From contig CAMFII010000004.1 of assembly GCA_945952585.1 (NCBI GenBank), positions 62,001 through 126,000 on the forward strand: a DNA stretch of 64,000 bases, given 5' to 3'. The DNA comes from an uncultured Rhodobacter sp. (GTDB lineage: Bacteria; Pseudomonadota; Alphaproteobacteria; Rhodobacterales; Rhodobacteraceae). The notes under the pieces are model-generated. The model was not told the origin of the DNA. It saw nothing but the letters and a program-made list of their open reading frames with translations, and searched no databases. A program made the translations under genes and the position numbers. Below, in pieces: positions 1 through 64,000 of this stretch. Positions within the stretch are counted from its first letter, which is position 1. The number at the start of each line of letters is the position of its first letter.

Positions 1-1330
1 GATGGTCGGCCAGCTTCGGCATGTCGCCAGCCGCCGCATCCTGCTCGATTGCCCCCGCCACGAGACTGATCGAGGAGAGCGGATTGAAGATCTCGTGCCC
101 GAGCCCGGCCGCCAGCAGTCCGAGTTCGGACAGGCGGTGTTCCTGGCCCAGATGCGCGGCGCGATCGAGGTCGCGGATCGACTCGACAACGCAGATGCGG
201 GGGGTCGCGCGACTGCCGAGGTTGACCGGCGCGGCCGCGACCTCGACATGCCGTTCATGCCCGGCACCGCCGAGATGCGTCTGCCGGCAAGTCATGGCCC
301 CGGCGCCGTCGCGTATTTCCTGCAGAGGGCAGCGGACCAGGGTCGCGGGGCAGGGGGTGTCACGGCGATGGCTGGACAGGTGGCAGGGCTGTCCCAGAAC
401 CCGGTCGAGCGGCACACCCACCAGCGCGGCATAGGCCGCATTCGCCTTCACGATCCGGAAGTCCGGGTCGATGACGCGGATCGCGTCAGGAATGGCGTCG
501 AGGACGGCTTGCAACCGGTCCTCGGAGGCGTGGAGGTCGGCCAGTGACTTGCCCAGCTCGTCGGCCATGGTGGCAAAGCTGCGGCCAAGCTCGGCGATCT
601 CGTCGTGACCGGACAGGTCCAGTTTCGTGTCGGTCGTGCCATCGCGAAACGACCGCACTGCCGCCGAAAGCCGCGTCAACGGCGACACCACCGTCTGGCG
701 GATCAACGAGAGCACGGCCGCGGAGGCGAGGAAGGTCACAAGCAGGCCAAGAACCGCCAGCCAGAGCGCCCCCCGCCGGGCATCGGCGGTGGCACTGCCT
801 TCCGAATAGTCGAGAACCAGAAGGCCGTTGACCGGGTGGTCCGCGATGCTGCCGTGACATTCGCCGCATTCCGGCCGGTTGTGCACCGCCTTGACCGAGC
901 GCAGCAGCCGTCGTCCGTCGGGGGTCTCGATCTCGGCGGCAAGCGAGCTGTCCGACTGCTGTGCCCTCTCGATCAAGGGGTCATCCAGATGCGTGCCGAT
1001 CGGCGCGCCCGTGTCGCCAAAGCGCACCTCGCCGGCGGGGCTCAGCACCATGACACGTTCGATTTCGGGGCTGGCTGCGATGTCGTCGAGGACAGCCCGG
1101 ATCCCGTCGAGGTCATGCTTCAGCATGGCGTTCTTCAGCGCCGCCTCTATCACCTCGTTGAACTGGCCGGTCGCGCGCACCTGTTCGGCTTGGATGCGGT
1201 GGAAATAGAGCGTGGTCACGATTGCCAGAACCGGCAGCGAGACGGCCACCAGAACGCCCGCCATCGTCGCAAGAACCCGGCGACCGAGGCTCGCGCCGAG
1301 CCATGCGCCAAGTCGGCCGTACGCAGTCAC
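1..1330 (-). CDS. Sensor histidine kinase with periplasmic haem c motif (C-terminus beyond window)
   Basis: The frame is open from a GTG at 1330 to the window edge, giving 443 visible residues. In order it shows a first membrane segment (about residues 19-43), a periplasmic region with a CxxCH haem c motif (CGECH, residues 155-159), a second membrane segment (about 183-205), a HAMP-like linker, a PAS domain (from AVLDAIPDAIRVIDPDFRI) and the start of the dimerisation/phosphoacceptor domain with the H-box GHEIFNPLSS. The ATPase domain lies outside the window. The GTG overlaps the upstream stop as GTGA, which supports this start and translational coupling to the ferredoxin gene. The PAS domain carries a Cys/His-rich stretch (PCHLSSHRRDTPC). 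Haem-c-bearing periplasmic sensor domains are known in other bacteria. Sensing redox state or a ligand for the reductase operon is an inference. The partner regulator is not in the window. Confidence 0.85.
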   Translation of the reverse strand, partial: MTAYGRLGAWLGASLGRRVLATMAGVLVAVSLPVLAIVTTLYFHRIQAEQVRATGQFNEVIEAALKNAMLKHDLDGIRAVLDDIAASPEIERVMVLSPAGEVRFGDTGAPIGTHLDDPLIERAQQSDSSLAAEIETPDGRRLLRSVKAVHNRPECGECHGSIADHPVNGLLVLDYSEGSATADARRGALWLAVLGLLVTFLASAAVLSLIRQTVVSPLTRLSAAVRSFRDGTTDTKLDLSGHDEIAELGRSFATMADELGKSLADLHASEDRLQAVLDAIPDAIRVIDPDFRIVKANAAYAALVGVPLDRVLGQPCHLSSHRRDTPCPATLVRCPLQEIRDGAGAMTCRQTHLGGAGHERHVEVAAAPVNLGSRATPRICVVESIRDLDRAAHLGQEHRLSELGLLAAGLGHEIFNPLSSISLVAGAIEQDAAAGDMPKLADH

Positions 1331-2337
1331 CTGAGCACCTGATGCAGCTTCCGGTAATGGGGTGCCCGAGCGCAGATCGGGCACAGCCCGTCATCGTCGC
1401 GCAGGGCGTCTGCCGGGCGCTGATAGGCCACGAGGCAGCCCCGGCATTGCCGGCTGACCAAAGTAATCCCGTCCGTCGCCGTGGCGAGCGTCACGATGCT
1501 GATCGCCTTTTCCTCGCAGGATTGGACGCAGAGACCGCAACCGGTGCACTGCGCCGCGTCGACTCGGTAGGTCACCGGTTGATCCTCGACAATGATCAGC
1601 GTCAAGGCCGCTTCAGGGCAGATGCGCAGGCACAGATGGCAGGCGGTGCAGCTCTGCGGGTCGAACACGGGGTTATGGGCGAAGCGCGGGGATGTCCCGC
1701 GGCCCGGCAGGCCCTGCAGGCGGGCCAGCGCGGTCTGGCGGCTCTTAGGGCCGGCGGCCTCCGGCCGCGCCGCGGAGAAGGCGAGCAGTCCCCGCCGCCG
1801 GGCATCGGGCCCCTGTCCCAGCCGGGGCAGATGATCGGCCCCGCGCGCCGGCAGCGGCCCTGCCGATATCAGCGGCAGCCCCCGGTCGGCAAGAAGCGCG
1901 TTCAGCGTTTCCAGATGCTGGATCAGCGGCAGCCCGCGCCCGCTTGGACAGGTGTCGCAGGAGGCGGTCTCGACCAGCAATCGGCGGACGCCGCGCAGCC
2001 ACAGGGCGGCAAGCCCCTCGAGCCCGAGCGCCTGCAGGCAGGGGCCAGTGCCGCGAACCAGCCGGACCTCGGGGCAGATCAGCACTACGGCGCCGCTGAC
2101 GTCGGTCTCGGTCAGGGGAAGCGGCACGGCGCGGTCGATCGTGATCGCGCGAACCGGACAGGTTGCGCCGCAGGCACCGCACGCGGTGCACAGATCGGCG
2201 ATCAGCTCCAGCCCGTCGTCACCCAGGCGCAGTGCGCCGGTCGGGCAGGCCCGCGCGCAAGCGTCGCAAGTGGCGCCCGCGGTCCGGTCCAGAAGGCAGA
2301 CAGTCTCGTCCAGCGCCGGCAGGGGCCTGGGTTTCAC
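1327..2337 (-). CDS. Multi-cluster ferredoxin-type 4Fe-4S protein
   Basis: This 336-residue protein has two pairs of ferredoxin-type clusters: CDACARACP and CTACGACGATCP near the N-terminus, and CTACHLCLRICP and CTGCGLCVQSC in the C-terminal half. Between them lies a domain with further cysteines (CDTCPSGRG). The end has two CxxC knuckles, CRGC and CPIC, like a rubredoxin or zinc-ribbon fold. No signal peptide is seen, so it is probably cytoplasmic. The chosen GTG start (VKPRPLP) overlaps the TorD-like stop as GTGA. Its position between chaperone and kinase suggests electron supply or a maturation role for the reductase. A NapF-like role is one analogy, but the arrangement does not match NapF exactly. 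Confidence 0.75.
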   Translation of the reverse strand: MKPRPLPALDETVCLLDRTAGATCDACARACPTGALRLGDDGLELIADLCTACGACGATCPVRAITIDRAVPLPLTETDVSGAVVLICPEVRLVRGTGPCLQALGLEGLAALWLRGVRRLLVETASCDTCPSGRGLPLIQHLETLNALLADRGLPLISAGPLPARGADHLPRLGQGPDARRRGLLAFSAARPEAAGPKSRQTALARLQGLPGRGTSPRFAHNPVFDPQSCTACHLCLRICPEAALTLIIVEDQPVTYRVDAAQCTGCGLCVQSCEEKAISIVTLATATDGITLVSRQCRGCLVAYQRPADALRDDDGLCPICARAPHYRKLHQVLR

Positions 2338-3071
2338 CAGCTTGGCTCCAGTCCCGGCACGAAGGGCCGCTCGATCTCGCGCGCTTCGGCCTCGCGTGCC
2401 GCCCTGTCCTGCGCGCGGGCATAGGCATTCGAGCGGATGTCCGGCGCAATGCCGGTCTCTGCTTCCAGCCAGTCGCGCAGCGCCGACAGGAATTCCGCCG
2501 TTATGGCCGCGACCGAAACGTGGAACGGGCTGCGCGCGCGTTCCACCGCCCTGGCGCAAAACTCGGGCGCCCAGCCCAGCACATGGAGGTCGAGGAACCG
2601 GGCCGCGTCCGTCAGCGCATCGGCTGTTCCCAAGGCCAGCAGGTGGCGCACGAATTGCAGCTCATGCACCAGATGGTCGTCCGAGCGGATGCGCCAGTCC
2701 GGCGCTTTCAGGTCATAATGCTGGTACCATTCCCGCACCTTGAACATCGGCTCCTGCCGCTCCAGGTGCTCGTCCGACATCCAGACCGAGCCGGTGGGCG
2801 CGATCCTGTAGCCGTTGGTCAGGTAGAGGTCGGCAAAGTCCGCCGCCATCTCGTCCAGTACCTTTTCCGTCGGATCCTTCCCAAGCTCGGCCAGCGCCGC
2901 GTCAAGGAAGGTGGCGGCCCCGTAACCCCGGCCGACAAGGATGGCGTCAAACAGCACCGGCGCCTCGATGGCGCGCAGATGCGAGATCAGCTCACGGTCC
3001 GCCTCGCGGTCGTGAAGCCGGATGACGAGACCCAGGATCTCGGCCCAGAGGGCGGCAGCGGTATCAGCCAT
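2334..3071 (-). CDS. TorD/DmsD-family molybdoenzyme chaperone
   Basis: This 245-residue, largely helical, acidic protein has no signal peptide and has the features of TorD/DmsD redox-enzyme maturation chaperones, including the ADFADLYL segment and the later DDHLVHELQF motif (family pattern D-H-x4-E). Such chaperones bind the Tat signal of a molybdoenzyme in the cytoplasm until the cofactor is in place. The natural client is the Tat-exported DmsA-like subunit encoded two genes upstream. Its start overlaps the DmsB-like gene by eight bases, so translation is probably coupled. The family call is firm. The client assignment is inferred from context. Confidence 0.85.
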   Translation of the reverse strand: MADTAAALWAEILGLVIRLHDREADRELISHLRAIEAPVLFDAILVGRGYGAATFLDAALAELGKDPTEKVLDEMAADFADLYLTNGYRIAPTGSVWMSDEHLERQEPMFKVREWYQHYDLKAPDWRIRSDDHLVHELQFVRHLLALGTADALTDAARFLDLHVLGWAPEFCARAVERARSPFHVSVAAITAEFLSALRDWLEAETGIAPDIRSNAYARAQDRAAREAEAREIERPFVPGLEPSW

Positions 3072-3735
3072 TGTCCATCCTGCCTTTCGAATGGGCCACG
3101 AAGACGATCGAGGGGTCGGTCAGCTCCGGATCGGCCATCGACTTGACCTGCCGCACGACACTGTCGTTCGGGCCGACGGCCTTCGTCTCGTAAGTGCCGT
3201 CGCGCAGTTCGTTGATCGGGCCGATGTCGAGGACGCGCATCATGCAGGCCGAGACGCAGTAAGGCTTTCGCCCCGCTTCCAACTCGTCGATGCACATGTT
3301 GCATTTCTGGACGATGTTCAGCTCGACGTTGAACTGCGGCGCGCCGAAGGGGCAGGCGGCCTCGCATTTGCGGCACCCGATGCAGAGCGTGGAGTCGATG
3401 TCGACCACGCCATTGTCCTTGCGCTTGAAGATCGCGCCTGTCGGGCAGGTCGGCAGGCAGGCCGGCTCGGCGCAATGGTTGCAGGACATGTTGATCTTGA
3501 AGGCGAACACCTCGGGATAGATCCCGCCCTCGACATATTGCACGCGCCGGAACCGCGGCCCCGGAGGCAGTCCGTTCTTGTCCTTGCAGGCGATCTCGCA
3601 GGCCCGGCAGCCGATGCAGTCCACGTTGTTGTGGACGAAGCCAAGCTGCATGTCGGGCACGACCGGAGTGTAGGTCTCGCGCTTCTTCTTCAGGATTGCC
3701 GCCTTGAGCGTCGGCTGGTCGGCCTTGTCGGTCAT
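3064..3735 (-). CDS. DmsB-like four-cluster iron-sulfur subunit
   Basis: This 223-residue protein carries the four Cys groups of the DmsB/PhsB/NrfC electron-transfer subunits: CIGCRACEIAC (about residue 42), CNHCAEPACLPTCP, CIGCRKCEAACP and CNMCIDELEAG with later CVSAC. It has no signal peptide of its own, so it probably crosses the membrane bound to the Tat-tagged catalytic subunit, as is usual in this family. The ATG at 3735 is preceded by a strong AAGGAGG. The gene follows the catalytic subunit by 21 bases. Electrons would pass from a cytochrome through this chain to the molybdenum site, or the reverse if the enzyme is an oxidase. Confidence 0.9.
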   Translation of the reverse strand: MTDKADQPTLKAAILKKKRETYTPVVPDMQLGFVHNNVDCIGCRACEIACKDKNGLPPGPRFRRVQYVEGGIYPEVFAFKINMSCNHCAEPACLPTCPTGAIFKRKDNGVVDIDSTLCIGCRKCEAACPFGAPQFNVELNIVQKCNMCIDELEAGRKPYCVSACMMRVLDIGPINELRDGTYETKAVGPNDSVVRQVKSMADPELTDPSIVFVAHSKGRMDNG

Positions 3736-3756
3736 GTTTGCCTCCTTGCTCTGGCG

Positions 3757-6312
3757 TCACTGGTCGCGGCGGAAGATGTGGCTGCGCGCAGTTGCCAGCT
3801 GGTCCCAGCCAGGCCGGTGGTTCAGCTCGGTCTTCTTCACGTCCACGAGAAGGGTGTTGTAGGCGAAGGCGCCCGCCGGGCTGGGATTGTCCAGCGTCAG
3901 GAAGTCGGGGTTGCCCGAACGGTCCACGCCGTTCTCGTCGATGTCCATCCACGACCCTTCATGCAGGACGACCACGCCGGGCATGCAGCGTTCGGTCACA
4001 TAGACCGGCGTGATGACCTTGCCGCGTTCGTTCCAGATCTCGACCGTGTCGCCGGTCTGGAGGCCAAGCCGCTTGGCGTCCGAGGCGTTGATCGTGGTTT
4101 CCTGGCTGAAAGTTTCCCGCAGCCAGCCGATATTGTTGAAGATCGAGTGCGTCCGCCAGCGCGGATGCGGGGTGATCATGTGGAAGGGGAAGTCCTTGGT
4201 TTTCGGGTGGTTCAGGCTTTCCCATGGCTCGATCCATTTCGGGATCGCGGGGATGTATTCACCCCACCGGGTCAGGGTCCAGTCCTGCACCTGTGCCAGT
4301 TCGGTCGAGAAGATCTCGATCTTGCCGGATGACGTCTCGAACGGCTTTCCCTGCTCGATCTGTTCGCGGAAGGCGACATGCGGTTCGGGGAGGACGAACT
4401 TGTAGACGCCGTGGGCCTTGAATTCCTCCCAGCTCCAGGTGACGCCCTGGTTGAACTGGACCTTGCTCCACCAGTCAAACAGATAGGCCTCGTCCACCGC
4501 ATCGTTGTAGTCGAAATAACTGCGGTCGGCCTTCGGGTTGTAGGCAGGGCCGAAGCCAAGGCGATAGGCAAGTTCGGTGAAGATCTGGAAGTCGGTCTTG
4601 CTCTCGCCCAGGGGTTCGATGACCTTCGGGCGGTGGATGTAGTAATGCCCCTTGTACCAGGGGAGCGCGACGTCGTGCCGCTCGAAATGGGTGCAGCTGG
4701 GCAGCAGGTAGTCGGCCCAGATCCCCGTGGGCGTGATCGTCGCGTCAAGGCAGACGAGCAGGCTTTCGCTGTCGCCCTCGGCCTCGAGCTTGCGGATCGC
4801 CTCGATCTCCTTGTTGATGTTGGTCAGCTGGTTCAGCCAGTCCGACCCCTGCCAGAAGATGCCGCGGATGTTCGGGATCACCCCGTCAAGATTGTCGCTG
4901 CGCGGCCAGAGCCCGGCTTCGACCCGCGTCACGTTGGGGTAGTTCAGGACGATATGCGCCCAACGGTCCGACTTGATCGAGGCGTACCAGATGTTGGCGT
5001 TCTGGTCGTAGGGATAGGCCACCGATTCCGGGTGCCAGCCCTTGCCCACGCCCTCGGCGCAGCCGCCGAGCACGCCGATATTGCCGGTCATCGCCTGGAG
5101 CGCCGCCGCCATGCGGTTGTACTGCTCGCCGAAGGCCGCGCGGCCGGGGGCCCAGCTGGCCTTCAGCGCCGCGGGCTTGGTCGTGGCATACATGTCGGCG
5201 AGCTTGATGATGTCGGCCGCCGGAACGCCGCAGATCTCGCTGGCCCATTCGGGGGTCTTGGGCACGCCGTCCGACACGCCCAGGATGTAGTCCTTGAAGC
5301 TTTCCTGCCCCTTGGCCCAGTCGGGCATCGTGCCTGCATCCATGCCCTGCACGAAGCGGTCGATGAAGGCCTGGTCCTGCAGGCCCTTGTCGAAGATGTA
5401 ATAGGCCATCCCCGCCATCATCGCCGCGTCGGTGTTCGGCCTGATCGGGATCCACCAGGCGTCATAGGCGGCGGCGCTGTCGGTGTATTGCGGGTCGATG
5501 ACCACGAACTTGCAGCCGCGCTGCTTGGCCATGCGCAGGTAGTAGAAGGTGTTGCCGCCGTGGAAGGTGTAGGCCGGGTTCCAGCCCCACATGATCATCA
5601 GCTTGGTATGGGCGTAGGCGTCGTCCTCGTTGCCGTCCTGGATCGTCCCGAAGGTCCAGCGCGAGGACGAGGTCGTGCCCTGGTACGACGGCACCGACCA
5701 GCTGTTGGTGCGGCAGCCGAACATGCCCAGAAAGCGGGCCTGCAGGCCCTCGATCTGGTCGGACTTGTGCAGCACGCCGTAGGAGGCGCCGGCATAGGCC
5801 TGGTCCAGTAGCGCGGTCGGGCCATACTTGTCGCGCAGGTAGACCATGCGCTCCGAGATCTCGCTCAGCGCCTGATCCCAGGAGATGCGCTTGAACTTGC
5901 CCTCGCCGCGTTTGCCGACCCGCTTCATCGGGTAGAGCAGGCGCTCCGGCGAATAGAGGCGGACCCGATAGCTCCGCCCGCGCAGGCAGGCGCGCAGCTG
6001 CGGCTTCTCCTCGGTGTCGGTGCCGTAGGCATCGCCCTGGTAGGTGCCGTTGTCGGTCGACAGGCGGACGATCACGTCACCCTTCTTGTGCGCGACCAGC
6101 ATGTGGCGCGAGCCGCAGTTGTGGGCACAGGAGGTGACGACGGTCGTCAGATCGTCGTCGCGCGGATAGGGCTCGTAGGCGAAGGCCTGCGCCGGGGTGG
6201 CGCGGCCCCCGATCAGGGCCGTCGCCGTGGTTGCCGCCGTGGCCTGCAGGAAGGCCCGCCGGGTCGGGGTCAGCAGCGCGGCAAGGCGCGTCAGGTCCGG
6301 TTTTCCGATCAT
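3757..6312 (-). CDS. DMSO-reductase-family molybdopterin catalytic subunit (DmsA-like), Tat-exported
   Basis: This 851-residue protein starts at the ATG at 6312, behind AGAAGGAA, and opens with a twin-arginine signal (TPTRRAFLQ, residues 16-23). It resembles DmsA over long stretches, for example ACLRGRSYRVRLYSPERL, YPMKRVGKRGEGKFKRISW, VVIDPQYTDSAAAYDAWW and IRPNTDAAMMAG. The N-terminal cluster motif is unusual: Cys62-x3-Cys66-x3-His70, with the last Cys at 109, where DmsA has a third Cys. A Ser/Thr-rich stretch (SVPSYQGTTSSSRW) lies where the family's molybdenum-ligating Ser occurs. The product is expected in the periplasm. The neighbours give no DmsC-type quinol anchor, so the upstream cytochrome probably exchanges electrons with it. 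Substrate is unknown; DMSO, methionine sulfoxide or an oxyanion are candidates. Confidence 0.88.
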   Translation of the reverse strand: MIGKPDLTRLAALLTPTRRAFLQATAATTATALIGGRATPAQAFAYEPYPRDDDLTTVVTSCAHNCGSRHMLVAHKKGDVIVRLSTDNGTYQGDAYGTDTEEKPQLRACLRGRSYRVRLYSPERLLYPMKRVGKRGEGKFKRISWDQALSEISERMVYLRDKYGPTALLDQAYAGASYGVLHKSDQIEGLQARFLGMFGCRTNSWSVPSYQGTTSSSRWTFGTIQDGNEDDAYAHTKLMIMWGWNPAYTFHGGNTFYYLRMAKQRGCKFVVIDPQYTDSAAAYDAWWIPIRPNTDAAMMAGMAYYIFDKGLQDQAFIDRFVQGMDAGTMPDWAKGQESFKDYILGVSDGVPKTPEWASEICGVPAADIIKLADMYATTKPAALKASWAPGRAAFGEQYNRMAAALQAMTGNIGVLGGCAEGVGKGWHPESVAYPYDQNANIWYASIKSDRWAHIVLNYPNVTRVEAGLWPRSDNLDGVIPNIRGIFWQGSDWLNQLTNINKEIEAIRKLEAEGDSESLLVCLDATITPTGIWADYLLPSCTHFERHDVALPWYKGHYYIHRPKVIEPLGESKTDFQIFTELAYRLGFGPAYNPKADRSYFDYNDAVDEAYLFDWWSKVQFNQGVTWSWEEFKAHGVYKFVLPEPHVAFREQIEQGKPFETSSGKIEIFSTELAQVQDWTLTRWGEYIPAIPKWIEPWESLNHPKTKDFPFHMITPHPRWRTHSIFNNIGWLRETFSQETTINASDAKRLGLQTGDTVEIWNERGKVITPVYVTERCMPGVVVLHEGSWMDIDENGVDRSGNPDFLTLDNPSPAGAFAYNTLLVDVKKTELNHRPGWDQLATARSHIFRRDQ

Positions 6313-6326
6313 GGCTCGTTTCCTTC

Positions 6327-7865
6327 TCAGGGCTTCGTCGGCAGCTGGTATTCGGGTTTGGACTCGGTCGGCCGGTCCTTTGCCCAGTCGGGCACCGTCT
6401 CGGTGTCCATCATCGGCCAGGGGTGCCGCGGGTAGGGGTAGGAGATGCGGTACCAGGCGCGACCGCCGTGGCAGCCGTAGCAGACGTCCGAGGTATCGGC
6501 GCGGGCCGCTTCCTCGATGGTCTTGGCGTTCAGGTAGGTCACCGCGTGGCGATTGGTGCGCACGGTTTCCGCATGGCACGTCAGGCAGCCGTTCGGGGCC
6601 TCTGGGGATTCCATGTCGGCGCGGAGGTCGGGCCACTTGCCTTCCAGGCCCATGTTCTGCGCCGGGAACTGGCCGTGGCACAGCAGGCAGGTCTCGGACG
6701 GGTTCACCATCTTGCGGGCAGTGAATTCTGTCGCCGGGTTCACCGGGTCGGTCTTGCCGTTCGCGAGCCAGGGGGTCTCGTCCCGTGGGTCGTTGCCTTT
6801 GTGGCAGAACACGCATTGCAGATTCATCACCTTCTTGGCGTAGTCGCTTTCCATGTGCCGCCAGTGGAAATCGGCCTGGTCCTGCGCATAGGTATCGAGC
6901 GTCTGATACCAGGCGAGGCTGTCGGCCGCCTTCACCCCGGCGATCGATTCCGCGCGGACCTTGTGGTCGAGGATCTCGGCATGGCAGGCCAGGCATTCCT
7001 CGTTCGAGGCGGTCGCGATCTGCGGCTGGAAGTGGATCGGGTGATAGCGGGCGCGCTGGTAGTCGAGCGTCGGGATTTCCTTGCGCAGCGCATCGAGCCG
7101 CGCGCCGATCGCGGCCACTTCGTCGGCGCTCGGCGCCGGCGGGTTCTGGTAGGTCACACCTTCGGGATAGGGGACCGGATCGAGCGTGACGACGGCGTCA
7201 TCGGCGAGGTCCGGGAACAGCGTTCCGGGCTGTGCCTCTGCGGCAGGGGCTGCAGCTTTGGCCGAGCTCTCGGTTGCCGGTGCCGTGGTCGCCGCGTCGG
7301 CGGTCGTTCCGGCGGCGGCCGGAAGCGGAGCGGGCGTATCACTCTGCTGGCTGAGCCAGGCGATCAGGGCGGCGCGGTCCTCGGCCTTCTTCACGCCGGC
7401 AAAGGCCATCTTGGTGCCTGGAATGAAATCCTTGGGGCCGCTCAGGAAACTGTCGAGGGACGCGGCATCCCAGGGCTGTCCCGCCCGGGCCTTCATCCCG
7501 TCCGAATAGGCAAATCCTTCAATCGAGGCCGCAGGCCGCCCGATGACGGACCACAGGTTTGGTCCGGTCGCGTTTTTGCCGCCCTTGTCAGCAGTGTGAC
7601 AGGCCTTGCAGGCCTTGAAAACCTTCTCGCCCGCGGCAAGGTCGGCGGTCGCGCCCGTTGCAGGGGCGCCACCGGAGGAGGAACCTGCCGAAGCGCCGCC
7701 AGCGGACGTGGCCGTCGCCTCAGGGGCAGGCGGAACATAGGCGTTGGCCGTGTCGCCGACGCCTCCGAAATAGAATTGGTTTGCGCCAATGGTCAGTGCG
7801 GCGAAAAAGGTCCCTGCAACAGCGGTGGCACCGGCAAAACGCAGGATGTGGTCGAGACGCTTCAT
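6327..7865 (-). CDS. Membrane-anchored fused mono-haem plus penta-haem cytochrome c
   Basis: This 512-residue protein has an uncleaved-looking N-terminal membrane segment (about residues 9-32), an Ala/Pro/Ser/Thr-rich linker, a class I cytochrome c domain with CKACH (86-90) and a likely axial Met153 (GTKMAF), a second Ala/Thr linker (about 180-210), and a C-terminal domain with five CxxCH sites at 291, 351, 393, 427 and 462. That gives six predicted covalent haems in the periplasm. The first part resembles anchored cytochrome c-y type carriers. The second resembles multihaem reductase partners. It ends 14 bases before the molybdoenzyme start. Its likely job is to connect the bc1/cytochrome pool to the DmsAB-like enzyme in place of a DmsC subunit, which is inferred. 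Confidence 0.85.
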   Translation of the reverse strand: MKRLDHILRFAGATAVAGTFFAALTIGANQFYFGGVGDTANAYVPPAPEATATSAGGASAGSSSGGAPATGATADLAAGEKVFKACKACHTADKGGKNATGPNLWSVIGRPAASIEGFAYSDGMKARAGQPWDAASLDSFLSGPKDFIPGTKMAFAGVKKAEDRAALIAWLSQQSDTPAPLPAAAGTTADAATTAPATESSAKAAAPAAEAQPGTLFPDLADDAVVTLDPVPYPEGVTYQNPPAPSADEVAAIGARLDALRKEIPTLDYQRARYHPIHFQPQIATASNEECLACHAEILDHKVRAESIAGVKAADSLAWYQTLDTYAQDQADFHWRHMESDYAKKVMNLQCVFCHKGNDPRDETPWLANGKTDPVNPATEFTARKMVNPSETCLLCHGQFPAQNMGLEGKWPDLRADMESPEAPNGCLTCHAETVRTNRHAVTYLNAKTIEEAARADTSDVCYGCHGGRAWYRISYPYPRHPWPMMDTETVPDWAKDRPTESKPEYQLPTKP

Positions 7866-7885
7866 CTGCGGCTCCTGAAATTGGC

Positions 7886-7919
7886 AAAAAGGGGGGCCGC
7901 TGGACTGCGGCGGCCCCCG
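7886..7919 (-). terminator. Strong hairpin with T-run between the small proteins and the cytochrome gene
   Basis: On the minus strand a GC-rich stem (GGGGGCCGC paired with GCGGCCCCC) is followed by TTTTT, a classical intrinsic terminator. It lies inside a run of co-directional genes, so it probably lowers transcription of the cytochrome and reductase genes relative to the small proteins upstream. A separate promoter downstream of it was not recognised. Confidence 0.75.
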
Positions 7920-7928
7920 AGTAACGGC

Positions 7929-8234
7929 TCAGTTGCTACCGGTCGGTCCGTTCGCCGCTGAGCCGGAAGTGCAGGTCCACTTGGCGCCGTCCCAGCTGTA
8001 CTGGACGCAGGCCGGAGCCTGGTCCGCCGGGGTCAGTTCGACCACGCCCGTGGTGCCGGTCGCGGCGGTTCCGTTTCCGGCCGATGTGGTCTGCCCCGCG
8101 GACGGGGCGGGCGCCTCGGTTGCCTGGTCAGGGGCGGGTGCCGGGGCTTCCGGGGACTGGCCAAGGAACAGGTAAGCTCCAAGGGCAACCGCGATGGCGC
8201 CGACGACCAGGCTAAGGGACGACTTTGTGTTCAT
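7929..8234 (-). CDS. Small membrane-anchored protein with CxQYSW motif
   Basis: This 101-residue protein has an N-terminal hydrophobic segment (SLVVGAIAVALGAYLFLG), then a low-complexity Pro/Ala/Thr/Gly stretch, and a C-terminal module with two cysteines: ACVQYSWDGAKW followed by TCTSGS. The CVQYSW core is close to the CTQYSW core repeated twice in the Met-rich protein encoded just upstream, so the two are probably partners or share a ligand. The ATG at 8234 follows GAGAGA. The predicted topology puts the module in the periplasm. I do not recognise the family. Both Cys could form a disulfide or bind metal or haem, but nothing here settles that. Confidence 0.75.
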   Translation of the reverse strand: MNTKSSLSLVVGAIAVALGAYLFLGQSPEAPAPAPDQATEAPAPSAGQTTSAGNGTAATGTTGVVELTPADQAPACVQYSWDGAKWTCTSGSAANGPTGSN

Positions 8235-8260
8235 TTCTCTCAGTCCATGCAGGACGAAAC

Positions 8261-8285
8261 CGGAGGCAGCCCAAGGCTGCCTCCG
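8261..8285 (-). other. Intercistronic hairpin after the Met-rich gene
   Basis: An 11-base perfect stem (CGGAGGCAGCC against GGCTGCCTCCG) with a three-base centre lies between the Met-rich gene and the next gene. On the minus strand it is followed only by a short GTTTCG, so it may act as an mRNA 3' stabiliser or a weak terminator. Confidence 0.55.
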
Positions 8286-8300
8286 GGCCGTTTGACGGGA

Positions 8301-9026
8301 TCAGTTGGAGGGAGGAGTCCAGGATCCCGACATTCCCGACATGCCGCCCATACCGGACATGCCACCCATGCCCGACATGCCGCCCATGCCACTCATGCCG
8401 CCCATACCGGACATGCCGCTCATACCCGACATTCCCGCCTGAGCACCCGGAGCCCAGCTGTACTGGGTGCAGACCCAGCCAGCGCCGCCGTTGCCGCTCA
8501 TCCCGGACATGCCACCCATGCCCGACATGCCACCCATGCCGCTCATCCCGGACATACCGCCCATGCCCGACATGCCACCCATGCCGCTCATCCCGGACAT
8601 ACCGCCCATGCCCGACATGCCACCCATGCCGCTCATCCCGGACATGCCACCCATGCCCGACATGCCACCCATGCCGCTCATTCCGGACATGCCGCCCATG
8701 CCCGACATGCCGCCCATGCCGCTCATTCCGGACATACCGCCCATGCCCGACATGCCGCTCATACCCGACATGCCCGCCTGAGCGCCCGGAGCCCAGCTGT
8801 ACTGGGTGCAGACCCAACCGGCGCCGCCGTTGCCGCTCATGCCCGACATGCCGTCCATTCCGGACATGCCGCCCATGCCCGACATCCCGGACATGCCACC
8901 CATCCCGGACATGCCGCCCATGCCGGACATGCCACCCATGCCTGACATGCTGTCAGCGGAAGCCGCCGAGGCGACCGCGCCGGCGCAGATCAGCGCCGCA
9001 ACAGCGGCCTTGATCGATTTGGTCAT
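8301..9026 (-). CDS. Exported Met/Gly/Ser repeat protein with two CTQYSW modules
   Basis: The 241-residue product begins with a signal peptide (MTKSIKAAVAALICAGAVAS, then AASA). I chose the ATG at 9026 rather than 9032 because GAGGAG sits at a normal distance from it. The mature part is almost wholly MSGMGG and MSG repeats, in three blocks separated by two identical modules containing AGWVCTQYSWAPGAQAG. By hand count about 57 of 241 residues are Met. The Cys in each module is the only Cys in the mature chain. The protein should be periplasmic or outside the cell. It is encoded in the reductase gene cluster. Met-rich chains can bind Cu(I)/Ag(I) or act as sacrificial Met against hypochlorite-like oxidants, as proposed for the MrpX protein of a perchlorate reducer. 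Which applies here is open. No family was recognised. Confidence 0.8.
   Translation of the reverse strand: MTKSIKAAVAALICAGAVASAASADSMSGMGGMSGMGGMSGMGGMSGMSGMGGMSGMDGMSGMSGNGGAGWVCTQYSWAPGAQAGMSGMSGMSGMGGMSGMSGMGGMSGMGGMSGMSGMGGMSGMGGMSGMSGMGGMSGMGGMSGMSGMGGMSGMGGMSGMSGMGGMSGMGGMSGMSGNGGAGWVCTQYSWAPGAQAGMSGMSGMSGMGGMSGMGGMSGMGGMSGMGGMSGMSGSWTPPSN
8492..8783 (-). repeat. Near-identical 45-base tandem repeats inside the Met-rich gene
   Basis: The central block between the two CTQYSW modules consists of about five to six copies of a 45-base unit encoding five triplets of MSG or MGG type. The copies differ at a few third-codon positions and are otherwise identical, which points to recent expansion by slippage or recombination. 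Related shorter blocks flank it at about 8301-8445 and 8833-8950. Confidence 0.85.
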
Positions 9027-9081
9027 TCCCATCTCTCCTCTTGTTATTGGTTCAGGGGCCTTCTGGCCCTGCTCCACTTCC

Positions 9082-9100
9082 ATTCCGGCCTGGCCGGAAT
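9082..9100 (-). other. Palindrome between the small secreted gene and the Met-rich gene
   Basis: ATTCCGGCC and GGCCGGAAT flank a single base, and a second small stem (GGGCC/GGCCC) lies just beside it at about 9057-9069. There is no T-run. It is the third hairpin found in the gaps of this gene cluster and may help set different mRNA levels. Confidence 0.4.
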
Positions 9101-9123
9101 TCACCTGCCGCAGACGCGGGCGG

Positions 9124-9426
9124 TCATTCGCCCTGGTGCCAGTTGCGGATGTCGTAGGGGGCGTGCATCCCCGGATGAATGAACGGGGTGAACCAGTTGC
9201 CCTGGTCCTCGAGGAACCTCAGGCTGGCCGGAAACGGCGCGGCGATGCCGGTCAGCGCCCGCAGGTACCAACCCTCGGGCTTCACCACTTCGGTGACCAC
9301 CGGCGCGTCGGGCCGTTTCCATGGGGTGGTTCCGGCGATGAACGCAGGCTCGGCCGCAACGGTCGCTACCGACAGGCAATAAAAGACCACCCCGCCGAAG
9401 CAGGCTTTCGAAGCTCGCATTTGCAT
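9124..9426 (-). CDS. Small secreted protein, family not recognised
   Basis: This 100-residue protein starts at an ATG (MQMRASKACFGG) placed eight bases after GGGAG; a GTG three codons upstream lies too close to that site. A signal peptide (CFGGVVFYCLSVATVAAE) probably ends near residue 25. The mature chain of about 75 residues is rich in Trp, Pro and aromatic residues, with PFPASLRFLEDQGNWFTPF and a His-containing end (RNWHQGE). It has no Cys after the signal. It is the first gene of the presumed reductase operon, so a periplasmic accessory role is likely, but no function can be assigned. Confidence 0.65.
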   Translation of the reverse strand: MQMRASKACFGGVVFYCLSVATVAAEPAFIAGTTPWKRPDAPVVTEVVKPEGWYLRALTGIAAPFPASLRFLEDQGNWFTPFIHPGMHAPYDIRNWHQGE

Positions 9427-9515
9427 CCAACTCACTCCCGTCGAGGACCGTCCAACCGAATCCTCTTACGTTGCCCGGACCATAGCCCCATGCCCGGAAC
9501 AAGTTCCAAAGAATT

Positions 9516-9521
9516 ATTATA
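9516..9521 (-). promoter_or_regulatory. Possible -10 element (TATAAT) of the reductase operon
   Basis: A perfect TATAAT on the minus strand lies about 90 bases before the first gene. No TTGACA-like -35 is present at the right distance, which would fit an activated promoter. A palindrome GGAAC-AA-GTTCC at 9496-9507 would fall at the transcription start. Confidence 0.45.
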
Positions 9522-9561
9522 TGTCAGTGGGTTGGTCCGGTCTCAGGCCGAGCTCTGATCC

Positions 9562-9639
9562 TGACAATTTGGCAGGGCAGCCGTCGGGACCCTGCCTTGG
9601 AGACGGCCAATCAGCTGGATGCGGTCTGACAATTTGTCA
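9562..9639. promoter_or_regulatory. Two TGACAA-n-TTGTCA operator candidates
   Basis: A perfect palindrome TGACAATTTGTCA lies at 9627-9639 and a one-mismatch copy TGACAATTTGGCA at 9562-9574, with centres 65 bases apart, close to six helical turns. Both lie upstream of the TATAAT at 9516-9521, where an activating response regulator would bind. The regulator paired with the haem-motif kinase is the obvious candidate but is outside the window. The rest of the gap 9427-9842 shows no gene or other clear element. Confidence 0.5.
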
Positions 9640-9842
9640 TCAGGCGCGGAATTGCCGTGTCATGCGTCATTGCGTCGCGTCCAGCCGGCGCAAAGAGGAC
9701 GGCCTTCTCTCCTCGGGGTTTCAGAGGGGACAACCTGCTATCGCGTCGGGTAATGGTAGAACGGGCCATTGGTTGCAGTGGCCCCGGCCGGGCGACGACC
9801 AGCTGCGCCTGATGTCCAGGGCATCCGCCTGCCCGCCAAATG

Positions 9843-9873
9843 AAAAGGCGCCCTGCCTCTGCGGCGGGCGCCC
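9843..9873 (-). terminator. Intrinsic terminator of the glutamine-synthetase-like gene
   Basis: On the minus strand GGCGCCCGCC pairs with GGCAGGGCGCC, with one bulged base, and is followed by TTTT. It sits 27 bases after the stop of the gene ending at 9900. Confidence 0.75.
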
Positions 9874-9899
9874 TGGCATCAAGGTCCGGATCAGGGGGC

Positions 9900-11303
9900 T
9901 CAGACCGTGTGCAGGTAAAGGTCGAAGTCGACCTCGGAGACGGTGCGCGCCACCCGGGCATATTCGGCCGACAGGATCGCCGTGAAGGTGCGGTGCATGT
10001 CTTCGCCAAGCGCGTCCTTCAGGAAGTCCGAGCGCTTGGCCGCGTCGATGGCCGAGCGCCAGTCGACCGGGATGTCGAACTTTTCCGTCGTCTCGGCGTA
10101 AGCGTTGCCGGTGGTTTCGGGGCCGGGGTCGATCTTATTCTTCAGCCCGTTACGGATGCCCGCCAGCACCGTGGCCGCGACCAGGTAAGGGTTCGCATCC
10201 ACGCCCGAAGGCCGGTGCTCGATCCGCCGCGCCCGGATGTCGCCCGCGGGAATCCGCAGCGCCACCGAGCGGTTGTTGACGCCCCAGCTCGGCGAGACCG
10301 GCGCATAGCTTTGCGAGGCGAACCGCCGCCAACTGTTGGCGTGGGGGGCGAAGATCAGCATCGACTCCCCCATGGTGGCCTTCAATCCGCCGATCGCGTG
10401 GCGGATCGTGTCGTTCCACTGGCCCTCGACCTTCTCGACGAAGACGTTGGTTCCGGCATCGTCCATCAGCGAGACGTGGAAATGCATCCCCGACCCGGCA
10501 TAGTCCTCGTTCGGCTTCGCCATGAAGCAGGCGGTCACCCCATGCAGCCGCGCATGCATCCGCACGAGGCGCTTCAGCCGCATCAGGTCGTCGGCCGCCT
10601 GCATCACGTCGGTGCGGTAATGCAGCGTCAGTTCGTACTGGCCCGGCGCGAATTCCGAGATCAGCGTCTCGGCCTTGATCCCCGCTGCCTTGGCGCCGGC
10701 ATAGATGTCATTGAAAAGCGGCAGCATCCCGTGCAGCTGGTCCACGGAATAGACATCGGTCTTGGAGTTCTTGCGGCGGTCCAGAACGTCCCGCGCCGGC
10801 ACCATCTTGCCGTTCGCGTCGCGCTCGTTCTCGAGCAGGAAGAACTCCAGCTCGAACGCCCCTGCCGGGTGCAGCCCCTCGGCCGCCAGCGCATCCACCT
10901 GCCGCTTGAGCGCGTGGCGCGGGTCCGAGGTCATCGGCGAGCCGTCGAGGTTGTAAAGGCTCATCAGCACCTCGCCGCGTGGCGGGGTGGTTCCCGCTAG
11001 CGGCACCAGCGTGCCGGGGATCGGCCAGGCGCGGCGGTCGCCGTCGCCCTGGTCCCAGATCAGCCCGGTCTCGTGCACGTCCTCGCCGCAGATGTCGAGG
11101 CCAAGGATCGAGATCGGCATGTGCCGGCCCGACTTGTAGATCGACAGGAGTTCGTGGCGGCGGATGATCTTGCCGCGGCCGATGCCGTTGGCATCGTGCA
11201 GGACGATGTCGAAGGCCTCGATCTCGGGATGGGCGTCAAGGAAGGCTTCCGCCTCGGCGACGGTGGAACCGGAGGGGCTGTGGGTATCGGTCATGTCACG
11301 CAT
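9900..11303 (-). CDS. Glutamine-synthetase-family ligase (GlnA/PuuA type)
   Basis: This 467-residue protein has the glutamine synthetase catalytic motifs: ELEFFLL with paired Glu, GSGMHFHVSL in the central barrel, APHANSWRR, and NRSVALRIP. It lacks the GlnB-regulated adenylylation context of a housekeeping GlnA and lies in a catabolic cluster, so it more likely ligates glutamate to an amine, as gamma-glutamylputrescine synthetase does. The substrate is unknown. The ATG at 11303 overlaps the preceding aminotransferase by eight bases; the ATG at 11294 (MTDTHS) is an equally possible start. It is the last gene of the minus-strand run that begins with the TetR gene or with the operator at 12718. 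Confidence 0.8.
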   Translation of the reverse strand: MRDMTDTHSPSGSTVAEAEAFLDAHPEIEAFDIVLHDANGIGRGKIIRRHELLSIYKSGRHMPISILGLDICGEDVHETGLIWDQGDGDRRAWPIPGTLVPLAGTTPPRGEVLMSLYNLDGSPMTSDPRHALKRQVDALAAEGLHPAGAFELEFFLLENERDANGKMVPARDVLDRRKNSKTDVYSVDQLHGMLPLFNDIYAGAKAAGIKAETLISEFAPGQYELTLHYRTDVMQAADDLMRLKRLVRMHARLHGVTACFMAKPNEDYAGSGMHFHVSLMDDAGTNVFVEKVEGQWNDTIRHAIGGLKATMGESMLIFAPHANSWRRFASQSYAPVSPSWGVNNRSVALRIPAGDIRARRIEHRPSGVDANPYLVAATVLAGIRNGLKNKIDPGPETTGNAYAETTEKFDIPVDWRSAIDAAKRSDFLKDALGEDMHRTFTAILSAEYARVARTVSEVDFDLYLHTV

Positions 11304-12687
11304 CTTGGAACAGCTCGGTGAGGATTTCGTCGAAGGCGGCGATCAGGCGGTCGATCTGGCGCTTCTTCGTCGCGGGGCTCACCAGCATCATGTTGTGGAA
11401 GGGGGCGATCAGGCATCCGCGGTTCAGAAGCGCGGTATGCACGGCCGCTTCGACCTCCGGCCGATGGGCATGGGCCGCCTCGGCGCCGTTCTTGAGCGGG
11501 CCAGGGGCGCAGATGAACTCGACCCGTGCCCCGACGCGGACGACATGCCAGGGGGCCTTGTGCTTGGCGATGGACTTGGCCAGCCCTTCGGACAGGCGGC
11601 GCGCGCCCTTCTCCATATGGGCGTAATTCTTGGCGGTCATCACCTGCGAAAGGTTGGCGCGCAGGCAGGCGAATTGCATCGGGTTGGCCGACAGCGTCGT
11701 GCCCATGCCGCTATGGCCCGAGGGGCGCTTGGCATTGACCTTGATGTAACGCTCGGCCACCTCGGGCGTCATGCCCCAGACCGAGGTCGGCATGCCGCCC
11801 GCCACGCATTTGCCGACCACGTACATGTCGGGCGACAGCGAATGGACGCGGGTATAGCCGCCAAGACCGGACGAGATCGTATGCGTCTCGTCGATGATGA
11901 GGAGCGCGCCGTAGCGGCGCGACAACGTCCTGAGCGCGTCGTGGAAGCCGGCATCGGGCAGGACCATGCAGGAGTTGGTCATCACCGGCTCGGTCAGGAT
12001 CGCGGCGATCTCGCCGGTCTTGAGCGCGGCCTCGACGCCGGCCACGTCGTTGAACTCGACGCAGGTCGCAAGTTCGGTGAGGTCCGCGACCTGGCCCAGA
12101 AGGCCGGGCCGGGTGATGGTCTTGCCATCCTTCAGCTCCACCATCGCGTCGTCGATGGTGCCGTGGTAGCAGCCGTTGAAGACAAGGATCTTCGGCTTGC
12201 CGGTGACGGCGCGCGCCACGCGGACGGCAAAGCGGTTGGCGTCGGTCGCGGTGGTGGCGATCTGCCATTTGAAATTGCCGAAGCGTTCGGTCAGCAGCCG
12301 CCCGGCCTCGAGCGCGTCCTCGGTCGGCAGCATGTAGGTCAGGCCGCGGCTGGCTTGCTTGCGGATCGCCTTCGTCACCGGTTCGGGCGAATGGCCGAAC
12401 ATCGAGCCGGTATCGCCCAGGCAGAAATCGTCGATCTCGTACCCGTCGAGATCGGTGATGCGCGCGCCCTTCGCCTCTGCCACCAGCATCGGGAAGGGCA
12501 TCGGCCAATCCTTCATCCAGTGCAGCGGCACGCCGTCGAGATAGGTATCGGCCCCGGCCGCCAGCGCGGCGTGGGTCTTGGGACGACCTTGGGCGAAACG
12601 GTTCTTCTCGCGCACCGCAAGCGCCTCAAGGCGATCACGGCGGATGCCGGCAACAAGCTTGGAGGGAGAGGTGGGTTTCTTCGACAT
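11296..12687 (-). CDS. Class III pyridoxal-phosphate aminotransferase
   Basis: This 463-residue protein has the class III fold features: the LLIIDETHT segment with Asp266, which contacts the cofactor ring, and the Schiff-base Lys293 in YVVGKCVAGG. The sequence DLDGYEIDDFCLGDTGSMFGHS near residue 80 is typical of the omega-amino acid and glutamate-1-semialdehyde aminomutase-like branch. It probably transaminates an omega-amine or aldehyde. It is coupled to the glutamine-synthetase-like gene and preceded by an operator-like palindrome, so the two may form their own transcription unit. The exact substrate cannot be read from sequence alone. Confidence 0.8.
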   Translation of the reverse strand: MSKKPTSPSKLVAGIRRDRLEALAVREKNRFAQGRPKTHAALAAGADTYLDGVPLHWMKDWPMPFPMLVAEAKGARITDLDGYEIDDFCLGDTGSMFGHSPEPVTKAIRKQASRGLTYMLPTEDALEAGRLLTERFGNFKWQIATTATDANRFAVRVARAVTGKPKILVFNGCYHGTIDDAMVELKDGKTITRPGLLGQVADLTELATCVEFNDVAGVEAALKTGEIAAILTEPVMTNSCMVLPDAGFHDALRTLSRRYGALLIIDETHTISSGLGGYTRVHSLSPDMYVVGKCVAGGMPTSVWGMTPEVAERYIKVNAKRPSGHSGMGTTLSANPMQFACLRANLSQVMTAKNYAHMEKGARRLSEGLAKSIAKHKAPWHVVRVGARVEFICAPGPLKNGAEAAHAHRPEVEAAVHTALLNRGCLIAPFHNMMLVSPATKKRQIDRLIAAFDEILTELFQDA

Positions 12688-12717
12688 GACGGCACCTGGA
12701 CTCTGGTTGCGCCGTTA

Positions 12718-12735
12718 TGATCAAAAATTTGATCA
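12718..12735. promoter_or_regulatory. Operator-like palindrome TGATCAAA-n2-TTTGATCA
   Basis: Eight-base perfect arms with a two-base spacer lie 31 bases upstream of the class III aminotransferase start, and TTTGATCAAA continues the symmetry to 12737. The position and form suit a dimeric repressor of the GntR or TetR type. Confidence 0.55.
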
Positions 12736-12787
12736 AATGTAAATGGGCTAGCGGGGTAGGACGGAAGGAAGGCCTAGAGGCGCCCGG

Positions 12788-12854
12788 CCCAAGTTCCCCG
12801 CCCAAGCGCCATCGAAGGAACTTGGGCGGCCCCGGTGCATGCGCTCCGGGGCCG
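12788..12854. other. Two tandem hairpins downstream of the ThDP enzyme gene
   Basis: CCCAAGTTCC at 12788 pairs perfectly with GGAACTTGGG ending at 12826, and CGGCCCCGG (12827-12835) pairs with CCGGGGCCG (12846-12854). They lie between the minus-strand ThDP gene and the promoter region of the class III aminotransferase. Neither has a T-run on the minus strand, so termination is possible but not proven. Confidence 0.5.
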
Positions 12855-12860
12855 TCCGCT

Positions 12861-14456
12861 TTACGCGCTGACGCGGATTTCGATCAGCCGGGGTCCGGTC
12901 GAAGGCTGGGCCAATGCCTTGCGCACCGCATCCGGATCGTCGGTGACCGAAGCGAAGGGCAGGTCACAGGCGGCGGCGAAGGCGTCCAGCTTCAGCGGTG
13001 AGGGATCGCAGCCGATCACCTCGGCGCCAACCTCGCGGAAGGCATTTGCGATCTCCCGGTAGCCGGAGTTGTTCCAGACGAGGAAGGTGACGTTCAGGTT
13101 CTCGTCCCGCGCCACGCGCAGTTCGGCCGGCGAGAACTGCAAGCCGCCGTCCCCGATCAGGCAGACGACCTGCGCCTCGGGGCAGGCGATGGCCGCGCCG
13201 ATCGCGGCGCCGGGGCCGTAGCCGAGTGCGCCATAGCCGGTCGCCGCATTGAACCAGCCGCCGGGGCGGTCATGGTCGTAGTAGAGGTTGCCGGCATAGA
13301 CGGGCTGGGTGCTGTCGCCGACGATCAGGGCGTTTGGCAGTCCGGCCCGGATCGCCTCAACCACCGCGAGTTGCGGGTGCATGTAGTCGGGCAATTCGGC
13401 CCGGGCGGCCTTGCGGGTGATCTCGGCCCGCACCGCGCCATCGCCGGCTTTTCCGCTGATGCGCGACAGGAGTGCCTCTGCCACCGCGCCGGCATCGGCG
13501 CACAAGGTCAGGGCGGCGGGCTGGCGGGCCAATTGGGCCTTGTCGATGTCCACGCGGATCATGCCCGACAGGTCAGGCAGGCCGCCGCGCACATACATGT
13601 CGTAGTCGGTCTGCCCGAACTCCGTCCCGAGCGCGAGGACTTGGTCCGAGCCAGCGATCAGCGCGCGGGTCGCGTCGAGGCTGGGCGAGGCCGGAACCAG
13701 CAGGGGATGGCCGTGCATCAGCCCCCGGGCATTCGACGTGGTGATGACCGGCGCATCGAGTTTCTCGGCAAGAGCCCGAAGCGCGGCTTCGGCCCGGCGC
13801 ATGCCTCCACCGGCAAGGATGACGGGATGGCGGGATGCGTCGAGCTTCGCCGCAGCCGCGGCGAGGTCCGCGTCATCCGCCTGCGGGGGCAGGGCGGGGA
13901 GCGGTGGCTTGTCCGGCGCGGGCGGCGCCGTCAACGGCATCACGTCAAGCGGGACCTCGATATGGAACGGACCGGGGCGCGCGCTGGCAAACAGCGAGAA
14001 GGCCCGGGTCAGCGTGGACTCGATCTCGTCAGGCGCCTCGATGCGCACCGAGGGGCAGAGTGTCGCGATCATGGCGCGCTGGTCGGGCAACTCATGCAGA
14101 TGGCCCAGGCCGCGGCCGAGGCTGTCGCGCCGGTTCACGCCCGAGATCACCAGCATTGGCACCGAGTCTTCCCGCGCCTGCGCCATCGCAGTGATGGTGT
14201 TGGTCAGGCCAGGGCCGGTGATGACGAAGGCAACGCCGGGTTTGCCCGAGGCCCGGGCATAGCCGTCAGCCATGAAGCCGGCGCTCTGCTCGTGGCGCGG
14301 GATCACATGGCGGATGCCCCCGCCGGCAAGGCCGCGGTACAGCTGGATCGTGTGGACGCCGGGGATGCCGAAGACGACCTCGACCCCGCGCAGGCGCAGG
14401 CCGGCGACAAGTGCCTGACCGACGGTCGGGGCGTTCAGGACAGTTTCGTGGGTCAT
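12861..14456 (-). CDS. aruI: ThDP-dependent 2-ketoarginine (5-guanidino-2-oxopentanoate) decarboxylase-like
   Basis: The 531-residue product begins at MTHETVLN. It has the three domains of acetolactate-synthase-like ThDP enzymes: the N-terminal part with the conserved Glu in RHEQSAGFMADGYAR, a central Rossmann-like part, and the C-terminal ThDP/Mg motif GDGGLQFSPAEL followed by WNNSGY. GIPGVHTIQLYRGL at the N-terminus is like AruI. In Pseudomonas aeruginosa AruH transaminates arginine and AruI decarboxylates 2-ketoarginine to 4-guanidinobutyraldehyde. An AruH-like gene lies directly upstream here, which supports this call. A different 2-oxo acid substrate is still possible. Confidence 0.72.
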   Translation of the reverse strand: MTHETVLNAPTVGQALVAGLRLRGVEVVFGIPGVHTIQLYRGLAGGGIRHVIPRHEQSAGFMADGYARASGKPGVAFVITGPGLTNTITAMAQAREDSVPMLVISGVNRRDSLGRGLGHLHELPDQRAMIATLCPSVRIEAPDEIESTLTRAFSLFASARPGPFHIEVPLDVMPLTAPPAPDKPPLPALPPQADDADLAAAAAKLDASRHPVILAGGGMRRAEAALRALAEKLDAPVITTSNARGLMHGHPLLVPASPSLDATRALIAGSDQVLALGTEFGQTDYDMYVRGGLPDLSGMIRVDIDKAQLARQPAALTLCADAGAVAEALLSRISGKAGDGAVRAEITRKAARAELPDYMHPQLAVVEAIRAGLPNALIVGDSTQPVYAGNLYYDHDRPGGWFNAATGYGALGYGPGAAIGAAIACPEAQVVCLIGDGGLQFSPAELRVARDENLNVTFLVWNNSGYREIANAFREVGAEVIGCDPSPLKLDAFAAACDLPFASVTDDPDAVRKALAQPSTGPRLIEIRVSA

Positions 14457-14467
14457 GCGCGCAGCCT

Positions 14468-14511
14468 CCGAAATTTCTGCGAAATTTCTGAATTTTCGTA
14501 GAAAATTCGGG
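14468..14511. repeat. Palindromic TTTC-nnn-GAAA repeat element
   Basis: It holds GAATTTTCGTAGAAAATTC (14490-14508), which recurs exactly at 35353-35371, next to a second hairpin-forming unit (GAAATTTC-TGC-GAAATTTC). It fills the gap between two co-transcribed aminotransferase and decarboxylase genes. Confidence 0.7.
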
Positions 14512-14514
14512 GGA

Positions 14515-15702
14515 TCATGCGGCTTCCTCCCGCAGGCGCCCGACATGGGCCGCAATCCGGTCGCAGGCCTCGGCGATCAACTCGTCCGGCTGGGTCAGCC
14601 CGACACGCAGCCAGCCGCCAAGCGCTTCGCCAAAGCTTTCGCCCGGCATCAGCGCCACGCCGCCGCGTTCCAGCAGGTCAATTGCGAAGTCGCGGCCGGA
14701 CAGGGCGGTGGCCCGGGCGTCGAGCAGGGCGAACATGCCCGCTTCGGGGCGCTGGACGCGCAGGCCCGCCACGCCGTCGAGCCGGTCATGGATCAGCGCG
14801 GCGCGGCGCTGGAACCGCTCGACCATGCCGGCGGCCACCGGCGAGGGCTTTGACACTGCCTCGGCGGTCATATCGGCAATGAAGGGCTGGTTGCCGAACA
14901 GCATCGTCTCGGACAGGGGCAGGAGCTTGGCGCAGAACTCGGCCGGACCGACGCACCAGCCCGAGCGGAAACCGGGCGCGGCGTGGGATTTCGAGATCGA
15001 GGAGGCGACGATCACCCGCTCGGCCAGGTGCGGGAAATCGAGCGGCGAGGTGAACTTGGTGCCAGGGAAAACCAGATCCTCGTAAACCTCGTCGCAGAGG
15101 ATCCAGAGGTCATGCGTCTTCGCGACCTCGCCAAGCGCGCGGATGTCGGCCTCGGACAGGACCGCGCCGGTCGGGTTGTGGGGCGAGTTCAGGAACAAAA
15201 GCCGCGTGCGCGGCGTGATCCGCGCCTCGACATCCGCAGCCTGCATCCGGAAGCCGTGCTCGGGGCTCAGCGGCACGGGGACGAGTGTCGCCCCTGTTGC
15301 CGCGACCAGGCCTTCGTAGGTGGCATACATCGGATCGCCCATCAGCACCTCGTCGCCATGTTCGACAAGGGCGTGGAGGACGGCGAAAAGCGTGGTCTGC
15401 GTGCCGGGGAAGCACATGATCTGGTCCGTCCCGATCGGACGGCCGCGGCGGACCGTGTAGCGTTCGGACAGCGCCTTCACCAGGGCAGGCTCGCCACGGC
15501 CGTTCGAATACCCGGTGCGGCCGGCGCGCATGGACGTGCCGGCGATTTCCATCAACTCGGGCGGGGTTGGCACGTCAGGCTCGCCGATCGTCAGTTCGAT
15601 GATGTCGCGGCCCTGACCCTTGAGCTTGCGGGCCAACGCGTGGACTTCCCACTTTGCCCCGCCAAGCCCGGCCAGACGCTCGGTGATCGTGGTATATTTC
15701 AT
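14515..15702 (-). CDS. aruH: Class I/II aminotransferase, arginine:pyruvate transaminase-like
   Basis: This 395-residue fold-type I enzyme shows SPHNPTGAVLS (Asn binding the cofactor), CDEVYEDL (Asp), the Schiff-base Lys238 in SSISKSHAAPGF, and a C-terminal substrate Arg in LRVGLT. It is aspartate-aminotransferase-like in length. Pairing with an AruI-like decarboxylase and a divergent basic amino acid importer suggests it removes the amino group of arginine or a relative. It overlaps the TetR gene by four bases (ATGA), so both come from one mRNA starting at about 16343. Confidence 0.75.
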   Translation of the reverse strand: MKYTTITERLAGLGGAKWEVHALARKLKGQGRDIIELTIGEPDVPTPPELMEIAGTSMRAGRTGYSNGRGEPALVKALSERYTVRRGRPIGTDQIMCFPGTQTTLFAVLHALVEHGDEVLMGDPMYATYEGLVAATGATLVPVPLSPEHGFRMQAADVEARITPRTRLLFLNSPHNPTGAVLSEADIRALGEVAKTHDLWILCDEVYEDLVFPGTKFTSPLDFPHLAERVIVASSISKSHAAPGFRSGWCVGPAEFCAKLLPLSETMLFGNQPFIADMTAEAVSKPSPVAAGMVERFQRRAALIHDRLDGVAGLRVQRPEAGMFALLDARATALSGRDFAIDLLERGGVALMPGESFGEALGGWLRVGLTQPDELIAEACDRIAAHVGRLREEAA

Positions 15703-16343
15703 GCTGCGGCCTCCGGCAGGTAAGGGATCAGGTCCAGGCCGACGATCGCGCCGACCGAGGTCAGACCGATTGTCAGGATTTCATCGGGGCCGAAAGCTTC
15801 GGGCAGGGCCGAGCCTTCAAGCCAGAGCCCGTCGATCACCGCGTTGCAGGCGATGGCGCGGGCGCGAAGCGTCTGCGGCGGGGTTCCCGCAGGCAGGGCC
15901 GCGGCGATCAGCATCTGCAGACGGTCGCGGAAGGCGAGGTAGCGCGTTTCGTGAACCGTCCGCATCTCGGGGTCGGCACGCAGGCGGTGCAGGAAGGCCG
16001 CCCACAGCACCAGCTCCTCGGTATCCATGACCGGCGGGCGGAGCGAAGCCGAAACGAAGCTCGCCAGTCGGGCCCGGGGTTCGGCAGGCGCCTCGGCCAG
16101 AAGCGTGTCCGAAGTGCGGATCATCCGGTCCATCAGGGCGGCATAGGCGGCGCGGGTCAGGTCTTCCTTGCTGTGGAAGTAATGGCGAATCAGACCCTGC
16201 GTCACACCGGCCTGTTCGGCGATCGCCCGCACTGTCAGGGCCTCGGCACCGCCTCTTGACGCAAGGGAAAGCGACGCAGAGATCAACGCCTCGCGCCGAA
16301 CCTCTTCGCCTTCGCGCCTGAATTTCCTGCGTTCGCCAGTCAT
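15699..16343 (-). CDS. TetR-family transcriptional regulator
   Basis: This 214-residue protein has an N-terminal helix-turn-helix (LTVRAIAEQAGVTQGLIRHY, then FHSKEDL) followed by an all-helical ligand domain, resembling BetI-like members. It starts the minus-strand unit with the aruH-like and aruI-like genes and faces the ABC importer, with a 124-base shared promoter region that holds a TTGCA/TGCAA palindrome. It probably represses both directions until the amino acid or a product binds. That ligand is inferred from context. Confidence 0.85.
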   Translation of the reverse strand: MTGERRKFRREGEEVRREALISASLSLASRGGAEALTVRAIAEQAGVTQGLIRHYFHSKEDLTRAAYAALMDRMIRTSDTLLAEAPAEPRARLASFVSASLRPPVMDTEELVLWAAFLHRLRADPEMRTVHETRYLAFRDRLQMLIAAALPAGTPPQTLRARAIACNAVIDGLWLEGSALPEAFGPDEILTIGLTSVGAIVGLDLIPYLPEAAA

Positions 16344-16379
16344 TTAAGCGCGAGGTTCTGCTGATTCCATATTATACGC

Positions 16380-16393
16380 TTGCATAATTGCAA
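16380..16393. promoter_or_regulatory. Candidate TetR operator TTGCA-n4-TGCAA
   Basis: The 14-base sequence TTGCATAATTGCAA lies midway in the divergent promoter region and overlaps an AT-rich stretch (TATTATACG) that could be a -10 element. A further TTGC-rich stretch follows at 16399-16412. Confidence 0.4.
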
Positions 16394-16467
16394 TCGGGTT
16401 GCCTTACTGCAAGTCAGAATCGGCATGAAGACCGATCCCCACATGCGCTTCAGGGAGCGAAGCACGA

Positions 16468-17259
16468 ATGATGGCGACCGCCCGCGAGGGCAAGGCATCC
16501 GACCCGCGTCCAGAGCGGATCAGGATCGAAAACCTGCACAAATCCTTCGGCGAGATCGAGGTCCTGAAAGGCGTGTCGCTGACCGCCTGCGAGGGCGATG
16601 TCGTGGCGGTCATCGGCGGTTCGGGATCGGGCAAGTCGACGATGCTGCGCTGCATCAACTTCCTCGAGACGCCGACCTCGGGCAAGATCATCATCGGTGG
16701 CGAGGAGATCCGGATGCGCCCGGATGGCTCGCCCGCCGACCGCCGCCAGATCGAACATGCTCGCCAGCATCTCGGCATGGTGTTCCAGTCCTTCAACCTC
16801 TGGTCGCACAAGACCGTGCTGCAGAACCTGATCGAGGTTCCGGTGCATGTGCTGAAGGTGCCGAAGGACCAGGCCATCGCAACGGCCGAGCGGCTACTGG
16901 ACCGGGTCGGCCTTCTGGCCAAGAAGGACGTCTACCCGGCCTATCTTTCGGGCGGCCAGCAGCAGCGCGCCGCTATCGCCCGGGCGCTGGCGATCGAGCC
17001 GCGTGCCATGCTGTTCGATGAACCGACTTCGGCGCTTGACCCCGAACTGGTGGGCGAGGTGCTGAACGTGATCCGAGACCTGGCCGCCGAGGGGCGGACC
17101 ATGATCCTTGTGACCCACGAGATGAAGTTCGCCCGCGAGGTGTCGAACCACGTCATGTATCTCTACAACGGCCTTGTCGAGGAACAGGGACCGCCCGAAC
17201 AGGTGTTCGGCGCGCCCCGGTCCGAACGGCTGCAAAAGTTCCTGAAAAGCCTGGGCTGA
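16468..17259 (+). CDS. Polar amino acid ABC transporter ATPase (HisP/ArtP type)
   Basis: This 263-residue ATPase has Walker A (GGSGSGKST), the signature SGGQQQRAAIARALA, and Walker B (AMLFDEPTSALDPE), with the HisP-family features RMRPDGSPADRRQ and VFQSFNLWSHKTVLQNL. It acts on the inner face of the membrane with the two permeases downstream. Two ATGs are adjacent (16468 and 16471). The gene starts the plus-strand operon divergent from the TetR/aruHI unit, and import of arginine or another basic amino acid is the simplest reading. Confidence 0.9.
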   Translation: MMATAREGKASDPRPERIRIENLHKSFGEIEVLKGVSLTACEGDVVAVIGGSGSGKSTMLRCINFLETPTSGKIIIGGEEIRMRPDGSPADRRQIEHARQHLGMVFQSFNLWSHKTVLQNLIEVPVHVLKVPKDQAIATAERLLDRVGLLAKKDVYPAYLSGGQQQRAAIARALAIEPRAMLFDEPTSALDPELVGEVLNVIRDLAAEGRTMILVTHEMKFAREVSNHVMYLYNGLVEEQGPPEQVFGAPRSERLQKFLKSLG

Positions 17260-17294
17260 GAACCCCGGCACCCCAACACGGAGAGTAAGACGAA

Positions 17295-18068
17295 ATGAAG
17301 AAACTTGCTTTGACCCTCGTGGCAACCCTGCTGATGGGCACCGCCGCGCTGGCCAACCCGGTCAAGGTCGGCGTTGCCGCCGAACCCTATCCGCCCTTCT
17401 CCTCGCCCGACGCGAGCGGCAACTGGGTTGGCTGGGAAATCGACTTCATGAACGCGCTCTGCGCCAAGGCCGAGATCGAGTGCGTGCTGACGCCGACCGC
17501 CTGGGACGGCATCATCCCGGCGCTGACCTCGGGCCAGATCGACATGATCATGTCGTCGATGTCGATCACCGACGAGCGCAAGCAGACCATCGACTTCACT
17601 GACAAGTACTACAACACCCCGGCCATCGTCATGGCGGCCAAAGGTTCGGGTATCACCCCGACCGCCGAAGGGCTGGCCGGCAAGATCATCGGCGTGCAGG
17701 TCTCGACCATTCACGAGAACTACGTGAACAAGTATTTCGGCCCGACCGCGGCCGAGGTGAAGACCTACCAGACCCAGGACGAGGCCAACCAGGACCTCGC
17801 CGCCGGACGGATCGACGCTGTCATGGCGGACTCGGTCGCGCTCCAGGCGTTCATGGACAGCGATGCCGGCAAGGCCTGCTGCGAGAACGTCGGTGCGGTG
17901 GCCGATGACCCTGCGATCCTCGGGGCGGGCGTCGGCGCCGGCCTGCGCAAGGGCGATCCGCTGCTGCCGAAGCTGAATGCCGCGATCGCGGCGCTGCGCG
18001 AGGATGGCACCTACGCGACCATCACCGCGAAGTACTTCCCGTTCGACATCTACGGTTCGTCGAACTGA
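17295..18068 (+). CDS. Periplasmic amino acid-binding protein of the ABC importer
   Basis: This 257-residue protein has a clear signal peptide (KKLALTLVATLLMGTAALA) and the type II fold of lysine-arginine-ornithine and histidine binding proteins: YPPFSSPDASGNWVGWEIDF and WDGIIPALTSGQIDMIMSSM. MSITDERKQTIDFTDKYYNT supplies the usual substrate-site region. It is expressed with the ATPase and permeases. A basic or polar amino acid ligand is very likely; arginine is inferred from the adjacent aruHI-like genes. Confidence 0.9.
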   Translation: MKKLALTLVATLLMGTAALANPVKVGVAAEPYPPFSSPDASGNWVGWEIDFMNALCAKAEIECVLTPTAWDGIIPALTSGQIDMIMSSMSITDERKQTIDFTDKYYNTPAIVMAAKGSGITPTAEGLAGKIIGVQVSTIHENYVNKYFGPTAAEVKTYQTQDEANQDLAAGRIDAVMADSVALQAFMDSDAGKACCENVGAVADDPAILGAGVGAGLRKGDPLLPKLNAAIAALREDGTYATITAKYFPFDIYGSSN

Positions 18069-18081
18069 GGGCGGTCAGGCC

Positions 18082-18819
18082 ATGATGCCCCTCGCGGCCA
18101 TGGCCGCATCGCCCCTTGAGCTTCTCTCGCTGTCTCCCCCCGGTTGGGGGGGGACGCTGTTGGCCGGCCTTGCGAACACGATGGTGATCGCGGTCGGTGC
18201 CTATGCGCTTGGCCTCACGATCGGCATAGCGGGAGCCTTCGGCAAGCTCTACGGTGGCCCGATCACCCGTGACCTGCTGGCGGTCTACACGACCATCGTG
18301 CGCGCGGTGCCCGAGCTTGTGCTGATCCTTATCCTTTTCTATGCCGTTCCAGGGCTCATCAACGAAATCCTCGTTGGTCTGGGGCATGAACGCATCGTCC
18401 TGCCGCCGCTCATCACCGGCATAGCCGTGCTTGGCGTGGTTCAGGGCGCCTATTCGACCGAGGTTCTGCGCGGGGCCATCCAGGCCGTGCCGCACGGCCA
18501 GATCGAGGCCGCCCGCGCCATGGGCATGACCCCGGTACTGACCGCCCGCCGCATCACGTTGCCGTTGATGACCTCGAACGCCGTTCCCGGCCTCGCCAAC
18601 CTGTGGCTGAACGCGACCAAGGATACCGCGCTTCTGGCCGTGATCGGGTTCTCCGAACTCACCAAGGCGACGTACCAGGCCGCAGCCACGACCAAGGCCT
18701 TCTTCACCTTCTATCTGGCTGCCATGGCGCTTTACCTTGCCATCTCGCTGCTTTCGACGGTGCTGTTCGGCCGGGTCGAAAGATGGGCGCGCCGAGGGCA
18801 GAGGGTCATGTCCAGATGA
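18082..18819 (+). CDS. ABC importer permease 1 (HisQ/ArtQ type)
   Basis: This 245-residue protein has about five membrane segments. The EAA loop, QAVPHGQIEAARAMGMT, is where the ATPase docks. The start MMPLAAMAA lies 14 bases after the binding-protein stop. It forms the membrane channel together with the next gene, with which it overlaps by four bases (ATGA). Confidence 0.9.
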   Translation: MMPLAAMAASPLELLSLSPPGWGGTLLAGLANTMVIAVGAYALGLTIGIAGAFGKLYGGPITRDLLAVYTTIVRAVPELVLILILFYAVPGLINEILVGLGHERIVLPPLITGIAVLGVVQGAYSTEVLRGAIQAVPHGQIEAARAMGMTPVLTARRITLPLMTSNAVPGLANLWLNATKDTALLAVIGFSELTKATYQAAATTKAFFTFYLAAMALYLAISLLSTVLFGRVERWARRGQRVMSR

Positions 18820-19592
18820 CGGCTTTCCTGAAACCCCATCGCATCGTGATGATCGCCATAGCGGTCGCGCTGGTCCTCGCCTGCGTCTTCCTGCTGAACT
18901 GGAGCTGGCTCGCGGATCCGAAATACCAGCAGATGATCCTTCAGGGCATCTGGCGGTCGATCTGGATCACGGTCGTGACCATGGTGATCGGCATGCTGCT
19001 CGCGATCCCGATCGGTCTGGCCCAGGCGGCGGGACCTTGGTACCTTGCCGCGCCGGCGCGGGTTTTCTGCACCGTCATCCGCGGCACGCCGCTGCTGATG
19101 CAGCTGTGGCTGCTCTATTACGGCCTCGGCTCGCTTTTCCCGTCGATCCCGTGGATCCGCCAGTCCGACCTCTGGCCGATCCTGCGGCAGGCCTGGCCCT
19201 ATGCGGTGGTGGCGCTGTCCCTGTCGGTTGCGGGCTACGAGGGCGAGGTCATGCGCGGGGCCTTCAAGGGGGTGCCGCACGGACAGCTTGAGGCGGCCAA
19301 GGCGATGGGCATGCCACGCTTCACCATCCTGCGCCGCGTCTGGCTGCCGCTGGCGATCCACCGCGTCCTGCCGACCATCGGCGGCGAAACCGTCCTGCAG
19401 CTGAAAGCGACGCCGCTGGTCTCGACCATCACGGTGATGGAGATCTACGCCGTAATCGGGCGCATCCGGCAGGATACGTTCATCATCTACGAGCCGCTCC
19501 TGTTCCTCGCCGCCGTCTACATGTGCCTGACCGGGCTGATCGTGCTGCTTTACCGCTGGTTCGAAAGCCGGATGCCGAAGCGGGTCGCCTGA
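18816..19592 (+). CDS. ABC importer permease 2 (HisM/ArtM type)
   Basis: This 258-residue protein has about five membrane segments and the EAA loop KGVPHGQLEAAKAMGMP. The start ATG at 18816 overlaps the first permease's stop. It is the last gene of the importer operon. It pairs with permease 1 as a heterodimer, the usual arrangement in the polar amino acid family. Confidence 0.9.
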   Translation: MTAFLKPHRIVMIAIAVALVLACVFLLNWSWLADPKYQQMILQGIWRSIWITVVTMVIGMLLAIPIGLAQAAGPWYLAAPARVFCTVIRGTPLLMQLWLLYYGLGSLFPSIPWIRQSDLWPILRQAWPYAVVALSLSVAGYEGEVMRGAFKGVPHGQLEAAKAMGMPRFTILRRVWLPLAIHRVLPTIGGETVLQLKATPLVSTITVMEIYAVIGRIRQDTFIIYEPLLFLAAVYMCLTGLIVLLYRWFESRMPKRVA

Positions 19593-19680
19593 CCCGCAGC
19601 CGGTCACGGCGCGGTGCATTGACGGCGGCTCCGCCGGGTGTCACCGTCCGCGCCAACGAGCACAAGAGCATGGAAACAAG

Positions 19681-21108
19681 ATGCAGGTTCTTCCCGCCGC
19701 CGGCCGTATTCTGGGCCGTCTCCTTGGTGTCGCCTGTGCGCTTGGCGTGGCGCAGGCCGCCGCACAGGACGCACCGCGCCCGAACATCGTCTACATTGTC
19801 GCCGACGACCTGGGCTATGCCGATACGGGCTATCAAGGGTCGTCGATCCCCACGCCTTCGCTCGACGAACTGGCCAAGACCGGGGCGGAGCTGACCAACT
19901 TCTACGTCCAGCCGATGTGCACGCCGACCCGCGCCGCGCTGATGACCGGGCGCTATCCGCTGCGCTATGGCCTCCAGATCGGGGTGATCCCGGGCGCCGG
20001 TACCTACGGTGTCCCGCTGGACGAATACATGCTGCCGCAGATGCTGAAGGATGCGGGCTATCAGACGGCCATGGTCGGCAAGTGGCACCTTGGTCATGCC
20101 GATGCCAACATGTGGCCGATGCAGCGCGGCTTCGAGAGCTTCTATGGCGCGACCGTGGGCGAGATCGACCACTTCACCCACGAATCCCACGGCGTGCCCG
20201 ACTGGTATCGCGGCAATGAACCGGTGGTCGAGGCCGGCTACGACAACATCCTGTTCGGCGACGAGGCGGTGAAGGTGATCGAAGGACATGACGGCAAGGC
20301 GCCGCTGTTCCTCTACCTCGCCTTCACGGCCCCGCACACGCCCTACCAGGCGCCGCAGGAATATCTTGACCGCTTCGCCGACATCAAGGATCCGAACAAG
20401 CAGGCCTATGCAGCCATGGTGGCCGTGGTCGACGATCAGGTCGGCCGCGTCGTCAAGGCCCTCGATGAAGAGGGCATGCGGGACAACACCCTGATTGTCT
20501 TTCACAGCGACAACGGCGGTGTGGTCAACTCGCTCTTTGCCGGAGATACCAAGGTTGATGGCGGTCTTCCCGCGTCGAACGCGCCGCTGCGCGACGGCAA
20601 GGGCACGATCTACGAAGGCGGGACCAAGGTCGCGGCGCTGGCAAACTGGCCCGATCATGTGAAGCCCGGCCGGCATGACGGGATGATGCATGTCGTCGAC
20701 ATGTTCCCGACACTGGCCGATCTGGCGGGCGGCAGTATGCAGAAATCCAAGCCGCTTGACGGAATGGACGTGTGGCCGGTCATCGCGGAAGGTGCGGAAT
20801 CTCCGCGGACCGAGATTGTCTACAACGTCGATCCGCTGATGGGCGCGGTCCGGGAAGGCGATTGGAAACTGGTGTGGAAGGCGTCGCTGCCACCCGCGAT
20901 CGAACTGTTCAACCTCAAGGACGATCCGACCGAAGCCACCAATCTTGCTGCGCAGATGCCGTCCGAGGTCGCCGGACTGCAGGCCCGGATCGTCGAGCTT
21001 GCCACCCAGATGGCTCCGCCCCAACTCATCATGGAAGCGATCCGCCTGACCTTCTATGCCCCGCCGGTGTCGGGCGATCCGTCAGTCCTGTTCGGGCAGG
21101 GCGACTGA
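19681..21108 (+). CDS. Secreted arylsulfatase (Cys-type)
   Basis: This 475-residue protein has a signal peptide ending near ALGVAQAAA and then the sulfatase core: NIVYIVADDLGYAD for calcium binding, and CTPTRAALMTGR, where Cys80 is the residue converted to formylglycine by a maturase. KWHLGH and HSDNGG supply further active-site residues. It hydrolyses sulfate esters, most likely in the periplasm. It stands 88 bases downstream of the importer and convergent with the AraC-type regulator. Its link to either cluster is unclear. The substrate cannot be told from sequence. Confidence 0.88.
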   Translation: MQVLPAAGRILGRLLGVACALGVAQAAAQDAPRPNIVYIVADDLGYADTGYQGSSIPTPSLDELAKTGAELTNFYVQPMCTPTRAALMTGRYPLRYGLQIGVIPGAGTYGVPLDEYMLPQMLKDAGYQTAMVGKWHLGHADANMWPMQRGFESFYGATVGEIDHFTHESHGVPDWYRGNEPVVEAGYDNILFGDEAVKVIEGHDGKAPLFLYLAFTAPHTPYQAPQEYLDRFADIKDPNKQAYAAMVAVVDDQVGRVVKALDEEGMRDNTLIVFHSDNGGVVNSLFAGDTKVDGGLPASNAPLRDGKGTIYEGGTKVAALANWPDHVKPGRHDGMMHVVDMFPTLADLAGGSMQKSKPLDGMDVWPVIAEGAESPRTEIVYNVDPLMGAVREGDWKLVWKASLPPAIELFNLKDDPTEATNLAAQMPSEVAGLQARIVELATQMAPPQLIMEAIRLTFYAPPVSGDPSVLFGQGD

Positions 21109-21114
21109 TCGCCC

Positions 21115-22089
21115 TCAGGCGACAGCCCGCCGTGCATCCAGCGGGCTGACGCCAAAACGGCGGCGGAAGGCGCGGGAAAAGGCCGAGGGCGAGGAGAAGC
21201 CGGTTCGTAGCGCCACCTCCTGCACGGGGTGGCGCGTGTCCACCAGCATCCGCCGCGCCGCCTGCAGCCGCAGATCCAGCGCGTGCTGCCCCGGCGTGGT
21301 GCCGAGCGTCTCGCGGAACAGCCCCTCCAGCCGCCGCGTCGAGATGCCGATGGCGCGGGCGGTGCGGGCGGCAGGTTCCGGCGCGTCGATCCGCGCCTCC
21401 ATCCGCGCGATGGCGGCCGCCACGCGGGGATCGAGATGCGGATCGGGGGTCGGCAGGCTGGTCTGCGGCTCTGATCCGTCGCGGGCGGTGGTGATGAAGC
21501 TCGCCGCGACCTGCAGGGCGAGGGCGGCACCGTAGCGCGCGCGGATCAGGTGCAGCATCAGGTCGGCGGCGGGCGCGGCCCCGCCGGCCGTGAAGCGGGC
21601 GCCGGATATGACGAAGCGATCCGGCACCACCTCCACCTCGGGATGGGCGGCGGCGAAATCCTCCAGATCCTCCCAATGCACCGTCGCGCGATGGCCGTCG
21701 AGCAGCCCGGCGCGCGCAAGAACCCAGGATCCGGCGTCGATCCCGCCAATCGCCCGGAACCGCGGCGCGATCCGGCGGATGTCGCGGATCAGCGGCCCGG
21801 TTGCCACCTCGGCCTGGCGGAACCCGGCAATCACGACCAGCGCATCCGCCCCCTCGGCCGAGGCGAGCGGTCCGCTCGACGGCAGCTTGATCCCGCAGGT
21901 CAGGGGCACCGACACCCCGTCGGGCGAGATCACCTGCCAGCGGAACCGCTCCTCGCCCAGATGCCGGTTCGCCGATCGCAGCGGGTCCAGCGCCGAGGCC
22001 ACTTCAAGGATCGAGGCATGCGGCAGGACCAGAACGGCAAGCGACAGCGACTCGCGCGAGGGTGAGAAGATGTTTGCGCTTTTTGTCAT
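21115..22089 (-). CDS. cdhR: GlxA-type AraC regulator, CdhR-like
   Basis: This 324-residue protein has an N-terminal DJ-1/PfpI-like ligand domain and a C-terminal AraC helix-turn-helix pair (SAFSRAFRRRFGVSPLDAR). The start is MTKSANIF at 22089; MGMTKS at 22095 is possible. It faces the carnitine genes across a 70-base gap. CdhR regulators of this architecture control carnitine degradation in Pseudomonas, and the adjoining genes encode carnitine dehydrogenase and the 3-dehydrocarnitine cleavage enzyme, so regulation by carnitine or a derivative is likely. Confidence 0.8.
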   Translation of the reverse strand: MTKSANIFSPSRESLSLAVLVLPHASILEVASALDPLRSANRHLGEERFRWQVISPDGVSVPLTCGIKLPSSGPLASAEGADALVVIAGFRQAEVATGPLIRDIRRIAPRFRAIGGIDAGSWVLARAGLLDGHRATVHWEDLEDFAAAHPEVEVVPDRFVISGARFTAGGAAPAADLMLHLIRARYGAALALQVAASFITTARDGSEPQTSLPTPDPHLDPRVAAAIARMEARIDAPEPAARTARAIGISTRRLEGLFRETLGTTPGQHALDLRLQAARRMLVDTRHPVQEVALRTGFSSPSAFSRAFRRRFGVSPLDARRAVA

Positions 22090-22159
22090 TCCCATTGCGT
22101 AAATCGCACGGCATGGCTGCGCAAGCCCGCATAACGTGACGTGAAACAGGAGGAACCCC

Positions 22160-23074
22160 ATGCCGCTGACCATGAACCGCGAGGTTTTCATCACCTGTGC
22201 CGTGACCGGATCGGGCGGCACGCAGGACCGCAGCCCGCACGTGCCGCGCAGCCCCGCCCAGATCGCCGAAAGCGCCATCGCCGCCGCCAAGGCTGGGGCG
22301 GCTGTCGTGCATTGCCATGTCCGTGACCCCGAGACCGGCAAGCCGGCCCGCGACCCGGCGCTCTACCGCGAAGTGACCGAGCGCATCCGCGACTCGGCGA
22401 CCGACGTAGTGCTGAACCTGACCGCCGGCATGGGCGGCGACCTGCTGTTCGACGGGACAGAGGCGATGAACCGCATGTCGCAGAAATCCGACATGGCCGG
22501 CGCGACCGAGCGCGTGGCCCATGTCGTCGAATGCCAGCCCGAGATCTGCACGCTCGACTGCGGCACGATGAACTTCAACGAAGCCGACTACGTGATGGTC
22601 AATACGCCCGGCCTGCTGCGCGACATGGCCAAGCGTATGGTCGCCAGCGGCACCCGGATCGAGATCGAGGCCTTCGACACCGGCCATCTGTGGCTGGCCA
22701 AGCAGCTTGCCGAAGAGGGGATCATCCCCGACCCGGTGCTGGTCCAACTATGCATGGGCGTTCCGTGGGGGGCGCCGGACGACCTGAACACCTTTCTCGC
22801 CATGGTCAACAACGTGCCGAAACACTGGCACTGGTCGGCCTTCGCGCTTGGCCGCCACCAGATGCCCTATGTCGCGGCGGCGGTTCTGGCGGGCGGCAAC
22901 GTGCGCGTCGGTCTGGAAGACAACTTGTGGCTCGACAAAGGAGTGCTGGCGACCAATGCTCAACTGGTCGAGCGCGCCGTCACCGTCATCGAGAATCTCG
23001 GCGCCCGGGTGATCGGGCCGGACGAGGTGCGGGCGCGGCTCAAGCTGAGCAAACGCGGAGTCCGAACCTCATGA
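22160..23074 (+). CDS. Beta-keto acid cleavage enzyme (3-dehydrocarnitine cleavage, BKACE/DUF849)
   Basis: This 304-residue TIM-barrel protein has the BKACE zinc ligands in VVHCHVRD and the ITCAVTGSGG and VRVGLEDN motifs. The family condenses a beta-keto acid with acetyl-CoA. In carnitine degradation it splits 3-dehydrocarnitine into betainyl-CoA and acetoacetate, and the thioesterase that frees betaine is encoded two genes on. AGGAGG precedes the start. The gene overlaps the lipocalin by four bases. Confidence 0.88.
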   Translation: MPLTMNREVFITCAVTGSGGTQDRSPHVPRSPAQIAESAIAAAKAGAAVVHCHVRDPETGKPARDPALYREVTERIRDSATDVVLNLTAGMGGDLLFDGTEAMNRMSQKSDMAGATERVAHVVECQPEICTLDCGTMNFNEADYVMVNTPGLLRDMAKRMVASGTRIEIEAFDTGHLWLAKQLAEEGIIPDPVLVQLCMGVPWGAPDDLNTFLAMVNNVPKHWHWSAFALGRHQMPYVAAAVLAGGNVRVGLEDNLWLDKGVLATNAQLVERAVTVIENLGARVIGPDEVRARLKLSKRGVRTS

Positions 23075-23607
23075 AACTGACCGTCGCCATCCTGACCCTG
23101 GCCCTGACCGCCACCTCCGCTTGCGCGCCCTTCTGGCCGTCCGATCGGTGGGCGGGCAAGCCGATGTTCACTGTCTCGAACCTTCAGCCGGGGCAGCTGG
23201 CGGGGACATGGTATCAGGTGGCGAGCTTCCCACAGCGGTTCCAGGAAGGCTGCGGCCTGACGACGGCGACCTACACGCCGCGGACGGACGGCACGATCGG
23301 CGTTCTGAACCAGTGCGAGGTCGAAGGGCAGCCCGGGCAGGTCTGGCAGATCGCCGGCACGGCGCGGCTTGCCGGGCCGGGTCAGTTCCAGGTGCGTCTG
23401 GACGGCGTGCCGCTGCCGGCGGGTTACTGGGTCCTCGACATCTCGAAGGACGGCCGCACGCTGATCGTCGGCAACCCGAACCGCCTTGGCGGCTGGGTGC
23501 TGAGCCGCGATCGCGCGCTGTCGCCGCATCAATGGGACCGCGCGGTCGAGGTCTTTGCCAAGAACGGCTACGACGTGGCGGCGCTACAGCGCAGCCCGCT
23601 GCGGTAA
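23071..23607 (+). CDS. Outer-membrane lipocalin lipoprotein (Blc-like)
   Basis: This 178-residue protein begins with a lipoprotein signal (LALTATSAC lipobox, Cys at about residue 18). The lipocalin signature follows in AGTWYQVASFP, with the second motif near LIVGNPNRLGG. The start overlaps the upstream stop as ATGA, so it is co-translated with the cleavage enzyme. Lipocalins bind small hydrophobic ligands. A role in carnitine use is suggested only by its place in the operon. Confidence 0.8.
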   Translation: MKLTVAILTLALTATSACAPFWPSDRWAGKPMFTVSNLQPGQLAGTWYQVASFPQRFQEGCGLTTATYTPRTDGTIGVLNQCEVEGQPGQVWQIAGTARLAGPGQFQVRLDGVPLPAGYWVLDISKDGRTLIVGNPNRLGGWVLSRDRALSPHQWDRAVEVFAKNGYDVAALQRSPLR

Positions 23608-23772
23608 GGTCAGCCGGGGAGGGCGCATGGAAGCAGTCCGTAGTTCCGGGCCCGACCGCTTTCCCCGACCCGCACCATCCCGTGTCCGGCGCAACCGGAC
23701 CCGATCAATCCCCCGCCACGGCGCGACCGCCGGGGCGGCGAAACCCAACGTGACCTCAGGAAGAGCACTCAC

Positions 23773-25233
23773 ATGACCAAGAACCGGAAGGCCGCGATCA
23801 TCGGCGGCGGCGTCATCGGCGGCGGCTGGGCCGCGCGTTTCCTGCTGAACGGCTGGGACGTGGCGGTGTTCGACCCCGATCCCCAGGCCGAGCGCAAGAT
23901 CAACGAGGTCCTCTCGAACGCCCGCGCCGCGCTGCCTGCGCTGTTCGACGTGCCGATGCCGAAGGAAGGCAAGCTCTCTTTCGCGTCGACCATGAGCGAA
24001 GCCGTCGAAGGCGCTGAATATGTGCAGGAATCCGTCAGCGAGCGGATCGAGCTGAAGCACAAGGTCTATGCCCAGCTGCAACAGGCCAATCCCGGCGTTC
24101 TGATCGGCTCCTCGACCTCCGGCTTCAAGGCGTCGGACCTGCAGAAAGGCTCGCCGGCGCCCGAAAACATCATCGTCGCCCACCCCTTCAACCCGGTCTA
24201 CTTGCTCCCCCTGTCCGAAGTGTCGGGGTCGGAGAAGAACACGCCCGAGACCGTCGAGAAGACCGTGCAGATCATGAAGGACATCGGGATGTTCCCGCTG
24301 GTGATCCGCAAGGAGATCGACGCCTTCCTCGGCAACCGCTTCCTCGAGGCGGTCTGGCGCGAAGCTCTGTGGATGCTCAAGGACGGCGTCGCCACGACCG
24401 AGGAAATCGACGAGGCGATCCGCATGGGCTTCGGCCTGCGGTGGGGCCAGATGGGCCTCTTCGAGACCTACCGCATCGCCGGCGGCGAGGCCGGGATGCG
24501 CCACTTCATGGCCCAGTTCGGCCCGGCGCTGAAATGGCCCTGGACCAAGCTCATGGACGTGCCCGAGTTCAACGAGGAACTCGTCGACCTTGTTGCCAAC
24601 CAGTCCGACGCCCAGTCGGGCGCCTATGGCATCCGCGAGTTGGAACGGATCAGGGACCGCAACCTCGTCGGCTTCATGCGCGCGCTAAAGGACCGCGACT
24701 GGGGCGCCGGCCGGGTGCTGAAGGAGCATGACAAGCGTCTGGCCGAGCAGCTTCGGGCCGAGCCGACTGGCTTTGGCGCGCCGCTCGTGATGGCGCAGAT
24801 GCAGGTCCTGCCGGGCTGGATCGACTACAACGGCCACATGACCGAAAGCCGTTACCTCTACGCGGCTTCCGAGACCTGCGACAACTTCCTGCGCCTGATC
24901 GGCGCCGACATGGATTATGTCGCGGGTGGCCACAGCTACTACACCGCTGAAAGCCATATCCTGCACAAGGGCGAGGCCAAGCTTGGCGACCGGCTGACCG
25001 GTACGCTCCAGGTACTCCATGCCGACGAGAAGCGGCTCCACCACTTCATCACCATCCTGCGCGGTGACGAGGTGGTGGCGACGGTTGAGCAGATGTGCCT
25101 GCACGTTGACATGAAGGCCGGGAAGACCTGTCCGGCGGCGCCGGACGTGTTGGCGAAGCTCTTGCCGATCGCCGAGGCGCACAAGCCCCTGCCGGTGCCG
25201 CAGGGCGCAGGCCGCGCAATCGGGAAGCGCTGA
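23773..25233 (+). CDS. cdhAB: Bifunctional carnitine 3-dehydrogenase / betainyl-CoA thioesterase
   Basis: The 486-residue product has an N-terminal 3-hydroxyacyl-CoA-dehydrogenase-like NAD domain (AAIIGGGVIGGGWAARFL, about residues 8-320) with HPFNPVYLLPL in its catalytic region, fused to a hot-dog thioesterase from about residue 335 (LPGWIDYNGHMTESRYLY). The first part oxidises L-carnitine to 3-dehydrocarnitine. The second hydrolyses betainyl-CoA made by the cleavage enzyme upstream. In pseudomonads these are separate genes; fused forms are known in rhizobia and related alphaproteobacteria. The 165-base gap upstream shows no clear element. Confidence 0.9.
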   Translation: MTKNRKAAIIGGGVIGGGWAARFLLNGWDVAVFDPDPQAERKINEVLSNARAALPALFDVPMPKEGKLSFASTMSEAVEGAEYVQESVSERIELKHKVYAQLQQANPGVLIGSSTSGFKASDLQKGSPAPENIIVAHPFNPVYLLPLSEVSGSEKNTPETVEKTVQIMKDIGMFPLVIRKEIDAFLGNRFLEAVWREALWMLKDGVATTEEIDEAIRMGFGLRWGQMGLFETYRIAGGEAGMRHFMAQFGPALKWPWTKLMDVPEFNEELVDLVANQSDAQSGAYGIRELERIRDRNLVGFMRALKDRDWGAGRVLKEHDKRLAEQLRAEPTGFGAPLVMAQMQVLPGWIDYNGHMTESRYLYAASETCDNFLRLIGADMDYVAGGHSYYTAESHILHKGEAKLGDRLTGTLQVLHADEKRLHHFITILRGDEVVATVEQMCLHVDMKAGKTCPAAPDVLAKLLPIAEAHKPLPVPQGAGRAIGKR

Positions 25234-25234
25234 C

Positions 25235-25990
25235 ATGGCGCGGCGCGTCGTCATCACCGCCGGTGCGGCGGGGATCGGTCTGGCGATGGCGAAGGCCTTC
25301 GCCGAGGCTGGCGACCGCGTGCGGGTGACGGATGTCGACGCGCGCGTGCTGGCGGACCTGCCGGAGGGCATCGAAGGCCGCCAGGTCGATGCCGCGAACG
25401 AAGGTCAGATGGAAACCTTCTTCGCCGAGGTCGCCCGCGACTGGGGCGGTGTGGATGTCGTCTGCGCCAATGCCGGGACCAAGGGACCGACCGCCGCCGT
25501 CGCCGACATGGACATGGCCCAATGGCGGGACTGCCTGGCAGTCAACCTCGACGGTGCGGTCATCGCGGCCAAATACGCGGCCCGGCTGATGGTCCCGCAG
25601 AAATCGGGCGTGGTTATCTTCACCTCCTCAACGTCGGGCCAGAATGGCTTTCCCTTCCGCGCCCCCTATGCCGCCGCCAAATGGGGCGTGATCGGCCTGA
25701 TGAAGACCGTAGCGATGGAGCTTGGCCCCCATGGCATCCGCTCCAACGCCATCTGCCCCGGCAGCGTCAACGGCCCCCGGATCGACCGGGTGATTGAGGC
25801 CGAGGCCGCCGCCAAGGGCATGACCCCCGAAGCCGTCCGCGCGGGTTACGCCGCCGGGACGGCGCTGAAACGGCTGTCCGACCCCGAGGATATCGCGGCG
25901 ATGGCCCTGTTCCTCGCCTCCGACGCGGCACGCATGGTCTCGGGCCAGGCGCTGGCGGTGGATGGCATGACCTACAATGTTGACCCCTGA
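25235..25990 (+). CDS. Short-chain dehydrogenase/reductase
   Basis: This 251-residue classical SDR has the cofactor motif TAGAAGIGLA, NAG, the catalytic Ser in SSTSG and YAAAK with Tyr and Lys. Asp in the TDVDARV region suggests NAD preference. It begins one base after the carnitine dehydrogenase stop, so it is co-transcribed. It could oxidise a hydroxyacyl-CoA such as carnitinyl-CoA or another pathway alcohol. The substrate is not determined. Confidence 0.85.
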   Translation: MARRVVITAGAAGIGLAMAKAFAEAGDRVRVTDVDARVLADLPEGIEGRQVDAANEGQMETFFAEVARDWGGVDVVCANAGTKGPTAAVADMDMAQWRDCLAVNLDGAVIAAKYAARLMVPQKSGVVIFTSSTSGQNGFPFRAPYAAAKWGVIGLMKTVAMELGPHGIRSNAICPGSVNGPRIDRVIEAEAAAKGMTPEAVRAGYAAGTALKRLSDPEDIAAMALFLASDAARMVSGQALAVDGMTYNVDP

Positions 25991-25999
25991 GGTGACGAG

Positions 26000-27163
26000 A
26001 TGGATTTCGGCCTGACCGAAGAGCAGAAGATGATCGTCGAGACGACGCGGAGCTTCGTCGAGACCGAACTTTACCCCCACGAGCTCGAGGTAGAGCGCAG
26101 CGGCAAGCTGCCGTTGGAGCTCATCAAGGAGCTGCAGAAGAAGGCGATGGAAGCCGGCCTCTACGCCGCCAACATGCCGGCCGAGGTCGGGGGCGCGGGC
26201 CTCGATACCCTGTCCTGGCTCCTTTACGAAAAGGAGCTTGGCCGGGCCAATTACGCGCTCCACTGGACCTGCGTCGCGCGGCCGTCGAACATCCTGCTCG
26301 CCGGCACGGCGGAGCAGCGCGAGAAGTACCTGATGCCCTGCATCCGGGGCGAGACCTGGGACTGCCTCGCCATGACCGAACCCGGCGCCGGGTCGGACCT
26401 GCGCGGCATGAAGGCCAGCGCCCGTCCGGACGGTGACGACTGGATCCTGAACGGCACCAAGCACTTCATCAGCCATGCTGATATCGCGGGCTTCGCCATC
26501 TGCTTCATGGCCTCCGGCGAAGAGGACACGCCGCGCGGCAAGAAGAAGCTCATCACCGCCTTTTTCGTCGACAAGGGCACACCGGGCTTCACCGTGCGCG
26601 AGGGCTACCGCAACGTCAGCCACCGCGGCTACACCAACGCCGTCCTTGAATTCGACGATGTCCGCATCCCGAAGGACCAGGTGCTGGGCGAGGTCCACAA
26701 GGGCTTCGAGGTCGCCAATACCTGGCTCGGCGCCACCCGACTGCAGGTCGCCTCGACCTGCCTCGGCCGCGCCGACCGGGCGCTCGGCCATGCCCTCTCC
26801 TATGCCGCCGAGCGCAAGCAGTTCGGCCAGCAGATCGGCAAGTTCCAGGGCATCTCGTTCAAGCTCGCGGACATGGCGCTGGCGCTGAAGGCTGCGAACC
26901 TGCTGACCTGGGAAGCTGCCTGGAAGTTCGACCAGGGCACCGTGACCGAGGCCGACATGTCGATGGCCAAGCTCAAGGCGACCGAGGCGCTGGCCTTCAT
27001 CGCCGACGAAGCGATCCAGATCCACGGCGGCATGGGCCTGATGGACGAGCTGCCGCTGGAGCGTATCTGGCGCGACGCGCGGGTGGAGCGGATCTGGGAG
27101 GGCACGTCCGAGATCCAGCGCCACATCATCAGCCGTGAACTCCTGCGCCCGCTCGGAGCCTGA
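26000..27163 (+). CDS. Acyl-CoA dehydrogenase (gamma-butyrobetainyl/crotonobetainyl-CoA type candidate)
   Basis: This 387-residue flavoprotein has the family core: MTEPGAGSDLRGMKA, YAAERKQFGQQIGKFQ and the C-terminal catalytic segment VERIWEGTSEIQRHI with the active-site Glu. It is similar in length and layout to CaiA. In this locus, with a CaiD-like hydratase and an acyl-CoA ligase, it would oxidise gamma-butyrobetainyl-CoA to crotonobetainyl-CoA or act in reverse. That substrate is inferred from the neighbours. Confidence 0.82.
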   Translation: MDFGLTEEQKMIVETTRSFVETELYPHELEVERSGKLPLELIKELQKKAMEAGLYAANMPAEVGGAGLDTLSWLLYEKELGRANYALHWTCVARPSNILLAGTAEQREKYLMPCIRGETWDCLAMTEPGAGSDLRGMKASARPDGDDWILNGTKHFISHADIAGFAICFMASGEEDTPRGKKKLITAFFVDKGTPGFTVREGYRNVSHRGYTNAVLEFDDVRIPKDQVLGEVHKGFEVANTWLGATRLQVASTCLGRADRALGHALSYAAERKQFGQQIGKFQGISFKLADMALALKAANLLTWEAAWKFDQGTVTEADMSMAKLKATEALAFIADEAIQIHGGMGLMDELPLERIWRDARVERIWEGTSEIQRHIISRELLRPLGA

Positions 27164-27166
27164 TCC

Positions 27167-27466
27167 ATGGCCGCGCCCGCAATCACCATCAGCTACTGCG
27201 TCCAGTGCAACTGGCTCCTGCGGGCTGGCTGGATGGCGCAGGAGCTTCTGTCGAGCTTCGGCCCCGATCTCGGCTCAGTCACGCTGGTGCCGGGCACCGG
27301 CGGGATCTTCGAGATCCGGCTCGATGGCGCGGTGATCTGGGACCGCAAGCGCGATGGCGGCTTCCCCGATGCGGCGGAACTGAAGCGCCGGGTGCGCGAC
27401 GTGCTCTGGCCCGAGCGCGATCTGGGCCATGTCGACGGGCACGGCAAGGCGCCGCCGCGCCCCTGA
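27167..27466 (+). CDS. SelW/SelT/SelH-like thioredoxin-fold (Rdx) protein
   Basis: This 99-residue protein begins with the redox motif YCVQCNW (CxxC, where selenoprotein relatives carry Sec) on a thioredoxin-like fold. It has the typical LVPGTGGIFEIRLDG strand pair and DRKRDGGFPDAAELKRRVRD. It follows the acyl-CoA dehydrogenase by three bases. Rdx proteins are poorly understood redox proteins. Its place within a carnitine operon is unusual and probably reflects co-transcription only. Confidence 0.8.
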   Translation: MAAPAITISYCVQCNWLLRAGWMAQELLSSFGPDLGSVTLVPGTGGIFEIRLDGAVIWDRKRDGGFPDAAELKRRVRDVLWPERDLGHVDGHGKAPPRP

Positions 27467-27476
27467 CCGGCCGCGA

Positions 27477-27530
27477 GCGGGGGCTGTCTGCCCCCGCACC
27501 CCCGAGGATATTTATGAGCAGAAAATGCAC
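27477..27530 (+). repeat. Hairpin plus conserved tail repeat, copy A
   Basis: An eight-base perfect stem GCGGGGGC/GCCCCCGC is followed by CCCCCGAGGATATTTATGAG and CAGAAAATG. The tail recurs in the opposite orientation 140 bases downstream. It lies directly after the SelW-like gene and could serve as a terminator. Confidence 0.65.
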
Positions 27531-27667
27531 GAAGTGAATCGCAACAAAATCTTAAACAGAATCGCGCGATCTGAGTGGGCGGTACAGGCGGGGACGCCGA
27601 TGACCGCAGCGGGAAATGGCGTCCTGCCTCTTCGGGGGCAGGACGTTCCCCGTCCCCTCTCCCGATC

Positions 27668-27734
27668 CATTTTCTGCTTCCAAATATCCTCGGGGGGTGA
27701 GCCCCGCAGGGGCGAGGGGGGCAGACGTCCCCCC
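27668..27734 (-). repeat. Hairpin plus conserved tail repeat, copy B (inverted)
   Basis: CATTTTCTGCTTCCAAATAT and CCTCGGGGG mirror copy A, and the element ends in a stem GGGGGG/CCCCCC around CAGACGT. The space between copies (27531-27667) holds one further eight-base stem, GTCCTGCC/GGCAGGAC at about 27621-27644, and no gene that I could support. Confidence 0.6.
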
Positions 27735-27763
27735 TGCGACATCTCCACTGCGGGAGGCCGGGC

Positions 27764-29767
27764 ATGACGCGCGATCTTTCCCGCCTGCTCCGCCCACGCT
27801 CCATTGCCGTCCTGGGATCGAGCTGGGCCAAGAACGTTGTCGAGCAATGCCAGAAGATGGGTTTCGACGGCCCGGTCTGGCCGGTCCATCCTACCCGAGA
27901 CGAGATCGGCGGCGTAAAATGCTACCGCTCGCTCGCCGACCTGCCGGGTGTTCCGGACGCGACATTCATCGGGGTGAACCGCCACGCGACGCTCGACGTG
28001 GTGGCGGAACTGGCCGCCATGGGTGCGGGCGGGGCGACCTGTTTCGCCAGCGGCTGGGAAGAGGCCGGCGAGGCCGACCTGCAGGCCAAGCTCGTCGCGG
28101 CGGCAGGGGACATGCCGATCCTTGGCCCCAACTGCTATGGGGTCATCAACTACCTCGACGGCGCGCTCCTCTGGCCTGACCAGCACGGCGGCAAGCGGGT
28201 GGAGCGGGGCGTGGCGCTGCTCAGCCAGTCATCGAACATCGTCATCAACCTGACCATGCAGAAGCGCGGCCTGCCGGTCGCTTATGTCGCCTGCCTCGGC
28301 AACGCCGCGCAGGTCGGGCTTTCGGAACTGGCGGGCGCGCTGCTGGCAGACGAGCGGGTGACGGCGCTTGGCCTTTATATCGAGGGGATCGCCGATGCGC
28401 CGGCCTTCGCCGAACTGGTCGAGGCGGCGCGCAAGGCGGGAAAGGGCATCGTCGCGATCAAGTCGGGTAAGACCGAACTCAGCCGCACCGCTGCTGCTTC
28501 TCATACTGCTTCGCTTGCCGGGGGCGGGGCGGCGTCGTCTGCCTTCCTGCGGCAGGCGGGGGTGGCCGAGGTCGACACGCTGTCCGAACTCCTCGAGACG
28601 TTGAAGATCTACCATGGCTACGGGCCGGGTCTTGGCACGCGGATTTGTTCGCTCTCCTGCTCTGGCGGTGAGGCGGGGCTGGTGGCGGATCTTGCCGAGC
28701 CGGTCGGGATCGACTTCCCGCCGCCCTCGGAAGCGCAGCGGCAACGGCTGGGAGAGATCCTTGGCCCGATCGTGGCGATTGCCAACCCGCTCGACTACCA
28801 CACCTTCATCTGGGGCGACGGGCCGCGGACGACCGACGTCTTCACCACGATGTTGGCGGGCTATGACGCCGGCATCTATATCATTGACCCGCCGCGTCCC
28901 GACCGCTGCGACCCGGCCTGGTATCAGCCGGCGATGGACGCGATCGTTTCGGCACACAAGACGACCGGCAAGCCGACCTTCCCGGTGGCCTCGATCACCG
29001 AGAATTTCGAGGAGGATCGCGCCGAGCGCTTGATGGCGGATGGCGTCGTCACGCTGATGGGGCTGGAAAGTGCGCTTGGCGCGATCAAGGCGGCGCAGAC
29101 GCCCGCCGGACGCGCGGGCTGGCGGCCCTGGCCCGCGGCGCCAGAGGCGGCGAATGCCCGGCTCATGCCCGAGGGCGAGGCGAAGCTGAAGCTTTCCGCC
29201 GCGGGGGTGGCGGTGCCGAAGGGTGTTTCGGCCCCGACGCTCAAGGCGCTGAGGGCCAAGGTCGGCGAGATCGCCGCACCCTTCGCGCTGAAAGGGATGG
29301 GCTTTGCCCACAAGACCGAGGCCGGGGCGGTGCGCCTTGGGCTGACATCGCTCGACGGTCAAGCCGAGATGGAGGGCGCGACAGGCTACCTCGCCGAGGA
29401 GATGGTGACGGGGGCCGTGGGCGAAATGCTGCTCGGCCTGCGCCGCGATCCGGTCTATGGCATGACCATCACCGTCGGCATGGGCGGGGTAACCGCCGAG
29501 GTGCTGGCCGATACCGTCACGCTGGTCGCGCCGGTGACCGAGGACGAGGTTACGGCGGCCCTGAAGCGGCTGCGGCTCTGGCCGCTGCTCGATGGCTATC
29601 GCGGGCGTAAGCGGGCCGATGTCGCGGCAATCGTGCAGGCCGCGGTGCGCCTTCAGGAGCTGATGGCGGTCGAGCCGCATATCAAGGAAATCGAGATCAA
29701 CCCGCTGATGGTCCGCGAAAGCGGCGCCGTGGCGGTGGACGCAGTCATCTGGGAGGACCAGCCGTGA
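27764..29767 (+). CDS. ADP-forming acyl-CoA ligase (CoA-binding plus ATP-grasp)
   Basis: The 667-residue product has an N-terminal CoA-binding Rossmann domain (SIAVLGSSWAKNVVEQCQK), a succinyl-CoA-ligase-like domain with the candidate phospho-His in SHTASLAGGG, and a C-terminal ATP-grasp domain (ALKGMGFAHKTEAGAVRLG; ending EIEINPLMV). Such enzymes make acyl-CoA from acid, CoA and ATP with release of ADP. In this locus it could activate carnitine or gamma-butyrobetaine in place of the AMP-forming CaiC. The next gene overlaps it by four bases (GTGA). Confidence 0.82.
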   Translation: MTRDLSRLLRPRSIAVLGSSWAKNVVEQCQKMGFDGPVWPVHPTRDEIGGVKCYRSLADLPGVPDATFIGVNRHATLDVVAELAAMGAGGATCFASGWEEAGEADLQAKLVAAAGDMPILGPNCYGVINYLDGALLWPDQHGGKRVERGVALLSQSSNIVINLTMQKRGLPVAYVACLGNAAQVGLSELAGALLADERVTALGLYIEGIADAPAFAELVEAARKAGKGIVAIKSGKTELSRTAAASHTASLAGGGAASSAFLRQAGVAEVDTLSELLETLKIYHGYGPGLGTRICSLSCSGGEAGLVADLAEPVGIDFPPPSEAQRQRLGEILGPIVAIANPLDYHTFIWGDGPRTTDVFTTMLAGYDAGIYIIDPPRPDRCDPAWYQPAMDAIVSAHKTTGKPTFPVASITENFEEDRAERLMADGVVTLMGLESALGAIKAAQTPAGRAGWRPWPAAPEAANARLMPEGEAKLKLSAAGVAVPKGVSAPTLKALRAKVGEIAAPFALKGMGFAHKTEAGAVRLGLTSLDGQAEMEGATGYLAEEMVTGAVGEMLLGLRRDPVYGMTITVGMGGVTAEVLADTVTLVAPVTEDEVTAALKRLRLWPLLDGYRGRKRADVAAIVQAAVRLQELMAVEPHIKEIEINPLMVRESGAVAVDAVIWEDQP

Positions 29768-30567
29768 ACGACCTCTTCTTTCCGGTCGAAGGACCGATCA
29801 AGACCCGCCGCGAGGGCGCGATCCTCGAGGTCACGCTCGACCGGCCCAAGGCCAATGCGATCGACCTCAAGACCAGCCGGATCATGGGGCAGGTCTTCCG
29901 CTCGTTCCGCGACGATGACACGCTTCGTGTGGCGATCATCCGGGCCGAGGGTGAGAAGTTCTTCTGCCCCGGCTGGGACCTGAAGGCTGCGGCCGATGGC
30001 GATGCGGTCGATGGCGACTATGGCGTGGGCGGCTTCGGGGGCCTGCAGGAGCTGCCGAACCTCAACAAGCCGGTGATCGCGGCGGTGAACGGCATCTGCT
30101 GCGGCGGCGGTCTGGAACTGGCGATTTCGGCGGACCTGATCCTCTGTTCGTCGAACGCAACCTTCGCGCTTCCGGAAATCCGCTCGGGCACGGTCGCCGA
30201 TGCCGCCTCGATCAAGCTGCCGAAGCGCATTCCCTACCATGTGGCGATGGATCTTCTCCTGACCGGGCGCTGGTTCGATGCGGAAGAGGCGCTGCGGTGG
30301 GGCATCGTGAAGGAGATCACCACGCCCGAGGACCTACTGCCCAAGGCCTGGGAGCTGGCGCGGCTCTTGGAAAGCGGCCCGCCGCTCGTCTATGCCGCGA
30401 TCAAGGAGGTCGTGCGCGAGGCCGAGAACATGCGCTTCCAGGATGCTCTGAACCGCATCACCAAGCGTCAGATGCCGACGGTCGACCGGCTCTACTCGAG
30501 CGAGGATCAACTGGAAGGCGCCCGCGCCTTCGCCGAGAAGCGCGATCCGGTCTGGAAAGGACGCTGA
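29764..30567 (+). CDS. caiD: Enoyl-CoA hydratase, carnitinyl-CoA dehydratase-like
   Basis: This 267-residue crotonase has the oxyanion-hole motifs GWDLKAAADGD and NGICCGGGLELAISADLI and the segment FALPEIRSGTVADA. GWDLKAAA and LTGRWFDAEEALRWGIV match CaiD closely in my recollection of that family. CaiD interconverts crotonobetainyl-CoA and L-carnitinyl-CoA. The GTG start sits inside the upstream stop. It closes the carnitine operon and is followed by a strong double hairpin. Confidence 0.8.
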   Translation: MNDLFFPVEGPIKTRREGAILEVTLDRPKANAIDLKTSRIMGQVFRSFRDDDTLRVAIIRAEGEKFFCPGWDLKAAADGDAVDGDYGVGGFGGLQELPNLNKPVIAAVNGICCGGGLELAISADLILCSSNATFALPEIRSGTVADAASIKLPKRIPYHVAMDLLLTGRWFDAEEALRWGIVKEITTPEDLLPKAWELARLLESGPPLVYAAIKEVVREAENMRFQDALNRITKRQMPTVDRLYSSEDQLEGARAFAEKRDPVWKGR

Positions 30568-30576
30568 GGGTTCGAC

Positions 30577-30636
30577 GGGTGCAAAAGCCTTTGAAGGCTT
30601 TTGGCAAATTTCTTCGAAGAAATTTGCCTCGCACCC
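30577..30636. terminator. Nested double hairpin closing the carnitine operon
   Basis: GGGTGC (30577) pairs with GCACCC (ending 30636) around two hairpins: CAAAAGCCTT/AAGGCTTTTG (30582-30603) and a perfect 26-base palindrome (30603-30628) centred on TTCGAA. The second stem belongs to the same TTTC-GAAA repeat type seen at 14468 and 35322. Together they can fold as a three-way junction and probably end transcription. Confidence 0.65.
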
Positions 30637-30670
30637 GGGGTATCCTTCCGCCATGACGGCTGGCGGAGGG

Positions 30671-31087
30671 ATGATGTCACTCGACCGGTTCATCGAGGCG
30701 CAGGACCGCATCTGGCCGGCGCCGCTGGACGAACTCAAGGGCGGGCGGAAGATGACCCACTGGATGTGGTTCGTCTTTCCGCAGCTGGCGAGCCTTGGCC
30801 GGTCTGGCACCGCCAAGTTCTACGGCATCCGCGACCGGGCGGAGGCAGCGGATTACCTTGCCCATCCCGTGCTAGGCCCGCGCCTGCGCGCGGTTGCCGG
30901 GGCGATGCTTACCCATGCGGGAGAGACGGCTGAGACCATCCTTGGCCCGGCCGATGCGCTGAAACTCCGCTCTTCGATGACCCTGTTCGAAGTGGTCGCG
31001 GACGAACGGGGCCTCTTCGGCAAGGTGCTCGACACTTTCTGCGCGAGACAGCGCTGTCCGCTGACCCTCGGCGAAATCGGGTCCTGA
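30671..31087 (+). CDS. DUF1810 family protein
   Basis: This 138-residue protein has the DUF1810 signature SLDRFIEAQDRIW, then GGRKMTHWMWFVFPQLA and SRTAKFYGI-like SGTAKFYGIRD. The start at MMSLDRF fits family members; an upstream ATG at 30653 is possible. GGAGGG lies just before it. It stands alone in a short gap between two operons. Its biochemical role is not established. Confidence 0.8.
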   Translation: MMSLDRFIEAQDRIWPAPLDELKGGRKMTHWMWFVFPQLASLGRSGTAKFYGIRDRAEAADYLAHPVLGPRLRAVAGAMLTHAGETAETILGPADALKLRSSMTLFEVVADERGLFGKVLDTFCARQRCPLTLGEIGS

Positions 31088-31202
31088 TCCGGGCGCGGCT
31101 GTCCAGGCAGAGACACCTGCAGCGACAACATTTGTCGTTTTCTGCAAGGATTGCAAACGACCAGCCGCTACTGTCACCGCAACGAAAGCCAAGGGGCGGC
31201 AG

Positions 31203-32819
31203 GTGGACGGCGCGGATTACATCATCGTGGGCTCGGGCTCGGCGGGCTCCGTCCTGGCGGAACGGCTGAGTGCAGATGGCCGGACCAAGGTGCTGGTGAT
31301 CGAGGCAGGCGGGACCGACCTGCGCTTTTTCGTCCAGATGCCGCTTGGCTACGGCAAGCTCTTCTACGACCCGGCCGTGAACTGGCTTTACAAGACCGAG
31401 CCGGATCCGGGCCTCGCCGGGAACCGCGACCACTGGCCGAGGGGAAAGATCCTCGGTGGATCTTCCTCGATCAACGCGATGGTCTACATCCGCGGTCACA
31501 AGAGCGATTACGACGACTGGGAAGCCATCGCCGGGCCGGATTGGGGTTGGGGTCAGGTCCTGCCCGCCTACAAGGCGATGGAGGATACCGAGGCCGGCGG
31601 CGATGCCTGGCGGGGCAAGGGCGGGCCGCTGTTCGTCTCGGCCAACCGGCGCGGCCTGCATCCGCTGGTCGAGCCTTACATTGCGGCCGTAGAGGCGGCG
31701 GGACTGCCCCGGATCGAGGATTTCAATGGGCCGGAGCAGGAAGGCGTCGGCACCTACCAACTGACGGTCAAGGGCGGGCGGCGGAACTCGGCCTCTCGCG
31801 CCTTCCTGCGCCCGGCGATGAAGCGGACGAATGTCGAGGTGATCACCGGCACGCTGGTGAACCGCGTCGTTATCGAAAACGGCCGTGCCGTTGGCGTCGA
31901 GGTCGTTCGGGGCGGTGAGCGCAAGGTGATCCGCACGGCGGGCGAGGTGATCCTGGCTGGCGGCGCGATCAACTCGCCGCAGCTTCTGCAACTGTCGGGG
32001 ATCGGGCCGCGGGCGCTGCTGCAAGGCCTTGGCATTCCGGTGCTGCGCGACAACTCGAATGTCGGTGCGAACCTGAACGACCACCAGGGGCTGAACTACA
32101 CCTACCGGATGAAGGTGCCGACCCTGAACGACGAGCTGCGTCCCTGGTGGGGCAAGCTGAAAGTCGGGCTGCAATACCTGCTGACCGGCACGGGACCGCT
32201 GTCGATGTCGATCAACCAGGGGGGCGGGTTCTTCCGCACCGATCCGTCGCAGCCGCGCCCGAACATGCAGCTGTACTTCCAGGCCTTTTCGACGCTCTTG
32301 CCGCGCGTGGGCGAACGGCCGATCCTGTCGCCGGACCCGTTTTCGGGCATGTCGATCGGCCTGTCGAACTGCCGCCCGACCAGCCGGGGCCATATCCGCA
32401 TCCGGTCGACCGACCCCGGCCAGCACCCGGAGATCGTGGCGAATGCCTATTCGACCGACACCGACGTTGCCGAGATGCTGGCGGCGGTGAAGTTCATCCG
32501 CCGGATCGCGGCGCAGAAACCGCTCGCCGACCTGATTGCAGAGGAACTGCGCCCGGGTCCGGACTGCCGGACGGACGAGGACCTGATCGCCGATTTCCGC
32601 GCCCGGTCCGGCACGGTCTACCACCCGTCCTGCACCTGCCGCATGGGGCGGGACGAGGCGAAATCGGTGGTCGATCCCGCGCTGAAGGTGTTTGGCATCG
32701 AGGGATTAAGGGTTTGCGATGCCTCGGCCTTTCCGACGCTGATCGGCGGAAACACCAACGCTCCGGCGATGCTCATGGGCTGGCGCGGGGCCGAGGTCAT
32801 CCGGTCCGCGCGCCACTAG
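31203..32819 (+). CDS. GMC-family FAD-dependent oxidoreductase (choline dehydrogenase-like)
   Basis: This 538-residue protein starts at a GTG behind AAGGGG. It has the FAD motif IIVGSGSAGSVLAERLS, GKILGGSSSINAMVYIRGH and the C-terminal catalytic region with YHPSCTCRMG and GGNTNAPAMLMG. It oxidises an alcohol with FAD. Choline is the best-known substrate of relatives this size, and glycine betaine metabolism is near the carnitine locus, but the gene is separate from that operon and other alcohols are possible. Confidence 0.82.
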   Translation: MDGADYIIVGSGSAGSVLAERLSADGRTKVLVIEAGGTDLRFFVQMPLGYGKLFYDPAVNWLYKTEPDPGLAGNRDHWPRGKILGGSSSINAMVYIRGHKSDYDDWEAIAGPDWGWGQVLPAYKAMEDTEAGGDAWRGKGGPLFVSANRRGLHPLVEPYIAAVEAAGLPRIEDFNGPEQEGVGTYQLTVKGGRRNSASRAFLRPAMKRTNVEVITGTLVNRVVIENGRAVGVEVVRGGERKVIRTAGEVILAGGAINSPQLLQLSGIGPRALLQGLGIPVLRDNSNVGANLNDHQGLNYTYRMKVPTLNDELRPWWGKLKVGLQYLLTGTGPLSMSINQGGGFFRTDPSQPRPNMQLYFQAFSTLLPRVGERPILSPDPFSGMSIGLSNCRPTSRGHIRIRSTDPGQHPEIVANAYSTDTDVAEMLAAVKFIRRIAAQKPLADLIAEELRPGPDCRTDEDLIADFRARSGTVYHPSCTCRMGRDEAKSVVDPALKVFGIEGLRVCDASAFPTLIGGNTNAPAMLMGWRGAEVIRSARH

Positions 32820-32969
32820 AGTTTGCAAGTCTCAGACAATCGTTCAACTTTTACGCGATTGTTTCCCCGTCTTCGCCACAATCTGGACCCATTGTCCCAG
32901 TTTCCTCATGGCCAATGACCAATTTCATCCAATTTTCGGCCACCCTGACCCGCTAGGACTGAGGCCATA

Positions 32970-32985
32970 GCCGATCAGAATCGGC
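32970..32985 (+). other. Hairpin in the leader of the receiver-like gene
   Basis: GCCGAT and ATCGGC flank CAGA, ending just before the GGAG ribosome site of the next gene, so it could influence initiation. The 180-base gap (32820-32999) shows no other clear element. Confidence 0.35.
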
Positions 32986-32999
32986 GATGGAGCAATTTT

Positions 33000-33428
33000 A
33001 TGCGGGCTATTCGTCACCAGGTTCAGGAAGGCGCAGGTCTGGTCGGCCTTGGCGCGCGCGTGCTGCTCCTCGCACCCGCTGACAATGAGGGCCTGTTCCG
33101 CCGCATTTCCGGTCTGGGCGGGCGCGTCGATCATGAGGTCGAGCTTTATTCCGCGCTGGATGCCCTGATCAGCGATCCGGCGGACTGGGACCTGTTCGTC
33201 ATGGATTGCGACGCCTTCGGCGGACTCGAAGCAGGGCGCCGGGCCTTTGCCATGTTGGGGTTGGTGGCGGAACGGATGCCGATGATCCTTACCTCTGCCG
33301 CCTGCCAGACGCAGGAGTTTCCCGAAGACCGCCGCTCGCCGATCCTGCTGCGCGCACCCGCCAGCGTCACATCGCTCCGGGTGGCGATGGAGCATGGCCT
33401 GCACAACCGGCTGAACTTTCGGTTCTGA
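33000..33428 (+). CDS. Stand-alone receiver-like protein
   Basis: The 142-residue product resembles a CheY-type receiver: RVLLLAPADNEGLF at the first strand, WDLFVMDCDAFGG at the phosphoacceptor region, MILTSA at the Thr/Ser strand. The usual second acidic pair is only partly present, and the conserved Lys near the last strand is replaced by Arg (LLRAPASV). There is no output domain. It may be a degenerate receiver used for protein contact. No clear partner is adjacent. Confidence 0.6.
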   Translation: MRAIRHQVQEGAGLVGLGARVLLLAPADNEGLFRRISGLGGRVDHEVELYSALDALISDPADWDLFVMDCDAFGGLEAGRRAFAMLGLVAERMPMILTSAACQTQEFPEDRRSPILLRAPASVTSLRVAMEHGLHNRLNFRF

Positions 33429-33440
33429 TCGCCGGACATG

Positions 33441-33465
33441 AAAAAAAGCGGGCAAAAGCCCGCTT
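33441..33465 (-). terminator. Intrinsic terminator of the cold-shock gene
   Basis: On the minus strand AAGCGGGC and GCCCGCTT flank TTTT and are followed by a T-run. It lies between two convergent genes and could serve both. Confidence 0.85.
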
Positions 33466-33490
33466 TCCCGTCGAAACTTGATGCGAAGGC

Positions 33491-33697
33491 TCAGGCCAGC
33501 GCGAGGTTCGTCGCCGATTCGCGGCCGTCACGGCCGGCTTCGATGTCGAAGGTCACGGCCTGGCCGTCCTTCAGGCCACGCAGGCCAGCACGCTCGAGCG
33601 CGGTGATGTGGACGAACACGTCCTTCTTGCCGCCTTCCGGGGCGATAAAGCCGTAGCCTTTGGTTTCATTGAACCATTTCACGGTGCCCTTGGCCAT
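33491..33697 (-). CDS. cspA: Cold-shock-domain protein
   Basis: This 68-residue protein is a complete cold-shock domain with the RNA-binding motifs [15 protein letters not shown] (RNP1-like) and DVFVHI (RNP2-like). The start MAKGTVKW at 33697 is preceded by AGAGGAG; an upstream ATG would add six odd residues. Cold-shock proteins act as RNA chaperones in the cytoplasm. The long untranslated region upstream (to about 33840) is typical of such genes, but no specific structure was identified. Confidence 0.92.
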
Positions 33698-33937
33698 CGT
33701 GAAGTCTCCTCTGGTCATGCCGCCCGCGGGACTGCGGCGGCCCGGCTAGTCAATGCACGATCGAATGACTGCAGCCTGAACAGGAAGACAGTGGTCGATA
33801 GGATAACGTCGCGCAGCGAAAATGGGCAAAGACGCTCTCAAAGGCAAGCAAATTCGCGACAATGCGCCGCGCCAGGGCGATCAGAGGTCGACGCGCCGGC
33901 GGGATTGGACGGCCCGTCGACCTTCCTCGCGGCTGGT

Positions 33938-35011
33938 TCAGCCCATCTGATACCCGGGGGTCGAGCGCATCAGGGCGATTTCCTCTTCGTCCATCTCAGC
34001 CTCGATGCCATCGAAAAGCGGCGTCGACAGGTAGCGCTCGCCGGTATCCGGCAACATGGCAAGGATGACCGAACCGGGAGCCGCCTTTTCGGCGATCTGC
34101 ATGGCGATGGCGAAAGTGGACCCGCCGGAAATCCCGGTGAAGATGCCTTCCTTCTGGGCCAGCGCCTTGGCCCATTTGATGCCCTCGGGGCCGGAGACGG
34201 GGATCAGCTCGTCATAATACTTGCCGTCGATCGCCTCTTGCAGGACCCAGGGAATGAAATCGGGCGTCCAGCCCTGGATCGGATGCGGCTGGAACGACGG
34301 GTGACTGGCCGCCGGCGCGTGCATCCTGCCGCGCGTCTGCGGGGTGCCGGACGAGATGAGCGCGGCGTTCGCCGGTTCCGACAGCACGATCTTCACCTCG
34401 GGCCGCTCCTTGCGGAGGACGCGCGCCACGCCTGTCACCGTGCCGCCGGTGCCGTAGCCGGTCACGAAGTAGTCGAGCTTCTTGCCCTTGAAATCGTTCA
34501 CGATCTCGCGCCCTGTGGTCGCTTCGTGAATGTCGGCATTGGCCGAGGTCTCGAACTGCCGTGCAAGGAACCAGCCGTTTTTCTCGGCCAGTTCCACCGC
34601 CTTGTTATACATGCCCGTGCCTTTCTCGGCGCGGGGCGTAAGCACCACTTTAGCGCCAAGCATCCGCATCAGCTTGCGCCGCTCGACCGAAAAGCTCTCG
34701 GCCATGGTCACGACCAGCGGATAGCCCTTCTGTGCGCAGACCAGCGCCAGCCCGATGCCGGTATTCCCGCTGGTCGCCTCGACCACGGTCTGGCCGGGCT
34801 TCAGCGCCCCGGTACGCTCGGCTTCCTCGATGATGTTCAGCGCGAGCCGATCCTTGACCGATGCACCGGGGTTGAAGAACTCGGCCTTGACGTAAACCGT
34901 CACCCCTTTGGGCGCGAGGTTGTTGATTCGCACGACCGGCGTTTCGCCGACCGTGTCGAGGATGCTGTCGAACAGACGGCCGCGTCCGCTGGTGGTTCTC
35001 GGTCCGGTCAT
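33938..35011 (-). CDS. cysK: Cysteine synthase (O-acetylserine sulfhydrylase)
   Basis: This 357-residue fold-type II PLP enzyme has the Schiff-base Lys53 in NPGASVKDRLALN, the phosphate loop ATSGNTGIGLAL, the GTGGTVTG cofactor site and a C-terminal SGGSTFAIAM loop. It makes cysteine from O-acetylserine and sulfide. An insert near residues 230-260 (RMHAPAASHPSFQPHPI) makes it slightly longer than typical CysK and is like a second alphaproteobacterial form. It is monocistronic. Confidence 0.88.
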   Translation of the reverse strand: MTGPRTTSGRGRLFDSILDTVGETPVVRINNLAPKGVTVYVKAEFFNPGASVKDRLALNIIEEAERTGALKPGQTVVEATSGNTGIGLALVCAQKGYPLVVTMAESFSVERRKLMRMLGAKVVLTPRAEKGTGMYNKAVELAEKNGWFLARQFETSANADIHEATTGREIVNDFKGKKLDYFVTGYGTGGTVTGVARVLRKERPEVKIVLSEPANAALISSGTPQTRGRMHAPAASHPSFQPHPIQGWTPDFIPWVLQEAIDGKYYDELIPVSGPEGIKWAKALAQKEGIFTGISGGSTFAIAMQIAEKAAPGSVILAMLPDTGERYLSTPLFDGIEAEMDEEEIALMRSTPGYQMG

Positions 35012-35321
35012 GGTTGCCTCTCCCTTGGTGTTTCAGGCGGAGGCGCCTTGCGCGCCGCCCATCTGTGAAATGATCTCCCGGCCCAGGGCGCGGGTCTGTG
35101 CCCAATCTTGAGGATCGAGCGACTGATCCGATGTCGGCTGAGCAGTATCAGTCCTTCCTCTCCCCTCTGGTCCGGCATGAGGCACAGGCGGCGATGGCAA
35201 CAGAACGTGCGTCAGAAAAACATGAACCGACAGGTCAGCGGCGTTGTTGCCGTGACATTAGCACAGCGAGGCACCAAATCGAGAAGCGGATCCAGGCGGG
35301 CCAAAATGAACGCACTGCTTC

Positions 35322-35371
35322 GATTTTTCTACGAAAAATCCTGACTTGCACGGAATTTTCGTAGAAAATTC
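35322..35371. repeat. Two palindromes of the TTTC-nnn-GAAA repeat family
   Basis: GATTTTTCTACGAAAAATC (35322-35340) and GAATTTTCGTAGAAAATTC (35353-35371) stand 12 bases apart, just past the stop of fabI (minus strand). The second is identical to the one at 14490-14508. The remaining gap 35012-35321 contains only short open frames without coding character. Confidence 0.7.
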
Positions 35372-35376
35372 GGGGT

Positions 35377-36165
35377 CTAGAGGTTTTCGGCCTGCGGCAT
35401 GCCCAGGACGTGGAAGCCGCCGTCGACATGGACGACCTCACCCGTGGTGAAGGCGCCGTAATCCGAGGCGAGCCAGACGGCCGTGCCGCCCACCGCCTCG
35501 AGCGTCGCGTTCGAGCGCAGCGGCGCGTTCGACTCGGTATGGCGGAAGGTCGCCCTTGCGCCACCGATGGCCGCGCCGGCGAGCGTCTTCATCGGGCCGG
35601 GGGAAATCGCGTTGACGCGGATCTTCTGCGGCCCAAGGTCGTTGGCCAGATAGCGCACCGAGCTTTCGAGCGCCGCCTTGGCCACGCCCATGACGTTGTA
35701 ATTCGGCGTCACCCGGTTCGAGCCCTGGAAGGTCAGGGTCAGAAGCGTGCCGCCCTCGGGCATCAGTTCCGCCGCACGCCGCGACACGTCGATGAAGCTG
35801 TAGCAGGAGATCGTCAGCGAATTGCGGAAGTTCTCGCGGCTGGTGTTGATGAAGCGGCCCGTAAGTTCGTTCTTGTCCGAGAAGGCGATGGCGTGAACGA
35901 GGAAATCGATCGTGCCCCACCGGTCCTTCAGCTGCGCGAAGCAGCCATCGAGCGAGGTGTCGTCCATCACGTCGACATCGACGAGGAAGTCCGACCCGAC
36001 CGAGGCAGCCAGCGGTTCGACCCGTTTGCCAAAGGCTTCGCCCTGATAGGAGAAGGCGAGTTCCGCCCCCTCGGCCGCAAGGGCGCTGGCGATGCCCCAG
36101 GCAATCGAGCGGTCATTCGCGACGCCCATGACGAGCCCGCGCTTGCCTTTCATCAGGTCAGCCAT
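35377..36165 (-). CDS. fabI: Enoyl-ACP reductase (NADH)
   Basis: This 262-residue protein is FabI: the GVANDRSIAWGIA cofactor loop, the Tyr-x6-Lys active site in YNVMGVAKAALE, and the C-terminal GEVVHVDGGFHVLGM. It performs the last step of each fatty-acid elongation round. The start MADLMKGK is used by most relatives. It is downstream of fabB by 25 bases and probably shares its mRNA. Lys in SDKNEL precedes the helix used in catalysis. Confidence 0.95.
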   Translation of the reverse strand: MADLMKGKRGLVMGVANDRSIAWGIASALAAEGAELAFSYQGEAFGKRVEPLAASVGSDFLVDVDVMDDTSLDGCFAQLKDRWGTIDFLVHAIAFSDKNELTGRFINTSRENFRNSLTISCYSFIDVSRRAAELMPEGGTLLTLTFQGSNRVTPNYNVMGVAKAALESSVRYLANDLGPQKIRVNAISPGPMKTLAGAAIGGARATFRHTESNAPLRSNATLEAVGGTAVWLASDYGAFTTGEVVHVDGGFHVLGMPQAENL

Positions 36166-36190
36166 TCCGTCCGTCCCCCTAAGACCCGGT

Positions 36191-37420
36191 TCAGCCCAGG
36201 TACTTGCTCATCACCAGCGTGGCATTGGTGCCGCCGAAGCCGAAGCTGTTCGACAGCACGCTGTCGATGTTCACCCCGTCACGCATCGTCGTCACGATCT
36301 CGCCCGGGTCAAGCGCCGGGTCGAGCGTGGTCACATTGGCCGAGGCCGCGATGAAGCCCTTGTTCATCATGATGAGCGAATAGATTGCCTCATGGACGCC
36401 GGTCGCGCCAAGCGAATGGCCGGTCAGCGACTTGGTCGAGGCGATGGGCGGGGTCTTGCCCCGGCCGAAGACGCGGCGGATCGCCTCGACCTCGGTCACG
36501 TCGCCCGCGGGGGTCGAGGTGCCGTGGCTGTTGATGTAGTCGATCTTCCGGCCCGAGGGCAGGGTCGAGAGCGCCAGCTTCATCGACCTCTCGCCGCCTT
36601 CGCCCGAGGGGGCGACCATGTCGTGCCCGTCCGAGGTCGCACCATAGCCGGTGACTTCACCATAGATCTTCGCGCCGCGCGCAAGGGCGTGCGACAGCTC
36701 TTCCAGCACGACGACGCCACCGCCGCCGGCGATGACGAACCCGTCGCGGGTCGCGTCATAGGTCCGCGAGGCGGTCGTCGGTGCGTCGTTGTACTTCGAT
36801 GACATCGCCCCCATCGCGTCGAACAGGCAGCTGAGCGTCCAGTCCAATTCCTCGCCGCCGCCGGCAAATACGATGTCCTGCTTGCCCATCTGGATCAGTT
36901 CGGTGCCGTTGCCGATGCAATGCGCCGAGGTCGAGCAGGCCGAGGTGATCGAGTAGTTCACGCCCTTGATCTTGAACGGCGTGGCAAGGCAGGCCGAGTT
37001 GGTCGAGGACATGCCCTTGGTCACGCCGAACGGCCCGATCCGCTTGGGACTACCGCTTTCGCGCACGATGTTGTGCGCGCGGTAGAAGGACTTGGTCGAC
37101 GGCCCGCCCGAGCCGACGATGATGCCCGTCCGCTCGTTCGAGATGTCGCTCTCTTCAAGTCCGCTGTCGGCGATCGCGTCGCGCATGGCGATGAAGTTGT
37201 AGGCCGCGCCGTCGCCCATGAAGCGCAGGTCGCGCTTGTCGATCTGTTCTTCCAGGTTGATGTTCGGCTGGCCCTTCACCTGGCTGCGGAAGCCGTGTTC
37301 GGCATAATCCTCGGCGAAGATGATCCCGGACTTGCCGGCGCGAAGGCTGTCTTCGACCTCGGCAAGCGTGTTGCCGATGGGCGAGACAATCCCCATCCCG
37401 GTGATGACGACGCGACGCAT
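36191..37420 (-). CDS. fabB: 3-oxoacyl-ACP synthase I
   Basis: This 409-residue ketosynthase has the catalytic Cys in [12 protein letters not shown] and the two His residues in [11 protein letters not shown] and [15 protein letters not shown] chose ATG 37420 ([10 protein letters not shown]) over 37426 because AGGGAG is at a normal distance. Its role is elongation of unsaturated fatty acid precursors made by FabA, which is encoded two genes upstream. Confidence 0.95.
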
Positions 37421-37531
37421 GGGCATTCTCCCTTAACCTTGCGCCTAACTAAGGGAGCCGGCAGGGAGGGGCAAGCGATATGGTGTCGCGAAGCCGTGCC
37501 TTTGCCGTCATCCGCCCATCAGAAAAACGCG

Positions 37532-37915
37532 TCAAATGGTTGGAGTCCAAGCCCCGGGGACCAGCGTCGCCTCATGCGGGCCGGGCCAGGGTGGCATTGC
37601 AACGCAGACGAATTTCAACGGCTTGTCGCCGACATTCCGGTACTGAAACGCGGTGCCGACGGGAATGTCTATCGCCATGCCGGGGGCCAGCGGTGTGACG
37701 CGCTCTTCGTCGGAATCGCGGCGCCAGATTTCCCCTGCGCCTTCGAGCACATACCAGAATTCGCTGACCGTGGCATGGACCGTTGCGCGGTTCACCTGGT
37801 GCGGCGGAACGGTGCTGTGGATCATGTTTCCGGCGGGGCCGTCCATAAGCAGCCGAACGTCCGCCCCCGCTGGCGACGAGCCGTCACGATGTTCGGGAAG
37901 CATCAATTCCTTCAT
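37532..37915 (-). CDS. Single-domain cupin
   Basis: The 127-residue protein is one cupin barrel: VHATVSEFWYVLEGAGEIW (motif 1 with His and Glu) and a second motif PVGTAFQYRNVGDKPLKF in which the usual His is replaced. That loss may weaken metal binding. It lies between fabA and fabB in the same direction, 19 bases from fabA, so it is probably co-transcribed. Function unknown; a small sugar- or acid-binding enzyme is possible. Confidence 0.75.
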   Translation of the reverse strand: MKELMLPEHRDGSSPAGADVRLLMDGPAGNMIHSTVPPHQVNRATVHATVSEFWYVLEGAGEIWRRDSDEERVTPLAPGMAIDIPVGTAFQYRNVGDKPLKFVCVAMPPWPGPHEATLVPGAWTPTI

Positions 37916-37934
37916 CGCCGGCCCCGTCGGATGC

Positions 37935-38444
37935 TTAGGATGAACTGAGCGCGACCTTCATGTCCTTGACCAGATAGATCACCTCGCCGTCGGCCTCGAC
38001 GCGGCCGTCGGCCATGCCCATGGTCAGGCGGCGGGTCTGGATCGCCTTGGTGAAATCGACGTAGTAGCGCAGAAGCTTGCGGTCGGGGCGGACCATGCCG
38101 GTCAGCTTGACCTCGCCCACGCCAAGCGCATAGCCGCGCCCTTCCCAGCCGCGCCAGCCCAAGTTGAAGCCAGTCAGCTGCCACAGCCCGTCAAGGCCGA
38201 GGCAGCCCGGCATGATCGGGTTGCCGGGGAAATGGCAGGCGAAGAACCACAGGTCGGGATGGATGTCGAACTCGGCCACGACATGGCCCTTGCCGTGTTC
38301 GCCGCCGTCCTCGCTGATCTCGGTGATGCGGTCCATCATCAGCATCGGCGGTTCGGGAAGCTGGGCATTGCCCGGCCCGAACAGCTCGCCCCGCGCGCAT
38401 TTCAGCAGCTCGTCCCGGTCGAAGGAAGTGGGGTAGGGGGACAT
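37935..38444 (-). CDS. fabA: 3-hydroxydecanoyl-ACP dehydratase/isomerase
   Basis: This 169-residue hot-dog enzyme has the active site [20 protein letters not shown], with catalytic His and Asp, and the LLMMDRI-like motif [11 protein letters not shown] near residue 35. It introduces the double bond in unsaturated fatty acid synthesis. AAGGAG precedes the start. It opens the fabA-cupin-fabB-fabI group and is divergent from irr, a common arrangement in Rhodobacteraceae. Confidence 0.95.
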
Positions 38445-38588
38445 GCGCCGATCTCTCCTTGGATTCGCGGGTGGTCACGCCGTGTTTCGGTATGTTTCAA
38501 CCCTTCCGTAGCATCGGCAAGGAAGCCGTTGCAAGGGCACCCGCCGCGACCCGGCGACCCGGCGCATGGCTTTTCCCGATCAATTCGT

Positions 38589-38618
38589 TTGGATTCCTGC
38601 CAACGGGACGCCTATATA
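38589..38618 (+). promoter_or_regulatory. Likely promoter of irr
   Basis: TTGGAT and TATATA are separated by 18 bases and lie about 30 bases before the irr start, resembling a housekeeping-sigma promoter. Confidence 0.5.
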
Positions 38619-38649
38619 ACACCAGCGGACAATGCCGGACGGAGATCGG

Positions 38650-39066
38650 ATGAACGACATGGGCATCGACAGAAGCGCGAGCTGGCTGATGCGCGGCGGC
38701 CTGAGGCCGACCCGCCAGCGGATGGCGCTTGCCCAGTTGCTGGTCGGCGACGGCGAGGATCGGCATGTCACGGCCGAGAGCCTTTTCGCGGCAAGCCTCG
38801 AGGCGGGCGAGCGGGTCAGCCTGGCCACCGTCTACAACACGCTGCGCGCTTTTTGCGATGCGGGCCTGATGCAGGAAGTCACCGTCGACGGCCACCGCAG
38901 TTATTTCGACACGCGCATCGACGACCATCCGCATTTCTATTGGGAAGATCGCGGCGAACTGACCGACGCCCCGTCCGATCAGTTGAAGATCGTCGGTCTG
39001 CCCGCCGCGCCGGACGGCATGGAAGTGGCGCGGGTCGACGTGGTGATCCGTCTGCGCCGCGCCTGA
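38650..39066 (+). CDS. irr: Fur-family iron response regulator Irr
   Basis: This 138-residue Fur-family protein has a winged-helix domain (RPTRQRMALAQLL; VSLATVYNTLRAFCDAGL) and the Irr-type His cluster DDHPHFYWED, where relatives bind haem. The start MNDMGID at 38650 follows GGAG at a normal distance; an ATG at 38632 is also in frame. Irr regulates iron and haem genes according to haem supply. It lacks the Cys-rich zinc site of classical Fur. Confidence 0.9.
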   Translation: MNDMGIDRSASWLMRGGLRPTRQRMALAQLLVGDGEDRHVTAESLFAASLEAGERVSLATVYNTLRAFCDAGLMQEVTVDGHRSYFDTRIDDHPHFYWEDRGELTDAPSDQLKIVGLPAAPDGMEVARVDVVIRLRRA

Positions 39067-39088
39067 CGCAAGTCAGACGGGCAGCGGG

Positions 39089-39343
39089 TCAGAAGGGCGC
39101 GCGCTGCGCAGTCGGGAGGCGGGTTTCGGCCATGGCGTCCAGCGAGCCGGCGTCCAGCCCGAGATCGCGCAACAGATGCGCGTCAAGTCGTGCCAGTTGG
39201 CGGATCGCCCGACGCTCGCGACGGGCGCGGGAGGCAGCGATCAACTCCTGAACGACGAACGCTGCGATCGAAAGCCGGTGCGGAGGCAGGCGGAAGATGG
39301 TGTTGGCTGGCCGGTCGGCAGGGGAAAGGGTCGTGAATGTCAT
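39089..39343 (-). CDS. DUF1127 small Arg-rich protein
   Basis: The 84-residue protein ends in the DUF1127 motif (RAIRQLARLDAHLLRDLGLD), preceded by an amphipathic segment. DUF1127 proteins in alphaproteobacteria are small, often bind RNA and affect phosphate, stress or metabolite uptake. The start MTFTTLS follows GAGAC. It is convergent with irr. Confidence 0.75.
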   Translation of the reverse strand: MTFTTLSPADRPANTIFRLPPHRLSIAAFVVQELIAASRARRERRAIRQLARLDAHLLRDLGLDAGSLDAMAETRLPTAQRAPF

Positions 39344-39398
39344 TTTCGGTCTCTTGTCTCTGGCAGCTTTCTGGCTGCGCTGAAGGAAGGAAAGGGCC

Positions 39399-39430
39399 CG
39401 GGGGCCCATCCTTGCGGGACTGGGCCCCCG
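39399..39430. terminator. Strong GC hairpin between two small genes
   Basis: CGGGGGCCCA and TGGGCCCCCG form a ten-base perfect stem. On the minus strand a short T-containing tail (CCCTTTCCTT) follows, so it may terminate the gene ending at 39563. The gap 39344-39562 has no other feature I could support. Confidence 0.45.
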
Positions 39431-39562
39431 TCACTGCAATGTGCGGACCACCAGGGGAAAGTGCGGCGGTCCGGCCGTCTGGTTTTGCCTCCGCCGCCAT
39501 TTGGGGCGGTCGGCAATCTTTGTTAGAAAGGGCTTCCTGAAAAATCGGGGGCCTGACAAATG

Positions 39563-39838
39563 TCAGGGCGCAGCGGCTGACAGGCTGTGCGACAGGTTCT
39601 GGTAGGATTGCGCCGCCAGGGTTCCCGCCGTCACGAATGCCATGACGAAAAAGGCGCCGACGGCTACCGAGGCGATGTCCCACCGCATCCGCTGCCGGCC
39701 GCGGCGGGCTCCGCGTGCGGCGGCGGCCGCGATCCGGCTGCGGGTCCGCCGCGAGGACGCGGTTGCCGGGCCGAACCGCTGCTCAAGCGCGGCGAGGTGA
39801 TCTCTGACGGACATCCTGTCCTGCATCGTCGGGGTCAT
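39563..39838 (-). CDS. Small single-pass membrane protein, unrecognised
   Basis: The 91-residue product has a basic N-terminal half (residues 28-52, rich in Arg) and one membrane segment (SVAVGAFFVMAFVTAGTLAA). The N-terminus should face the cytoplasm. No family was recognised. Its promoter region is shared with the XRE-like regulator, so it is probably under that regulator's control. Confidence 0.55.
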   Translation of the reverse strand: MTPTMQDRMSVRDHLAALEQRFGPATASSRRTRSRIAAAAARGARRGRQRMRWDIASVAVGAFFVMAFVTAGTLAAQSYQNLSHSLSAAAP

Positions 39839-39904
39839 GGTCGAACTCTTTCTTCGTCACATGTTACGTTAGGTCATTTCTACCTTGGGGCGTCGGGCTT
39901 GTCC

Positions 39905-39960
39905 GTTGCATCGCCCGGTGCGCGGTTGCACCGACCGTCGCCCTGTTGCATTCTGTTGCA
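39905..39960. promoter_or_regulatory. Four GTTGCA boxes at 20, 20 and 10 base spacing
   Basis: GTTGCA starts at 39905, 39925, 39945 and 39955, so all four lie on one face of the helix. They fill the divergent region between the small membrane protein and the XRE-like regulator. The second box also sits in a small stem (GGTGC/GCACC). Cooperative binding of the adjacent regulator is the natural inference. Confidence 0.6.
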
Positions 39961-40005
39961 CGAGCCCGGGGAAAGACGGCATTGGTGCCGGGGGCGGAGC
40001 TTGAG

Positions 40006-40866
40006 ATGGACGTACCCAGTGATTTCGCGGGGCGGCTGAAGCTTGCCCTCAAGGTGGTGAACCTGTCGCCGGCCGCGCTTGGTGCCGCCGTCGGTGTCGA
40101 CAAGTCGGTGGTGTCACGCTGGCTGTCGGGGCGCGTTGCACCGAGCGGCCACAACCTGAGCCGGATCGGGGCAGAGATTGCCCGCCATCGCCCGGGATTC
40201 TCGACCCTGAGTTTCGAAGCGCCGCCGGCCACTTTCCTTGCCGTGCTGGGAATGGGCGGCACCCAAGCTGCACCGGCCGCCCCGGCATCGGCGCCCGGTG
40301 CGATTGTCCTGCCGTTCAACGCCCTCGAGGATGCCCGCAACGAGACGGCGCGGCGCGGGGTCGAGTATTTCGGCCATTACAGCATGTATTACTGGTCGTT
40401 CACCCAGCCGGGTCGGGTGGTGCGCATGGCGCTGATGCTGCGCCCGAAGGACGGACTGATCGAGGCCCGCTATGCCGCAAACGGCTTCGAATTCGGTGGC
40501 TGGGCGCTCCTCTTGATGAACCGCCTCTACATCCAGTTCGCCGAGCAGCGCTATCAGGCGATGGTCTTCATGGTCACCAATCCCGGCCAACAACCGGCGG
40601 CGCGGCGGATCACCGGTCTTCTCATGGGGCCCTCGGACGGGATGATGGTGCCGACCGTCTCGCCCTTCGTGATGGACCGGGTCGGTCCCGTCTCCGGCGA
40701 CGAGGCGAAGGACATTGCCGATTTCAACCGCGCGCAGGATTTCGACCCCTTCGCGGATGGCAACGAGGTGCCCGCCGATGTCCGCGAGGCGCTGGTGCGT
40801 CAGGTGACGGTGACGAATACCCCGCAAGAAGGGCAAATGGCGCTTCTCCGGATGAACCCGGCCTGA
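40006..40866 (+). CDS. XRE-like helix-turn-helix regulator with large C-terminal domain
   Basis: This 286-residue protein has an N-terminal helix-turn-helix (LSPAALGAAVGVDKSVVSRW), then an Ala/Pro linker near residue 90, then about 180 residues with a mixed alpha/beta pattern (YYWSFTQPGRVVRMALMLRP; YQAMVFMVTNPGQ). The start MDVPSD follows GGAG by six bases. The C-terminal domain was not recognised and may sense a ligand. The GTTGCA boxes upstream suggest autoregulation. Confidence 0.7.
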   Translation: MDVPSDFAGRLKLALKVVNLSPAALGAAVGVDKSVVSRWLSGRVAPSGHNLSRIGAEIARHRPGFSTLSFEAPPATFLAVLGMGGTQAAPAAPASAPGAIVLPFNALEDARNETARRGVEYFGHYSMYYWSFTQPGRVVRMALMLRPKDGLIEARYAANGFEFGGWALLLMNRLYIQFAEQRYQAMVFMVTNPGQQPAARRITGLLMGPSDGMMVPTVSPFVMDRVGPVSGDEAKDIADFNRAQDFDPFADGNEVPADVREALVRQVTVTNTPQEGQMALLRMNPA

Positions 40867-40887
40867 TCAGCTAGATCCCCTGATCGC

Positions 40888-41790
40888 CTAGAACCACTGT
40901 CCCGGTTCCATCAGGCCCAGGTCCATGAGTTGCCGCGACTGCCATTCGAAGGGGATCGAGTTCCGCCAGAGAAATGTCGGGATGTCGTAGCGCGAACTCG
41001 GGTTGGCCTTCAGCGCCTTGGCCGTGCGGAACGAACAGATCGCCGTGGTGACATTGTGGTGCCACTGGCACTGGTAGGTGTTGTATTCCTCGTCGGAGAA
41101 GGTGAAGTCAGAGCGCAGCCGCACGTCGGGCGTGGCCTTGAACAGCGCGATCCGGTCGATCTTGCGCTTGGTCCAGGGGACATGTTCCTCGAATCGCCAG
41201 CGCAGGCCGCCGTAGAAATCCATCTGCCGGTCCTTGGCCGCCCAGCCTGCCGCCTCGTCCTTGCGCTGGAGCGCGTAGTAGCCCGTCCTGTCCAGCATCG
41301 CCTCTTCCAGTGAGACAGCGTTCGGGTATTGCCACAGGTCGCCGGCATAAAGGTCGATGACGAAACTGACGAAGGCACTGCGCCGCTCTTCGACATTGAA
41401 GGCGATCAGTTCGCGGACGTTTCGGGTCTCGCAAAACGGGTAGAACAGGTACTCGGCGTTGTAGCCGTAATAGAGCCACGATCCCGCCGCCGCCGGGATC
41501 ACCCGGTTGACCGCACCGACCAGGGCATCCTCGGCATAGACGTCGAAATCGACGCGCGAGACCATCGCCTCGATGGCCGGATCGACCGGCAGGTCAGGAT
41601 GGGCGAGAAGCACCACCTCGCGGAAGCCTACCGACAGATGGTGGCGCAGGGTTGTCCCCACCTCGACCGCGTCCTCGGCCAGGATCAGCGCCGTGGGTCC
41701 CCGCGACAGGGCCGCGCCGGCCTTCGCGAGGTAAAGCTCGAGCGATGCGTGTCTGCCCCTGTTCAAGATCGCTGTCCTGCCCCCTGCCAT
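40888..41790 (-). CDS. Glycosyltransferase-like protein of unknown acceptor
   Basis: The product of about 300 residues has a Rossmann-like opening (PTALILAEDAVEVGTTLRHH; EVVLLAHPDL; VDFDVYAED), then a region with Asp and Trp residues (FNVEERRSAFVSFVIDLYAG; KRKIDRIALFK), as in family 2 or family 92 type glycosyltransferases. No signal peptide is seen. The start is uncertain: ATG 41790 (MAGGRTAILN) is given, an upstream ATG at 41838 and a TTG at 41766 are alternatives. It is divergent from miaB. Confidence 0.5.
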   Translation of the reverse strand: MAGGRTAILNRGRHASLELYLAKAGAALSRGPTALILAEDAVEVGTTLRHHLSVGFREVVLLAHPDLPVDPAIEAMVSRVDFDVYAEDALVGAVNRVIPAAAGSWLYYGYNAEYLFYPFCETRNVRELIAFNVEERRSAFVSFVIDLYAGDLWQYPNAVSLEEAMLDRTGYYALQRKDEAAGWAAKDRQMDFYGGLRWRFEEHVPWTKRKIDRIALFKATPDVRLRSDFTFSDEEYNTYQCQWHHNVTTAICSFRTAKALKANPSSRYDIPTFLWRNSIPFEWQSRQLMDLGLMEPGQWF

Positions 41791-41900
41791 CAGTCTGCGG
41801 CAGATTCGGTGAAGGCTTTGGTCAATGCAACCCCGCATGGTTGCGAAGGGGGCAGGGCGTCGTGTAGAAGCCTCGGCTTGAACCAGGGGATCGCCGGGCC

Positions 41901-43202
41901 ATGACCGAGGTCAAGAAGCTCTTCATCAAGACCTATGGCTGTCAGATGAACGTCTATGACAGCGAGCGCATGGCCGAGGCCCTGGGCGCCGAGGGCTATG
42001 TCACGACCGAGAAAGCCGAAGAGGCGGACATGGTGCTGCTGAACACCTGCCACATCCGCGAGAAGGCGGCCGAAAAGGTCTATTCCGACCTCGGCAGGCT
42101 GAAGCCGCTCAAGGCTGCCAAGCCCGACCTCAAGATCGGCGTCGCTGGCTGCGTGGCGCAGGCGGAGGGCGAAGAGATTCTGCGCCGGATGCCGCTTGTC
42201 GATCTGGTCGTCGGGCCCCAAGCCTATCATCGCCTGCCGCAGATGATGGAGAAGCTGGGCGAGGGGCAGCGCGCCGTCGACACCGACTTCCCGCCCGAAG
42301 ACAAGTTCGACCACCTGCCGCAGCGCAAGGGCAAGGCCGCGCCGACCGCCTTCCTCACCGTGCAGGAGGGCTGCGACAAGTTCTGCGCCTTCTGTGTCGT
42401 GCCCTATACCCGTGGCGCCGAAGTCAGCCGCGATCCCGCCCGCCTGATGGCCGAGGCCCGGGCGCTGGTCGACCGCGGGGTGCGCGAGATCACGCTTCTT
42501 GGCCAGAACGTCAACGCCTATCACGGGCAGGACTGGACGCTGGCCCGGCTCGTCCGCGAGCTTGCCTCGATCGAGGGGCTTGACCGCATCCGCTACACGA
42601 CCTCGCACCCGAACGACATGACCGACGACCTGATCGCGGCGCATGGCGATGTGGAAAAACTCATGCCCTACTTGCACTTGCCGGTGCAGTCGGGATCGGA
42701 TCGCATCCTGAAGGCGATGAACCGAAAGCACACCGCCGAGGCCTATCTGCGGCTGATCGAGCGGATCCGCGCGGCCCGGCCGGACATCCTTCTGTCCTCG
42801 GATTTCATCGTTGGTTTCCCCGGCGAAACCGATGCGGATTTCGACGCGACGATGGACCTCATCCGCGCTGTCGGCTTCGGCGCCGCCTTCAGCTTCAAGT
42901 ATTCCGCCCGCCCCGGTACACCTGCCGCCGAGAAGACCCCGGTCGAGGCGAAGGTGGCCGACGCGCGGCTGCAGGCGCTGCAGGCGCTCATCACCGACCA
43001 GCAGCGCGCGGCGCAACTGGCGATGGTTGGGCGCGAGGTCGGCGTGCTTTACGAAAAGCCCGGACGGCTGCCGGGCCAGATGGTTGGCAAGTCCGACCAT
43101 CTCCATGCCGTCCATGTCCAGGATAACGCTTCAGTCGGCGAGCTGGTGCGCGTGCGAATCACGGCCTCGGCTCCGAACTCGCTGGCTGGCACACGCGTCT
43201 GA
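41901..43202 (+). CDS. miaB: tRNA 2-methylthio-N6-isopentenyladenosine synthase
   Basis: This 433-residue radical-SAM methylthiotransferase has the N-terminal domain with cluster Cys residues ([32 protein letters not shown]), the radical-SAM motif [17 protein letters not shown] and a C-terminal TRAM domain. It modifies A37 in tRNAs reading UNN codons. The length and motif order are those of MiaB. Confidence 0.95.
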
Positions 43203-43380
43203 CGCGTCTGTTTCCACCTTATCAATGATGCCCATCCGGCGTGCCGCATTACGCGCTGGGCGTGAACCGATTGGGGCGGAAATGTGGCCTCAATCCGGTA
43301 TTTTCTGGACTCTTAGTGGAGTGTTAACCCATCCTCTGACCGGGGGCTTAGTACAAGTATTTTGAAGGAGAGTTGTTGCA

Positions 43381-43983
43381 GTGGAAAAGCATTTTTCCAT
43401 CGCACGCTTGTGCTTTATGGCCCTTTTTTCGGCCATGGTGCTTGTGCAGGGGATCTCCTCCCCTGCACAAGCCACCCCGTACTCGCCTGCAGAAGCGGCC
43501 GCCACGCGTGGCAAACCCGTGGCCCGCATCGACTGGGGCATCTGGGTCGATCCCGACGGTTGCATGCACTGGTGGGCCGATGGCGGCCTTGAAGGCTACA
43601 TGATCGACCGGGTGAACCCGAAGAACGGCAAGCCGGTCTGCCTGAAGCAGAACACCTGCCTGGTCGAGAACACCGACACCCTGTTCGAGACGGACAGCGC
43701 CACGCTGACCCCTGCGGCGCGCCAGCGCCTGAACCGGTTCTTCCAGTCGATCGACGTGTTCGGGGTAGCAGTCTACGGCCATACCGACTCCCGTGCCTCC
43801 TATTCCCACAACCAGCGGCTTTCGGAACGCCGCGCCGCCTCGGTGGCGGCAGTGGCGAAGGCCAATGGCGTGGTGGTGGAACGGCAGATCGGCTTTGGCG
43901 AAACGGCACCGGTTGCCACCAACTCGACCGCGGCGGGGATGCAACAGAACCGCCGTGTCGAAGTGATCTGCTACGGGTGGTGA
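43381..43983 (+). CDS. OmpA-C-like envelope protein with an N-terminal DPDGC module
   Basis: This 200-residue protein starts at a GTG eight bases after GGAGAG. A signal peptide ends near PAQA (residue 31). The central module has DPDGC, W, EGY and KPVC. The C-terminal OmpA-like peptidoglycan-binding domain has TLTPAARQRLNRFF, VYGHTDSRAS, NQRLSERRA and NRRVEVICYGW. It should sit at the outer membrane or periplasm and touch the cell wall. The DPDGC module is repeated in the next gene. The 178-base gap upstream shows no clear element. Confidence 0.78.
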   Translation: MEKHFSIARLCFMALFSAMVLVQGISSPAQATPYSPAEAAATRGKPVARIDWGIWVDPDGCMHWWADGGLEGYMIDRVNPKNGKPVCLKQNTCLVENTDTLFETDSATLTPAARQRLNRFFQSIDVFGVAVYGHTDSRASYSHNQRLSERRAASVAAVAKANGVVVERQIGFGETAPVATNSTAAGMQQNRRVEVICYGW

Positions 43984-43985
43984 CG

Positions 43986-44315
43986 ATGCGTATCGGTGTT
44001 CTTTCCCTTCTCCTGCTCGCACCAGCCCTGGCGGCCTGTGCGCCCACGGTCGATGCGACCGGTACCCAGCCCCTGCCGCTGTTGGCCCAGGCCCGCGACA
44101 CCTGGATCATCGACGACAAGCCGCTGAACCAGAAGCAGGCCGCGGTCGCCGTCGACCCTGATGGCTGCCAGGCCTGGATCATCGATGACGGGGCCGAAGG
44201 CTATGCCGGCCGGCGCCGTGATCCGGTTTCGGGGCTGCCGGTCTGTCATGGCACCCCCGGTTATGTCTATGGTGATCCGCGTGCCAACAGTTTCCCCGAC
44301 ATCCTGCCGCGGTGA
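43986..44315 (+). CDS. Small lipoprotein with a DPDGC module
   Basis: The 109-residue product has a lipoprotein signal (LLAPALAAC, Cys at about residue 18) and then the same module as the upstream protein: DPDGC, W-x2-D, EGY, R and GLPVC. It starts two bases after the upstream stop and ends at an intrinsic terminator, so the two are one operon. A shared envelope role is likely. The function is unknown. Confidence 0.7.
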   Translation: MRIGVLSLLLLAPALAACAPTVDATGTQPLPLLAQARDTWIIDDKPLNQKQAAVAVDPDGCQAWIIDDGAEGYAGRRRDPVSGLPVCHGTPGYVYGDPRANSFPDILPR

Positions 44316-44350
44316 CAAACCGGGGAATTCGACGACCGTTCACAATAAAT

Positions 44351-44379
44351 TGGGGCACCCCGCGCGGGTGCCCCATTTT
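44351..44379 (+). terminator. Intrinsic terminator after the lipoprotein gene
   Basis: TGGGGCACCC pairs with GGGTGCCCCA across CGCGC and is followed by TTTT. Confidence 0.88.
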
Positions 44380-44512
44380 CTTGCGTGACAATTCTGCCCG
44401 TTTGGCGGGCATCTGCCGTAGAACTGTCATCTTTATCGGCCATTTTTCTTGCCACGGGGGTCTTTGGCCCCCACACTTCAAGTGACAGCCCTCGAAACAG
44501 AAGGAGTCGTCC

Positions 44513-45532
44513 TTGGGCCTCAGCGCTCTGACCCCCCCGACCGCATCGGAAGATATCGTCGAAACTCTTCTGGAATTCCCCGACAATCGCCTCCTGATCG
44601 AGCTTTGCGGCGAGTTTGACCGCAACCTCGCCCAGATCGAGCACCAGACCGGGGTTCACATTCTCAGGCGCGGGAACAGGCTGGCGGTCATCGGGGACAA
44701 GGGTGCGCGGGAGCAGGCGGCGGCAGTGTTGCGCTCGCTTTATGCCCGGCTCGAATCCGGCAAGTCGGTGATCGCCGGCGATGTGGATGGGGCGCTGCGG
44801 ATCGGTCGCGCCATGCGCGACGCGGCGGGAACCGAGCTTGAGCAGATGGAGATGTTCACGGGCGGCAAGTACGAGCTTCGCACCCGGCGCAAGTCGGTCG
44901 AACCGCGCACCGAGGCGCAAAAGGCCTATGTCGCGAATCTGTTCGACCATGAACTGGCCTTCGGTATAGGCCCGGCAGGCACGGGCAAGACCTACCTGGC
45001 GGTGGCCGTCGGCGTGACGCTGTTCATCGGCGGGCATGTGGACAAGATCATCCTCAGCCGCCCCGCCGTCGAGGCGGGCGAGCGCCTGGGCTTCCTGCCC
45101 GGCGACATGAAGGAAAAGGTCGATCCCTACATGCAGCCGCTCTACGACGCGCTGAATGACTTCCTGCCGCAGAAGCAGGTCCAGAAGCTGATGGAGGAAA
45201 AGCGGATCGAGATCGCGCCCTTGGCCTTCATGCGCGGCCGGACGCTGTCGAACGCCTTCGTCGTCCTCGACGAGGCGCAGAACGCGACGACCATGCAGAT
45301 GAAGATGTTCCTCACCCGCCTGGGCGAGGGCAGCCGCATGGTCATCACCGGCGACCGCACCCAGATCGACCTGCCGCGCGGCACGGCGAGCGGCCTTGCC
45401 GATGCCGAGCGGCTGCTCAAGGGCGTGACGGGGGTGAGCTTCAACTACTTCACCGCCAAGGACGTTGTCCGCCATCCGCTTGTCGCCCGGATCATCGAAG
45501 CGTATGAGCGCGACGATGGAGCCTCTGGTTGA
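44513..45532 (+). CDS. phoH: PhoH-family ATPase
   Basis: This 339-residue protein uses a TTG start six bases after AGGAG. An N-terminal KH-like domain (about 30-110) precedes the ATPase, with Walker A GPAGTGKTY at about residue 152 and Walker B VVLDEAQNAT. PhoH proteins act with YbeY in RNA and ribosome quality control, and ybeY overlaps its end by 17 bases. The pair with corC and lnt is the usual phoH-ybeY-corC-lnt operon. Confidence 0.93.
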   Translation: MGLSALTPPTASEDIVETLLEFPDNRLLIELCGEFDRNLAQIEHQTGVHILRRGNRLAVIGDKGAREQAAAVLRSLYARLESGKSVIAGDVDGALRIGRAMRDAAGTELEQMEMFTGGKYELRTRRKSVEPRTEAQKAYVANLFDHELAFGIGPAGTGKTYLAVAVGVTLFIGGHVDKIILSRPAVEAGERLGFLPGDMKEKVDPYMQPLYDALNDFLPQKQVQKLMEEKRIEIAPLAFMRGRTLSNAFVVLDEAQNATTMQMKMFLTRLGEGSRMVITGDRTQIDLPRGTASGLADAERLLKGVTGVSFNYFTAKDVVRHPLVARIIEAYERDDGASG

Positions 45533-46019
45533 CACTGTAATCGAGGACCCGCGTTGGGAGGCGATCGACCTTCCCGCGCGGGCCGAAACCGCCGCCCGCG
45601 CCGCGTTCGCCGAACTGGGCCTCGCGCCCAAGGGGTTCATGCTTTGCGTGATGGGCTGTGACGACGCCCGGATCGCCGAGTTGAACGGCGAGTTTCGCCA
45701 GAAGGGAAAGCCCACCAACGTGCTGTCCTGGCCGTCGGAGGAGCGCGCAGCCGAAACGCCGGGCACCCGGCCCGACCTGCCGGACGCGGGCGACGCGGAC
45801 GATCCCGAGGAACTGGGCGACATCGCCATCGCCTGGGAGACCTGCGAGCGGGAAGCTGCGGAACAGGGAAAGCCGATGGCGGATCACGTGACGCATCTGG
45901 TCGTTCATGCGGTCCTGCATCTTCTCGGCTATGACCATATCGACGATGCCGATGCGGAACTGATGGAGACGACCGAGATCGCCGCTCTTGCCAGACTCGG
46001 GGTCGCCAACCCATATTGA
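45516..46019 (+). CDS. ybeY: Endoribonuclease YbeY
   Basis: This 167-residue protein carries the YbeY zinc motif HAVLHLLGYDHIDD (H-x3-H-x5-H) near its C-terminus and KPTNVLSWPS in the centre. It matures rRNA 3' ends and checks ribosomes. The start is given as ATG 45516 (MEPLVDTV); 45504 is in frame too. It is inside the phoH end, so the two are coupled. Confidence 0.92.
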   Translation: MEPLVDTVIEDPRWEAIDLPARAETAARAAFAELGLAPKGFMLCVMGCDDARIAELNGEFRQKGKPTNVLSWPSEERAAETPGTRPDLPDAGDADDPEELGDIAIAWETCEREAAEQGKPMADHVTHLVVHAVLHLLGYDHIDDADAELMETTEIAALARLGVANPY

Positions 46020-46075
46020 CGGGCTCAATCCAATCGGTGGGGCAGGGGCCCGCGCCGACAGTCAGGAAAGGACAG

Positions 46076-46993
46076 ATGGGCAGTAGTAACGACGGGACAT
46101 CCGAGGCGCAGGGCGCCCTGGACCCGAGCGAAGGACAGGACGGGCCGCAACGTGGTTTGCTGGGACGGATCCTCAGTGCCTTCGGGGCCAGCGATGCTGC
46201 GGCCCCTTCCGATCAGGACGCCACGCTTCCGGCGGTGACGACCGCGCCTGTGCCGGGATTGAGCAACCTTCGCCGCCTGCGGGTCGACGACGTGATGATC
46301 CCCAAGGTCGAGATCACTGCGGTCCCCGTCGACATCGGCAAGGACGAACTGGTCGAGGTCTTCCGCGAACACGGCTTTTCCCGCCTGCCAGTCTACAAGG
46401 AAACGCTCGACAAGCCGCTTGGCTTCGTGCTGCTCAAGGACCTCGCCCTGCAATGGGGCTTCGGGACCGGCAGCGGTCGGTTTTCCCTGCGCAAGATGCT
46501 GCGTCCGGTCCTTTATGTCCCGCCCTCGATGCCCGCCGCCGTGCTTCTGCAGAAGATGCAGAAGGAACGCATCCACATGGCGCTGGTGATCGACGAATAC
46601 GGTGGCGTCGATGGCCTCGTGACCATCGAGGACCTGATCGAGACCGTGATCGGCGAGATCGACGACGAGCATGACGAGGCCGACGCCAAGCTCTGGGTCA
46701 TGGAAAAGCCCGGGGTCTACCTTGCCCAGGCGCGGGCGCCGCTTGAGGAACTGGAAGAGGCGACGGGGCTCAAGCTTCGCACCGACGAGGATGACGAGGA
46801 TATCGACACGCTCGGCGGGTTGGTCTTCCTGCGGACAGGTCGGGTGCCGGCGCGGGGCGAGATCGTCCCGCATGAAAGCGGCGCAGCCTTCGAGGTGATC
46901 GACGCCGATCCGCGTCGGATCAAGCGTCTGCGCCTTCGCCTGCCGGGGGCGCAGACCGCGCCCACAGCCTTGCCCGCGCCGGAAAAAGCCTGA
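46076..46993 (+). CDS. corC: CBS-domain transporter-associated protein (CorC-like)
   Basis: This 305-residue protein has two CBS motifs ([37 protein letters not shown], then [12 protein letters not shown]) and a C-terminal CorC/HlyC transporter-associated domain ([17 protein letters not shown]). The start is the ATG at 46076 after AGGAAAGG; the TTG near 46016 has no ribosome site. CorC-like proteins are linked to magnesium and cobalt efflux. It lies between ybeY and lnt as usual. Confidence 0.9.
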
Positions 46994-46994
46994 C

Positions 46995-48473
46995 ATGCGG
47001 CTTGGCTGGCCCGGAGGATCCCCGGTCGGGGCAGCCTTCGGGCTGGGCGCGGTCATGGCGACCGGGCAGGCACCGCTCGATTTCTGGTGGTTGACCGTGC
47101 CGGCGCTCCTCGCGTTGACAGTGCTCGTCGCGCGCAGGGGGGACGGACGGCAGGCCGCCTGGATCGGCTGGTTCGGCGGTGCGGGATATTTCGGCCTGTC
47201 GATGAGCTGGATCACCCAGCCCTTCCTGATTGATGTCGCCACCTATGGCTGGATGGCCCCCTTTGCCCTGCTGCTGATGGCCTTCGGGCTCGCGCTGTTC
47301 TGGGCCGCCGCGGCCGCGGTTTCGACGCTGGCGACGCCGCGTCGCCGCGCCATCGCCTTTGCTGCCGCGCTAACCCTGGCAGAGTTCGCCCGGGGGCATG
47401 TGCTGACCGGTCTGCCCTGGGCGCTGGTGGGACATGTCTGGATCGCGGCCTGGCCGGGGCAGGTCGCCGCTCTGGTCGGACCATCCGGCCTGACGCTGAT
47501 GACGGCTTTGGCGGCGGCACTGCCGGTCTGGCGACCGGTTGCGGGTTCGGTGCTCGCGACGCTGCTGCTCGGTGGCGCGGCGGCTTTCGGCTTCCTGCGG
47601 CTGGCGGAGCCCGATCCGGCGGGGACGGGCCTTCAGGTTCGGCTGATCCAGCCCAATGCGACGCAAGAATCCAAATGGGATCCGGAGAAGGCAATCGCCC
47701 ATTTCCAGCAGATGCTCGACTACACGGCGGCCGGACCGGTGCCCGACGTGGTCATCTGGCCCGAAACCTCGGTCCCGTTCCTGCTGGACCAGAACCCCGA
47801 GGTGACAGGCGTCATCGCCGATGCCGCGCGGGGCGCGACCGTGGTCTTCGGCATCCAGCGCACGGACGGTCCCGTCGCCTTCAACAGTCTGGTCTTTGCA
47901 CGGTCTGACGGGGTCCCCTTTGCCATTTATGACAAGCATCACCTCGTCCCCTTCGGCGAATACATCCCCTACGGCAACTTCTTCTATGACACCTTCGGCA
48001 TCAGCGCCTTCGCTGCGCGCCTGGGGAACGGCTATTCGGCAGGGGCAGGGCCGCAGGTCGTCGATCTGGGGCCGCGCCTTGGAAAGGCCCTGCCGCTGAT
48101 CTGCTACGAGGCCGTCTTTCCGCAGGACCTTGTGGTGGCCGAGCGGCCGTCCTGGCTTCTGCAGGTGACGAACGACGCCTGGTTCGGCCATATCTCCGGC
48201 CCGCAACAGCATTTCGCCCAAGGACGCCTGCGCGCCATTGAGCAGGGCCTGCCGCTGGTGCGGGTCGCCAATACCGGGATCTCGGGCGTGATCGACGCCA
48301 AGGGGCGGATCCTGGCCACGCTCCCCCTCGATACCGCCGGCTGGAAGGACGTTGCCCTTCCCGGCGCCCTACCACCGACCCCCTTTGTGCGCCTGGGCGA
48401 GCGCCCGGCGCTGGTGTTGCTGTTCGGCGTGTTTCTCTGGGGTTTCTGGCCGCGCCGCCGCCCGGCGGCTTGA
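46995..48473 (+). CDS. lnt: Apolipoprotein N-acyltransferase
   Basis: This 492-residue inner-membrane protein has an N-terminal half with about six membrane segments and a C-terminal nitrilase-like domain facing the periplasm, with the catalytic triad visible as Glu in WPETSVPF, Lys in [12 protein letters not shown] and Cys in ICYEAVFP. It adds the third acyl chain to lipoproteins. It starts two bases after corC. Confidence 0.94.
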
Positions 48474-48511
48474 CCCTGCCGCCCCGACCGCGCTACGCCT
48501 TCGCCTCGAAC

Positions 48512-48555
48512 TGCCACAACGGCTTCCTGGCGTGGCGGGGATACATAATGGAGCG
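48512..48555 (+). ncRNA. SAM/SAH riboswitch upstream of metK
   Basis: The segment contains CACAACGGCTTCCTGGCGTG followed 10-15 bases on by AATGGAGCGG, which matches the conserved core of the SAM/SAH riboswitch known upstream of metK in Rhodobacterales as I recall it. TGCCAC pairs with GTGGCG around the ACGGCTTCCTGGC loop, and the ribosome site GGAG (48550-48553) can join the pseudoknot. Binding of S-adenosylmethionine would hide the ribosome site and lower MetK synthesis. Confidence 0.85.
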
Positions 48556-48561
48556 GACCTC

Positions 48562-49728
48562 ATGCCACGGCAGAACTACATCTTCACCTCCGAGTCGGTC
48601 TCGGAGGGCCATCCCGACAAACTGTGCGACCGGATCTCGGATTCCGTGCTCGACGCCTTCCTGACCGAGGAACCCAATGCCCGGGTGGCCTGCGAAACCT
48701 TCGCGACCTCGGGCATGGTGGTGATCGGTGGCGAGGTCGGCCTGTCGAACCACGACCGGCTCAAGACCTTCATGGGTTCGATCAGCCAGATCGCCCGCGA
48801 CGCGATCCGCGACATCGGCTACGAGCAGGAACAGTTCCACTGGAACACCTGCCGCGTGCTGAACTTCCTGCACGAGCAATCTGCCCATATCGCCCAAGGG
48901 GTGGACCGTGACGGCGCTGGCGACCAAGGCATCATGTTCGGCTATGCCGTGCGCGAGACGCCAGAACTCATGCCGGCGCCGATCCAGTACGCCCATGCGA
49001 TCCTCCGCCGCCTGTCCGAGGCGCGCAAGTCCGGCCACGAGCCGACGCTGCGCCCCGACGCGAAATCGCAGCTGTCGATCCGCTACGAGGGCGGCAAGCC
49101 GGTCGAGGTGACGTCGATCGTGCTCTCGACCCAGCACGCGCACGAACACCAGACTTCAACCGACATCCGCGCCATCGTTGAGCCCTATATCCGCGAGGTC
49201 CTGCCCTCAGGCTGGATCACCGAAAAGACCGAATGGTGGGTCAACCCGACCGGCACCTTCGTGATCGGCGGACCGGACGGCGACGCAGGGCTCACGGGCC
49301 GCAAGATCATCGTCGACACCTATGGCGGCGCGGCCCCGCATGGCGGCGGCGCCTTCTCGGGCAAGGACCCGACCAAGGTCGACCGCTCGGCCGCCTATGC
49401 CGCGCGCTACCTGGCCAAGAACGTCGTGGCGGCGGGCCTCGCCGACCGCTGCACCCTGCAGGTCAGCTATGCCATCGGCGTCGCCAAGCCGCTGTCGATC
49501 TATGTCGATACCCACGGCACCGGCGTCGTCCCCGAAGAGCAGATCGAGAAGGCCGTTGCCGAGGTCATGGACCTGACCCCGCGCGGCATCCGCACGCATC
49601 TCGGCCTGAACAAGCCGATCTACGCCCGGACCTCGGCCTATGGCCATTTCGGCCGCGCGCCCGAGGCCGACGGTGGCTTCAGCTGGGAAAAGACCGATCT
49701 GGTTGAGGCGCTGAAGAAGGCCGTATGA
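48562..49728 (+). CDS. metK: S-adenosylmethionine synthetase
   Basis: This 388-residue enzyme starts at [20 protein letters not shown], the canonical N-terminus. Active-site segments are visible: [45 protein letters not shown] and [16 protein letters not shown]. It makes S-adenosylmethionine from methionine and ATP. Expression is probably controlled by the riboswitch just upstream. A terminator follows directly. Confidence 0.97.
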
Positions 49729-49733
49729 TAAAA

Positions 49734-49761
49734 AAGGCGCGGCCAGAACCGGCCGCGCCTT
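49734..49761 (+). terminator. Intrinsic terminator of metK
   Basis: AAGGCGCGGCC pairs with GGCCGCGCCTT across AGAACC. An A-run precedes it and T residues follow. Confidence 0.85.
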
Positions 49762-49783
49762 CATTCCTGCAGGGGAGGCTCGC

Positions 49784-50233
49784 ATGTCATCCGAAACCCT
49801 GCGCTATGCGCTCGTCATGTTGTTGGCTGGGGTCGGTATCCCCCTTCTTGCGGCACTGAACAGCCGGCTCGGCATGCGGATCGGTGCCCCTTTTGCGGCC
49901 GCGAGCGTCCTCTTCGTCGTGGCATTCGTCGTGGCAACGGTCGTCATGGCCATCAGCGGGCAGGGCAGGGCGCTGGCTGCGCTGCCGTCCCAGCCGTGGT
50001 ATCTGTTCCTGGGTGGCTTGTTCGTGGCCTTTTACGTCCTGTCGGTCACTGTCGTCGCGCCGCGCTTTGGCGTCGGCAATGCGGTTTTCTGCGTGCTGCT
50101 TGGCCAGATGATTTCGGCGGCGGCGATTGACCAGTTCGGCCTCTTCGGCGCAGTGGTGCGTCACATCACGCTCACCCGCGCCATCGGGCTTGGCGCAATG
50201 GCGGCCGGGCTCGCGCTGATCCAGCTTGGCTGA
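49784..50233 (+). CDS. DMT_YdcZ (DUF606) membrane protein
   Basis: This 149-residue protein has about five hydrophobic segments in the DUF606 pattern: [39 protein letters not shown] and [16 protein letters not shown]. Relatives are small drug/metabolite-type transporters. Its substrate is unknown. It stands 30 bases before queF and might be co-transcribed with it. Confidence 0.78.
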
Positions 50234-50262
50234 ACGATCTCGCCTGTAGGAAAGGAACGACC

Positions 50263-50727
50263 ATGACCCACACCGATGTTTCGGGCCTGACGCAACTCGG
50301 TGCCAAGACCGAACTTCCTGCCTCGCCCGAGGCAGCGGTGCTGGAACGGGTTCCCTACGGTCATCCGGGCAGTCTGGCCAATGTGCGCTTTACGGCACCC
50401 GAATTCACCTCGCTCTGCCCGATGACCGGGCAGCCCGATTTCGCCCATATCGTCATCGACTACATCCCGCGCGACTGGCTGGTGGAATCGAAGTCGTTGA
50501 AACTCTATCTCCACAGCTACCGCAACCACGGCGCTTTCCACGAGGATTGCACGCTCGACATCGCCAAACGACTTGTCGGGCTGCTGCACCCGGTCTGGCT
50601 CAGGATCGGCGCCTACTGGTATCCGCGCGGCGGCATCCCGATCGATGTCTTCTGGCAGACGGGCGCCCCGCCCGAAGGCGCCTGGGTGCCGGATCAGGGC
50701 GTCGCGCCCTATCGCGGGCGCGGCTGA
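50263..50727 (+). CDS. queF: 7-cyano-7-deazaguanine reductase
   Basis: This 154-residue unimodular QueF has the nucleophile Cys in [14 protein letters not shown], the conserved Glu in [20 protein letters not shown] and HEDC. It reduces preQ0 to preQ1 with NADPH in queuosine synthesis. RBS AGGAAAGG precedes the ATG. Confidence 0.94.
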
Positions 50728-50799
50728 AAAGGGCTGGGCCGGCCACTCGGACGGACCGCCTGCTTGACGCCCGAAACCGCCCCGGATAAGGCCCGCGCC

Positions 50800-51507
50800 A
50801 TGACCGGCAGAACCCCACCGAACGGCGCCCGCGAATGGCGCAACTTCTATGGCCGCACGCATGGCAAGACCCTGCGCGCCAGCCAGAAGACCTATCTGGA
50901 AGAAGACCTCGACCGCCTCAGCCTGCCGGGCGTCCAGCATGAAGCCAACCCGTCGCGCGTGCCGCTGGATCTAGCGACGGTGTTCGGCCGCGAGACGCCG
51001 GTCTGGCTGGAGGTTGGCTTTGGCGGCGGCGAGCACATGGTCCACATGGCGGCGCGCTATCCCGAAATCTCGCTGATCGGATGCGAGCCCTTCGTGAACG
51101 GCATTGCCATGCTTCTGGGCAAGATCCGGGCAGAGAACGTCGGGAACCTGCGTCTGCATCCGGGGGACGTGCGCGACCTGTTCGATGTGCTGCCGGAACG
51201 GAGCCTTGCGAAGGTCTTCCTCAACTATCCCGATCCCTGGCCCAAGGCGCGTCACCATCGCCGCCGCTTCGTGACGCAAGACTACCTGCAGCCGCTCGCC
51301 CGCGCGACGCAGCCTGGCGCCGAGTTCCGGGTGGCGACCGACATCCCCGACTATGTCCGCCAGGCGCTGGAAGAGGTACCACAAGCCGGCTTCGACCTCG
51401 TGGCGCAAGGGTCCGAGCCGTGGGAGGACTGGCTTTCCACGCGGTACGAGCAGAAGGCCCTGCGGGAAGGGCGTGCGCCCCACTACCTCACCTTCTGCCG
51501 CATCTGA
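50800..51507 (+). CDS. trmB: tRNA (guanine-N7)-methyltransferase
   Basis: This 235-residue enzyme has the SAM site VWLEVGFGGGEHMVHMA, IGCEPFVNGIA and the TrmB motif NYPDPWPKARHHRRR. It methylates G46 of tRNAs. The start MTGRTPPN at 50800 is preferred over a TTG at 50764. It is separated by 73 bases from queF and may be a single gene. Confidence 0.92.
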   Translation: MTGRTPPNGAREWRNFYGRTHGKTLRASQKTYLEEDLDRLSLPGVQHEANPSRVPLDLATVFGRETPVWLEVGFGGGEHMVHMAARYPEISLIGCEPFVNGIAMLLGKIRAENVGNLRLHPGDVRDLFDVLPERSLAKVFLNYPDPWPKARHHRRRFVTQDYLQPLARATQPGAEFRVATDIPDYVRQALEEVPQAGFDLVAQGSEPWEDWLSTRYEQKALREGRAPHYLTFCRI

Positions 51508-51743
51508 CCATAAGGGCCGCGAATCAGGGCAAGACTATGGCGGCGGGGAATTGTTCCCGCGGCCTGCAGCGGTCGTCTCATGGGCCGCGCATTGATCCGC
51601 CAGCGGAACCAAGAATCAGTTAAATCCTTAATTTTGGGCCAATATTTTGACGCCACAAAATATGGCGGATACAAGGCAATTGTGTTTGTAAGACGGCGGT
51701 CATGTGGCGGGGGTGTCCACGACCGTCATGCGGGAGATTGGAA

Positions 51744-52391
51744 GTGAAGTCGGTTTTGTGTGGTATTGGGCTGGCAATTGGCCTGGCTCTCTGGTGCGCC
51801 TCGCCCTCTCAGGCTGCAACGATCAGCAACTTTGATAATGGCCGCACGCTGGTCGACGCTTCCAAGGGGACGTCGCTGATCGGCGGCGGAACCTGGCTCA
51901 ATGGCCCGGATGTCGTGACCGGCAGTGTCAAAAGACAGTATCGGTCAACCTTTGAAAACGGCGACGGGACCTTCGCCAGCAGCAGCGATGCCTCGGCCAG
52001 CTATTTCCGCGTCCATGACGGCGCGACGGCCGTGTTGAAGGTGGCGCGCAGCAAGGCGCTGAGCCTGCTCTGGGGGTCGGTCGACAGCTACAACAAGATT
52101 ACCCTGCAAGACACGCTGACCGGCAGGTCGCTGGTCCTCACCCTTGGTAGCCTGAAAGGTGCGGTCGTCGGTCTGGGCGCTTCACTTGTCAACGTGACCG
52201 GATTTGCTTTCGACCGGGTTGAATTCTGGTCCTCGGGCAATTCGCTCGAATTCTCCAACATCTCGACCCAAGCCCTCGCGCCGGTTCCGGTGCCGGCCCC
52301 GGCGCTGTTGCTGATCGGTGGCCTCGGCGGGCTTGCGGCGCTTCGCCGCCGCCGCCCGGGCCGCGCCTGTTCCGCAACGCACGACGCTTGA
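51744..52391 (+). CDS. Exported protein with PEP-CTERM-like sorting tail (VPxPAP form)
   Basis: This 215-residue product uses a GTG start behind GGGAG and has a signal peptide (CGIGLAIGLALWCASPSQA). The C-terminus shows PVPVPAPALLLIGGLGGLAA followed by RRRRPGR: a Val/Pro/Ala motif, a membrane helix and a basic tail, as in VPLPA/PEP-CTERM proteins handled by an exosortase. The mature middle part (TISNFDNGRTLVDA) is low in Cys. No exosortase gene is in the window. The 236-base gap upstream shows only one small stem (CGCCA/TGGCG near 51650). Confidence 0.72.
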   Translation: MKSVLCGIGLAIGLALWCASPSQAATISNFDNGRTLVDASKGTSLIGGGTWLNGPDVVTGSVKRQYRSTFENGDGTFASSSDASASYFRVHDGATAVLKVARSKALSLLWGSVDSYNKITLQDTLTGRSLVLTLGSLKGAVVGLGASLVNVTGFAFDRVEFWSSGNSLEFSNISTQALAPVPVPAPALLLIGGLGGLAALRRRRPGRACSATHDA

Positions 52392-52436
52392 GCGCCGCGC
52401 CGCAGCGCGTTATGGCGGGGCGTCTGGAGGTCGCCC

Positions 52437-53750
52437 ATGCCCGTTTTCCTGAACGCCGCCGATCCCGGCTTCGAAGCCGCCTTTGCCGCCTTGCTGTCGG
52501 CCAAGCGCGAAGAGGCCGAGGATGTCGATGCCGCCGTCGCCGCGATCATCGCGGATGTGCGGGCGCGGGGCGACGCCGCGGTTCTGGAACTGACGGCCCG
52601 CTTCGACCGGCTGGACCTTGCGCCCGACGCCATGGCCTTCTCCGAGGCCGAGATCGCGGCCGAGATTGCGCGCGTCAGCCCCGAGGATCGCGCGGCGCTG
52701 GAACTCGCCGCCGACCGCATCCGCACCTATCACGAACGCCAGGTGCCGCCCGATGCCCGCTGGACCGACGAGGCGGGCGCAAGCCTTGGCTGGCGCTGGA
52801 CGCCGGTTTCTGCGGCGGGGCTCTACGTTCCGGGCGGGCTTGCGTCCTACCCGTCCTCGGTCCTGATGAATGCCATCCCGGCCAAGGTCGCCGGAGTCGA
52901 ACGGCTGGTGATCTGCTGTCCGACGCCGGGGGGCGTGGTCAATCCGCTGGTGCTGCTGGCGGCCCGGCTCGCGGGGGTCGATCAGGTCTACCGCATCGGC
53001 GGCGCGCAGGCGGTCGCGGCGCTCGCCTATGGCACCGACACGATCCGGCCCGTCGACAAGATCACCGGCCCCGGCAACGCCTATGTCGCTGCGGCCAAGC
53101 GGAGGGTCTTCGGCCGCGTCGGCATCGACATGATTGCGGGTCCGTCCGAGATCCTGATCATCGCCGACCGCGACAACGATCCCGACTGGCTGGCGCTCGA
53201 CCTGTTGAGCCAGGCCGAACATGACGAGAGCGCGCAGGCCATCCTTGTCACCGACGACGCCGCCTTTGGTCGCGCGGTGGCAGAGGCGGTGGAAAAACGG
53301 CTGCAAACGCTGGAACGTCGCGCCATCGCCGGGGCAAGCTGGGCGCAAAACGGCGCCGTGATCGTGACCCGCGACCTGTCCGAAGCCGCGCGGCTTTCGA
53401 ACCGCGTCGCCCCCGAGCATCTGGAGCTTTGCACCGCCGATCCCGAGGCGCTGGCAGAGGAAATCACCCATGCCGGCGCCATTTTCCTTGGCGCATGGAC
53501 ACCGGAAGCGATCGGCGATTATGTGGGCGGGCCGAACCATGTCCTGCCCACGGCCCGGTCGGCGCGGTTTTCTAGCGGATTGTCGGTGATGGATTTCCTC
53601 AAGCGCACGACCCTTGCCCGGATGACCCCGGAGGCCCTGACCGCCATCGGCCCGGCGGCAGAGCGGCTGGCGATTTCGGAAAGCCTTCAGGCGCATGGCC
53701 TGTCGGTGCGCGCGCGGCTTGACCGGCTGAACGGTGGAGACGCCGCATGA
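52437..53750 (+). CDS. hisD: Histidinol dehydrogenase
   Basis: This 437-residue enzyme has the hallmarks PGGLASYPSSVLMNAIPAKV, the segment GPGNAYVAAAKR, PSEILIIADRDNDPDW and LSQAEHDESAQAILV, with zinc ligands at Gln, His and His. It performs the last two steps of histidine synthesis. It overlaps UPF0262 by four bases, the usual pairing in Rhodobacterales. Confidence 0.95.
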   Translation: MPVFLNAADPGFEAAFAALLSAKREEAEDVDAAVAAIIADVRARGDAAVLELTARFDRLDLAPDAMAFSEAEIAAEIARVSPEDRAALELAADRIRTYHERQVPPDARWTDEAGASLGWRWTPVSAAGLYVPGGLASYPSSVLMNAIPAKVAGVERLVICCPTPGGVVNPLVLLAARLAGVDQVYRIGGAQAVAALAYGTDTIRPVDKITGPGNAYVAAAKRRVFGRVGIDMIAGPSEILIIADRDNDPDWLALDLLSQAEHDESAQAILVTDDAAFGRAVAEAVEKRLQTLERRAIAGASWAQNGAVIVTRDLSEAARLSNRVAPEHLELCTADPEALAEEITHAGAIFLGAWTPEAIGDYVGGPNHVLPTARSARFSSGLSVMDFLKRTTLARMTPEALTAIGPAAERLAISESLQAHGLSVRARLDRLNGGDAA

Positions 53751-54226
53751 CCAACCGCATCTGCCACATCGACATCGACGAGAAGGGGCTGGCCGCCCCG
53801 ACCCCCGAGATCGAGCAGGAGCGCCGCGTGGCGATCTTCGACCTGCTCGAGGAAAACAGCTTCGGCCTTCCCGCGCGCCCCGACCGCCCGGTGCCCCCGG
53901 GACCCTACCGGCTGGCCCTAGCGATCCGCGACGGGCGGCTTGTCTTCGGCATCGCCACCGAGGCGGACGAGAAGGTGGGCGAATTCCACCTGTCGCTCGG
54001 GCCGTTCCGGCAGGTGGTCAAGGACTACTTCCAGATCTGCGAAAGCTATTTCGAGGCGGTCAAGAAGCTGCCTCCCAGCCAGATCGAGACGATCGACATG
54101 GCCCGGCGCGGTATCCACAACGAAGGCGCGCGCGTCCTGCAGGAGCGGCTCGAGGGCAAGGCCGAGGTCGATACCGACACGGCCAGACGCCTCTTCACCC
54201 TGATCTGCGTGCTGCACTGGGGCTGA
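53747..54226 (+). CDS. UPF0262 family protein
   Basis: This 159-residue protein matches UPF0262 in length, in its opening (MTNRICHIDIDEKGL) and in the VAIFDLLEENSFGLP segment. Its function is unknown. It sits between hisD and the phosphatase-like gene, with a four-base overlap to hisD, so it is part of that operon. Confidence 0.85.
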   Translation: MTNRICHIDIDEKGLAAPTPEIEQERRVAIFDLLEENSFGLPARPDRPVPPGPYRLALAIRDGRLVFGIATEADEKVGEFHLSLGPFRQVVKDYFQICESYFEAVKKLPPSQIETIDMARRGIHNEGARVLQERLEGKAEVDTDTARRLFTLICVLHWG

Positions 54227-54228
54227 TC

Positions 54229-54702
54229 TTGGCCGAGAACTTTCCCAGTTCCGTCCTGTTCTGCTGCGACCACAACGCCGTGCGCTCGCCCATGGCCGAG
54301 GGGTTGATGAAGCAGCTCTACGGCCAGCGCGCCTATGTGCAGTCGGCGGGAGTGAAGAACGACATGGAGATCGACGGCTTTTCGGTCGCGGTCTGCAAGG
54401 AACTGGGCGTCGAGCTCAGCCGCCACCGGTCGCGCTCGTTCGAGGAGATGCGGGAATGGGGCGATGACCTGTCGCAGTTCGACCTCATCGTTGCCCTGTC
54501 GCCGGCGAGCCAGAGAACGGCGCTGGAGCTCACGCGGTTCCATCATCTGGACATAGAATACTGGCCGATCCTCGACCCGACCGGGCTGGGCGAGACCCGC
54601 GATGCCAAGCTTTCCGCTTATCGCCAGGCGCGCGACCAGATCCGGGACCGGATGATCGCCCGCTTTGGCCCGCCGACAAACCTGCCCGACCAGGAGAGCT
54701 GA
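54229..54702 (+). CDS. Low-molecular-weight protein tyrosine phosphatase-like
   Basis: This 157-residue protein has the C-x5-R phosphate loop (CDHNAVR, in LFCCDHNAVRSPMAEG) and DPTG as candidate general acid, as in LMW phosphatases and arsenate reductases. The start is the TTG at 54229 (LAENFP read as MAENFP); a CTG two codons earlier is less likely. It is two bases past UPF0262. Substrate unknown. Confidence 0.78.
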   Translation: MAENFPSSVLFCCDHNAVRSPMAEGLMKQLYGQRAYVQSAGVKNDMEIDGFSVAVCKELGVELSRHRSRSFEEMREWGDDLSQFDLIVALSPASQRTALELTRFHHLDIEYWPILDPTGLGETRDAKLSAYRQARDQIRDRMIARFGPPTNLPDQES

Positions 54703-54705
54703 GAC

Positions 54706-55122
54706 ATGACCACCGCATCCGACGCCGCCCGCGCCCTCATCCGGCGCTATTACGAGGCCTTCAACGCCGGCAATGCCCAAGGGATGCTCGATTGCCTTGC
54801 CGAGGATGTCGAGCACCGGGTGAACGAGGGCGGCATCCGCCGCGGAAAGGCGCGGTTCGCCGAATTCTGCTCGCATATGGGCGTCTCCTACCGCGAAGAG
54901 CTGAAGGACATCGAGATCTTCGCCAATGACGCAGGCACGCGCGGCGCCGCCGAATTCGTCGTCCATGGCACCTATCTGCAAACCGACCCCGGCCTGCCCG
55001 AGGCGAAGGGGCAAAGCTACATCCTGCCCGCCGGCGGCTTCTTCGAGATCCGCGATGGCCGGATCGCGCGGGTGACGACCTTCTACAATCTCAAGGACTG
55101 GGTCGATCAGGTCGCCGCATGA
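54706..55122 (+). CDS. SnoaL/NTF2-like protein
   Basis: This 138-residue protein has the cone-shaped NTF2-like fold pattern: YYEAFNAGNAQGMLDCLAED, then the strands FVVHGTYLQTDPGLP and FFEIRDGRIARVTTFYNL. Such proteins are ketosteroid-isomerase-like enzymes or binding proteins. It lies in the hisD-UPF0262-phosphatase run, four bases from the previous stop, and overlaps the GNAT gene. No substrate is suggested. Confidence 0.75.
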   Translation: MTTASDAARALIRRYYEAFNAGNAQGMLDCLAEDVEHRVNEGGIRRGKARFAEFCSHMGVSYREELKDIEIFANDAGTRGAAEFVVHGTYLQTDPGLPEAKGQSYILPAGGFFEIRDGRIARVTTFYNLKDWVDQVAA

Positions 55123-55706
55123 GCGTCGCGACCCGTGTCCTTAAGGGCTCCGAGATCGAGGCGGCGCTGGACGATGTCGCGCGGCTCAGGATCGCGGTCT
55201 TCCGCGACTGGCCCTATCTCTATGACGGCGATCTCGACTATGAACGCCGATACCTGCAGGTCTATCGTGACAGCCCCGGTACGGTTCTGGTCGGCGCCTT
55301 CGACGGCCCGCGCCTGATCGGCGCGGCGACGGGCACGCCGATGGAAGACCATGCCGAGGATTTTGCCGCTGCGTTTGCCGCCACCGGCCTGCCGCTGGAG
55401 ACCATTTTCTATTGCGCGGAATCCGTCCTTCTGCCGGACTATCGGGGCAGGGGGATCGGCCACCGCTTCTTCGACCTGCGCGAGGATCATGCCCGAGCGC
55501 TTGGCCGGTCGCATGTCGCCTTCTGCTCGGTCAGGCGACCTGATGACCACCCGGCAAAGCCGGTGGGAGCGCGCAGCAACGATGACTTCTGGCGCAAGCG
55601 CGGCTATGCGCCCATGCCGGGCGTCCTGGCAGAATTTTCATGGAAAGACATTGGCCTGGACGCGGAAACGAAGAAACCGCTGCAATTCTGGATCCGCGCA
55701 CTCTGA
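55119..55706 (+). CDS. GNAT-family acetyltransferase
   Basis: This 195-residue protein has the acetyl-CoA pyrophosphate loop in YRGRGIGHRFFD and the nearby strand FYCAESVLLPDY. It starts inside the stop of the SnoaL-like gene. Substrate is unknown. It ends one base before the convergent membrane protein gene. Confidence 0.8.
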   Translation: MSVATRVLKGSEIEAALDDVARLRIAVFRDWPYLYDGDLDYERRYLQVYRDSPGTVLVGAFDGPRLIGAATGTPMEDHAEDFAAAFAATGLPLETIFYCAESVLLPDYRGRGIGHRFFDLREDHARALGRSHVAFCSVRRPDDHPAKPVGARSNDDFWRKRGYAPMPGVLAEFSWKDIGLDAETKKPLQFWIRAL

Positions 55707-55707
55707 C

Positions 55708-56715
55708 TCAGAGCGTGGAAGAGGGTGCGGAGGACCGTGATCCCATACTCAGCAATGCCTTCATCACGAAGGTGACGACGACAAGCATCACAAGGAAGAT
55801 GACCAGCGTGAGCGTCGCGACCATCGCTGCATCTTTCGGCAATTGCGGCATCGGTGGGTCTAACAGCAGGAAAAGTGCACCGAAGGCGGCGATCGTCAGG
55901 AAGGTCGAGATCATCGTATAGCCGCCGGCGACGCCCCAGGCGAATTCCGGCGACATCGGTCGCCGTGCCCGCCGACCATAGTAGCTGCCGGTCAGGAAGC
56001 AGACCGCGACGGTCACGACCAATGATCCGGCATTCACGAACAGGAACCCGTTCCCGCCCTGACGCATGATGATGAACATCCCCACCCCAAGGATCGCACC
56101 GCCGATGATGTTCAGCAGGAACATTCGACCGATCATGGCAAGAACGCCCGGACCGGGCAGCGGCTCGGCGAACCCAGGATAGCTCGAGGGTTGCGGATGG
56201 GCGTAGCCGTGTGGCGAATGATAGATTTCGAGCGAAGCTTCCTGAACCTCGATCCGGGGCCGCGCCTTGACGTGCTGCCGTCGACCGACCCGCGCACCGA
56301 AGATCAGGCCGAAACGCCCTAGGATGGCGGTTGCCGAGAAGAAGATCGCCCCGCCCAGCAGCAGGCTGTCGCGCATCTCTGGATCGTCGAGCCCTGGCAA
56401 TCCGTCGATCCAGCCCACGGACTGGGCCTGGATCAACAGGACAAGAAGCGAGAGGAGCGCCGTTGCACTGGTCAGGATCGCCGTGCGCAGAATGAACAGC
56501 TCGCCCGGCACCTCGCCCGTCGTTTGCCCGATCAGCTTTCCGGCGCTGATCGAACCGGCAAGCTGGGCAAATCCAAGAATGGCAAGGAATGGCAACAGGC
56601 CGCTGACCTTCGCGTCGAGGAAAGCGATTGCCAGGGCCAGTCCGAAGAAGGCCAGGATCAGGGTCACGGCGAAAACGCCGAAGAAACGCAGAACAAGCGA
56701 ACCGATCGACGGCAT
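55708..56715 (-). CDS. Membrane protein with two similar halves
   Basis: This 335-residue protein starts at an ATG with a strong AAGGAGGT. It has about eight hydrophobic segments in two groups of four, separated by a hydrophilic linker with HSPHGYAHPQPSSYPGF. Each half has a hydrophobic start, a small-residue-rich segment (FAQLAGSISAGKLIG; VTVAVCFLTGSYYGRR), then a Pro-containing loop and two further segments, suggesting internal duplication. No family was recognised. Confidence 0.6.
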   Translation of the reverse strand: MPSIGSLVLRFFGVFAVTLILAFFGLALAIAFLDAKVSGLLPFLAILGFAQLAGSISAGKLIGQTTGEVPGELFILRTAILTSATALLSLLVLLIQAQSVGWIDGLPGLDDPEMRDSLLLGGAIFFSATAILGRFGLIFGARVGRRQHVKARPRIEVQEASLEIYHSPHGYAHPQPSSYPGFAEPLPGPGVLAMIGRMFLLNIIGGAILGVGMFIIMRQGGNGFLFVNAGSLVVTVAVCFLTGSYYGRRARRPMSPEFAWGVAGGYTMISTFLTIAAFGALFLLLDPPMPQLPKDAAMVATLTLVIFLVMLVVVTFVMKALLSMGSRSSAPSSTL

Positions 56716-56818
56716 GGTCGACCTCCTTCGGTCAATCCGCAACTTCAATCGACCAATACTTGCAGGCCGATCGGGCAGGGATAAGGCCGCATCCTGTCAG
56801 GAATTCGTCGGTGGGTCG

Positions 56819-57280
56819 CTATTCGGCCTCTGCCGCCTGCGATAGCCACAGGCTGAGGGTATCGGCGTCGCTCAGGCCGAATTCGATGTCACCGATCTGG
56901 ACGCCGCCTGCGCCATCGGGAACAAGGATCAGCCGGTCGCGCCATGCGCCCTCGGCCGATCCCAGAGGCCGGTATTCGATGGTCACGCTGCTTTCATCGA
57001 TCGCTTCGGGCAGGCAGCTTTCCGGCACGTCGGGAAACGCCGACAGGCGCAGGCCATCACCGAGCGGCGGCTTTTCGTCGGGATGATTGGCGGCAAACTG
57101 GTCGTTCGCCCGCCGGGCGGCGGCAACCGCCTCTTGCAGGGCAGGCGCCATCATCGCAACGGCTGCCGCCTCATCCGATTTCTGGACGGCCACGCAGTAG
57201 TCGGCGACGAGCATTTCAGACGTCCGCGCGGCGGCCCCAATGGGCCAGAGCAGAAGCATGGCGAGAAGGGGCAGGCGCAT
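56819..57280 (-). CDS. Small secreted protein, unrecognised
   Basis: The 153-residue product has a short signal peptide (PLLAMLLLWPIGAAA) and an acidic mature part with DYCVAVQKSDEAAAVAMM and VPESCLP, giving two Cys that may pair. The last strand-rich region (VQIGDIEFGLSDADT) suggests a small globular domain. It is upstream of the duplicated membrane protein gene in the same direction, with a 103-base gap. Function unknown. Confidence 0.6.
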   Translation of the reverse strand: MRLPLLAMLLLWPIGAAARTSEMLVADYCVAVQKSDEAAAVAMMAPALQEAVAAARRANDQFAANHPDEKPPLGDGLRLSAFPDVPESCLPEAIDESSVTIEYRPLGSAEGAWRDRLILVPDGAGGVQIGDIEFGLSDADTLSLWLSQAAEAE

Positions 57281-57474
57281 GAGGGCTCCGGACGCGGCTG
57301 AGCGACACTACGCAGAGGCCGGGCGGACGGGCAAGCGATCAGTGTCCTCGGCGACCCTTGCCGCCGACCACAAGGCGGCGAATGGCACGGGCCTTGAGGA
57401 GACTTTGGCGGAGGTCGCCTGAACATTTGCTTCCGAAGCCGGGCAAACTGAGGCTGTTGCGACCGAGATTCCCC

Positions 57475-57503
57475 TTGAAAAAGCCCGGTTTCAGGCGCAT
57501 GTA
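57475..57503 (+). promoter_or_regulatory. Possible infA promoter and leader hairpin
   Basis: TTGAAA and CATGTA lie 17 bases apart, about 50 bases before infA. A small stem CCCGCC/GGCGGG follows at 57514-57532 in the leader. The gap 57281-57474 shows no gene that I could support. Confidence 0.3.
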
Positions 57504-57552
57504 GCCCGACATTCCCGCCCGCTCGAGGCGGGTCTATGCATTTGGAGTGACC

Positions 57553-57771
57553 ATGGCCAAGGAAGACACGCTCGAATTCCCCGGTGTCGTGAAGGAACTC
57601 CTGCCGAACGCGACATTCAGGGTCGAGCTGGACAACGGCCATGAACTCATCGCGACGATGGCAGGCAAGATGCGGAAGAACCGCATCCGCGTTCTGGCAG
57701 GCGACAAGGTGCAGGTCGAGATGACCCCCTACGACCTGTCGAAGGGCCGCATCAACTACCGCTTCAAGTAA
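57553..57771 (+). CDS. infA: Translation initiation factor IF-1
   Basis: The 72-residue product is a complete S1-like fold: [19 protein letters not shown], then [33 protein letters not shown] and [13 protein letters not shown]. It binds the ribosomal A site during initiation. An upstream GTG at 57547 is not used by relatives. maf starts with the next base after the stop. Confidence 0.97.
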
Positions 57772-58347
57772 GTGCGCCTGATCCTCGGATCGGGCAGCCC
57801 GCGCCGGAAGGAACTTCTGGCGCAGCTTGGGGTCGTGCCTGACGCGATCCTGCCCCCCGACATCGACGAAGACCCCCGCAAGGGCGAGCTGCCTCGCCCC
57901 TATTGCGAGCGCCTGGCGCGCGAAAAGGCCGAGGCCGTCGCGGCAGGCCCGGACGACATCGTCCTGTGCGCCGACACCACGGTCGCGCTTGGCCGTCGCA
58001 TCCTTGGCAAGCCCGCCGATGCCGGCGAGGCGGCTGCGTTCCTGACGCTCCTCGGCGGACGGCGGCACGAGGTCATCACCGCCGTCGCCCTGCGCCGGGG
58101 CGACCGCGTCTGGGAACGGGTCAGCGTCAGCACCGTCAAGATGAAGCGCTTGTCCGATGCCGAGCTGAACGCCTATCTCGCGGGCGGCGAATGGCAGGGC
58201 AAGGCCGGCGGCTATGCCATCCAGGGCGCGGCCGGGGCCTTCATCCCGTGGATTTCCGGCAGCTTCACCGGCATCGTTGGGCTGCCTCTATCCGAGACGG
58301 CGGCACTGTTGTCCGCGGCCGGCTACCCCGTCTGGAGGATCGCATGA
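57772..58347 (+). CDS. maf: Maf-like nucleotide pyrophosphatase
   Basis: The 191-residue protein begins at a GTG ([20 protein letters not shown]). It has the Maf motifs SGSPRR, ADTTVAL and [14 protein letters not shown]. Maf proteins hydrolyse non-canonical or modified nucleotides. It follows infA with no gap and overlaps the ribonuclease gene by four bases (ATGA). Confidence 0.92.
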
Positions 58348-59387
58348 AGGGCCGCGTCGTCGCGCTCGACACGCTGCGCGGTCGCCCGGCCGCCGCATTG
58401 ATCGTCGATGGACGGCTCGAGGACCTCCTGATCGATGCCGATGAGCCGGGTTTTGCCCCTGGCGCCATCCTGCGGGGGATCGTCGACCGGCCGGTGAAAG
58501 GCCAGGGCGGCGTCTTCGTCCGCCTGCCCGAAGGGGGCTCGGGCTTCCTGCGGCAGGTTTCCGGCCTCGCGCCGGGGCAGGCGGTCCTGGTGCAGGTCAC
58601 CGGCCCCGCCGAGCCGGGCAAGGCCCTGCCGGTGACGACCCGCCTCCTGTTCAAGAGCCGCTACGCGATCCTGACGCCCGATGCGCCCGGGCTGAACATC
58701 TCGCGCCGCATCCATGACGAGGATCTGCGCGACAGCCTCGCTGCCTTGTCGCAGGCCGGCATGGAGGGCGCCGATCCGACGCTTGGCCTCATCCTGCGCT
58801 CGGCCGCGGCGCTTGCCGAGGAAGAGGAGATCGCCGAAGACATCGCCGCCATGCGGGATCTGGCCGAAGCGGTGCTTGCCGATACCGCCGGTCCGCCCGA
58901 GCTGCTGGTCGATGCCCCCGATGCCGCCGAGACCGCCTGGCGGGAATGGGCCGATCCGCAGCCCGACGAGGTTGCCGACGGCCCCGGCAGCTTTGCCGCC
59001 CATGGCGTCGAGGATCTGGTCTCTGCCCTGCTTGCGCCCCGCGTGGCGCTATCCGGCGGTGGGCACATGGTCATCGAACCCACCCGTGCCCTAATCGCAG
59101 TCGACGTGAACACCGGGCCCGACACCTCGCCTGCAGCCAGCCTCAAGGCCAACATCGCCGCCGCCCGCGACCTGCCGCGCCAGCTGCGCCTGCGCGGTCT
59201 TGGCGGGCAGGTGGTGATCGACTTCGCCCCGATGCCGAAGAAGGACCGCGCGACGCTGGAACAGGTCCTGCGCGCCGCGTTCAAGGGCGAGGCAGCGGAA
59301 ACCAGCCTCGCCGGCTGGACCACGCTCGGCCTCTACGAGCTGGTCCGCAAGCGCGACCGCCTGCCGTTGTCCGAGGTGCTGGCATGA
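58344..59387 (+). CDS. RNase E/G-family ribonuclease
   Basis: The 347-residue protein resembles RNase E/G: an N-terminal S1-like part ([20 protein letters not shown]) and the catalytic segment [15 protein letters not shown] with the magnesium-binding Asp, then [16 protein letters not shown] with the second Asp. It is much shorter than RNase E and lacks the long C-terminal scaffold, so it is a compact RNase G-like form. It is coupled to maf and yacG. Confidence 0.85.
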
Positions 59388-59563
59388 GCTGCCCGATCTG
59401 CGGCAAGGCCAGCGATCCGAAGTATCGCCCCTTCTGTTCGCGCCGCTGTGCCGATATCGACCTTGGCCGCTGGCTCAAGGGCTCCTACGTAATCCCTGGC
59501 GAGGCGCTGGAGGAAGAGGACGCGCCACCCGCCCGACCGCGGGACCCTGACGACCGCGACTGA
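59384..59563 (+). CDS. yacG: DNA gyrase inhibitor YacG (zinc protein)
   Basis: The 59-residue protein has the zinc site CPICGKAS and [13 protein letters not shown], followed by an acidic, Pro-rich tail. YacG binds GyrB in Escherichia coli. It overlaps the ribonuclease stop by four bases and closes the infA operon. Confidence 0.9.
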
Positions 59564-59588
59564 TTGCGAGATTCTTGCACTCCCCCTC

Positions 59589-59615
59589 TGGACAGCCCCG
59601 CCCGCCTCGCATAAT
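59589..59615 (+). promoter_or_regulatory. Possible tRNA promoter
   Basis: TGGACA and CATAAT lie 15 bases apart, with the second element 36 bases before the tRNA. Confidence 0.35.
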
Positions 59616-59651
59616 ACCCGCCACACCCGGACGGAACACCGTCCAGACGGG

Positions 59652-59727
59652 GCCCAGATAGCTCAGTTGGTAGAGCAGCGGATTGAAAATCCGCGTGTCG
59701 CTGGTTCGATTCCGGCTCTGGGCACCA
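59652..59727 (+). tRNA. tRNA-Phe (anticodon GAA)
   Basis: A 76-base cloverleaf is complete: acceptor GCCCAGA paired with TCTGGGC, D-loop AGCTCAGTTGGTAGAGC, anticodon loop TTGAAAA with GAA, T-arm GGTTCGATTCC and an encoded CCA end. Confidence 0.97.
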
Positions 59728-59788
59728 CCCTTCCTTTCCCTTCCTCTTCATGACCAGCAGGCTAGTCCAGGCTGTCTGGGTTGATGAG

Positions 59789-59814
59789 GAAGAGGCCTAA
59801 GACCCCGCCTCTTC
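59789..59814. other. Hairpin between tRNA-Phe and hoxF
   Basis: GAAGAGGC pairs perfectly with GCCTCTTC across CTAAGACCCC. It may end the tRNA transcript or lie in the hox leader. No sigma-54 type element was recognised upstream of hoxF. Confidence 0.4.
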
Positions 59815-59857
59815 GCCTCAACTGGAATGTTGCTTCGCGCCGCTGCCGCGTGCCAGA

Positions 59858-61783
59858 GTGGACCTGGCGGGAGGCGCGGGCGGCGCGTCCGGGATTTCGT
59901 GGGCAGAACCAGTGGGAACGTCGCGTGACCAGGCTGGCTTGACGGAAGCAGGCATATCTGGCCGCGAGGGGCAGTCCGTTGCCGAGATTTGCGCAGCCCA
60001 TGGCGATGATCCCCACCGGATGATGGACATCCTGCGGGCGGTGCAGGACCGGTATCGCTGGATCTCTCCTGAAAGCCTTGAAAAGATTGCCGAATGCACC
60101 GGCTTGACCCGGATCCAGGTCGAGGGGGTGGCGAGCTTCTATTCTTTCTTTTCGCTTGTGCCCAAGGGCCGGGTGACAATCCGGCTTTGCGACGACATCG
60201 TCGACCGCTTCGCCGGCATGGAGGCGGTGGCCGCGGCCCTTGAAGAGTCGCTTAGCCTGCGCATGGGCGAAACATCGGCGGACGGGGCCTTTTCGCTCGA
60301 CACCACGCCCTGCATCGGGCTTTGCGATCAGGCGCCGGCGGCGATGATCAACGATGTGGTGGTGACGAACCTGACGCCCGACCGGGCGCGGGCCATCGCC
60401 ACCGCCCTTCGTGACGGGGGTGCGCCGGAAGAGGTGGCCGTGCCGGGCTTTGGGGCGATGTTGCCGCAGGAGCGGATCCGGCGCATGGTCGCCGGCAATG
60501 TGCGTCATGCCGGCGCCTGCCTGCTCGGTCCCGTTCCTGCAGAGGCGGGACTGCACCAGGCGCTCGACATGGCTCCGGCGCAGATCATCGATACGGTCGA
60601 GGCGAGTGGGCTGCGCGGCTGCGGCGGGGCAGGCTTCGTCACCGGGCGGAAATGGCGCATCGCCGCCGCCGAACCGGCCGGGCGCCGCTTCGTCATCTGC
60701 AATGCCGACGAGGGAGAGCCGGGCACCTTCAAGGACCGTGTGCTGCTGGTCGAGCGCCCGCACCTCCTGTTCGAGGGCATGACCATTGCGGCGCGTGCGA
60801 TCGGGGCGCGCGAAGGCATTCTCTATCTGCGCGGCGAGTATGTCTTTCTGCGTGACTACCTGCAGGGCGTGATCGACGAACGGCGCGCGAAGGGCCTGCT
60901 GGGGCTGGGGATCGCGGGCGTGCCGGGCTTCGATTTCGACCTGCGGATCCAGATGGGTGCGGGCGCCTACATCTGCGGCGAGGAAGGGGCGCTCATCTCT
61001 TCCTGCGAGGGGCTGCCGGGCGAGCCCAAGACCCGTCCGCCTTTCCCGGTCAACCGGGGGTATCTGGGCTTTCCGACCGTCGTGAACAATGTCGAGACCT
61101 TCTGCCACGCCGCGCGCATCCTCGACCGTGGGGCGGCGTGGTTCCATGCGATTGGGACCGAAGGCAGCCATGGCACCAAGCTGTTCAGCGTTTCGGGCGA
61201 TTGCCTCAATCCCGGCGTCTACGAGTTGCCCTACGGGCTGGAACTGGCCGAGTTGTTGCGCCTTGTCGGCGGCGAGGACGCGGCGGCGGTGCTGGTCGGT
61301 GGTCCGTCGGGAACGATGGTCGATCGCGCGAATTTCCACCGTCGGCTGACCTTCGACGATCTTGCCACGGGCGGGGCGGTCATCGTCTTTTCGCCGCGGC
61401 GGAATTTGCTTGAGATTGTCGAGTATTATCTTTCGTTCTTCGTCCACGAAAGCTGCGGCTACTGCACCCCGTGCCGGGTCGGGAACGTCTTCCTGCAACA
61501 GGCCATCGGCAAGTTCCGCAAGGGGCTGGCCAACCCCGAGGATGTGGACGCGCTTCGCGACCTGTCGCAGACGATCATCGAAACCAGTCGCTGCGGTCTG
61601 GGCCAGACCTCGCCCCGCCCGGTGCTGACCACGCTCGACAATTTCCCGCTGATCTACTCGGCGGTGGTCAAACCCTCGTCCGACCGCATCCGCGCCTCGT
61701 TCGACGTTCAGGCCGCCATCGACACGGCGCGCAAACTGGCCAAGCGGCGGTCCTACATCTTCGACAGGGATTTCAGCGAATGA
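59858..61783 (+). CDS. hoxF: NAD-linked hydrogenase diaphorase subunit HoxF
   Basis: This protein of about 640 residues fuses a NuoE-like [2Fe-2S] domain (about 40-190, with TPCIGLCDQAPAAMI) to a NuoF-like domain that binds FMN and NADH (GLRGCGGAGFVTGRKW near residue 250; NADEGEPGTFKDR) and a [4Fe-4S] site (ESCGYCTPCRVGN, near 530). It exchanges electrons between NAD(H) and the hydrogenase module. The start is uncertain: a GTG at 59858 is given, TTG 59938 is possible. hoxU overlaps its end. Confidence 0.9.
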   Translation: MDLAGGAGGASGISWAEPVGTSRDQAGLTEAGISGREGQSVAEICAAHGDDPHRMMDILRAVQDRYRWISPESLEKIAECTGLTRIQVEGVASFYSFFSLVPKGRVTIRLCDDIVDRFAGMEAVAAALEESLSLRMGETSADGAFSLDTTPCIGLCDQAPAAMINDVVVTNLTPDRARAIATALRDGGAPEEVAVPGFGAMLPQERIRRMVAGNVRHAGACLLGPVPAEAGLHQALDMAPAQIIDTVEASGLRGCGGAGFVTGRKWRIAAAEPAGRRFVICNADEGEPGTFKDRVLLVERPHLLFEGMTIAARAIGAREGILYLRGEYVFLRDYLQGVIDERRAKGLLGLGIAGVPGFDFDLRIQMGAGAYICGEEGALISSCEGLPGEPKTRPPFPVNRGYLGFPTVVNNVETFCHAARILDRGAAWFHAIGTEGSHGTKLFSVSGDCLNPGVYELPYGLELAELLRLVGGEDAAAVLVGGPSGTMVDRANFHRRLTFDDLATGGAVIVFSPRRNLLEIVEYYLSFFVHESCGYCTPCRVGNVFLQQAIGKFRKGLANPEDVDALRDLSQTIIETSRCGLGQTSPRPVLTTLDNFPLIYSAVVKPSSDRIRASFDVQAAIDTARKLAKRRSYIFDRDFSE

Positions 61784-62499
61784 CCGCGGAGCCGTTCACC
61801 TTCACCATCGACGGGGTCCAGATCGCGGCCAGGCCCGGCCAGACGATCATGGAGGCGGCGGACGCAGCGGGCATCTACATTCCGCGGCTCTGCGATCACG
61901 AAGGCCTGCGCCATCAGGGCAGTTGCCGGGTCTGCACGGTCAAGGCCGCCGGGCGCAGCGTCTCTGCCTGTACCCAGCCGGCCGCCCCCGACCTGGTCGT
62001 CGAGAATGAAACCCCGCACATGGTCAAGCTGCGCCGCGACCTGGTGGAGATGCTGTTTCACGAGGGCAATCACCTGTGCCCGATCTGCGAGGCCAGCGGC
62101 AATTGCGAGCTGCAGGCGATGGCTTATCGTCTTGGCCTGACCGCGCCGGCGCGCTTTCCTTTCCTGCAGCCGACCCGGCCGCTCGATGCCAGCCATCCCG
62201 ACATCGCGCTGGACACCAACCGCTGCATCACTTGCGGGCGCTGCATCCGCGCCTCGCAGGATGTCGATCACAAGGGAGTCTTCGGTTATGTCGGCCGCGG
62301 CATCCACCGCCGCGTCGCGGTCAACGGACCGGACCTTGCCCATACCGATGCCGCGATCACCGACCATGCAATCTCGGCCGAGGTCTGCCCGGTCGGCTGC
62401 ATCATCCGCAAGCGCGTGGGCTTCCGCATTCCCATCGGCGAGCGGGAATTCGACAAGGCGCTGATCGGCGAGGAGATCGAGGAGCGCCGCGATGATTGA
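61780..62499 (+). CDS. hoxU: Hydrogenase diaphorase small subunit HoxU
   Basis: The 239-residue protein has an N-terminal [2Fe-2S] domain (CDHEGLRHQGSCRVC and later SACTQ), a His/Cys cluster region (HLCPICEASGNCELQ) and a ferredoxin-type region (CITCGRCIRASQ; EVCPVGCI). It relays electrons between HoxF and HoxY, like the N-terminal part of NuoG. The ATG overlaps hoxF by four bases; hoxY starts inside its end. Confidence 0.92.
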   Translation: MTAEPFTFTIDGVQIAARPGQTIMEAADAAGIYIPRLCDHEGLRHQGSCRVCTVKAAGRSVSACTQPAAPDLVVENETPHMVKLRRDLVEMLFHEGNHLCPICEASGNCELQAMAYRLGLTAPARFPFLQPTRPLDASHPDIALDTNRCITCGRCIRASQDVDHKGVFGYVGRGIHRRVAVNGPDLAHTDAAITDHAISAEVCPVGCIIRKRVGFRIPIGEREFDKALIGEEIEERRDD

Positions 62500-63061
62500 G
62501 GATCGCAAGCCCCGGATCGCCACCGTTTCCCTCGCCGGTTGCTTCGGCTGCCACATGGCGATGCTCGACATCGACGAACGGCTCATGGCCCTGATGAAGC
62601 TGGTGGAGTTCGACCGCTCGCCCCTGACCGACATCAAGACCTTCACCCGCCGCTGCGATATCGGCATCGTCGAGGGCGGCTGCTGCAACGAGGAAAACGT
62701 CGAGGTCCTGCGCGAGTTTCGTCGCCACTGCGACGTGCTGGTGGCGATCGGGCAATGCGCGATCATGGGCGGGCTGCCGGCGATGCGTAACGCGATCATG
62801 CATTCGGACGCGGCCCTGCGGGAATGTCTGGAAGAGGCCTACATCACCGGCCCCTATATCCGGAACGCCGGCCATGCGATCCCCAACGACCCGGCGTTGC
62901 CCCTGCTTCTGGACAAGGTCTATCCCTGTTCCGACGTGGTGGAGATCGATTACCAGATTCCCGGCTGCGCGCCGTCGGGCGACATCATCTTTGCCGCGCT
63001 GACCGGCCTCTTGTCGGGCAAGTTCCGCGGCTTCGACCCGCACCTCATCAAGTTCGACTAG
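62492..63061 (+). CDS. hoxY: [NiFe] hydrogenase small subunit HoxY
   Basis: This 189-residue subunit has the proximal-cluster Cys residues in AGCFGCHM, GQCAIMGG and DYQIPGCAPSGD. It has no Tat signal, fitting a cytoplasmic NAD-reducing (group 3d) hydrogenase. It joins the catalytic HoxH to HoxU. It overlaps hoxU by eight bases. Confidence 0.92.
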   Translation: MIEDRKPRIATVSLAGCFGCHMAMLDIDERLMALMKLVEFDRSPLTDIKTFTRRCDIGIVEGGCCNEENVEVLREFRRHCDVLVAIGQCAIMGGLPAMRNAIMHSDAALRECLEEAYITGPYIRNAGHAIPNDPALPLLLDKVYPCSDVVEIDYQIPGCAPSGDIIFAALTGLLSGKFRGFDPHLIKFD

Positions 63062-63070
63062 GAGCGGACC

Positions 63071-64000
63071 ATGGGCGAGCCAAGGCTGATCGAGATATCT
63101 CCCGTCACCCGCGTCGAAGGCCACGGCAAGGTCACGATCCACCTGAACGACCGCAACGAGGTCGACGAGGCACGGCTGCATATCGTCGAATTCCGCGGCT
63201 TCGAGCGGTTCATCCGCGGTCGCCTCCTCTGGGAGGTGCCGGTGATCGTGCAGCGGCTCTGCGGCATCTGTCCGGTCAGCCACCACCTCGCCGCCGCCAA
63301 GGCGATGGACATGATCGTGGGCGTAGATGTGCTGCCGCCGACGGCCGAGAAGATGCGCCGGCTCATGCATTACGGGCAGGTGATGCAAAGCCATGTGCTG
63401 CATTTCTTCCACCTCGCGGCACCCGACCTGCTCTTTGGCTTCGGCGCCCCGGCGGAGCGGCGCAACATCTTCGAGGTGATCCGCGAGAACCCCGAGCTAG
63501 GCCGCCGCGCCGTAGCGATGCGCCGCTTCGGGCAGGAGATCATCGAGGCGACCGCCGGCAAGAAAATCCACGGCACAGGGGCGGTGCCGGGGGGGATCAA
63601 CCGCAATCTCGACATTGCCACCCGCGACCGCCTCCTGGCGCAGATCCAGGACATGCTGGCCTGGGCGCAGGATGCGTTGGCGCTGGCGCGGTCCTACACG
63701 CTCGACCATGCCGATCTGGTGGCAAATTTCGCGTCCTTCCCGTCGAACCACATGTCCCTGACCCGGGCCGGCGACGGCGCGCTTGACCTTTACCACGGCC
63801 AGCTGCGCGCCATCGACGCCACCGGCGCAACCATCTTCGAGGGCCTCGACTACCGCCGCTACCACGAAGTTCTGGTCGAGGATGTTCGACCCTGGTCCTA
63901 CATGAAATTCCCCTTCATCCGCGATCTCGGCCCCGAGGCGGGCTGGTATCGCGTCGGGCCGCTGGCGAGGATGAACGTCGCGGCCTTCATCGACACGCCG
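63071..64000 (+). CDS. hoxH: [NiFe] hydrogenase large subunit HoxH (C-terminus beyond window)
   Basis: The first 310 residues are visible, starting after AGGAGCGG. The N-terminal nickel motif RLCGICPVSHH is present near residue 61. EISPVTRVEGHGK and HGTGAVPGGINRNL are typical of the family. The C-terminal DPC motif and protease site are outside the window. It should hold the Ni-Fe site where H2 is oxidised or made. A maturation operon is expected further on but not seen. Confidence 0.93.
   Translation, partial: MGEPRLIEISPVTRVEGHGKVTIHLNDRNEVDEARLHIVEFRGFERFIRGRLLWEVPVIVQRLCGICPVSHHLAAAKAMDMIVGVDVLPPTAEKMRRLMHYGQVMQSHVLHFFHLAAPDLLFGFGAPAERRNIFEVIRENPELGRRAVAMRRFGQEIIEATAGKKIHGTGAVPGGINRNLDIATRDRLLAQIQDMLAWAQDALALARSYTLDHADLVANFASFPSNHMSLTRAGDGALDLYHGQLRAIDATGATIFEGLDYRRYHEVLVEDVRPWSYMKFPFIRDLGPEAGWYRVGPLARMNVAAFIDTP

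Follow-up and report, generated by a model that had tools for sequence, protein, structure and literature searches.

We identified an exported methionine-rich repeat protein that is encoded together with a distinct clade of DmsA-like molybdoenzymes. The window, our term for the whole stretch of 64,000 nucleotides of Rhodobacter DNA that was analyzed, contains both genes, and the repeat protein was present at every locus we examined. This association suggests, at the level of gene content, that the repeat protein is a dedicated partner of the DmsA-like enzyme. Among the functions we weighed, we tentatively place first that of a methionine reservoir that is exported, mostly disordered, and dedicated to the neighboring DmsAB-type enzyme. 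It ranks ahead of a scaffold, a soft-metal binder, and a partner of another reaction, in that order. The genes of the cluster, which we call an operon from gene order and strand, are listed here in their order along the minus strand.

9124..9435, minus strand: s103, a small exported protein of 103 aa with a conserved domain of about 70 residues (start codon uncertain)
8301..9026, minus strand: Met-X-Gly triplet repeat protein of 241 aa, with a signal peptide, 56 triplets, two Cys modules (GWVCTQYSWAPGAQAG), and the C-terminal sequence WTPPSN
7929..8234, minus strand: s101, a protein of 101 aa with an N-terminal hydrophobic segment, a Pro/Ala linker, and a C-terminal CVQYSWDGAKWTCTS that resembles the repeat-protein modules
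6327..7865, minus strand: hexaheme cytochrome c with an N-terminal hydrophobic segment, a c550-like domain, and a pentaheme part
3757..6312, minus strand: DmsA-like molybdoenzyme with a twin-arginine signal, Ser at the Mo-ligand position, and the Fe-S motif C-x3-C-x3-H
3064..3735, minus strand: DmsB-like 4Fe-4S electron-transfer subunit
2334..3071, minus strand: TorD/DmsD-type chaperone
1327..2559, minus strand: polyferredoxin-like protein
1..1384, minus strand: 5' part of a HAMP/PAS histidine kinase with CxxCH in its N-terminal sensor part; the remainder lies past the left edge of the window
L069 9462-11384, minus strand: the histidine kinase
L069 8137-9465, minus strand: NtrC-type response regulator, past the left edge of the window

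The true start of the polyferredoxin-like protein probably lies further in, with most relatives aligning from residue 65 or beyond. A plasmid of Rhodobacter xanthinilyticus has the same gene order without s101, and the annotation calls its repeat protein hypothetical. Next to the two-component genes lie two exported proteins that look related and belong to no Pfam family (L069 6543-7313, minus strand, and 7523-8083, plus strand); they had no tblastn match in the other operon loci searched.

The original prediction of an exported Met/Gly repeat gene was right in its coordinates. The gene is read from 9026 to 8301 on the minus strand, from an ATG preceded by a purine-rich AGAGGAGAGA stretch, and its 241 residues comprise a signal peptide followed by Met-X-Gly repeats. 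Methionine, put at about a quarter of the protein, makes up 23.7% of residues. The two modules described as identical are so: AGWVCTQYSWAPGAQAG is present twice, without a difference between the copies. The 56 triplets form three runs (residues 27-65, 86-178, and 199-234). The placement upstream of the DmsAB genes also holds in gene order, with the 101-aa protein and the hexaheme cytochrome intervening.

Open reading frames of 262 and 232 aa cross the repeat on the opposite strand. Tandem Repeats Finder scored the repeat-gene DNA at 481 for a 90-base period and at 474 for a 45-base period. Five successive 45-base copies differ at four sites, all of them third codon positions. The five copies code for one peptide in the minus-strand frame and for two to four different peptides in each other frame. 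Because all variation between the copies is synonymous in the minus-strand frame, we conclude that this frame is coding, and we rejected both opposite-strand frames.

The repeat protein, s101, and s103 of the window matched no Pfam or NCBIfam family above its curated cut-off, and a search of the window's genome with the repeat protein gave no second match at E up to 0.001. We rejected a collagen-like protein or adhesin, as the window protein scores 23.5 bits against the Pfam collagen cut-off of 27.2. The first of two relatives in genome G476, taken whole, does exceed this cut-off (78.1), because Gly occupies every third residue. AlphaFold2 modeled the repeat protein with a mean pLDDT of 39.5 and weak hairpins at the modules, all at very low confidence, and modeled s103 from three sequences at 43.6; both models are too poor for a fold search. 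The hydrophobic stretch of the signal peptide contains a Cys in six of seven readable family proteins (those of the window, G010, G214, G003, G023, and the plasmid), the second copy in G114 having none there. By the lipobox rule we judged a lipoprotein signal at this Cys unlikely, the preceding residue being Ile, Leu, or Met.

We compared the repeats among relatives to see what selection keeps. Met was retained in 736 and Gly in 733 of 737 triplets from 15 sequences, a strictness that is somewhat overstated, since these blocks are bounded by perfect runs and were chosen by pattern. The X position takes 15 different residues; a stricter count of 730 triplets gave Ser 343, Gly 211, Tyr 43, Pro 31, Asp 22, Asn 22, Arg 18, and Ala 17, the seven remaining residues being rarer. 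Both counts omit G119 (a fragment), G761 (a run of N), and L032 (a disrupted frame). Among 11 full or nearly full sequences, the number of triplets ranges from 20 to 86. Exactly two Cys follow the signal peptide in eight of these 11, all of them within modules of the CTQ, CVQ, or CTS type; such modules are missing from the G214 protein and from the two G476 proteins. A variable X and a triplet number of 20 to 86 are what we would expect if the quantity of methionine, and not one exact structure, matters.

Two Met-rich proteins were observed in G476 (L103 13590-15567). They carry MYGM, MPGM, and MRGM repeats, one of them contains 29% Met, and both are encoded upstream of s103; another small protein lies between s103 and the cytochrome in this genome. 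A Met-Gly chain was also observed on an enzyme. Genome G023 encodes a PQQ-domain dehydrogenase, which we take to be XoxF-like, with a long MSGM/MGGM C-terminal tail (L104 1664-3820). This MSG tail is absent from the best match in each of the seven other genomes of its genus that gave one, with a single additional genome giving none; the survey covered best matches, and two of the genomes also have a second match at 50% identity. The tail thus looks, from these alignments, like a species-level oddity.

We tested the predicted co-occurrence of the repeat protein and the reductase in other genomes, and it was borne out. A Met-X-Gly protein was found at each of the 17 loci that we examined, which come from 15 genomes and a plasmid, counting loci in which the repeat gene is split over two contig ends (G119), cut by a contig end (the first copy in G114, L033, L035, and G774), disrupted in frame (L032), or partly N (G761). 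G114 contains two copies of the operon and has kept a repeat protein in each; the contig of the second copy ends within dmsA. In a scan of 295 genomes of the family, an orthologue of the cytochrome (a match at E below 1e-100 reaching the pentaheme part) was found in eight, and the repeat protein (E below 1e-11) in those same eight. The DmsA gene was confirmed to adjoin the cytochrome gene in all eight. At E up to 1e-30, 38 genomes had cytochrome matches, and in 30 of these the alignment is confined to residues 7-258, the region around the c550-like domain. Among 385 genomes of the class, the DmsA clade (at least 75% identity) was present in three, the window's own genome counted, and the repeat protein in the same three. 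Among 299 genomes of the phylum, the clade was present in five and the repeat protein in the same five, one of which (G774) lies outside the class of the window. The Fisher values for the family, class, and phylum (7.7e-16, 1.1e-7, and 5.2e-11) come from overlapping samples of genomes that share ancestry, and so they show only that chance is not the cause.

Weaker matches to the repeat were inspected and rejected. These include 10 of the 18 family genomes with repeat matches at E up to 1e-5, which have other repeats at the best place, and 11 of the 16 phylum genomes with repeat matches, which have other repeats such as GLS and GVA. Both extra matches in the class scan (G409 and G511) fell in SG-type and NPV-type repeat DNA, G511 being judged from the locus and not from the exact frame. 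A weak match in G049 is a simple, Met-rich Met-Arg-Ala repeat, and one in G182 is a Met-rich insert in an apparent multicopper oxidase, an enzyme name read from the sequence.

Other parts of the operon are less constant. The ferredoxin was undetected in G476, G761, and G774, and the TorD and two-component genes were undetected in G774; in G023 the regulator was detected and the kinase was not. The contig of L032 (CP059262.1) is titled Exiguobacterium profundum, a Gram-positive bacterium, yet it encodes a DmsA with 92% and a DmsB with 94% identity to the window proteins; it is probably a mislabelled assembly.

The DmsA-like enzymes of these operons form a clade of their own. Identity of the window DmsA to three clade members is 82, 78, and 74%, and to the DmsA proteins of E. 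coli, Rhodovastum, and Azospirillum it is 37, 36, and 37%; identity within the clade is 72% or more. Its score against TIGR02166 is 629.1 bits, below the family cut-off of 777.7. Ser occupies the Mo-ligand position, as assigned from alignments, in 17 of 17 clade sequences. The twin Arg of the signal is present in all four aligned members, and the pattern [TS]RR-x-F[LV] was found in six-frame translations of 14 of the 17 loci. The Fe-S motif at residues 62-70 of the window protein (3757-6312, minus strand) is CAHNCGSRH. C-x3-C-x3-H is conserved in all 17 sequences, whereas E. coli has C-x3-C-x3-C, so that the third Cys is replaced by His. We infer that this conserved His may serve as an Fe-S ligand in the clade. 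The SYGW motif, which has been tied to sulfoxide reduction in DorA (PMC7402097), is not kept in the window DmsA, which has AYAG there; the aligned E. coli enzyme is also without it.

DmsC is missing from the annotated plasmid operon, and in the window there is no room for a gene between DmsB and TorD. Three plasmid DmsABC loci do carry DmsC. Instead of DmsC, the operon has a multiheme cytochrome. Six in-frame CxxCH motifs were counted in the cytochrome from the window and in those from R. xanthinilyticus, G003, G010, and G023, and those of G481, G761, and G774, which align to the pentaheme part only, contain five.

Two small proteins accompany the repeat protein. We found s103 in all 13 loci with sequence upstream of the repeat gene to examine. 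Its domain, with 20 invariant columns among the 13 aligned loci, follows the pattern ..RP..AP..W..AL.G..P.P.SL.FL...G.W..F..PGM..PYDIR.WH, and the s103 profile had no match among PDB sequences at E up to 1. s101, which is probably membrane-anchored, was detected by motif in five of 17 loci. Its C-terminus follows the pattern C-x-x-Y...W-x-C-[TS]. The s101 of G114 bears a Met-X-Gly stretch of its own. We infer pairing between the two modules of the repeat protein, much as might occur between the halves of the s101 motif.

We searched for signs of how the operon is controlled. One CxxCH motif is present in the N-terminal sensor part of all 14 histidine kinases read, in the context N-x3-C-x2-CHG-x5-P-[VI]-N. 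GAFTGA was found in one of six response regulators checked (G761), and no sigma-54-like site was found in the 13 regions upstream of s103. FNR-like sites occur in three of these 13 regions (L071, L103, and L117), the best of them with one mismatch (L103), against a background of 16 sites with up to two mismatches in the window alone. We rejected sigma-54 and FNR sites upstream of s103. The operon looks redox-regulated.

The methionine reservoir is the model we tentatively prefer. The repeat protein has a signal peptide by sequence, its triplets are under protein-level constraint, and it is associated with the DmsA clade in every sample scanned. In this model, periplasmic oxidants would turn the methionines of the repeat protein into sulfoxides, and the DmsAB enzyme, supplied via the multiheme cytochrome, would re-reduce them. 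The Cys modules and s101 would keep the reservoir close to the enzyme, and the heme-motif sensor kinase would adjust expression to the redox state. Coupling of Met oxidation to re-reduction by the DmsAB enzyme is plausible by analogy, because DorA of Rhodobacter sphaeroides and BisA of Campylobacter concisus, both DMSO-reductase-type enzymes, reduce protein-bound methionine sulfoxide (PMC7402097, PMC10653797), and E. coli DmsABC reduces methionine sulfoxide and its dmsA is induced by hypochlorite (PMC12096835). These precedents count for the reservoir, as do the co-occurrence in the scans, the retention of a repeat protein by each copy in G114, the near-invariance of Met and Gly, and the Ser in 17 of 17 enzymes.

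Several observations count against the reservoir. Of 12 operon genomes searched for MsrP, 11 have it with a score exceeding the family cut-off (the window's own genome encodes it on another contig, C3), which would provide periplasmic repair of methionine sulfoxide independently of the DmsAB enzyme. The setting also differs from that of MrpX: a search of 12 operon genomes for chlorite dismutase found none, and the annotated plasmid copy showed no ECF/anti-sigma pair. The lack of chlorite dismutase also led us to reject a (per)chlorate reduction island. Strict triplet spacing, paired Cys modules, and a W-x-PP tail exceed the needs of a bare sink. Finally, given its low identity to named DmsA proteins, the enzyme may have another substrate, and electron flow through DmsAB and the cytochrome could run the opposite way; nor is SYGW kept, although the aligned E. 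coli enzyme is without it too.

The next-ranked explanation, which we regard as doubtful, is that the repeat protein is a scaffold or tether. A flexible Met-Gly chain, closed by the two Cys modules, would assemble DmsAB and the cytochrome with the small proteins at the membrane, and Met would contribute hydrophobic, sticky flexibility as in the GroEL tails. The features of s101 fit this role, with its hydrophobic N-terminal segment, its terminal Cys/aromatic module of the same kind, and its Met-X-Gly stretch in G114. So do the strictness of the triplets and the two mature-part Cys in eight of 11 proteins, and Gly-Met-rich tails with a conserved role have been reported in GroEL (PMC11978752). 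Against this role, s101 was detected by motif in only five of the 17 loci, the G214 protein and both G476 proteins are without Cys modules, and the AlphaFold2 model offers only weak hairpins at these positions.

A binder of Cu(I), Ag(I), or another soft metal, which would buffer metal for the respiratory enzyme or away from it, is less likely still. MxxM spacing runs throughout the protein and is typical of thioether copper sites, and the sole partly similar Met-Gly motifs in a family genome without the operon are those of the apparent multicopper-oxidase insert in G182. Set against this are the scarcity of His (0 to 2) and acidic residues (0 to 10) in the repeat proteins, the acceptance of Arg, Tyr, Pro, and Trp at X in G476, and a conserved operon in which no copper gene was recognized.

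We consider it improbable that the DmsA clade has a different oxyanion or organic oxide as its substrate, or that it is a dehydrogenase donating electrons to cytochrome c, with the repeat protein capturing or coating the product, though the separateness of the clade, the multiheme cytochrome in place of DmsC, and the matches of DmsA to related YnfE models, which are selenate/tellurate reductases, would accord with it.

The reservoir model has a bolder form, to which we give little credence. Met-X-Gly chains, held by their Cys modules and anchored by s101, would form a redox-responsive periplasmic gel or condensate that stores oxidizing equivalents as sulfoxide, loosens on oxidation, and is reset by the attached DmsAB and cytochrome. 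The cell would then respire the sulfoxides of its own secreted protein.

If the coupling proposed in the reservoir model is true, the DmsA clade as a whole would have protein-bound methionine sulfoxide as its natural substrate, and an enzyme family with debated substrates would gain a physiological role. The operon would also represent a second methionine-cycling shield beside MrpX/YedYZ, made of unrelated parts. Even if the coupling is false, the operon-tied Met-X-Gly family, the s103 domain, and the His-bearing Fe-S motif of DmsA form a well-defined, testable set.

We compared the operon to known systems. GroEL is a cytoplasmic chaperonin, and its Gly-Met-rich tail is short. We know of no Fe-S subunit for DorA or BisA. 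The repeat protein shares its Gly-Met-rich character with a segment of the GroEL C-terminal tails (PMC11978752). The Met-rich low-complexity domain of yeast Pbp1 (ataxin-2) is reported to be disordered, with assembly controlled by its oxidation state and reset by Msr; Pbp1 is a cytoplasmic eukaryotic protein, and the accessible text of that source names no molybdenum enzyme for it (PMC8394241). The window DmsA differs from DorA and BisA in having an Fe-S motif and DmsB, and the accessible portions of the two sources describe no dedicated Met-rich protein for either enzyme (PMC7402097, PMC10653797). Like E. coli DmsABC, the window encodes a TIGR02166-type enzyme with DmsB; unlike it, the operon has a cytochrome in place of DmsC, and its DmsA has 37% identity, His for the third Fe-S Cys, and a score below the family cut-off.

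The closest parallels are MrpX with YedYZ (MsrPQ) in Azospira suillum, for which periplasmic methionine cycling against hypochlorite has been reported, and BcrXQP of Brucella melitensis; both combine a Met-rich peptide with a putative molybdenum methionine sulfoxide reductase (PMC4623255, PMC8315932). In view of the cycling already reported in Azospira, the original prediction of a new kind of cycle was too strong. As in those systems, an exported Met-rich repeat protein is encoded beside a periplasmic molybdenum enzyme, here as predicted from sequence, and cycling is proposed. As far as the accessible text of these sources describes them, MrpX and BcrXQP involve a repeat (named MXKDX for the Brucella protein), a YedY-type enzyme, and ECF sigma control, whereas the window has Met-X-Gly triplets with Cys modules, a DmsA-family enzyme, a multiheme cytochrome, and two-component genes. 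We found no earlier description of the operon or the repeat in the open-licence literature, subscription papers being outside the scope of the search. The principle of a Met-rich protein cycled by a molybdenum enzyme is already known. New within the literature searched are the Met-X-Gly rule, the DmsA clade, and their setting of cytochrome and two-component genes, which together define a repeat family that accompanies a distinct DmsA clade, one that carries His in its Fe-S motif and is without DmsC.
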